Shown in pieces: positions 1 to 23,476 of a stretch of 23,476 bases of DNA. Within the stretch, counting starts at the first letter, position 1. Each line of letters begins with the position of its first letter. This stretch comes from a virus, in the IMG/VR virus record IMGVR_UViG_3300025590_000046, positions 1 through 23,476 of that record; one strand, given 5' to 3'. The translations under genes and the position numbers were made by a program. The notes beneath the pieces were generated by a model. The model was not told the DNA's origin. It saw only the letters and a program-made list of their open reading frames with translations, and did not search any database.

Positions 1-946
1 CTAAGTCAGCAATAATTGCATGAGCTGCTTCGTTCTTCACTTCTAATGTGTATTCAACTAAAAGCTGAGTCTTCTCAGAGTCACCTGTTTTAGCTAGTTC
101 ATTAGTTTGGAAAGGACGTAGGAAAGCTACTGCTGCGTACTCAGGGTCAAGTACGAATGCTTGTTCGCCATTGTCATCTGCATCAGGAGTAGTAAATCTG
201 TTAGGAACAACAGATAGTGTACCGAAGTCTGATAGATATACGTCAGCTGCACCAACGATTGTAGTTTGCTTGTTAGCTGGAGCTGCATAGCGTTGCTCTG
301 CAATACCTGCAAAAGTAGAAACTACTTGTTTTTGTGTTGGAGAAACCATTAGCACGGTTGGGTTACCACCGTTTGTGTATGCTGATTTAACCGCTGTCTT
401 TAACATAGCTTCTGTGAAAGCTGCATCTGTACCAGATACACGAGCTGTAGTACCTAGTGAACCTGCTACACCACCAGCACCTAAAACAGCGTTAGTGTTT
501 AACCATGCTTGTAGTGAACCAAGTGTACGTGCTGTAGATGAATCACCAGCTGTAGCAGCTTGGTTAGCCAACATGATTTTTTCCATATCACGTTTTAGTT
601 CTGAAGATGCTTTAGCAAGTTGATAAGCCTTTTCTGACTTACGTCCAGCTTTATCAACAGTTTCTTCAGTACCAGCTATCTGAATAGTTTTTTGTGAGAT
701 TTGTGTTCTGTTACCTACTCTTGTAGTAGGAGATAGTGTAGCAGAACTTGCATCCGCACCCTCAACCGCAGCGTTATTAACAGTTGCATCTGCTAGTGAG
801 TCTGTTTGCCATTCATGGAAAGTTGCTGTTGCTTTAGTTTTGCCAATAGATGACATGAAAGGTGTTTCTGTAGGGGAGATATCATAAATCATATCTGTGA
901 GGTCTTCCCTGTTACCAACTGATTGGTAGGTTTGATAAGTTGCCAT
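1..946 (-). CDS. Major capsid protein, SU10-like (DUF5309 family), 3' end cut by the window
   Basis: The reading frame starts at ATG 946-944, 8 nt or so after an AAGGA ribosome-binding site, and stays open to the left edge, giving 315 residues. The N-terminal part reads like the SU10 major capsid family: an IYDISPTETPFMSSIG segment near residues 23-38, a FHEWQTDSLA segment, an AVEGADA segment and a GNRTQISQKTIQIAGTEETV stretch. The last visible residues (EVKNEAAHAIIADL) resemble the usual C-terminus of the family, so probably only a few residues are missing. It would form the HK97-fold capsid shell. It is the last gene of the visible head cluster after portal and scaffold. Family assignment is from recognition of the motif pattern, not from a search. 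Confidence 0.85.
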   Translation of the reverse strand, partial: MATYQTYQSVGNREDLTDMIYDISPTETPFMSSIGKTKATATFHEWQTDSLADATVNNAAVEGADASSATLSPTTRVGNRTQISQKTIQIAGTEETVDKAGRKSEKAYQLAKASSELKRDMEKIMLANQAATAGDSSTARTLGSLQAWLNTNAVLGAGGVAGSLGTTARVSGTDAAFTEAMLKTAVKSAYTNGGNPTVLMVSPTQKQVVSTFAGIAEQRYAAPANKQTTIVGAADVYLSDFGTLSVVPNRFTTPDADDNGEQAFVLDPEYAAVAFLRPFQTNELAKTGDSEKTQLLVEYTLEVKNEAAHAIIADL

Positions 947-959
947 TGTTTAAATTTCC

Positions 960-1976
960 TTAAATAAAGTTTTCAAATAACTTAGCAGCATCACGCACTT
1001 TGCCTGAGCCTTTAAGCTGTTGTTTTTGTCGCCTTTGTACATCATTGTTGCCTTGCTTAACTTTTGTCCCAGACTTAACCATCTTAGGAGCGTTAGCTAC
1101 TTTCTTCTGAACGCCTGGTTTAGACTTCTGTAGCTTGTCGTACATGGCTGCTTTATGCAGTACAAGGACGTGTCGTGAGTCATAGACCTGAGATAACTCA
1201 TCGTCTGTGAATCCCACTGATTTGCCATAATTGCGAATTTCATTTCTGATTTGTTCGCCTTTAGCTTTGTCTGAAAACTCTGGAAGGACTGCTGCTAATT
1301 TTTGTGCTTCTTGAGCTACTCTGCTTTGCATGGCTTTTTGGTAATCCGCTTGTTGCTCTCTAGCAATGCGGTCCTGTTCAGCTCTTACTTGCTGTAGTTG
1401 CTCTTTCTTTTCGGTCATCTCTGCGACCTTAACTGCGTATCCTATCGGGTCGTTCTCTTTCATTGCGACTAAATCTTCTGGACTATCCCCTTGTGTAAGG
1501 AACTGTTCAATAGCTTGTAGTCGTTGAGCATATGTATCTCTAACTTGTTTAGCCTCATTAATAGCTTTAGCTTCTACTTCTACTGCTTTGCGAGCCTCAG
1601 ATACTTCTTGAGTCTTTTTCGTATAGTCTGCACCAAGTTGATAACCCTGCATTAATTCATCAAGGGTGACATCCTTTTCCTCACCTGCCGCTTTTACACG
1701 AAAGGTTTGTGGTTGCTCCTCTTCTTCAACTTCAGTTTCATCATCTTCAGAGTCAGCATATTCTTCCACTTCATCTTCGGTCGCTTCAACAGCTTCCTCG
1801 TAATCTGTTTGGTCTTCTGCTTCCTCGCTATCCTGTTCTACTGCTTCTGTTTCAACAGTTTCTGGTTGCTCGTTGGAGTCCTCACCTGATGTCAAAAAGC
1901 CTTCCCATTGGTTAGCTGCATCTCTTACAGTTAGTTCTCCACTTCCCTCTTCGGGAGTCATGGTTTCATCACTCAT
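960..1976 (-). CDS. Scaffold-like head assembly protein
   Basis: A 338-residue protein placed between portal and capsid genes, the usual position for a scaffold. Residues about 1-90 are extremely acidic (runs of E and D), residues about 115-245 are charged and rich in K, E, Q and A, consistent with long helices or coiled coil, and the C-terminal 50 residues are strongly basic (KKVANAPKMVKSGTKVKQG). Podoviral scaffolding proteins commonly have such a helical body with a basic capsid-binding tail. It starts with an AAAGG site upstream of ATG and ends 13 nt before the capsid gene. No enzymatic motif is visible; a protease role is not supported. Confidence 0.75.
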   Translation of the reverse strand: MSDETMTPEEGSGELTVRDAANQWEGFLTSGEDSNEQPETVETEAVEQDSEEAEDQTDYEEAVEATEDEVEEYADSEDDETEVEEEEQPQTFRVKAAGEEKDVTLDELMQGYQLGADYTKKTQEVSEARKAVEVEAKAINEAKQVRDTYAQRLQAIEQFLTQGDSPEDLVAMKENDPIGYAVKVAEMTEKKEQLQQVRAEQDRIAREQQADYQKAMQSRVAQEAQKLAAVLPEFSDKAKGEQIRNEIRNYGKSVGFTDDELSQVYDSRHVLVLHKAAMYDKLQKSKPGVQKKVANAPKMVKSGTKVKQGNNDVQRRQKQQLKGSGKVRDAAKLFENFI

Positions 1977-2028
1977 TTGTATTACCTTTTATTCCTCTAC
2001 GGGAGGTTACCGATTAGTAGGCAAATGC

Positions 2029-2259
2029 CTATAATATCTTCCATGCCTTATCCTTTATCTCGCCTGTTTGTGCGATAGATTCAAGATTAGACATAATCTC
2101 GTTAATGGACCTTATTCGTTGATAAGCAAATTCTCTCATCTGAGATTCGTCATCACCCGAATACATAATCATTTGTAGTTGAGAGTCTTTCATTTCTTTC
2201 ATAACTTCTTGAAACTCTGGACTACCCAGTATGTTTTGCATTGCTTCAGATAAAGTCAT
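2029..2259 (-). CDS. Small head-region protein, unknown (76 aa)
   Basis: A 76-residue, mainly helical protein (MTLSEAMQNILGSPEFQEVMKEM at the start) without a recognisable motif. Its ATG directly follows the portal stop (TAAATG), so it is probably translated with the portal. It lies between portal and scaffold genes, which suggests a role in head assembly or virion structure, but I cannot name a family. Internal Met and Gln content is high, as in the portal C-terminus next to it. Confidence 0.7.
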   Translation of the reverse strand: MTLSEAMQNILGSPEFQEVMKEMKDSQLQMIMYSGDDESQMREFAYQRIRSINEIMSNLESIAQTGEIKDKAWKIL

Positions 2260-4380
2260 TTACACACCTCGCTGTGAAAGGTTTTGTATTTTATCTAATG
2301 CGTTGATAAGTTCTTTAGATTGATTGATGTTAGTTTTCTTGTCATCGTTAGATGCTTTCTGTGCTAACTCCAACTCTTTCAATGCCATTTCTTTTTCAAA
2401 TTGCATCCTATCTTGTTGCAACTCTAGCATTTCTTTTTGAGCTTTTAATTCCATCTGTTGTTTTTCTAAGTCTAACTTAGCCATTTGCTCTTGCATCTTC
2501 ATCTGAGCTTTTTCTCTTTCTACTTGTGCTAGTATTCCAGCAGCCTTAGTATTAGAGTCTTCTTCTGGAGGAGCTTCTGCGGCTTGTTGTGCTAGCATAG
2601 CTGCTTGCTCTTCAGTAATATCCATAAGGAAAGCAGAGTCATCTTTAAAGCCAGCCATATTAATAAACTTAGCTAAAGTATCTCTGTACTGTTTAAGGTT
2701 AACTAATGGGTTATTAAGTCCGTAGCCCTTAATAACTTCTTCTTGTTTAGCAAGAATCATTTGCATTGTTGCTAGTTGTTCTTGTTTGTTACCTGTACCA
2801 AGACCCACATTAACAGACACATTGTATTCTGTGTTCCATTCTCTTGGGTCAAACGGTACATAGTCACCACGTACTTTAATGATGCGAGCTTTAGGTTGGT
2901 ACTTACATACTAAATGTAGTATGCCTCTAAAGAGTGAGGTTACTCCTGTGTCAGCAAAGATACGAGCAATTAGTTCTAGCTTACCTTGCGATGCGGTAGT
3001 CATAGCAGATACTGCAGTAGCAGTTACATTCTGCATCATGTTAGGGTCAAGACCTTGTTGTGAATCACTGATACCTGTACGTTTAGCTTGTACGCTATCT
3101 AGGTACTCCAACATAGGGAATGACTGGTTAGCGTTAGAGGTTACTTGCATAGGTACTAAAGCATTTGGGTTCTTAATCCTAATCACACCACCAGCGGTAG
3201 AGGTTAATAAGTCATCTAAGTTAACTTGTCCTTCTACTGCACCAACTCGGTAGTTGTTAGTAAGGTATAGATTATCTAGCATCTGACGAGTAATAGTAGA
3301 CTTAATTAATTGTAAGTCCATAGCTCTGTCTGCTAGTGAGTGTCCAAAGAACTTATGTGGAATAGGAATAGGACATACAGAATGGAATGGAACATAGTCA
3401 CATTCTTCATTATGTAATATCTCATGATTAGAATAGCAAACACGTCTTAGCTCTGCTATACCATCACCATCCATATCTGTTCTAATGTAACACTCGTAGT
3501 ATTCTACTAACTGCATAGATGGGTCAGTAGTGTCTTGGTCCGTAGGCATTTCACCACGTGTGTATCGTGCAATACGTTCTGGACTAAACTCTAGTGCATC
3601 ACCTGTAGATAATGAATAAACTATGTCTTCATCATAACCCATAGCAATTAAGTCAGAACGTGTAGTCATCTTTCTGTGTGCTACAAAGTCTGAATCTGAT
3701 ATGGTTCTTGCTCGTTTAGATATAAGGAACTCTTCAGGAGGTACGTTTTCTATTCTTACTTTACCTTTGTCTACCGTTCTGGATACTTTAATATCGTGCG
3801 TTCTGATAACAGTAGGAGGAACTTCCATTTCCATGCCCGTCATAGGGTCTTGGACTGGGTCATTTTCTATGACTTGCTCTTCAGTGCTTTGCTCTACAAT
3901 CTCTACATCTTCATCTTGCATAATCATAGCAAGCTCGTCATCTGTTAGACCATAATACTTCTCTTTGGTTACATCTTTTTTGTCATCCCAGTAAGCTTTA
4001 ACTACGCCAACCTTTTGCATAAGACCGTCTTTAAACCAGTCGTGCATAATCTCAAAGCCATCATTGTCTTTGTAGAATATATGATTAACATAAGCTGTTG
4101 CTTGTTCTGCTGTAGCTTCATCGCCTTGATTAACAGGTTCAAATACGACCGCATCTTTAGATGAAGTAAATACTTTCATGATTTGAGGTAATGCACCGTC
4201 TACTACTTCAGCTACTTCACCTGTAACTATCTGAGATTTACCTGGCACTTCATTGCCGTACGGTTCTCTCATGTAGTATTCTAAGGCTCTCTGTCTTTCA
4301 TCGGTAGTTTCCGTTTCAAGATAGCCAATAGCATCATCAATCTCTGACTCAAGAATACTCTTTAGTAAGTTATCATCCAT
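2260..4380 (-). CDS. Portal protein, P22-like
   Basis: At 706 residues it is close to the P22-type podoviral portal (about 725). Portals form the dodecameric ring at one capsid vertex through which DNA is packaged and ejected. Visible features: an N-terminal region about 1-130 with EVAEVVDGALPQIMKVFTSS, typical of the family; an acidic insertion about 150-185; a central SNHEILHNEECDYVPFHSV to GISDSQQGLDPNMMQNVTA stretch (about 320-460) matching the portal core; and a long Gln/Glu/Met/Lys-rich C-terminal coiled coil about 600-690, the expected barrel helix. It begins immediately after the TerL stop (TAAATG) and precedes scaffold and capsid genes, as in head operons. Confidence 0.9.
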   Translation of the reverse strand: MDDNLLKSILESEIDDAIGYLETETTDERQRALEYYMREPYGNEVPGKSQIVTGEVAEVVDGALPQIMKVFTSSKDAVVFEPVNQGDEATAEQATAYVNHIFYKDNDGFEIMHDWFKDGLMQKVGVVKAYWDDKKDVTKEKYYGLTDDELAMIMQDEDVEIVEQSTEEQVIENDPVQDPMTGMEMEVPPTVIRTHDIKVSRTVDKGKVRIENVPPEEFLISKRARTISDSDFVAHRKMTTRSDLIAMGYDEDIVYSLSTGDALEFSPERIARYTRGEMPTDQDTTDPSMQLVEYYECYIRTDMDGDGIAELRRVCYSNHEILHNEECDYVPFHSVCPIPIPHKFFGHSLADRAMDLQLIKSTITRQMLDNLYLTNNYRVGAVEGQVNLDDLLTSTAGGVIRIKNPNALVPMQVTSNANQSFPMLEYLDSVQAKRTGISDSQQGLDPNMMQNVTATAVSAMTTASQGKLELIARIFADTGVTSLFRGILHLVCKYQPKARIIKVRGDYVPFDPREWNTEYNVSVNVGLGTGNKQEQLATMQMILAKQEEVIKGYGLNNPLVNLKQYRDTLAKFINMAGFKDDSAFLMDITEEQAAMLAQQAAEAPPEEDSNTKAAGILAQVEREKAQMKMQEQMAKLDLEKQQMELKAQKEMLELQQDRMQFEKEMALKELELAQKASNDDKKTNINQSKELINALDKIQNLSQRGV

Positions 4381-5646
4381 TTATACAATCCATGTGTTGT
4401 TAATTTCAAGTGGTTTAGACCACGCTTCAGAAGGAGCATCATCCAACCCTACTGCTAAATACCTAAAGGCATCACTAGCGTGTGAAGCCCAGTCGTGAAA
4501 TGGTCTATCATGAAAGACTGCTCTCTTCTCATCGTAAACCCGTTTATAATTTCGTAAAGCATCTAGTCCTAATTTAACTTTAGGGTCAAACCAACATCGT
4601 GGCAGTATTCTTCTAGCAGCTTGTATGCCATCCATAACCGTTAATTTAGGGGCTATAGTTACTGAAAGACCAGACTCTTCTAATACTTCTTTTCTTGACA
4701 GTCCTGTACCTAGTTCTCTTACTGCTACATCGTGTGGAAGTATGTGTGTAGCAAACATCCAGTCATGTTCTCTTAGCCAGTTAACATAATAGTCAAGACC
4801 TACGCCATGATTCTCTACAAAGTCTACTAACCGTATTTCTTTGTTAACTATTTGTGCCACCCATATGCTAGTGCTGTCTGACATACCCAAATCCCAGCCT
4901 GTAAAAGTTCTTGCTAGCTCATCTCTAGGAATATCACATATCTGATTCTTAGCTTCTAATTCATTTATTAATTTAGAGTAGTATGAGCCTTCTACTGGAG
5001 CAGAGAAGCTGCATTCAAACTCTTGGTTAAACTTATCTTCGCCCATCTCTTTATAGGCTGCTTTTAATTCACCTTCATCTAGCAATGCTGTTTGACTAGA
5101 TTTAAACTCTAACAGTTCCCATCCGTCTTTTTTCTCACCTCTATCACGCAAGTCTTTAAAATGGTTTTGCCCTTTAGGCGTTCCCATTGCTACACAGTAG
5201 CCAAGTCGGTCAGACAATGCAGGTCGCACAATTTCAGTAAATAGTGATGGGTTAATCTGCCCTACTTCGTCTAACACACATCCATCTAAGTAAATACCAC
5301 GTAAACTATCAGGGTTATCTGCACCATACAGAGAGATTCTTCTACCCATAAAGTCTACTCTTAGTTCAGCAATGTTAGCTTTTCCACCAAGAGGTCTTGT
5401 ATATTCTAGCAAGTAATCCCATGCAATCCTTTTTGCTTGGTTATACGTTGGAGCAACATACGCATATCTTGGATTATCTTTCTCACAATTTAATGCACTA
5501 TGTATAAGCTGGTTAATAGCACATACTGTTTTACCCATACGCCTATGAGCTACAACCACTGTAAATCTATTAGTCTTTACTAGCTCGTGTATTTCTTTTT
5601 GCGGTGCTCTAGGCTTGTAGCCTGTTGTTATTTGTTTTTGTGCCAT
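4381..5646 (-). CDS. terL: Terminase large subunit (DNA packaging ATPase/nuclease)
   Basis: The packaging motor of 421 residues. The ATPase domain shows a Walker A-like AHRRMGKT at residues 33-40, a Walker B GCVLDEVG with D126/E127, and motif III AMGTPKGQNHF at 153-163. The RNase H-like nuclease domain starts at FTGWDLGMSDSTS (acidic D252 and D257) and ends with HDWASHASDAFRYLAVGL, where D392 is the likely last metal ligand. The start is supported by an AAAGGAG site about 9 nt upstream. It follows the DUF1289-like gene and abuts the portal gene. Confidence 0.93.
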   Translation of the reverse strand: MAQKQITTGYKPRAPQKEIHELVKTNRFTVVVAHRRMGKTVCAINQLIHSALNCEKDNPRYAYVAPTYNQAKRIAWDYLLEYTRPLGGKANIAELRVDFMGRRISLYGADNPDSLRGIYLDGCVLDEVGQINPSLFTEIVRPALSDRLGYCVAMGTPKGQNHFKDLRDRGEKKDGWELLEFKSSQTALLDEGELKAAYKEMGEDKFNQEFECSFSAPVEGSYYSKLINELEAKNQICDIPRDELARTFTGWDLGMSDSTSIWVAQIVNKEIRLVDFVENHGVGLDYYVNWLREHDWMFATHILPHDVAVRELGTGLSRKEVLEESGLSVTIAPKLTVMDGIQAARRILPRCWFDPKVKLGLDALRNYKRVYDEKRAVFHDRPFHDWASHASDAFRYLAVGLDDAPSEAWSKPLEINNTWIV

Positions 5647-5667
5647 GCTTATGCGACTCCTTTCGGG

Positions 5668-5835
5668 TCATCGCTCCTGTTTAAGTTGTTCCATCCTGTA
5701 TAGTCTTGCTTCTCTTGATAACTTGAACCAATCATCAATATCTTCATAAGTTCTTTTACAGCTTATGCACTTTGGTGTTCCATCAGTGTCATCTACTATC
5801 TTACATATTCCGTTACAAGGAGAGTCGTCTACCAT
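5668..5835 (-). CDS. DUF1289-like small cysteine protein (55 aa)
   Basis: A 55-codon gene from ATG 5835 to TGA 5668. The product begins MVDDSPCNGICKIVDD and continues with CISCKRTYEDIDDWFKLS and a charged tail. This is the layout of DUF1289 proteins of proteobacteria: SPC-x3-C at the N-terminus, C-x2-C-x-R-T, then E/D-I-x-x-W and a final helix. Its four cysteines (7, 11, 23, 26) probably bind a metal. Its ATG overlaps the end of the upstream gene (ATGGTAG), and it ends 21 nt before terL, so it is part of the packaging operon. Its function is unknown; a host-derived origin is possible. Confidence 0.75.
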   Translation of the reverse strand: MVDDSPCNGICKIVDDTDGTPKCISCKRTYEDIDDWFKLSREARLYRMEQLKQER

Positions 5836-6083
5836 TTAACTTTGTTAGCCCAGTAGGCTGCTGACATCTTACCTTTTGCTATATTCTTTGCGTGTCTTGC
5901 TTTAAATGACTTTTGTCTAGCTGTAGGTTTTTTATCACCTGACACACCTTGCTGACCAAATCGTATGAGTTTTTCTTTATCACCTTCTTTTGCTAGTACA
6001 GCGTGTGACTTTGTCTTGTGTCCAGGAGTACGCTTAGGTTTGTTGTAACCACTAAATGTTTCACTACCTTTTTTAATAGCCAT
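5829..6083 (-). CDS. Conserved basic phage protein, unknown (84 aa)
   Basis: A very basic 84-residue protein starting MAIKKGSETFSGYNKPKRTP and ending ARHAKNIAKGKMSAAYWANK. I recognise this pattern (FSGYNKPKRTP...TKSHAVLAKEGD...LIRFGQQGV) as a small protein common in phages next to packaging genes, but its function is not established. The high Lys/Arg content suggests nucleic-acid binding. Its ATG overlaps the stop of the upstream 44-residue gene (TAATG), and its stop overlaps the start of the DUF1289-like gene. Confidence 0.8.
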   Translation of the reverse strand: MAIKKGSETFSGYNKPKRTPGHKTKSHAVLAKEGDKEKLIRFGQQGVSGDKKPTARQKSFKARHAKNIAKGKMSAAYWANKVKW

Positions 6084-6217
6084 TATGCTTTCTTCTTTTT
6101 CTTTTTAGGAAATCCTGCCTTCATATTTGCGTAAGCAGCTTTGGTAATAGTAGACTTCTTTTTAGTTCTGCTAGTACCTGCCTTCTTTCGTTTGTTTATG
6201 TTTTCATATAAACTCAT
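6083..6217 (-). CDS. Small Lys-rich phage protein (44 aa)
   Basis: A 44-codon gene, ATG 6217 to TAA 6083, with a GGGAG ribosome-binding site. It begins MSLYENINKRKKAG and ends in a run of lysines (GFPKKKKKKA). Small 'LYENI-K-R' proteins of this kind are frequent near terminase or portal genes of phages; no function is known. The stop and the next start share bases (TAATG), and its ATG overlaps the stop of the preceding 30-residue gene (ATGA), indicating translational coupling on both sides. Confidence 0.7.
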   Translation of the reverse strand: MSLYENINKRKKAGTSRTKKKSTITKAAYANMKAGFPKKKKKKA

Positions 6218-6306
6218 ACACAATCTCCCATTGCTTCAAACCACCTCTTTAGTTCTTCAAGTTTATCCTCGTGAGCTTTTGGCTCTTGTTCAGATGTACT
6301 CTCCAC
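6214..6306 (-). CDS. Microprotein with GTG start (30 aa)
   Basis: A 30-codon frame starting GTG at 6306 and ending TGA at 6214; the stop overlaps the next ATG (ATGA). The product is highly charged and probably helical (ends EELKRWFEAMGDCV). It overlaps the upstream 49-residue gene by 17 nt. The case rests on the perfect chaining with both neighbours. There is no strong separate ribosome-binding site, so it may be made by coupling or not at all. Confidence 0.45.
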   Translation of the reverse strand: MESTSEQEPKAHEDKLEELKRWFEAMGDCV

Positions 6307-6439
6307 GTTGTATCCTTATCGGTCCGATGTTAATTAAAAGATATGATATCGGGTCTTTTGAACCGTCCTCATACTCTAGTTCTGCTTCATAAAACTCAAA
6401 GCCAAATCCGAAGCCCCAGTATATATGACAGGACCACAT
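6290..6439 (-). CDS. Small aromatic-rich phage protein (49 aa)
   Basis: A 49-codon gene, ATG 6439 to TGA 6290. The product has an N-terminal WSCHIYWGFGFGFEFYEAEL segment, a short acidic turn (YEDGSKDP) and a C-terminal hydrophobic strand pair (ISYLLINIGPIRIQ). It looks like a compact beta protein; similar short 'W-G-G-F-E...LLINIGPIRI' products occur in other phages to my recollection, with no known function. It begins 1 nt after the stop of the 18-residue gene upstream. Confidence 0.6.
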   Translation of the reverse strand: MWSCHIYWGFGFGFEFYEAELEYEDGSKDPISYLLINIGPIRIQRGEYI

Positions 6440-6440
6440 A

Positions 6441-6497
6441 TTACTTACCTTTTTTTCCGTAACCTTTTTTGCCTTTGCCTTTACATTTCCCAGCCAT
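6441..6497 (-). CDS. Tiny Gly/Lys peptide (18 aa)
   Basis: An 18-codon frame, ATG 6497 to TAA 6441, preceded by a very good ribosome-binding site (GGAGG, then CAGGTAAC, then ATG). The product is MAGKCKGKGKKGYGKKGK, almost only Gly and Lys. The strong site and tight chaining with both neighbours (1-nt gaps) argue that it is translated. Function unknown; nucleic-acid contact is a guess from its charge. Confidence 0.55.
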   Translation of the reverse strand: MAGKCKGKGKKGYGKKGK

Positions 6498-6498
6498 G

Positions 6499-6810
6499 TT
6501 ACCTGCCTCCTTGCATTAATTTATCAATTAAGTTTAGTATAGGGTCTATAATAGGTGTTTGGTTCTTCATTCTTTGCTGCTCGTATATTTTATCTTGCTG
6601 TTCTTTTGTGCTGTTTTCTAGATACTTCATCATCTCTGGTGACATATCTACATCCATATTATCAGGCATAACTTCTACAGGAGGTAATGTTATAGCTTCT
6701 GCTAGTAGACCTGTCATGGGCTGTGGTGTTACTCCTGCAGGATTAACTGCTGGCATAGGTGATGGATTTCTGCTCATCATCTCCATGAGCTGTTGTATTG
6801 TTAAGTTCAT
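6499..6810 (-). CDS. Hypothetical Met/Pro-rich protein (103 aa)
   Basis: A 103-residue protein with an AAGGA site before its ATG. The N-terminus is helical (MNLTIQQLMEMMSRNP), the middle is Pro-rich and probably disordered, and the C-terminal third is helical (KEQQDKIYEQQRMKNQ). Its stop lies 1 nt before the ATG of the 18-residue peptide. It is the first gene after the small terminase and a possible attenuator hairpin. I do not recognise the family; the place suggests packaging or head morphogenesis. Confidence 0.65.
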   Translation of the reverse strand: MNLTIQQLMEMMSRNPSPMPAVNPAGVTPQPMTGLLAEAITLPPVEVMPDNMDVDMSPEMMKYLENSTKEQQDKIYEQQRMKNQTPIIDPILNLIDKLMQGGR

Positions 6811-6885
6811 TTTACTTCCTTAAAAATATACTGCAAAAAAATTGGGTACTGGCGTTTACTAATCTATTAACATTTTTTGTATATC

Positions 6886-6905
6886 AAAAAAGGGCACTAC
6901 CCTTG
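6886..6905 (-). terminator. Weak minus-strand terminator or attenuator after terS
   Basis: On the minus strand AAGGG, a five-base loop and CCCTT are followed by a run of T. The stem has only 5 bp, so it may only reduce transcription from terS into the head genes. Confidence 0.4.
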
Positions 6906-6909
6906 TTTG

Positions 6910-7350
6910 CTAATCTATCCCTGTAATAACTTTGATATTAATGGGGGCACCCCCTTCTCCAGTTAACTCTGTAGTATTTTTCTCTGACCATTGAGCACGA
7001 GTCTTAAGCCAGAATATCATAGAGGATGTATCGCCTTGTTTAGCTTTCTCATAGAGCGTACCAGCTACAGCTGCATTAGCTTCTATACGACCAAGCTCTA
7101 ATTCGTCCTTGTAATACTTAGTTAGCGTGTCTGATGATACACCAAGCACTAATGCGATATCTTCGTACCTAGTACCTACTATAGATAAATTATAAACCTT
7201 ATTTCGGGTGTCCGCTGTTGCAAGGTGCGGGGGTCTTCCCGCCTTTCTTTTGGCTACTTTTTTCAATTGAGAATCATTCTCATTTACTGTACTTGATAGC
7301 TCAGCCGTAATATTAATTATACCGCTATCTATTATATTATTGTTGTCCAT
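6910..7350 (-). CDS. terS: Terminase small subunit-like protein
   Basis: A 146-residue protein. After a variable polar N-terminus and a basic segment (KRKAGRPP, 35-42) comes a helix-turn-helix about residues 55-80 (TRYEDIALVLGVSSDTLTKY) followed by a helical EL-x-x-GRIEANAAVAGTLYEKAKQG region and a FWLKTRAQWSEK ending, a pattern typical of phage small terminase subunits that recognise packaging DNA. It sits upstream of the head operon but is separated from terL by seven small genes. The start is uncertain because no clear ribosome-binding site precedes ATG 7350 and the 23-bp repeat lies just upstream. Confidence 0.8.
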   Translation of the reverse strand: MDNNNIIDSGIINITAELSSTVNENDSQLKKVAKRKAGRPPHLATADTRNKVYNLSIVGTRYEDIALVLGVSSDTLTKYYKDELELGRIEANAAVAGTLYEKAKQGDTSSMIFWLKTRAQWSEKNTTELTGEGGAPINIKVITGID

Positions 7351-7355
7351 ATAGT

Positions 7356-7378
7356 TACTGATAGGTTTTACTTATCAC
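7356..7378 (+). repeat. 23-bp operator-like repeat, copy 1
   Basis: TACTGAT, two variable bases, then GTTTTACTTATCAC. The same element lies at 9577-9599 with 21 of 23 bases identical. Within this copy TGATAgg and cTTATCA form an imperfect inverted repeat. It sits between terS (minus) and the accessory block (plus), 6 nt upstream of the terS ATG, which suits a regulator-binding site for divergent transcription. The binding protein is unknown; the Cro-like protein at 10734 is a candidate. Confidence 0.65.
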
Positions 7379-7439
7379 CTTGATTAATTATTTAAATGAC
7401 AAAATTACTTTACTTTTATTTATTGCTATGAGATAGTAG

Positions 7440-7470
7440 TTGCATGTAAAGAATACTTTACAGTTATTAA
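7440..7470 (+). promoter_or_regulatory. Palindrome and probable promoter before the accessory block
   Basis: TGTAAAG-AATA-CTTTACA (7445-7462) is a perfect 7-bp inverted repeat. A TTGCAT box at 7440-7445 and TTATTA/TATTAA at 7464-7470 could be -35 and -10 elements with an 18-19 bp spacer, so the palindrome would fill the spacer as an operator. The leader that follows contains ATATAAGGA, also seen before the gene at 9708. Confidence 0.4.
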
Positions 7471-7489
7471 TTATATAAGGACTTACATT

Positions 7490-7717
7490 ATGAATACTTT
7501 AGAGTTAACACAAGAGCAAATAGATTTTTTAATACAAGAGGTACAAGATAATAATAAAGCATGGAATTCTTTAGCTAGTGATTCTAAGTATGATAATAAA
7601 AAACAATCATACGGCTTATTAAACAATAAGAGCTATAAAGAATTGGCGATTATATCTGATTCTATTTTAGAAACTTTAAAAGATAACTCAATTATGAATC
7701 TATTAAAAAATAATTAG
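7490..7717 (+). CDS. Hypothetical protein (75 aa), AT-rich block
   Basis: First gene of the AT-rich accessory block, with a TAAGGA site before ATG. The product is polar and helical (starts MNTLELTQEQIDFLIQEVQD) and rich in Asn, Lys and Ser, as expected for low-GC coding. No motif is recognised. It is followed by a hairpin (7727-7751) and a separate promoter, so it appears to be its own transcription unit. Confidence 0.65.
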   Translation: MNTLELTQEQIDFLIQEVQDNNKAWNSLASDSKYDNKKQSYGLLNNKSYKELAIISDSILETLKDNSIMNLLKNN

Positions 7718-7726
7718 ATATACCTT

Positions 7727-7751
7727 AAAGCCTTTTATAATAGAAGGCTTT
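7727..7751 (+). terminator. Hairpin after the 75-aa gene
   Basis: AAAGCCTT, nine-base loop, AAGGCTTT: a perfect 8-bp stem starting 10 nt after the stop codon. It lacks a clean run of T, so termination may be inefficient. Confidence 0.45.
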
Positions 7752-7753
7752 GA

Positions 7754-7771
7754 GATTATATTTATATAATC
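7754..7771. repeat. 18-bp AT palindrome upstream of a promoter
   Basis: GATTATAT-TT-ATATAATC, an 8-bp perfect inverted repeat with a 2-bp centre. It lies 15 bp upstream of the -35 box at 7787 and could be an operator; random occurrence is more likely in such AT-rich DNA. Confidence 0.35.
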
Positions 7772-7786
7772 AAAATTTATATTAAT

Positions 7787-7815
7787 TTGACTTTTAACTC
7801 CGATTAATATATAAC
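7787..7815 (+). promoter_or_regulatory. Sigma70-type promoter for the 7848-9077 genes
   Basis: TTGACT (7787-7792), a 17-bp spacer and TATAAC (7810-7815), upstream of five closely spaced small genes that end at the terminator at 9098. Confidence 0.6.
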
Positions 7816-7847
7816 GTTAACTTAACTTTACTAAAAGGATATTAAAA

Positions 7848-8159
7848 ATGATTAATACAATACAAGATTTAAAACAATGCAATAAAAACTATTTTACTAA
7901 AGAAAATAAAAAATTCTTTAATGATATAGAATACAAAGTTTTAAAAGCTAAAAAAACAAAAACCATGTACTTAGTAACTTTAACCGCAAAATTTTCAGAT
8001 ATGTTTGACGGAATAAAAAAGTACGTTTATACCATTAAACCAATAACTGAAACGGGTTCTATTTTATCGTTTCAATTTTCAAATAATGGTGAATTAAAAA
8101 CATTTGATAATGAATTCACATCTTTAACCGATGTTAAAGAATATCTAAAAGGGGTATAA
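7848..8159 (+). CDS. Hypothetical protein (103 aa), AT-rich block
   Basis: Preceded by AAAAGGA and ATG. The product has many beta-type segments (KTMYLVTLTAKFSD, KKYVYTIKPI, SILSFQFSNNGELKTF) and ends in VKEYLKGV. The same C-terminal YLKGV ending occurs in the next gene because both end in the shared AAAAGGGG-T module that serves as the following ribosome-binding site. No family is recognised. Confidence 0.65.
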   Translation: MINTIQDLKQCNKNYFTKENKKFFNDIEYKVLKAKKTKTMYLVTLTAKFSDMFDGIKKYVYTIKPITETGSILSFQFSNNGELKTFDNEFTSLTDVKEYLKGV

Positions 8160-8160
8160 A

Positions 8161-8298
8161 ATGACAATCACTAAAAACTATAACGGTTCAGTAACAATTT
8201 CAGATATAAAAGACAATCAATACTACAACCAAACTTATTATTTTTATACCTTGAGAGAGGCTAAAAAACTATTTAAACAATATTTAAAAGGGGTTTAA
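8161..8298 (+). CDS. Hypothetical protein (45 aa), AT-rich block
   Basis: A 45-codon gene, ATG 8161 to TAA 8298, directly behind the 103-aa gene and with the strong AAAAGGGG ribosome-binding module 7 nt upstream. The product starts MTITKNYNGSVTISDI, is Tyr-rich in the middle (YYNQTYYFYTL) and ends with a helix, REAKKLFKQYLKGV. It may be a short beta-beta-alpha protein. No known family. Confidence 0.6.
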   Translation: MTITKNYNGSVTISDIKDNQYYNQTYYFYTLREAKKLFKQYLKGV

Positions 8299-8299
8299 A

Positions 8300-8506
8300 A
8301 TGAGAAAATTAAATAATACACAGAAAAAAATGATTGATAATTTTATAAAAAACAATCGTTCTGCAGGAATTTTTTTACCATGTAGCGTAATTGATTCTAG
8401 CGGTGAAATTGAAAATATAAATAGTTATGAGTCAGTTTGGAGTGACATTGAACGCTACTATTCAGACAATGTTAAGCCTCAAAAACTTACAACCTGGAGT
8501 TTATAA
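8300..8506 (+). CDS. Hypothetical protein (68 aa), AT-rich block
   Basis: Starts one base after the previous stop, behind the AAAAGGGGTTTAAA module. The product begins with a basic helix (MRKLNNTQKKMIDNFIKNNR), followed by GIFLPCSVIDSSGEIENI and an acidic, Tyr-containing C-terminus. No motif recognised. It is part of the co-oriented block that ends at 9077. Confidence 0.6.
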   Translation: MRKLNNTQKKMIDNFIKNNRSAGIFLPCSVIDSSGEIENINSYESVWSDIERYYSDNVKPQKLTTWSL

Positions 8507-8507
8507 A

Positions 8508-8795
8508 ATGAAAACATATAAACAATTAAAAGAATTTATAAATGAATTAGAATCAGATTTAAATAGATATTATAAATATGATACTAACGATTTTTTAATT
8601 AATGCCATTATAAAAGAAAATGAAAATGCTTTAAAATACTATGAAAGAATAAAATATAAATTTGAATGTAAGTTTAAATATTCCCTTGCATGGTGCTGTA
8701 AATATAAAAAGCAATATGATTTTGAAAAATATTTAAAGCATAATGAAAATAGTTTAAAGCCTTATCACTTAAATAAAGAATTAATACATATATAA
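8508..8795 (+). CDS. Hypothetical protein (95 aa), AT-rich block
   Basis: I start this gene at ATG 8508, one base after the previous stop and with TGGAG upstream; an in-frame ATG at 8427 would bury it in the upstream gene. The product is helical, very rich in Lys, Tyr, Asn and Glu (MKTYKQLKEFINELESDLN at the start), with cysteines in FECKFKYSLAWCCKYKK. No family recognised. Confidence 0.55.
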   Translation: MKTYKQLKEFINELESDLNRYYKYDTNDFLINAIIKENENALKYYERIKYKFECKFKYSLAWCCKYKKQYDFEKYLKHNENSLKPYHLNKELIHI

Positions 8796-8807
8796 AAGGG
8801 GTTTAAA

Positions 8808-9077
8808 ATGTATATAAGAGAAAATAGTTTTATAGAAAGCCTATTAAATAACATTGAGAAAAATACAGATAATAATCAACATTCTGAAAATGTTATGCTA
8901 ATCGTTTCAAATTATGGCACAGATGTTCAAAAAGAAGAATGTTATGAATTGCTACAGCATCATTTAAAAGAAGGTTCTTTATCTTCTATCACATCAACTG
9001 CTAGAAAGTATCTATTAAAAGATGTATTAAATAATATGGATAAATCACTTTCAAAGGCGATAAACTCCAAATTATAA
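8808..9077 (+). CDS. Hypothetical protein (89 aa), AT-rich block
   Basis: The last gene of the accessory block, with the AAAAGGGGTTTAAA module immediately before its ATG and a strong terminator 20 nt after its stop. The product is helical and polar; the C-terminal half reads KEECYELLQHHLKEGSLSSI and RKYLLKDVLNNMDKSLSKAI. No family recognised. Position and composition suggest a host-takeover or accessory role. Confidence 0.6.
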   Translation: MYIRENSFIESLLNNIEKNTDNNQHSENVMLIVSNYGTDVQKEECYELLQHHLKEGSLSSITSTARKYLLKDVLNNMDKSLSKAINSKL

Positions 9078-9097
9078 CCTTTCACTCCAAATACAAC

Positions 9098-9128
9098 GCC
9101 CATAATCAACCGTTATGGGCTTTTTTTT
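9098..9128 (+). terminator. Rho-independent terminator of the accessory block
   Basis: GCCCATAA, seven-base loop, TTATGGGC, then eight T. A complete intrinsic terminator 20 nt after the stop at 9077. Confidence 0.92.
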
Positions 9129-9157
9129 ATCTACTTGATACCTTATATCCACCAAAT

Positions 9158-9180
9158 AAAAAAAGGCTCTCATGAGCCTT
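9158..9180 (-). terminator. Rho-independent terminator on the minus strand
   Basis: On the minus strand AAGGCTC, four-base loop, GAGCCTT followed by seven T. It faces the plus-strand terminator at 9098. As no minus-strand protein gene lies just upstream, it marks the end of some other minus-strand transcript. Confidence 0.85.
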
Positions 9181-9445
9181 ATATAACTTTCTTTACCGTT
9201 CCATTTCTTTAGGGTATAAAATACCCTTGAGCTTTATTATAACATAATTAAAGATTAATATCAATATATTTATATAGATAAAGGTAGTTTTATATATGAA
9301 TAAAGGTGCATAAATAATAACGGGGATTTTTTAGAAAGGTTTATAATGAAATGATAAATACAATTATAGCCGTTTAATCATAGGATAAAATCGTTATCTA
9401 GTATTATATGAAAGGCTGTATATTTTTGTTATCATATGTATGGTA

Positions 9446-9480
9446 AGATAAGTTTTTCGCTAGAGGCTACAAACTTATCT
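9446..9480. repeat. 10-bp inverted repeat, 15-nt loop
   Basis: AGATAAGTTT and AAACTTATCT match perfectly around a GC-richer loop (TTCGCTAGAGGCTAC) that can itself pair weakly. It is inside the candidate noncoding RNA. Confidence 0.6.
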
Positions 9481-9542
9481 AGCTATATGAATGAACGGGT
9501 ATGAACGGTTATCTTATTTATTAATGCCTTTGTATGGTTTAG

Positions 9543-9571
9543 ATTTTATCATATTTATTTTCAAAAGTCAA
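9543..9571 (-). promoter_or_regulatory. Minus-strand promoter with extended -10
   Basis: On the minus strand TTGACT, a 17-bp spacer and TGATAAAAT (extended -10 TGnTAAAAT). It points toward the gene-free region and the terminator at 9158. The 23-bp repeat lies just upstream of it. Confidence 0.65.
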
Positions 9572-9576
9572 TGCTC

Positions 9577-9599
9577 TACTGATTTGTTTTACTTATCAC
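9577..9599 (+). repeat. 23-bp operator-like repeat, copy 2
   Basis: Second copy of the element at 7356-7378, in the same orientation, differing only at the two central variable bases (TT instead of AG). It lies between the minus-strand promoter (9543-9571) and the plus-strand early promoter (9638-9666), as expected for a shared operator. Confidence 0.65.
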
Positions 9600-9637
9600 A
9601 ATCCCCTCTTTGATAAATATAATTGTTGCTAACTGTA

Positions 9638-9666
9638 TTGACAAGATACTTTTACCTGTATAAAGT
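9638..9666 (+). promoter_or_regulatory. Early promoter for the 9708-10670 genes
   Basis: TTGACA (9638-9643) followed after 17 bp by TAAAGT (9661-9666), or after 15 bp by TATAAA. About 40 nt of leader precede ATG 9708. Confidence 0.6.
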
Positions 9667-9707
9667 TATTCCTGTTGTAAAGATAAATTAACTATATAAG
9701 GAATGAT

Positions 9708-9830
9708 ATGGATAAAGTATACATAGAATTGCTAGAAAGATACATCATAGAATTATCTATGCAAGGTTATAGAGGTCATACATTAATCAATGTTGCTAAA
9801 GAATTAGCAATTCAGGGGGTAAAATCATGA
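9708..9830 (+). CDS. Small early protein (40 aa)
   Basis: A 40-codon gene, ATG 9708 to TGA 9830, with ATAAGGA upstream. The product is amphipathic helical (MDKVYIELLERYIIELSMQG, then a second helix INVAKELAIQGVKS), resembling a short helix-turn-helix-sized fold, but no DNA-binding motif is certain. It is the first gene of the early operon and overlaps the next start (ATGA). Confidence 0.6.
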   Translation: MDKVYIELLERYIIELSMQGYRGHTLINVAKELAIQGVKS

Positions 9831-9943
9831 AGGAATACGGAGATTTAAACGGGGATGAGGATGATATTGCTTATGAGCGTCAGCTTATAGAAGATAACAA
9901 TCCTAACGATGAACCAAACTTTGATGATTGGGAGGACGCGTAA
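9827..9943 (+). CDS. Small acidic early protein (38 aa)
   Basis: A 38-codon gene coupled to both neighbours (ATGA before, TAATG after), with AGGGGGT as ribosome-binding site. The product is extremely acidic (GDLNGDEDDIAYERQ and ends NFDDWEDA). Very acidic small early proteins in phages can act as DNA mimics or inhibitors, but that is only a possibility here. Confidence 0.6.
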   Translation: MKEYGDLNGDEDDIAYERQLIEDNNPNDEPNFDDWEDA

Positions 9944-10119
9944 TGGCAGTTAAACTAAACGCTAATGGTCTTTATTCGTATGTACCAGAAACTAATAAAG
10001 AGAAATTGATAGATGAGATAACAAGTAAGCACCCTCATTTTACTTATGGCGATAATGCTGAAAGGTTATGGAATGAGGATGAGGAATATTTAGAAGATAT
10101 TATAAGGGGAGTAGCGTAA
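9943..10119 (+). CDS. Small early protein (58 aa)
   Basis: I start it at ATG 9943, which shares bases with the previous stop (TAATG) and has GGGAGGA upstream, rather than at the in-frame ATG 9928 inside the previous gene. The product begins MAVKLNANGLYSYVPETNKE and has an acidic C-terminal helix (WNEDEEYLEDIIRGVA). No family recognised. Confidence 0.65.
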   Translation: MAVKLNANGLYSYVPETNKEKLIDEITSKHPHFTYGDNAERLWNEDEEYLEDIIRGVA

Positions 10120-10295
10120 TGATAAAACTTATTTCTTTAAATTATTACGAAGGTATTGAAGAGGTAAAGCCTAAATTTCTATCGGCTTACCATAATATAG
10201 ATTCACGAATAATAAAGTTAGACTGTTTACAGGATGCAATTTATTATTTACAAGAGGAATACATTCAATTACTAGAGGGGAATAATCATGACTAA
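10119..10295 (+). CDS. Small early protein (58 aa)
   Basis: A 58-codon gene beginning at an ATG that overlaps the previous stop (TAATG), with AGGGGAG upstream. The product starts MIKLISLNYYEGIEEVKPKF and ends in a helix (DAIYYLQEEYIQLLEG). It overlaps the next gene by 8 nt. No family recognised. Confidence 0.6.
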   Translation: MIKLISLNYYEGIEEVKPKFLSAYHNIDSRIIKLDCLQDAIYYLQEEYIQLLEGNNHD

Positions 10296-10524
10296 AGCAG
10301 ATAAAGAGTTTGACGTAGGTTACCAAGTAGGCGTAAAGGCTGCAGGGCTGTTAGAAAAGAAGATAAAGAATCCTAACCATAACCATATGGCAGGGCTAGT
10401 ATCTAGCATACTAAACCTTTTGTACTTTTATGCACCGAAAGAAGAGTATGCAGACGAGTTACTAGAGTTTGCCGTAAACTTTGCTAAAGAAGAGGCAAAA
10501 GAAATGAAGGAAGGTATGAAATGA
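10288..10524 (+). CDS. Hypothetical early protein (78 aa)
   Basis: A 78-residue helical protein with GAGGGG before its ATG. It begins MTKADKEFDVGYQVGVKAAG and has a central LVSSILNLLYFYAPKEEY helix and an acidic/basic C-terminus. No motif recognised. It is joined to both neighbours by overlaps (8 nt before, ATGA after). Confidence 0.65.
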   Translation: MTKADKEFDVGYQVGVKAAGLLEKKIKNPNHNHMAGLVSSILNLLYFYAPKEEYADELLEFAVNFAKEEAKEMKEGMK

Positions 10525-10670
10525 GCCTAACCCCTGACCAAGAGAATGAGTTAGATGAGCTATACCAATATTATTATGACCAATTAGCAGACGAAGGTTG
10601 GACTGATACGGCATTAATATTGGAGGCGATAGACTTAGCAAGCAAGCATTATAGGGGGGAATGGGATTAA
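10521..10670 (+). CDS. Small acidic early protein (49 aa)
   Basis: A 49-codon gene, ATG 10521 to TAA 10670, coupled to the previous gene (ATGA) and preceded by AAGGTATGAA. The product is acidic and Tyr-rich (ENELDELYQYYYDQLADEGW) and helical. No family recognised. It ends the first early operon; a new promoter follows. Confidence 0.6.
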   Translation: MSLTPDQENELDELYQYYYDQLADEGWTDTALILEAIDLASKHYRGEWD

Positions 10671-10673
10671 TAT

Positions 10674-10702
10674 TTGCTAAGTATTTTATAGTATGTTAAA
10701 TT
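10674..10702 (+). promoter_or_regulatory. Promoter for the regulator-replication operon
   Basis: TTGCTA (10674-10679), a 17-bp spacer and TAAATT (10697-10702) preceded by TGT, giving an extended -10. It lies 32 nt before the Cro-like gene. Confidence 0.5.
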
Positions 10703-10733
10703 ACCTTTTCATTAATTTATGGAGTAAAGCAAG

Positions 10734-10931
10734 ATGATGGTATCAGACGCATTAGAAAAACTAGGCAACATTAGCATTACTGATTTAGCAAAACGATTGG
10801 ATGTTAGCAGACAAGCCGTTTGGTATTGGAAGGCAAACGGACTGCCTAAACTAAGGATGTATGAGATAAGGGAGATGATAGAAAATGATAGCAAGGGAAG
10901 AGATACTAGCGAGATTCAGCAAGGTATATAG
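10734..10931 (+). CDS. Cro-like helix-turn-helix regulator (65 aa)
   Basis: A small DNA-binding protein. Residues about 13-40 (ISITDLAKRLDVSRQAVWYW) form a clear Cro/YdaS-type helix-turn-helix: a LA-x-x-LDVSR-QAV-x-x-W pattern, followed by GLPKLRMYEIREMI, the dimerisation-type helix seen in Cro proteins. GGAG lies 9 nt before ATG 10734; a second ATG follows immediately. It could repress early promoters, including those with the 23-bp repeat. Its last 47 nt overlap the primase-like gene in another frame. Confidence 0.8.
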   Translation: MMVSDALEKLGNISITDLAKRLDVSRQAVWYWKANGLPKLRMYEIREMIENDSKGRDTSEIQQGI

Positions 10932-11295
10932 GTCAGGCGAGGGCGAGTATCAATGCTTATGCCCTAGCCATAATGATAGGACTGCTAGCTTAGGTCTTAA
11001 GTTTAAAGAAGATAAGATGATACTGAATTGCTTTGCAGGTTGTAGCATGGAAGATATCATTGGCTCAGTAGGGTTATCATGGGCAGATGTTATGCCTAAC
11101 AGTATAGATACTGAATACAAGCCTGAGAAAAGGTTTAATCCTTACTCAGTATTGAAGGCTACAAGACAGGACTTATTATTTATAGCGGTATGTGCGGGTC
11201 ATGTAGCTAGCGGTAAAGCATTAGATAAAGAAGATAGTGAAAAGCTATTTAATATAACAGGAAGGTTAAGGGACGTATATGACTACACTAAATGA
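10885..11295 (+). CDS. Primase zinc-binding (CHC2-like) protein
   Basis: A 136-residue protein with the zinc ribbon of phage/DnaG primases: C26-P-S-H29 with NDRTASL next to it, then C49-F-A-G-C53 followed by SMEDI. The motif order fits CHC2 domains, where the finger recognises template sequence. There is no Toprim or AEP catalytic domain, so it is a stand-alone finger, or catalysis is provided elsewhere. The start at 10885 is needed for the conserved leading helix (EEILARFSKVYRSGEGEYQ). It overlaps the helicase gene by 17 nt, suggesting a two-polypeptide version of the T7 gp4 primase-helicase. Confidence 0.82.
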   Translation: MIAREEILARFSKVYRSGEGEYQCLCPSHNDRTASLGLKFKEDKMILNCFAGCSMEDIIGSVGLSWADVMPNSIDTEYKPEKRFNPYSVLKATRQDLLFIAVCAGHVASGKALDKEDSEKLFNITGRLRDVYDYTK

Positions 11296-12232
11296 GGTAG
11301 CTGAGAAGATGATAGTAAACGACTCCGAGATAGAGAGTTTTTTTGCGACCATAGATAGTGATGAGGCGGTAAAGATTAAAGCACCTAGCCATTATGCTGA
11401 TAGCATTATGGATTATTTTACTGAGGACGTGAATGGAGGCATACCCTTACCCTTTAGTCAGGCAGAAGGAAGGTTTGCTGTACGAGATGGAGAGGTGACT
11501 ATTGTATCAGGCTATTCTGGGCATGGTAAAACCGCATGGTTAAGTTATGTTGTGTACCATATGCTAAGAGAGCATAAGTGTTTGATAGCTAGCTTTGAAA
11601 TGCAACCAAGAGCTACGCTAGGTAGGATGATACAACAGGCTGGCAATGCTATGCCAACACAGGACGCAATAGATACTTTTGTAGAGAGCGTAGATGAGAA
11701 TTTATTTATCTATGACGCTGAAGGTGAAACGACTGCTAAAAAAGTACTATCAGTCATGCACTACGCTAGAAAAAAGCTCGGTGTTGAGGTATTTGTTATT
11801 GATTCACTCATGAAGGTAGGTATAAATGGTGATGACTACAATGGGCAGAAGGCTTTTATTAACAAGCTATGTACATTTGTTAGGGATAATGGTTCTCATG
11901 TATTCCTGGTGGCACATAGCCGTAAGACGCTTAACGAGTATGGCTCGCCTAGTAAGTTTGATGTTATGGGTTCATCTGACATCACTAACTTAGCAGATAA
12001 TTGCTTAACGGTATTCCGTAATAAGAAAAAGGAAGAGCTGATTAATAAGGGTGATGATAATGAGGAAGTAAACGGTATGAAAGACTGCTTTGTTATGGTC
12101 ACCAAGCAAAGGCATGGTACAGGGTGGGAAGGTAGCATGGGTTTATATTTTGATAACAAAACATTTCAATATACGGAGGCAAGACGAAATGCTCATAAAG
12201 GAATTCCTAAAAGAATTGAGTTTGACCTTTAG
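11279..12232 (+). CDS. Replicative DNA helicase, DnaB/gp4-like RecA core
   Basis: A 317-residue hexameric-type helicase core. Motifs: Walker A GYSGHGKT at 78-85; FEMQPRATLGRM (motif H1a) about 106-117; Walker B VFVIDSLMK about 171-179; VFLVAHSRK (motif H3) about 208-215; and KQRHGTGWEGSMGLYFD (motif H4 with arginine finger) about 276-292. It lacks the N-terminal DnaB domain, as phage enzymes often do. With the adjacent primase finger it would unwind and prime phage DNA; no DNA polymerase gene is in the window. Confidence 0.9.
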   Translation: MTTLNEVAEKMIVNDSEIESFFATIDSDEAVKIKAPSHYADSIMDYFTEDVNGGIPLPFSQAEGRFAVRDGEVTIVSGYSGHGKTAWLSYVVYHMLREHKCLIASFEMQPRATLGRMIQQAGNAMPTQDAIDTFVESVDENLFIYDAEGETTAKKVLSVMHYARKKLGVEVFVIDSLMKVGINGDDYNGQKAFINKLCTFVRDNGSHVFLVAHSRKTLNEYGSPSKFDVMGSSDITNLADNCLTVFRNKKKEELINKGDDNEEVNGMKDCFVMVTKQRHGTGWEGSMGLYFDNKTFQYTEARRNAHKGIPKRIEFDL

Positions 12233-12356
12233 CAAAGACTTTGAATACCGAGCTACCTCTAATGATGGTAAGGTATTTAAGTCAGTAGGATGGGATGAGG
12301 CAAACAGGAAGATAGAAAGAAGATTAATGAATAAGAAAAAAAGGCTTGACAAATAG
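12189..12356 (+). CDS. Small basic protein overlapping the helicase end (55 aa)
   Basis: I take ATG 12189, which has GGAGG about 10 nt upstream, instead of the in-frame ATG 12090 inside the helicase gene. The product begins MLIKEFLKELSLTFSKDFEY and ends strongly basic (RKIERRLMNKKKRLDK). It overlaps the helicase gene by 44 nt. It might assist replication; no family recognised. Confidence 0.6.
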   Translation: MLIKEFLKELSLTFSKDFEYRATSNDGKVFKSVGWDEANRKIERRLMNKKKRLDK

Positions 12357-12373
12357 AATTAACACTATAGAGT
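12346..12373 (+). promoter_or_regulatory. Possible promoter before the recombination genes
   Basis: Perfect TTGACA at 12346-12351, but the best -10 (TAGAGT, 16-bp spacer) is only moderate. It sits in the 62-nt gap before the gene at 12419. Confidence 0.35.
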
Positions 12374-12418
12374 AGTACCTAGAAACATTTATTAACCTTT
12401 AAGAAGAAGGAAGATTAT

Positions 12419-12616
12419 ATGAAAACCAACCAATACATACTTGATACTAATCAAGCAGACCTAGAGCAACAAGAACAACTACACGAACTATATTCAGAGA
12501 TAGAAAAAGAAGAGAAACGCACACAACTGCAAGCATTAACTAAAGCAGCGAGGGGTGAGTTTAATCTATTCGCTGAGATAAATAAATTTAATGAGATATA
12601 TGGGGAATCCAGATGA
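12419..12616 (+). CDS. Small helical protein before the recombination module (65 aa)
   Basis: Has AAGAAGGAAG before its ATG. The product is charged and helical, with a QADLEQQEQLHELYSEIEKE coiled-coil-like stretch and TKAARGEFNLFAEINKF near the end. Its stop overlaps the next ATG (ATGA), so it is coupled to the annealing-protein gene. Function unknown. Confidence 0.65.
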   Translation: MKTNQYILDTNQADLEQQEQLHELYSEIEKEEKRTQLQALTKAARGEFNLFAEINKFNEIYGESR

Positions 12617-13110
12617 GTAAGTACCAAGACTTAAGAAAGGTAGACGTTAGCAAACACACAGAAAAGAAAGGTAAGTTTACTTATCTGTCATGGGCATGGG
12701 CAGTAGACACATTACTACAACATGATGAGTCTGCTACATGGGGTTATGGAGAGCCTATGGTTATGAGTGATGGAAGTATGATGGTATTCTGTACAGTCCA
12801 TGCTTTTGGAAAGTCCATGACCGCACAACTACCTGTGCTAGACTTTAAGAACCAAGCAATTAAGAACCCTAATGCTATGCACTTGAATACAGCTATGCAA
12901 AGGTGTCTTGCTAAAGCCATAGCGTTACATGGTCTGGGCTTATACATCTTTCAAGGTGAAGACTTACCCGAAGGTGACGTGCTAGAACGCATTACTAACA
13001 TCTTTAATGAGCAAGGTATAGATGAGGCTAGAAAGTATTTCAACACACTAAGTGGTGGCGATAGAAAACTTTGTATGCCATTCATTGATAAAGTTAGGGA
13101 GGCTAAGTAA
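12613..13110 (+). CDS. DUF1071/ERF-like single-strand annealing protein
   Basis: A 165-residue protein starting MSKYQDLRKVDVSKHTEKKG then FTYLSWAWAVDTLLQHD, GMMVFCTVHAFGKSM-type beta segments and NTAMQRCLAKAIALHGLGLYIFQGEDLP. The LSWAWA and the QRCLAKA-ALHGLGLYI patterns are hallmarks of the DUF1071 (Sak/ERF-related) recombinases, which anneal single strands. It is followed directly by a YqaJ exonuclease and an SSB-like gene, a classic phage two-component recombination set (compare Red alpha/beta). The small gene upstream is coupled to it. Confidence 0.85.
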   Translation: MSKYQDLRKVDVSKHTEKKGKFTYLSWAWAVDTLLQHDESATWGYGEPMVMSDGSMMVFCTVHAFGKSMTAQLPVLDFKNQAIKNPNAMHLNTAMQRCLAKAIALHGLGLYIFQGEDLPEGDVLERITNIFNEQGIDEARKYFNTLSGGDRKLCMPFIDKVREAK

Positions 13111-13715
13111 TGGAGCAACGTAGCGAGGAATGGTTTGCCGCTAGGCTAGGCAAGGTAACTGCTAGCAAAATAAATGACATCATGGCTAGTGGTAGGTCTG
13201 GTGAGGCGATAAGCCGTAGGAATTATAGAACGCAGATTATATCTGAAAGACTAACAGGTAAGCGTGAAGAGATGTATGTCAATGCCGCCATGCAACATGG
13301 CATAGACACAGAAGATGAAGCAAGGGATGCGTATGTTTTTGACTACGCTGATGTAGAGGAAACAGGTCTGATAGACCACCCTACTATCCCTATGAGTGGT
13401 GCTAGTCCTGATGGACTAGTAGGTAAGGATGGTCTTATAGAAATTAAATGTCCTAAGACTACGACCCATACTACAACACTCATTTCACAGAAAGTCCCGA
13501 GCCACTATATGAATCAGATGATGTGGCAGATGGCTTGTACTGGGAGGGATTGGTGTGATTTTGTAAGCTATTCACCATTCTTTCCAGACAATCTAAAGAT
13601 GTTTGTGCGAAGAGTCCAGCGTGATGAAGAGCATATCAAACAGCTTGAAGATGAAGTAACGAAGTTCTTAACAGAAGTTGAGGATACTATTAAATTTTTA
13701 CAAGGAGTAAAGTAA
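13110..13715 (+). CDS. YqaJ-family recombination exonuclease
   Basis: A 201-residue YqaJ-type, lambda Exo-related nuclease of the PD-(D/E)XK fold. It shows QRSEEWFAARLGKVTASKIND at the N-terminus, HGIDTEDEARDAY (conserved Glu), GASPDGLVG (catalytic D101), GLIEIKCP (E111-x-K113) and a P-x-HYMNQMMWQMACTG helix with the conserved Gln. It would digest double-stranded ends to supply strands to the annealing protein encoded just before it. TAATG overlaps connect it to both neighbours. Confidence 0.92.
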   Translation: MEQRSEEWFAARLGKVTASKINDIMASGRSGEAISRRNYRTQIISERLTGKREEMYVNAAMQHGIDTEDEARDAYVFDYADVEETGLIDHPTIPMSGASPDGLVGKDGLIEIKCPKTTTHTTTLISQKVPSHYMNQMMWQMACTGRDWCDFVSYSPFFPDNLKMFVRRVQRDEEHIKQLEDEVTKFLTEVEDTIKFLQGVK

Positions 13716-13966
13716 TGGCTGAGCAATATGATAACAGTAATAGTTTTGTTTTATTTAAGAATGATAAGGGTGACAATGAAAAACGTCCTGACTACACAGG
13801 CACTATAACTCTTGAAGGCGGTAAGGAAATGAATTTATCTGCTTGGGTTAGAGAAAGTAAAGCAGGTGTAGCATTTTTAAGTGGTAGAGTTAATGAAAAG
13901 AATGTTAATCAAGCACCTTCTGAACCACGTAAGAGAGAAGCAGTTGCTGAGGATATTCCTTTTTAA
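13715..13966 (+). CDS. SSB-like protein with acidic EDIPF tail (83 aa)
   Basis: An 83-residue protein. The body (NSFVLFKNDKGDNEKRPDY, GTITLEGGKEMNLSAWVRES, VAFLSGRVNE) looks like a short beta barrel and matches a phage protein type often found in recombination modules. It ends in AVAEDIPF, closely resembling the C-terminal D-D-I-P-F tip with which bacterial SSB recruits partners. The place behind ERF-like and YqaJ genes supports single-strand binding or a decoy that recruits host SSB partners. The OB fold itself is not proven. Confidence 0.7.
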   Translation: MAEQYDNSNSFVLFKNDKGDNEKRPDYTGTITLEGGKEMNLSAWVRESKAGVAFLSGRVNEKNVNQAPSEPRKREAVAEDIPF

Positions 13967-13980
13967 TAGGTACTAAGGGT

Positions 13981-14053
13981 TACACTGCCCTCAAGGTAAG
14001 TGTCATTGGAATTGGTCTGATGGCATTTCATTGAGAACTTGAGGGTTAGTGTA
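13981..14053 (+). ncRNA. Candidate structured RNA facing pqqA
   Basis: Outer stem 13981-13995 with 14038-14053: 15 pairs (one G-U) with one bulged U. Inner hairpin 13998-14006 with 14020-14028: 9 pairs (two G-U) around a 13-nt loop. The three G-U pairs would be C-A mismatches on the minus strand, so the fold is selective for plus-strand RNA. It begins 14 nt after the SSB-like stop and ends 9 nt before the pqqA-like gene. There is no T-run, so it is not a standard terminator. It could be a 3' UTR element of the recombination operon or a barrier to antisense transcription. No known RNA class recognised. Confidence 0.5.
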
Positions 14054-14062
14054 TTAAAAGTA

Positions 14063-14134
14063 TTACTTATTCATTACATACATAGTAACTTCAAAGCCGA
14101 AACGCATTTCAGTAGCTGATGGTTTTGTCCACAT
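14063..14134 (-). CDS. pqqA: PqqA-like coenzyme PQQ precursor peptide
   Basis: A 23-codon gene on the minus strand, ATG 14134 to TAA 14063, with AAGGA 8 nt upstream. The peptide begins MWTKPSATEMRFGF and ends EVTMYVMNK. PqqA peptides of proteobacteria are typically 22-24 residues, start MW-x-KP and hold E-V-T-x-Y, in which Glu15 and Tyr19 are cross-linked by PqqE and become the PQQ skeleton; both are present at the same positions. PqqD would carry the peptide. No pqqB-E genes are visible, so the host must supply them. It is alone on this strand between early operons, with a TATAAT box at 14172-14167 on the minus strand. I know of no other peptide family with this pattern; activity is inferred. 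Confidence 0.88.
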   Translation of the reverse strand: MWTKPSATEMRFGFEVTMYVMNK

Positions 14135-14145
14135 AGTAGTAGTCC

Positions 14146-14174
14146 TTGTTAGTTAATCAAGACTCTATTATACT
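14146..14174 (+). promoter_or_regulatory. Plus-strand promoter overlapping the pqqA promoter
   Basis: TTGTTA (14146-14151), a 17-bp spacer and TATACT (14169-14174), reading to the gene at 14220. The same bases, read on the other strand, give TATAAT (14172-14167) for pqqA, so the two -10 boxes overlap and the promoters diverge. Confidence 0.65.
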
Positions 14175-14185
14175 AGGTTTACTAA

Positions 14186-14203
14186 ATAACTCTTACGAGT
14201 TAT
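14186..14203. promoter_or_regulatory. Palindromic operator candidate between pqqA and 14220
   Basis: ATAACTC-TTAC-GAGTTAT, a perfect 7-bp inverted repeat. It would lie just downstream of the plus-strand start point and over the -35 region of the minus-strand pqqA promoter, so one protein bound here could control both directions. As RNA it would form a hairpin in the 5' leader of the 14220 gene. Confidence 0.5.
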
Positions 14204-14219
14204 GTATGATTAGGAGCTA

Positions 14220-14456
14220 ATGAAAATGACTAAAAAAAATTTAGGAATTTTAGGTGTTGTAATATTTCTTGGTAGCTTGATAGCAATAGCTGTCAATACT
14301 GCACCGCACCACAAGAACTACCATTGTCATGGTAAGAACTTTCATCTTTATGAAAGCATAGAAGCCAACGGCAATGTCTTTTTAAAGACAAAGAAAGAGT
14401 GTATTGATATAAGAGATATACCGTTTCGCACTAGCATTAAGGAGGTAAAAAAATGA
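14220..14456 (+). CDS. Membrane-anchored His/Cys-rich small protein (78 aa)
   Basis: Residues about 7-27 (NLGILGVVIFLGSLIAIAV) form one membrane segment or uncleaved signal after a basic start, so the rest is probably periplasmic. Next comes a His/Cys cluster, APHHKNYHCHGKNFHLY (30-44), a possible metal site, then a second Cys. ATG 14220 follows AGGAG closely; the second ATG at 14226 has better spacing and may be the real start. It shares a divergent promoter with the pqqA-like gene. Function unknown. Confidence 0.65.
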   Translation: MKMTKKNLGILGVVIFLGSLIAIAVNTAPHHKNYHCHGKNFHLYESIEANGNVFLKTKKECIDIRDIPFRTSIKEVKK

Positions 14457-14767
14457 AACAAGAATTTAAAACACAAAAGTTAGTTGGACAATACTTTCAT
14501 ATTTACGAGTACTCTAATCGTACAAAGCATTTAGAGGTGGTTGAACAAGGCTGTGTTGAAGGAAAGGTAACGGAAGAGTATTATATTTGTCAGACATTTA
14601 GCTTTGGAGATGGTTCTGAAATACATAGTAAGTTAGTTCATGTGCGAGATATGAAAGACTGGAAATTTTATAAGTCTAATACACTTATGAATGAACAGTA
14701 TGAGCATTACTATGATTTATATCAATATAGATTAGCAAAAACAAATATTAATGAGGAGGTTGTATGA
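14453..14767 (+). CDS. Hypothetical protein (104 aa)
   Basis: Overlaps the previous gene by ATGA and has AAGGAGG upstream. The product begins MKQEFKTQKLVGQYFHIYEY and is beta-rich with a CVEGKVTEEYYICQTFSFGDG segment (two Cys), then a Tyr-rich C-terminus. Soluble, unknown family. Its stop overlaps the next start (ATGA). Confidence 0.65.
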   Translation: MKQEFKTQKLVGQYFHIYEYSNRTKHLEVVEQGCVEGKVTEEYYICQTFSFGDGSEIHSKLVHVRDMKDWKFYKSNTLMNEQYEHYYDLYQYRLAKTNINEEVV

Positions 14768-15060
14768 GTGACCCAATAAACCCAGAACATTACAAGAAGG
14801 GTGGTATAGAAACTATTGAGTACCTTCAAGCAAAGCTAAGTAATTCTGAGTTCTATGGCTACCTTAAGGGTAACGCTATGAAGTACATTAGCAGAGAAGG
14901 ACTAAAATCTGAAAAGCTTTTAGATAAGATTGAAGATTGTAGAAAAGCTCAATGGTACATAGAGCAAATGGTTAAAGTTCATCAAGCAGAAATAGCTGTG
15001 CTAGAAGCTAAGGTAAAAGAAGATGAGTGGATAGAAGACCCTTTGCATGACGAAGACTGA
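14764..15060 (+). CDS. DUF3310 (SaV-like) protein
   Basis: A 98-residue protein starting MSDPINPEHYKKGGIETIEY, followed by FYGYLKGNAMKYISREGLK and DKIEDCRKAQWYIEQMV. P-x-HY-x-x-GGIE, GN-x-x-KY-x-R and DL/I-x-KA-x-WY are the signature of DUF3310, a small helical protein common in phages and sometimes labelled nucleotide kinase without proof. It sits in a run of small early/middle genes with ATGA coupling before it. Confidence 0.85.
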   Translation: MSDPINPEHYKKGGIETIEYLQAKLSNSEFYGYLKGNAMKYISREGLKSEKLLDKIEDCRKAQWYIEQMVKVHQAEIAVLEAKVKEDEWIEDPLHDED

Positions 15061-15205
15061 AGAGGTTTACGGAGAGTCATTCTATTGCCATAAGTGTAAC
15101 GAAGAGGCTATGTTTATGGATATAAATAAATTATGGTGGTGCTCTTTTAACTGGCAAAACTTTAAAGAGCATCATGGATTATGCAAAAATGATAAAAGTA
15201 AATAA
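15047..15205 (+). CDS. Cys-ribbon microprotein A (52 aa)
   Basis: A 52-codon gene, ATG 15047 to TAA 15205, overlapping the DUF3310 gene by 14 nt. The product has C14-x2-C17 (FYCHKCNEEA), then LWWC with a third Cys and a final GLC, four cysteines spaced like a small zinc ribbon. It closely resembles the next gene product in cysteine spacing and in the WWC motif. Function unknown. Confidence 0.6.
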   Translation: MTKTEEVYGESFYCHKCNEEAMFMDINKLWWCSFNWQNFKEHHGLCKNDKSK

Positions 15206-15347
15206 CCCTAAATGTAATAAATGTAAGAAAAAAGCTAGGCTTTATCATGAAGGATGGTGGTGTGGAATCAAGTCTTACATGGGTTCATTTAATATGAGAG
15301 GATACTGTACCAATGAACGAAAAAGAAAAGACGGAGATAAAGACTGA
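15174..15347 (+). CDS. Cys-ribbon microprotein B (57 aa)
   Basis: A 57-codon frame ending at TGA 15347; ATG 15174 or ATG 15189 could be the start, neither with a strong ribosome-binding site. The product has KCNKCKKKARLY, GWWCG and RGYC, repeating the C-x2-C ... WWC ... G-x-C pattern of microprotein A, so the two look like tandem duplicates. It ends basic (NERKRKDGDKD). Probable metal-binding ribbon, function unknown. Confidence 0.55.
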   Translation: MDYAKMIKVNNPKCNKCKKKARLYHEGWWCGIKSYMGSFNMRGYCTNERKRKDGDKD

Positions 15348-15465
15348 AAGATTTATGATTGAAGGTTATCCCTATAGCATTACTTATATACCAGACGGGG
15401 ATAAGATTAAGATTCAAATCATGAATGAAGATAGCTACAGAATACATTATAAAGGAGAGGTATAA
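15313..15465 (+). CDS. Small protein (50 aa)
   Basis: A 50-codon gene, ATG 15313 to TAA 15465, with GAGAGGA somewhat far upstream. The product starts MNEKEKTEIKTERFMIEGYP and continues as short beta strands (YSITYIPDGDKIKIQIMN). It overlaps microprotein B by 35 nt. Unknown family. Confidence 0.5.
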   Translation: MNEKEKTEIKTERFMIEGYPYSITYIPDGDKIKIQIMNEDSYRIHYKGEV

Positions 15466-15468
15466 TTT

Positions 15469-15708
15469 ATGAAATCATTATTACTTTTATTGATATGTGC
15501 TTCATCAGCTTTAGCAGAGCAAGTAAATTATTACGGAGATGATGGAGAGTTAGTTATTATAAGAAATGCTAAAGATGTTAACGTAGTTGTTGACCAGTAC
15601 GGAGAGGAGAGTTTGCAAGTAACTCCCAGTGATAATGGTCAAACATTTATATATGGAGATGAGCTAACTATTATAGAAAAGACACCTTACGGAATCATTA
15701 GTTACTAA
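15469..15708 (+). CDS. Exported small protein with signal peptide (79 aa)
   Basis: Preceded by AAAGGAGAGG. The N-terminus MKSLLLLLICASSALA followed by EQ is a clear Sec signal peptide with an A-x-A cleavage site. The mature part (about 63 residues) is beta-rich and acidic (YYGDDGELVIIRNAKD, VVVDQYGEESLQV, TFIYGDELTIIEK). A periplasmic phage product of unknown function; superinfection exclusion is one possibility. Confidence 0.7.
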   Translation: MKSLLLLLICASSALAEQVNYYGDDGELVIIRNAKDVNVVVDQYGEESLQVTPSDNGQTFIYGDELTIIEKTPYGIISY

Positions 15709-15717
15709 GGAGTAAGT

Positions 15718-15945
15718 ATGATAGCTGAGTTTGTATTAGTCGTAAGTGTTGCTGCACAAATGGAGCATTTTAAATACATTGGTCATTTTACTAGCTGCGA
15801 CCAAGCACAACTCTATGTTGAGCTAAACATTCCATATGCCAACGCAACAAGGTGTTTGCTAGAAGATTACATTTACTTGCCAGAAGATTTAAAGAAACGA
15901 ACAATTAATATTCATGATAACTGTAAGGTAAACAGGAGCTGTTAA
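15718..15945 (+). CDS. Cys-containing small exported-type protein (75 aa)
   Basis: Starts MIAEFVLVVSVAAQMEHFKY, a short hydrophobic N-terminus that may direct export, then TSCDQAQLYVELNIPYANATRC, a pattern of paired cysteines often seen in small phage or bacterial periplasmic proteins, and another pair near the end (NCKVNRSC). AAGGAG lies before ATG. No confident family. Confidence 0.65.
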   Translation: MIAEFVLVVSVAAQMEHFKYIGHFTSCDQAQLYVELNIPYANATRCLLEDYIYLPEDLKKRTINIHDNCKVNRSC

Positions 15946-15946
15946 A

Positions 15947-16516
15947 TTGAGAAGACTGCACCAGATGTACAGACACTTTGATAAAGACGACAACTTACTT
16001 TACATTGGTATCTCTATTAACGCAGTAAACAGGTTGCGTACACATCAAACAGCATCTGGTTGGTACAAAAGCATACATAAAATAGTTATAGAAAACTACC
16101 CTTCAAGAGAAGAGTTAGAATTAGCAGAAATAAAAGCTATACAAGATGAGAATCCAAAGCATAATATGTGCAGGTACACTGGAGAGAGTGGTAGCTTTAA
16201 GGGTGATGGTCTGACGATAGAAGAGAACGAGCAATTAGAAAGAATTATTATTCAGCAGTGTAAGTTAGCAAGAAAGAAGATGATTAAGCTATTTAAGAGT
16301 GCTGTTAAGGGTAATAAAGAATCTTTGATGGAGGTTATATATATTATAGGAGGAACTGTAATGGGAAAGGGAAGCGGTAGAAGACCTACTGACGATAAGA
16401 AATTTTCTGATAACTTTGACAGGATATTCGGAAGCAAACCAAACGATAAACAATTTGAAGGGAAACCAGATGGCAATAAGTCCGACACAAAGAACCCTAA
16501 AAAGACTAAGGGATAG
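15947..16516 (+). CDS. GIY-YIG domain protein (189 aa)
   Basis: The GIY-YIG-like core spans residues about 8-73: MYRHFDKDDNLLYIGIS with the LYIGIS element, a conserved Arg (NRLRTH, R29), a helix with E57/E61 (REELELAEIKAI) and KHN at the end. Such domains cut DNA in homing endonucleases, UvrC and small phage nucleases. The C-terminal half is basic and low-complexity (GKGSGRRPTDDK, KPKKTKG-like). I prefer TTG 15947 as start because AGGAG lies 8 nt upstream; ATG 15965 is the alternative. Confidence 0.75.
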   Translation: MRRLHQMYRHFDKDDNLLYIGISINAVNRLRTHQTASGWYKSIHKIVIENYPSREELELAEIKAIQDENPKHNMCRYTGESGSFKGDGLTIEENEQLERIIIQQCKLARKKMIKLFKSAVKGNKESLMEVIYIIGGTVMGKGSGRRPTDDKKFSDNFDRIFGSKPNDKQFEGKPDGNKSDTKNPKKTKG

Positions 16517-16793
16517 TGGTGACTACCCTTTAGTTACTATAGTAGAGAGATGGAATGCCTTTGCTAAGATACGCCAAGACCTCTTTGGCATCATAGACTT
16601 GCTAGCAATAGACAGTGAAGGTAATACCGTAGGAATCCAAGTCACTAGCTATAGCAACATTAGTGCAAGGGTAAAGAAGATGGAGGATAGCGATGCTATC
16701 CCTCATTTAAGGGATGCTAACTGGAAGATAATTGTTGAGGGGTGGCATAAGAAAGACAACAAGTGGGTTAGCAGAATAGTAGACATCAGTTAA
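16470..16793 (+). CDS. PD-(D/E)XK-like nuclease family protein (107 aa)
   Basis: I start it at ATG 16470 with GAAGGGAAACC upstream, inside the end of the GIY-YIG gene in another frame. The product begins MAISPTQRTLKRLRDSGDYP and holds RQDLFGIIDLLAIDSEGNTV followed by GIQVTS. D ... D-(6-20)-Q-x-T/S is a known variant of the PD-(D/E)XK core in phage nucleases and holiday-junction-resolvase-like proteins. Start helix, core and C-terminal WHKKDNKWV strand fit a minimal fold. Activity is inferred. Confidence 0.65.
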   Translation: MAISPTQRTLKRLRDSGDYPLVTIVERWNAFAKIRQDLFGIIDLLAIDSEGNTVGIQVTSYSNISARVKKMEDSDAIPHLRDANWKIIVEGWHKKDNKWVSRIVDIS

Positions 16794-16803
16794 GGAGATT
16801 GAT

Positions 16804-17223
16804 ATGGCAGAGGCATTAAGAGCACAAGACAAGGGATATATATTTACATTTGATGATGGTAGAAAGATAAGCCGAGTTGATTTAGTTAATCTTATTTTAG
16901 ATACTATCGGGGATGATAAGTTAAACACTACTCAAATATCAAACAAGATAGGCATGAACTATCAATCAGTATTCTCTGTAATACGCACATTAGTTACCAG
17001 CGAGATGCTTATTAGTGAGAAGATGCACAGATTTACTTCATATAAAAAGCCTATGAAATGCCATCTTACAAACTTCTTTAACCATGCTAAAGTGCTAGAC
17101 AATTTAAAAGTTAATAGCAGTAAGAAGCATAAGATGGAGGACTTCCCTAATGTTAGTTATGGTGGGACAAAGGGGTATGAGGGTTGGTCTAATTTAGCTA
17201 GTAATGCTATCTATGAGGGGTAA
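16804..17223 (+). CDS. Winged-helix-like DNA-binding protein (139 aa)
   Basis: Preceded by AAGGAGA. Residues about 21-75 resemble a winged helix: SRVDLVNLILDTIGDDK, a recognition-type segment LNTTQISNKIGMNYQSVFSV, then IRTLVTSEMLISEKMHRFTS as wing strands. The C-terminal part is polar and has no motif. It could regulate late transcription together with the antiterminator-like protein encoded next. Confidence 0.6.
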   Translation: MAEALRAQDKGYIFTFDDGRKISRVDLVNLILDTIGDDKLNTTQISNKIGMNYQSVFSVIRTLVTSEMLISEKMHRFTSYKKPMKCHLTNFFNHAKVLDNLKVNSSKKHKMEDFPNVSYGGTKGYEGWSNLASNAIYEG

Positions 17224-17230
17224 CTAAGGT

Positions 17231-17557
17231 ATGACAATAGAAAGGCTAATGGCTTTGCTAGAAGACTGGAGCTTATGGATGAAGCATGACAGTCATAGGC
17301 TAGGATACCCATCTAAATCTCTAGGAATTTCTGGAGGTCATGACTCCAGCCATGATGCCTTTGAGTTTATGGTAGATGAGTCAGATAAAAAAAATATTAT
17401 TACTATCAATGCTATTATCAATAGCCTACCAAAAGAGCAAAGAGAAGCTGTCTATGCTAGATGGTTGAAAAGTAAAAAGCCTGTGTATTATGAATTAAAA
17501 TTAGACTTAGCAATGGATAACTTATTAACAATTGCTAGCAGGAGAATATACGCATGA
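17231..17557 (+). CDS. Antiterminator Q / sigma-region-4-like protein (108 aa)
   Basis: Contains LLEDWSLWMKHDSHRLGYPSK near the start and a C-terminal LPKEQREAVYARWLKSKKPV with helix LTIASRRIYA. The W-x-x-W-x(8)-GYPS pattern plus a sigma-70 region 4-like 'P-x-x-x-R-x-A-V' helix is known from phage antitermination/late regulatory proteins of the Q or ArpU type. It is the second-to-last gene of the plus-strand region and borders the late lysis genes, which suits a late activator. Family assignment is moderate. Confidence 0.55.
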   Translation: MTIERLMALLEDWSLWMKHDSHRLGYPSKSLGISGGHDSSHDAFEFMVDESDKKNIITINAIINSLPKEQREAVYARWLKSKKPVYYELKLDLAMDNLLTIASRRIYA

Positions 17558-17922
17558 CTAACGCAATGAGAAACCCTAATGCAGCACACATAGATTTTGG
17601 ATTTTTAGCAGGAGTTATACCTAGCTCTCCAAAAGCCATGCCATCTGATTTAGATATGATATTTGAAAGGCACAAACAATTCTTTATTGGTGAGTGGAAG
17701 ATGTTAGGTGAACCAATAAGCTATGGTCAAGAGATAACGCTAAAGGCTTTGTCTGGTTTAGACAGCTTCAATGTATATATTATACAAGGCTATTCAAACA
17801 GCAACGGCAGAATGGTTGGCAAGATACATAAGCTAGTAAACAATAAGCTAGTGAATATGGGAGAAGGTGAGGAAAGATTGAAGGGTATCATTAAAGCATG
17901 GTGGGATTATGCTAGTAATTAG
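17554..17922 (+). CDS. Putative PD-(D/E)XK-fold protein (122 aa)
   Basis: Coupled to the previous gene (ATGA). The segment MPSDLDMIFERHKQFFIGEWK gives SD-x-D followed about 14 residues later by E-W-K, and YGQEITLKAL follows. D ... E-x-K plus a following G-Q helix is the PD-(D/E)XK arrangement seen in phage resolvase-like proteins. The rest has beta strands and a C-terminal KAWWDYASN helix. It ends the plus-strand region. Nuclease activity is inferred only from this motif. Confidence 0.55.
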   Translation: MTNAMRNPNAAHIDFGFLAGVIPSSPKAMPSDLDMIFERHKQFFIGEWKMLGEPISYGQEITLKALSGLDSFNVYIIQGYSNSNGRMVGKIHKLVNNKLVNMGEGEERLKGIIKAWWDYASN

Positions 17923-17945
17923 GTAGGGTTACCCCTCAAGTGCAT

Positions 17946-17968
17946 AAAGAAAAGCTCACCACGAGGCT
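17946..17968 (-). terminator. Minus-strand terminator after the lysis region
   Basis: On the minus strand AG(C)CTC, five-base loop, GAGCT, then TTTTCTTT. The stem is short with one bulge. It lies 22 nt after the stop of the small gene at 17991 and would close late transcription before the convergent plus-strand operon. Confidence 0.45.
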
Positions 17969-17990
17969 CAGGACAAGCCAGGACAAGTCT

Positions 17991-18152
17991 TTAATCGTCT
18001 AAATCAGGAACATTAGCATAGATAGAATCAACTATCATCTCTACACTCGTGCCATCATCTAACCATATAGTCAAAGTATTTTCACCGTAAACTACATCTA
18101 CAGCGTCTATAATTTTACCAGTGATATGGTCTGCAATAGATTGTATATCCAA
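17991..18152 (-). CDS. Small acidic protein with TTG start (53 aa)
   Basis: A 53-codon frame, TTG 18152 to TAA 17991, with AAGGA 8 nt before the TTG. The product begins (M)DIQSIADHITGKIIDAVDVV and has LTIWLDDGTSVEMIVDSIY, an alternating beta pattern, and an acidic end. No ATG alternative with a good site exists, so TTG is favoured. It is the last gene after the endolysin. Function unknown. Confidence 0.6.
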   Translation of the reverse strand: MDIQSIADHITGKIIDAVDVVYGENTLTIWLDDGTSVEMIVDSIYANVPDLDD

Positions 18153-18207
18153 TTTTACTTTCCTTGTGTGGTTGTACTTTAAATAGATGTTGTGTTTTGA
18201 TAAGATA

Positions 18208-18654
18208 TTATTGTGGCTTTTGGTAAATCATTGCCCCTTCGCCATTGATTATTAATGCCTGCTTTCTAGGAGTTCCTCCATCTTCAACGAAAGATATATG
18301 AATCCACCTATCAAATTCCAGAATAAGCTGGTCGTAACGAATATCGGAACTAATAATATCAGCAAAAATAATTTGAGGACTGCCATAAGCGTTAGATGTA
18401 AAGTCACAAGCCAGACCTTGAGTGTGTTGAGAGGTTCGTTTGCTACCCAATAAATCGTTAAGTTCAGGACAGCGATAACCAGAAGATACATATATGGGTG
18501 CGTTAAGTAAGTTTCTAACATCTTCCATTCCGTTTGCTAGTATACATAAGTTGTCCAGTATTCCTTCATGGGGAGTATTGTCTATACCTTTCCTTGTAGC
18601 CGTTTGACTAAAGGTAAACTCTTCCAATGTAAAGTGAGGTGTTAACCTTGTCAT
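18208..18654 (-). CDS. Endolysin, peptidase M15 (D-Ala-D-Ala type)
   Basis: A 148-residue zinc peptidase of the M15A group. VSSGYRCPELNDLLGSKRTS is followed by QH (H77), GLACDFTS (D84) and RWIHISF (H119): H-x(6)-D ... W-I-H are the zinc ligands. It would cleave peptidoglycan cross-links for lysis. The N-terminal LTPHFTLEEFTFSQTA is typical of these phage enzymes. It has no signal peptide, so it depends on the holin, whose stop overlaps its ATG (ATGA). Confidence 0.9.
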   Translation of the reverse strand: MTRLTPHFTLEEFTFSQTATRKGIDNTPHEGILDNLCILANGMEDVRNLLNAPIYVSSGYRCPELNDLLGSKRTSQHTQGLACDFTSNAYGSPQIIFADIISSDIRYDQLILEFDRWIHISFVEDGGTPRKQALIINGEGAMIYQKPQ

Positions 18655-19022
18655 TTAGTTAATCCATTTTTCTTTTCGTATGAACGTAATCCACCTAATC
18701 CAAGCATACCCATAAGAACAGGTAACATAGTAGAGGTATCAGCCTGTGGTACTATTATACCTAACGGATGTAGTAAAGGCGATACAAGAAAGTTAATAGA
18801 AAATCCTGCTACACATACCCATCCCACTGCTGGTCGCCATCCTGCTTGAAACCATCTGCCTTTAGCATCTTCTTGGTTCACTGCTATCTGTGCTATGGCT
18901 ATCTCATGAGCTTGTTTCTCTGCTAGTGTAGATATCTCAAAGGCTAGTTTTTGTTTAGTGTCGGCATCAGGTATAAACTTATCTAGTATTGCTGCGACTG
19001 GTGCTATAAGGGCTGATAACAT
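18651..19022 (-). CDS. Holin of three-membrane-segment type (GTA holin-like)
   Basis: I start it at ATG 19022, whose bases overlap the stop of the 35-residue gene (TAATG); a longer frame would need TTG 19049 without a ribosome-binding site. The 123-residue product has a hydrophobic N-terminus (LSALIAPVAAILDKFIPDAD), a helix EISTLAEKQAHEIAIAQIAV, the RWFQAGWRPAVGWVCVAGFS motif and two further membrane segments ending GGLRSYEKK. This matches the 3TM holin family of phages and gene transfer agents, which permeabilises the inner membrane. Confidence 0.85.
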   Translation of the reverse strand: MLSALIAPVAAILDKFIPDADTKQKLAFEISTLAEKQAHEIAIAQIAVNQEDAKGRWFQAGWRPAVGWVCVAGFSINFLVSPLLHPLGIIVPQADTSTMLPVLMGMLGLGGLRSYEKKNGLTK

Positions 19023-19129
19023 TAGTAAATCCATCCATATAATATACAAGCAATAACAGGGCTAATAGGTAGCACTGCTAGTAGGGTGAGTATTGCAAGA
19101 AAAATCTTACGCATGAGTAATGATGGCAT
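19022..19129 (-). CDS. Hydrophobic microprotein in lysis cassette (35 aa)
   Basis: ATG 19129 to TAA 19022 with GGAG about 8 nt upstream. The peptide starts MPSLLMRKIFLAILTLLAVL and ends CILYGWIY, one long membrane segment after a basic residue pair. The stop shares bases with the holin ATG. It could be a pinholin-like partner, an antiholin or a spanin fragment; none is proven. Confidence 0.6.
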   Translation of the reverse strand: MPSLLMRKIFLAILTLLAVLPISPVIACILYGWIY

Positions 19130-19187
19130 AGCAATAGCTCCATAATAATACGATTGCAAAACAAATGATGACGGTAGTTTCTTTCAT
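19107..19187 (-). CDS. Membrane microprotein in lysis cassette (26 aa)
   Basis: ATG 19187 to TAA 19107; the ATG overlaps the stop of the XhlA-like gene (ATGA). The peptide starts MKETTVIICFAIVLLWSYCY and is one membrane segment with two or three Cys/Tyr residues. It overlaps the next gene by 23 nt in another frame. Likely translated by coupling; role unknown. Confidence 0.5.
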   Translation of the reverse strand: MKETTVIICFAIVLLWSYCYAIITHA

Positions 19188-19366
19188 AGCCCACCTAAAC
19201 TAATTAAGACTTTTATTAATAAGAATACAATGCCTGCAAATACTGCCATGATAATTTTTTCCATCCTAGCAAGCCTTGCATTAATGCCTTCGTAACGAAT
19301 GGCACAAACTTCTTCATGCGTATGTAAGTCTGCTTTTACTTCTTGTACTTGGTTAGTTGATGCCAT
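19184..19366 (-). CDS. XhlA-like coiled-coil plus membrane-anchor protein (60 aa)
   Basis: I choose ATG 19366, which overlaps the stop of the 19-residue gene (TAATG) and has AAGGGAAAC upstream, rather than the far upstream ATG 19558 inside the large virion gene. The product has an N-terminal helix (TNQVQEVKADLHTHEEVC), a RYEGINARLARMEKII coiled coil and a C-terminal membrane segment (MAVFAGIVFLLIKVLI). This matches XhlA-type lysis proteins, which help holin and endolysin. It is followed by membrane microproteins. Confidence 0.65.
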   Translation of the reverse strand: MASTNQVQEVKADLHTHEEVCAIRYEGINARLARMEKIIMAVFAGIVFLLIKVLISLGGL

Positions 19367-19425
19367 TAGTTTCCCTTCGGTGCGTTGTATAAATTGATTG
19401 GTGGTAAGGTTAGTTCTTGCCACAT
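19366..19425 (-). CDS. 19-residue microprotein between virion and lysis genes
   Basis: ATG 19425 to TAA 19366. Both ends share bases with neighbours (TAATG with the large virion gene, TAATG with the XhlA-like gene). The product is MWQELTLPPINLYNAPKGN. The AAGGGAAAC that ends it is the ribosome-binding site of the next gene, so it may be a coupling leader as well as a peptide. Function unknown. Confidence 0.45.
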   Translation of the reverse strand: MWQELTLPPINLYNAPKGN

Positions 19426-22400
19426 TATCTTCTTCCCCATAGTTCATCTGCTTTTCTTTTTTCAAATGCTTCATTACCACCGCCAAAGAAATTGTATCCA
19501 AGACTTCCTGTAAACGGTAAATATTTTGAAGACTTCCATTTATATTCTTCCCCTCCAATTTTAAATGGATTATCTCTATCTACTACTCCTGTTACTTTTA
19601 GAACCTCCATAATATCTCCAGATAAATTATTTATAATATCAAAAGGAGGAAGTGCACTGTCCATAATTAAATCCGCAATCTTTCCTGACTCTTGAAATCT
19701 AGCAAGAGAATATCTTGAAAGAAAAAATTGTTTTAAAATATTGTTAGCAAAATCTTCAGATATACTTTCAGGAGTAATGTATTCATCTCTTCCTAATACA
19801 ATGTTTTTAACTTGCTGGACTCCAGTGTTAGCTCCACTAACTAACATCGTGTACATCGCTAAGTTTTTACCAGCATTTAATTTAGCAGCAGCTCCTGGTT
19901 TTTTTGCTTCATTTAATACGTCATTTCTTAATATGTTTAATTGCTTTATAGCAAAAGATTTAAGTGTGTACATAAACCTTAATCTAGGATTGTTTAAATA
20001 CCCTGACGGCATTTCAGATAAAGATATAGGTTGAGCGTCTGATAATCTGTTAAACATATAAAGTTTAACATTGTAGTCATCATAATCAGCTCTATTTACT
20101 GCATCAACAAAGCTATCAAAGTCATCTCCAAATGTATCACCATACTCTTTCCTTAACTTATCTAATCCTTTTTGAGTTTTAATTTGTTTAGATACTTTAT
20201 TAAATGCAGCATTAATAAGATTGTTTTTACCAAACCTATCTATCCAACTAAAGCCAACCTTAAAAGATTTGTCTGCTAAAGCTCTAAAAAATCCTTTGCT
20301 TGTGCCTAACTCAGCCCCCCAATTTTCTATCCCTAAATCTTTAACATCAATTTTATTTTTTTTAAAAAATGCTTGGCTTAAACTATTCCAAAACCCTTCA
20401 AGATAAGCTGAAACTCCTAAATCACCCATCTGTGTTAGTGCATTATAAGGATTGCCCAAGTGAGTTGAGTAGATTATATTTTTATATAAACTAGTAGCAG
20501 CACCAGTGGCTGATTCACCTCCAACAAATCTTGCTCTTAATAATTCAGCAACATCGTCTAGTTGATTTTGATTTAATGTTTCTAATCCGTCAGACTCTTG
20601 AAGTAATTTTATAATAGACTTGTCAGAATTTATTGTCATAATTTCATCAGCCTCTGCAGCATTTCCAAAAAACTTTTTCTTGTTAATTAGTCCAATCATG
20701 TTTTGAATGTATTGAGTTAATGCACTTTCTGGAGAGTCATAGAAGGTTAGTAGTTCATCGTAAACCTCTTCTATTTTTCTATTTTTTACATTAGATGTAG
20801 AGCTTCCTTCGTTTCTATTCATTATAGCTTGCAATCTTTTTCTAATAATAGCTGCTTCTTGCTCCTCCGTAATATTTTTTCCTGCTGCACGCAACTCTGC
20901 TGACAATAAATTTCCTTCTTCTAAATCAATATTTCTTACAGCAGCTTGTAATTTTTTACTGTCAATAGCAACTCTAGGAAAATAGTTTGCTAAAAAATCA
21001 ATTTTAACTCCAGCATTTTTTGCTCTAGTATAAAGCTCATCTAAAACAAATCTAACATTATCTAAAGAATCTCCCTTTCCATACTTGCTTAATATTTTTT
21101 TAGCTAAATCATACTCACCATTCATTAAGTGTTTATTCAATTTGCTTTTTTCTGCTTTAGATATTTTTGTTATTCCGCCTCCAATATTTATAAAGCCTGT
21201 TTCAATTTCATCAATAAAAGGTTTTATTTGCCTCATATATCTGCCTGTTTCATCACTTATGTCAAATTCAAATTGTCTTAGTCTTGCTGCTAATTTTGGA
21301 GCAATTTCTTTTAGACCTTGATGAATAGGTACAATCATTTTATTAACCCATCCTCTTGACCCAGCTTTACTATGTTTTGCTATAACATTATTAGCTTGTT
21401 TTATATCCATTTTATTTGGAAGGCTAACAATTTTATCTGTCTTATTCATTGCATCTTGAAATTCAGCATCACTTAATTTTAAATTTGCTTTTACTTTCTG
21501 TGGTATGTCTGTAGCCTGAGGAAATTGTTTGCTAAGTAAAGCAGTTTCTAATTCTATTTTGTCTACTAATTTATTTGCTCTTTTAGTTAAAACTTTATTT
21601 GGAGTAACTGATTTATTAATTGCTTTTAATCCTTTATACCCTTGCACTAATCCTTTACCAATTGCTGGAGCACCAGCTCTAAATGCTCCACCAGTAGCAG
21701 CTCCAATGGTAGTATCTAATGCAACTTTTTTAGGGTCTATAGTTCCAGTTTCTGCAGCTTGTTGTAGTATAGAATACTCTGCTCCCCATAACCCACCAAC
21801 ACCTGAAAATTTAGCAACACTTTTTGCTAAACTTGGACCTTTCCAAATTGGTCCTCCAACTAAAGTTGTTGGCGTAGTAAATATTTTTGCAATTCCACCA
21901 GCAGTAGCAGCACCACTTTCTTTTTGTTCTTGAGTTAAACTAGAATATTTTTCCTCTACGTCTTGTAATTTATTTTCTTGTAATTTAGCCCTACGTTCTT
22001 CATAAGTAGGTAGGTCAGCAATTTCTTTTGCCTTTTTATTTGCAGCCAAAGCTACTTCTTCTGACACAACAGGCTCATTAAAATTTAACCCAAGACCTTT
22101 AGCCATCCATACATCTTTTCCACCTATATTTCTTTTGATATAAGGCTCTTCCTCTGGAAACTTAGCGTCTAACATTTGCTTAATAAAGTTAACATCGCTT
22201 CCTGACTTTTCAAATCCATAAGCAAAACTTTCTAAAGCTTTATTATCATTAGGAGCAAGATTACTAGCAAAACCCCATTCAGCACCAGATGAAGGAACGT
22301 CTTCTACAAGCACTCCACCAAACTCATCGGTTTGCTTACTTTGAGCGGCATTACTTTCTTGCACAAGCACTCCACCAAACTCATCGGTAACATTATCCTT

Positions 22401-22478
22401 TTGCACAAGCACGCCTCCAAATTCATCGGTAACATTATCTTCTACAAGAACTCCACCAAATTCATCTACTGTAGCCAT
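19425..22478 (-). CDS. Large virion protein, probable DNA-ejection protein (1017 aa)
   Basis: A 1017-residue protein at the end of the late region. The first 60 residues hold four DEFGGVLV repeats (residues 5-12, 18-25, 32-39 and 51-58) in acidic linkers; DEFGG-type N-termini are frequent in big internal/ejection proteins of phages. A Gly/Ala-rich membrane-like stretch (about 193-275) comes next, then a long helical body and a C-terminal half with LYMFNRLSDAQPISLS and LRFMYTLKSFAIKQL. No lysozyme or transglycosylase motif is visible. It probably is packed in the head and ejected with DNA. It begins 12 nt after the previous stop. Confidence 0.7.
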   Translation of the reverse strand: MATVDEFGGVLVEDNVTDEFGGVLVQKDNVTDEFGGVLVQESNAAQSKQTDEFGGVLVEDVPSSGAEWGFASNLAPNDNKALESFAYGFEKSGSDVNFIKQMLDAKFPEEEPYIKRNIGGKDVWMAKGLGLNFNEPVVSEEVALAANKKAKEIADLPTYEERRAKLQENKLQDVEEKYSSLTQEQKESGAATAGGIAKIFTTPTTLVGGPIWKGPSLAKSVAKFSGVGGLWGAEYSILQQAAETGTIDPKKVALDTTIGAATGGAFRAGAPAIGKGLVQGYKGLKAINKSVTPNKVLTKRANKLVDKIELETALLSKQFPQATDIPQKVKANLKLSDAEFQDAMNKTDKIVSLPNKMDIKQANNVIAKHSKAGSRGWVNKMIVPIHQGLKEIAPKLAARLRQFEFDISDETGRYMRQIKPFIDEIETGFINIGGGITKISKAEKSKLNKHLMNGEYDLAKKILSKYGKGDSLDNVRFVLDELYTRAKNAGVKIDFLANYFPRVAIDSKKLQAAVRNIDLEEGNLLSAELRAAGKNITEEQEAAIIRKRLQAIMNRNEGSSTSNVKNRKIEEVYDELLTFYDSPESALTQYIQNMIGLINKKKFFGNAAEADEIMTINSDKSIIKLLQESDGLETLNQNQLDDVAELLRARFVGGESATGAATSLYKNIIYSTHLGNPYNALTQMGDLGVSAYLEGFWNSLSQAFFKKNKIDVKDLGIENWGAELGTSKGFFRALADKSFKVGFSWIDRFGKNNLINAAFNKVSKQIKTQKGLDKLRKEYGDTFGDDFDSFVDAVNRADYDDYNVKLYMFNRLSDAQPISLSEMPSGYLNNPRLRFMYTLKSFAIKQLNILRNDVLNEAKKPGAAAKLNAGKNLAMYTMLVSGANTGVQQVKNIVLGRDEYITPESISEDFANNILKQFFLSRYSLARFQESGKIADLIMDSALPPFDIINNLSGDIMEVLKVTGVVDRDNPFKIGGEEYKWKSSKYLPFTGSLGYNFFGGGNEAFEKRKADELWGRR
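22305..22466 (-). repeat. Four in-frame DEFGGVLV repeats
   Basis: The repeated octapeptide is coded by similar but not identical DNA. Spacing between units is 5, 6 and 11 residues (linkers of type EDNVT, QKDNVT). Purifying selection on the peptide rather than recent duplication is suggested by the silent differences, although the linkers are also alike. Confidence 0.85.
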
Positions 22479-22490
22479 TCTTTTCCTTTT

Positions 22491-23471
22491 TTAATTTAGC
22501 TTTTGATAAACTTGATTATCATTAGGGTTAATATAGTAATCACCTTTTTTAACAAAGTTTTTAATTTGTTCTGCTGTTCCTTTAAAAGGATTTTTTATGC
22601 TATAAGGATTTTCACTTGTCCCTCTTTTTGTTAATGTGTCTGTACCTATAGCTCCTCCAGTGATTTTATTTAATGTTCCACGAGATGAATTGTATTGAGC
22701 TTTAGCCATTTGATAGCCAATTTCATATATATCTCTTGTATCACTAGGGTTATCTTTTTTGTATTGTCTAGCCTGTCCTATTACTTCAAGTGCTACTTGT
22801 TTTGCATCATCAGGGTCAATCTTAATCTTATCTCTTTCAAATCTTCCTTTTATTGCCTCTGCAAAAGGTTCTGTTTGTGGAATGGTAGGCATATATGGTT
22901 TTTCTGGAGTACCTTGATAAGGGTTATCTGGTCCTACGTTTACAATATTACCATTGACAAATTCCCTAATTTGTCCATCTGTTCCGCTTTTAGGAATTAA
23001 GAAAACTCTATCTCCTTTTTCTGATATTTTATATTTACTATTTAAACTATCTAAACTTGCTTTAGCCATAGCAGCCCTAGAAGTTAAAATACTTGAAACA
23101 TCTTTTGTAAAATCTATATCACCTGTTTTAAATGACTCATTTAAAATGTCGTAATTAACATCAAGAGAAAGGTTACCATCTTTGTCTTTGTTTGTTTGAT
23201 ACAAACCTTTTTCCATTATTTTATTTGCTGCTGCTGTAGAGTCTTGCCTTCTTTTCATTTCTTTTAATGTAGCTAAATTTGTAGCTTGAGTTGGAAGTAC
23301 ATCATATTCTTTTTGTGCTGCGTTCATTGCAACAGCAATAGGTTTTGTTAAATAAGGAAGGATGCTTCCTGTGTTACGATTAAAGTCTTGGCTTCCGTAA
23401 GCAAGTAATCCTTGAATAATAGCATTACGTTTACTACTTTTATCTGCTTTATTTACTGCTGTAGTGTAAGC
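22491..23471 (-). CDS. Virion-associated protein, 5' part uncertain
   Basis: The frame is 278 residues long from ATG 23327 to TAA 22491, but no ribosome-binding site precedes that ATG. The same frame stays open and coding-like for 48 more codons upstream (AIIQGLLAYGSQDFNRNT, GSILPYLTKPIAVA) until a TAG at 23474-23472, two bases from the window edge. So the gene is probably longer and its start is outside or disrupted. The product is charged, helical, with a Pro/Gly-rich centre (DNPYQGTPEKPYMPTIP). It precedes the large virion gene, so an internal or tail role is likely. Confidence 0.6.
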   Translation of the reverse strand, partial: AYTTAVNKADKSSKRNAIIQGLLAYGSQDFNRNTGSILPYLTKPIAVAMNAAQKEYDVLPTQATNLATLKEMKRRQDSTAAANKIMEKGLYQTNKDKDGNLSLDVNYDILNESFKTGDIDFTKDVSSILTSRAAMAKASLDSLNSKYKISEKGDRVFLIPKSGTDGQIREFVNGNIVNVGPDNPYQGTPEKPYMPTIPQTEPFAEAIKGRFERDKIKIDPDDAKQVALEVIGQARQYKKDNPSDTRDIYEIGYQMAKAQYNSSRGTLNKITGGAIGTDTLTKRGTSENPYSIKNPFKGTAEQIKNFVKKGDYYINPNDNQVYQKLN

Positions 23472-23476
23472 CTATG

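Follow-up and report, generated by a model that had tools for sequence, protein, structure and literature searches.

Background

In phage lambda, control of the late genes relies on the Q-pR'-6S RNA-tR' module, in which a strong sigma-70 promoter with a G-rich initial element (GGGTTAATT) drives a short noncoding leader of about 190 nt, ended by an intrinsic terminator, with the late genes lying downstream. The put RNA of phage HK022 is a cis-acting antitermination RNA. Three Q families are named in excerpts of PMC7171158. The Q protein of phage 21 (21Q, PF06530), according to the excerpted text of PMC6606751, has a part resembling sigma region 4, preceded by a first helix of anti-sigma character. 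To act, it requires a pause element that resembles a -10 and lies in the initial transcribed region, together with a binding element made of two direct repeats. In the excerpted text of PMC7873438, StxS is a short late-promoter transcript that is made from the pR'-tR' region of an E. coli phage and stopped at tR'.

The window (the whole stretch of DNA analysed, a virus record of 23,476 bases that is probably incomplete) contains a locus with the same succession as in lambda: a strong sigma-70 promoter, a G-rich initial element, a short noncoding leader, an intrinsic terminator and late genes downstream, with a predicted Q gene present in the genome, which in many relatives stands beside the unit. 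The 9264-9236 promoter and the terminator behind it probably form a late-gene control leader of the lambda type (pR'-pause-tR'). The locus differs from lambda in the length of the leader (about 70 nt) and in the predicted fold of its Q, which resembles Q21 and not lambda Q. It also differs in that Q is encoded 8 kb away on the other strand and that oppositely oriented genes separate the leader from the late genes, and these two features count against the Q-dependent reading; since Q acts in trans, neither the distance nor the strand of its gene matters.

The principle is known, and it seems to recur here in a phage group where it is seemingly undescribed, with Q relocated and a covarying hairpin upstream. 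In the literature searched, late-gene control was not found described for phages of marine and fresh waters whose capsid and portal are of the SU10 type, nor was its dependence on Q. Term searches of PMC8163748 and PMC9004378, which treat phage Venkman, did not find 'antitermin', and a term search of a pelagiphage transcriptome paper (PMC12753301) found neither promoter, terminator nor antitermination. A Q family with an adjoining promoter-leader-terminator unit makes a concrete, testable switch, and a Q gene so far from its proposed promoter, while the leader keeps its synteny, would show that Q does not have to be encoded beside its target.

Genome context and the promoter-terminator unit

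The phage has a capsid and portal of the SU10 type and encodes a DnaB-like helicase, a Sak annealing protein and a YqaJ exonuclease. Judged by terminase, the named phages closest to it are Methylophilales phage Venkman (82.8%) and the uncultured spring-water phage MW202481 (75.0%), followed by HTVC010P-like pelagiphages at about 45%. The structural genes are on the minus strand and run leftward from 7350. Between a cluster of small plus-strand ORFs (7490-9077) and the plus-strand early genes lies the intergenic region 9078-9709, whose minus strand carries an upstream promoter, P1, a second promoter and an intrinsic terminator (Table 1). A DNA search of 8400-10400 against the phage collection gave no match.

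Table 1. Coordinates of the features discussed in the text (positions in the window)
Feature	Position	Strand	Basis or remark
Terminase large subunit (late gene)	4381..5646	-	82.8% to Venkman terminase
Small-terminase-like gene, first of the minus-strand structural cluster	6910..7350	-	PHROG 309, E 4.4e-21
Convergent terminator of the plus-strand ORF cluster 7490-9077	9098..9120	+	sequence scan
Predicted leader RNA, about 70 nt	9158..9229	-	start inferred from -10 position
Intrinsic terminator (tR'-like): 7-bp stem, 4 G-C pairs, T tract	9163..9180	-	position conserved in relatives
Initial-transcribed element GGGTATTTTATACCC, 9 nt past the -10; proposed sigma-dependent pause region	9212..9226	-	counterpart of GGGATAATT (relatives) and GGGTTAATT (lambda)
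pR'-like late promoter, TTGATA-N17-TG-TATAAT	9236..9264	-	11/12 + TG; best in the window; counterparts in relatives
Imperfect dyad TTATCCTATGATTAA (minus strand); operator or second hairpin	9374..9388		counterpart in relatives, by eye and DNA alignment
P1-transcript RNA hairpin: covarying outer stem, 3x3 internal loop GUA/GAA, inner GC/GC, loop CUCUA	9446..9480	-	covariation
Upstream promoter P1, TTGACT-N17-TAAAAT with TG before the -10	9543..9571	-	10/12
23-bp repeat, core TTTTACTTATCAC, between the divergent promoters	9577..9599		second copy 7356-7378
Divergent early promoter, TTGACA-N17-TAAAGT	9638..9666	+	sequence scan
Predicted Q-type antiterminator, 108 aa	17231..17557	+	56-57% identical to two annotated antitermination proteins; AF2 model

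A preliminary description of this DNA had proposed that P1 and the terminator enclose a noncoding RNA gene, with several hairpins and no usable frame, next to an early promoter and a 23-bp repeat. P1, the terminator, the early promoter and the repeat were found again, with no usable frame enclosed, and both P1 and the terminator turned out to be conserved in relatives. The longest minus-strand frame is of 23 aa, on which ground the leader was rejected as a protein-coding gene, and a 40-aa frame on the plus strand is antisense; no conserved short protein frame was noticed in the homologues compared. The predicted fold of the 381-nt strand between P1 and the terminator has a z of -2.08, and 3 of 100 shuffles did as well. 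A search of the window with Rfam covariance models, suggested as a check, gave no match at the gathering score, the only matches being weak and sub-threshold.

Promoters were scored by their matches to the two hexamers, plus 1 for TG, with at least 5/6 required at the -10; the early promoter at 9638 drops out of this scoring because its -10 matches at 4/6. Only two promoters in the 23.5-kb window score 11 or more, P1 (11) and the stronger 9264-9236 promoter (12), which the preliminary description had missed. The gap from the end of the latter to the terminator stem is 55 nt, so that the terminator belongs first to a unit of about 70 nt. At threshold 10 the sole promoter-terminator unit in the window is 9264-9155. 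With shuffles that keep dinucleotides, units at threshold 12 appeared once in 100 shuffled windows and never in 2000 shuffles of the intergenic region.

Simple scans are permissive: between 7000 and 12000 they returned 41 promoter-like sites, against 26.7 expected, and 6 terminator-like sites, against a mean of 1.7 in shuffles. One might therefore regard the locus as AT-rich DNA with consensus-like matches and convergent terminators that holds no dedicated unit at all. The shuffle controls, the covariation described below and, above all, the conservation, which largely refutes it, make this explanation highly improbable.

The leader itself is predicted to consist of a 5' hairpin, a linker and the terminator, and the fold of 9156-9230 is better than that of most shuffles (z -2.42; 4/200 as good). 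Given this layout and the precedent of StxS, the terminated RNA of about 70 nt might be a trans-acting small RNA, besides or instead of an antitermination leader. The likeness to StxS is one of layout only, in a short late-promoter transcript stopped at tR'. The leader sequences diverge strongly between clades, and a search of the window for complements of 11 nt found only three elsewhere in it. We consider such a role improbable.

Conservation of the unit in relatives

Searching viral contigs (IMG/VR) with the Q protein yielded 408 relatives, of which 80 were kept; relatives such as these are not independent samples. In the first relatives scanned, counterparts of the 9264-9236 promoter, the short leader and the terminator were present at the same place, their sequences having diverged.

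The position of the unit relative to Q was then counted for 66 distinct Q proteins whose genes are followed by 180 nt or more of sequence. In 40 of them, a unit on the same strand starts at most 120 nt from the Q stop codon, compared to 1 in 1320 dinucleotide shuffles; at loci L078, L095, L140 and L210, for example, the stop codon is followed directly by a promoter and, after 50-60 nt, by a terminator. The remaining 26, which include the near relatives of the window, where Q is elsewhere, have no unit within 120 nt and count against the Q-dependent reading; at five of these loci (L102, L109, L114, L153 and L208) the unit is found farther on.

The unit is also mostly oriented with the late genes. 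Loci bearing TerL or portal genes contain 20 nonredundant units that score at least 11, and 18 of these share the strand of TerL and lie 1.7-4.2 kb upstream of it. Among 58 distinct small-terminase loci, a unit stands upstream on the same strand at 39, on the opposite strand only at 2, and at 17 there is none; counted as units, 42 are on the same strand and 7 on the opposite one. One of the two opposite-only loci, L049, has by eye a same-strand unit that the scan missed. The 'opposite' unit of the other, L019, was dismissed as a false orientation arising from a paralogous terminase match (46%), and is still included in the count.

Two further kinds of leader were observed. In the Venkman-type loci L163, L169, L174 and L277, the promoter-terminator unit lies only about 400-470 nt before the small terminase and has a different initial sequence; this sequence and position suggest a different Q specificity. 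In L045, L055, L061 and L072, another leader type is conserved (CGGAGGGTTGGGAT...), and the stretches fetched contain no Q match; these phages may use a different antiterminator, or their Q may lie outside the fetched stretch.

The predicted Q protein

Both named relatives, Venkman and MW202481, have a homologue of the 17231-17557 product annotated as an antitermination protein. Among 50,697 phage records, only 2 match the family, and when genome contigs were scanned with an alignment of Q, one distant relative was all that was added. The window protein matched none of the Pfam, PHROG and NCBIfam models. The cut-off of PF06530 (Phage_antitermQ) was not reached, the Venkman homologue scoring 16.4 bits against 26; 4 of 30 family members matched this model at E <= 0.1 (best 0.0011), and the window protein did not.

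An AF2 model was obtained from 30 sequences with a mean pLDDT of 78.6, residues 21-44 being mostly unreliable. Foldseek matched it weakly to phage-21 Q (E 2.4-3.4). When Foldseek's own matches, 468 PDB chains, were re-aligned, phage-21 Q chains came at ranks 1, 2 and 4 over residues 2-108 (6jnx_P, Z 6.1; 6p18_Q, Z 6.0; 6p1b_A, Z 5.4), with sigma region 4 domains around and below them; a Z of about 6 is middling for a helical protein. Sequence matches of Q in the PDB to designed PPR proteins were discarded as sums of many repeat matches, the printed ones each having an i-Evalue above 20, and the PADLOC matches, all weak, were set aside.

By modelled fold and by context, the protein thus appears to be a Q21-like, predicted antiterminator, and by profile it is not a member of PF06530. 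With 21Q, its top structural match, it shares in the model a helical build with an N-terminal helix and a sigma-region-4-like part, and the locus would follow the same promoter, pause and terminator logic as excerpts of PMC6606751 describe. It differs in falling below the Pfam threshold and in its length of 108 aa, compared to 147-156 residues in the matched chains. The top ranks of the 21Q chains and the annotation of the homologues favour the Q-dependent reading; the absent profile matches, the high Foldseek E and the middling Z weigh against it.

The initial transcribed sequence and a proposed course of transcription

An element resembling GGGATAATT, 8-13 nt after the -10, is common to most units in the relatives. 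In eight units of the window clade, the best match averages 6.75/9, against 4.42 in plain letter shuffles (0/5000 as good), an optimistic p-value since the motif was picked by eye from the same sequences. The lambda pR' (NC_001416) carries GGGTTAATT, which matches GGGATAATT at 8/9, and the initial sequence of L263, GGGATTAATTCGC, may be compared with GGGTTAATTCGC of lambda. The window's own initial sequence matches at 6/9 only, and the Venkman-type units have no clear element, one of two matching at 3/9; both observations speak against the Q-dependent reading.

So does the search for direct repeats such as phage-21 Q binds: tested against plain letter shuffles, they showed no overall enrichment at the promoters (847 of 2000 shuffles as good). 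For the closest relatives of the window alone, 129 of 5000 shuffles were as good, and no claim is built on this. Hairpins in the pause region had a mean stem score of 11.18, compared to 8.82 in letter shuffles (0/1000); the stems vary in place and some units have no good one, and they are not taken as proof.

The following course of events is proposed for the 9264-9236 promoter. What the analysis shows is the layout of the locus, its conservation and orientation among relatives, its co-occurrence there with an often adjacent Q, and the distant fold match of Q to phage-21 Q; the start site, the pausing, the binding of Q and the read-through are inferred. Host RNA polymerase would start constitutively near 9229 on the minus strand and would pause within the first 15-25 nt or so at the -10-like, G-rich element. 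Without Q, transcription would end at 9163 and yield a noncoding RNA of about 70 nt. In the late phase of infection, Q would be loaded at the promoter or pause; the polymerase so modified would pass the terminator, cross the small genes of opposite orientation at 7490-9077 and enter the terminase, portal and capsid genes from 7350 leftward. Such a read-through transcript would be antisense to the 7490-9077 genes, and could also shut them down late.

The predicted upstream P1 transcript and its hairpin

Of 17 loci, 11 have a P1 counterpart that could be scored, at a distance of 210-280 nt ahead of the late promoter; in the other 6 it was recognised by eye only. In the window and its nearest relatives, the predicted P1 transcript carries the hairpin listed in Table 1, which by hand count starts about 30 nt after the -10 in the nearest relatives and 62 nt after it in the window. 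Over 6 distinct sequences, 54 of 54 cells were paired and 6 of 9 pairs showed two-sided changes, which none of 500 shuffles equalled. In targeted pattern scans of viral contigs the hairpin was restricted to the closest relatives, apart from one unrelated match in L240 that was dropped for its different context and because it is apparently coding, as judged by eye. L018-L024 keep P1 and the late leader, and in them no such hairpin was found. As an RNA structure the hairpin is very probably real, though narrowly distributed, and it is a candidate for a new RNA family. The late-leader model does not account for it; it may act in cis, as an origin RNA or as an sRNA.

These observations bear on the free-standing RNA of the preliminary description. 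On that account P1 would drive an early, structured noncoding RNA that ends at 9163 and measures at most about 375 nt; the 9264-9236 promoter would then be secondary. The conserved P1, the covarying hairpin and the lack of a usable frame agree with it, and a structured noncoding RNA is indeed likely as far as the P1 transcript is concerned. The hairpin is confined to close relatives, however, and the terminator travels with the 9264-type promoter, also beside Q in phages of other clades. We therefore hold this account as a whole to be rather unlikely: a noncoding transcription unit has good support, and the terminator is best understood as part of a Q-dependent late leader starting from 9264 and not of an early RNA from 9571.

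The P1 hairpin recalls by description, and not by sequence, the put RNA of HK022, in that a hairpin stands close to the 5' end of a transcript from an early promoter; the analogy differs in that no genes lie on the P1 strand before the late cluster. Tentatively, the window clade might time its late genes by two stacked noncoding transcripts, the Q-controlled leader and an early P1 transcript with a new cis-acting hairpin element. The latter might be an antiterminator of the put kind, might block or occlude the late promoter, or might be an origin RNA. If true, a new RNA family would here be linked with a Q system that has moved far from the promoter it serves.

The stretch between P1 and the late promoter is rich in AT, with a GC content of 22.7% at 9181-9440 compared to 35.8% overall, and could be a replication origin primed or activated by the P1 RNA. 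In the corresponding interval, L018 (3438-3533) and L022 (1483-1588) have AT-rich tandem repeats, about 26-28 bp long, that resemble those of an origin, and the cumulative GC skew of the window has its minimum at 7-8 kb. The skew follows gene strand here, though, and the window itself has no comparable tandem repeats and no identified initiator protein; an origin at this place seems a doubtful proposition.

Other conserved sequence elements

The spacer between the two convergent terminators (9121-9157) is kept in relatives as GGTATCAA..TAGA..AAAAA on the minus strand. The motif GATAA/TTATC occurs 13 times in the 590 bp of 9121-9710, compared to 2.95 times in dinucleotide shuffles (0/1000), and is also enriched in most of 7 relatives tested, L040 and L024 being the exceptions. 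Possibly, these are operator half-sites for the Cro-like protein encoded at 10734-10931.

The core of the 23-bp repeat, GTGATAAGTAAAA, stands 24-29 nt ahead of the small-terminase start in the window and in several relatives. With at most one mismatch, it was found near this start in 14 of 74 loci; the scan covered over-long stretches in L166, L184, L289 and L310, where the start is off the contig, and none of these was counted as a match. The repeat could be an operator or a late regulatory site.
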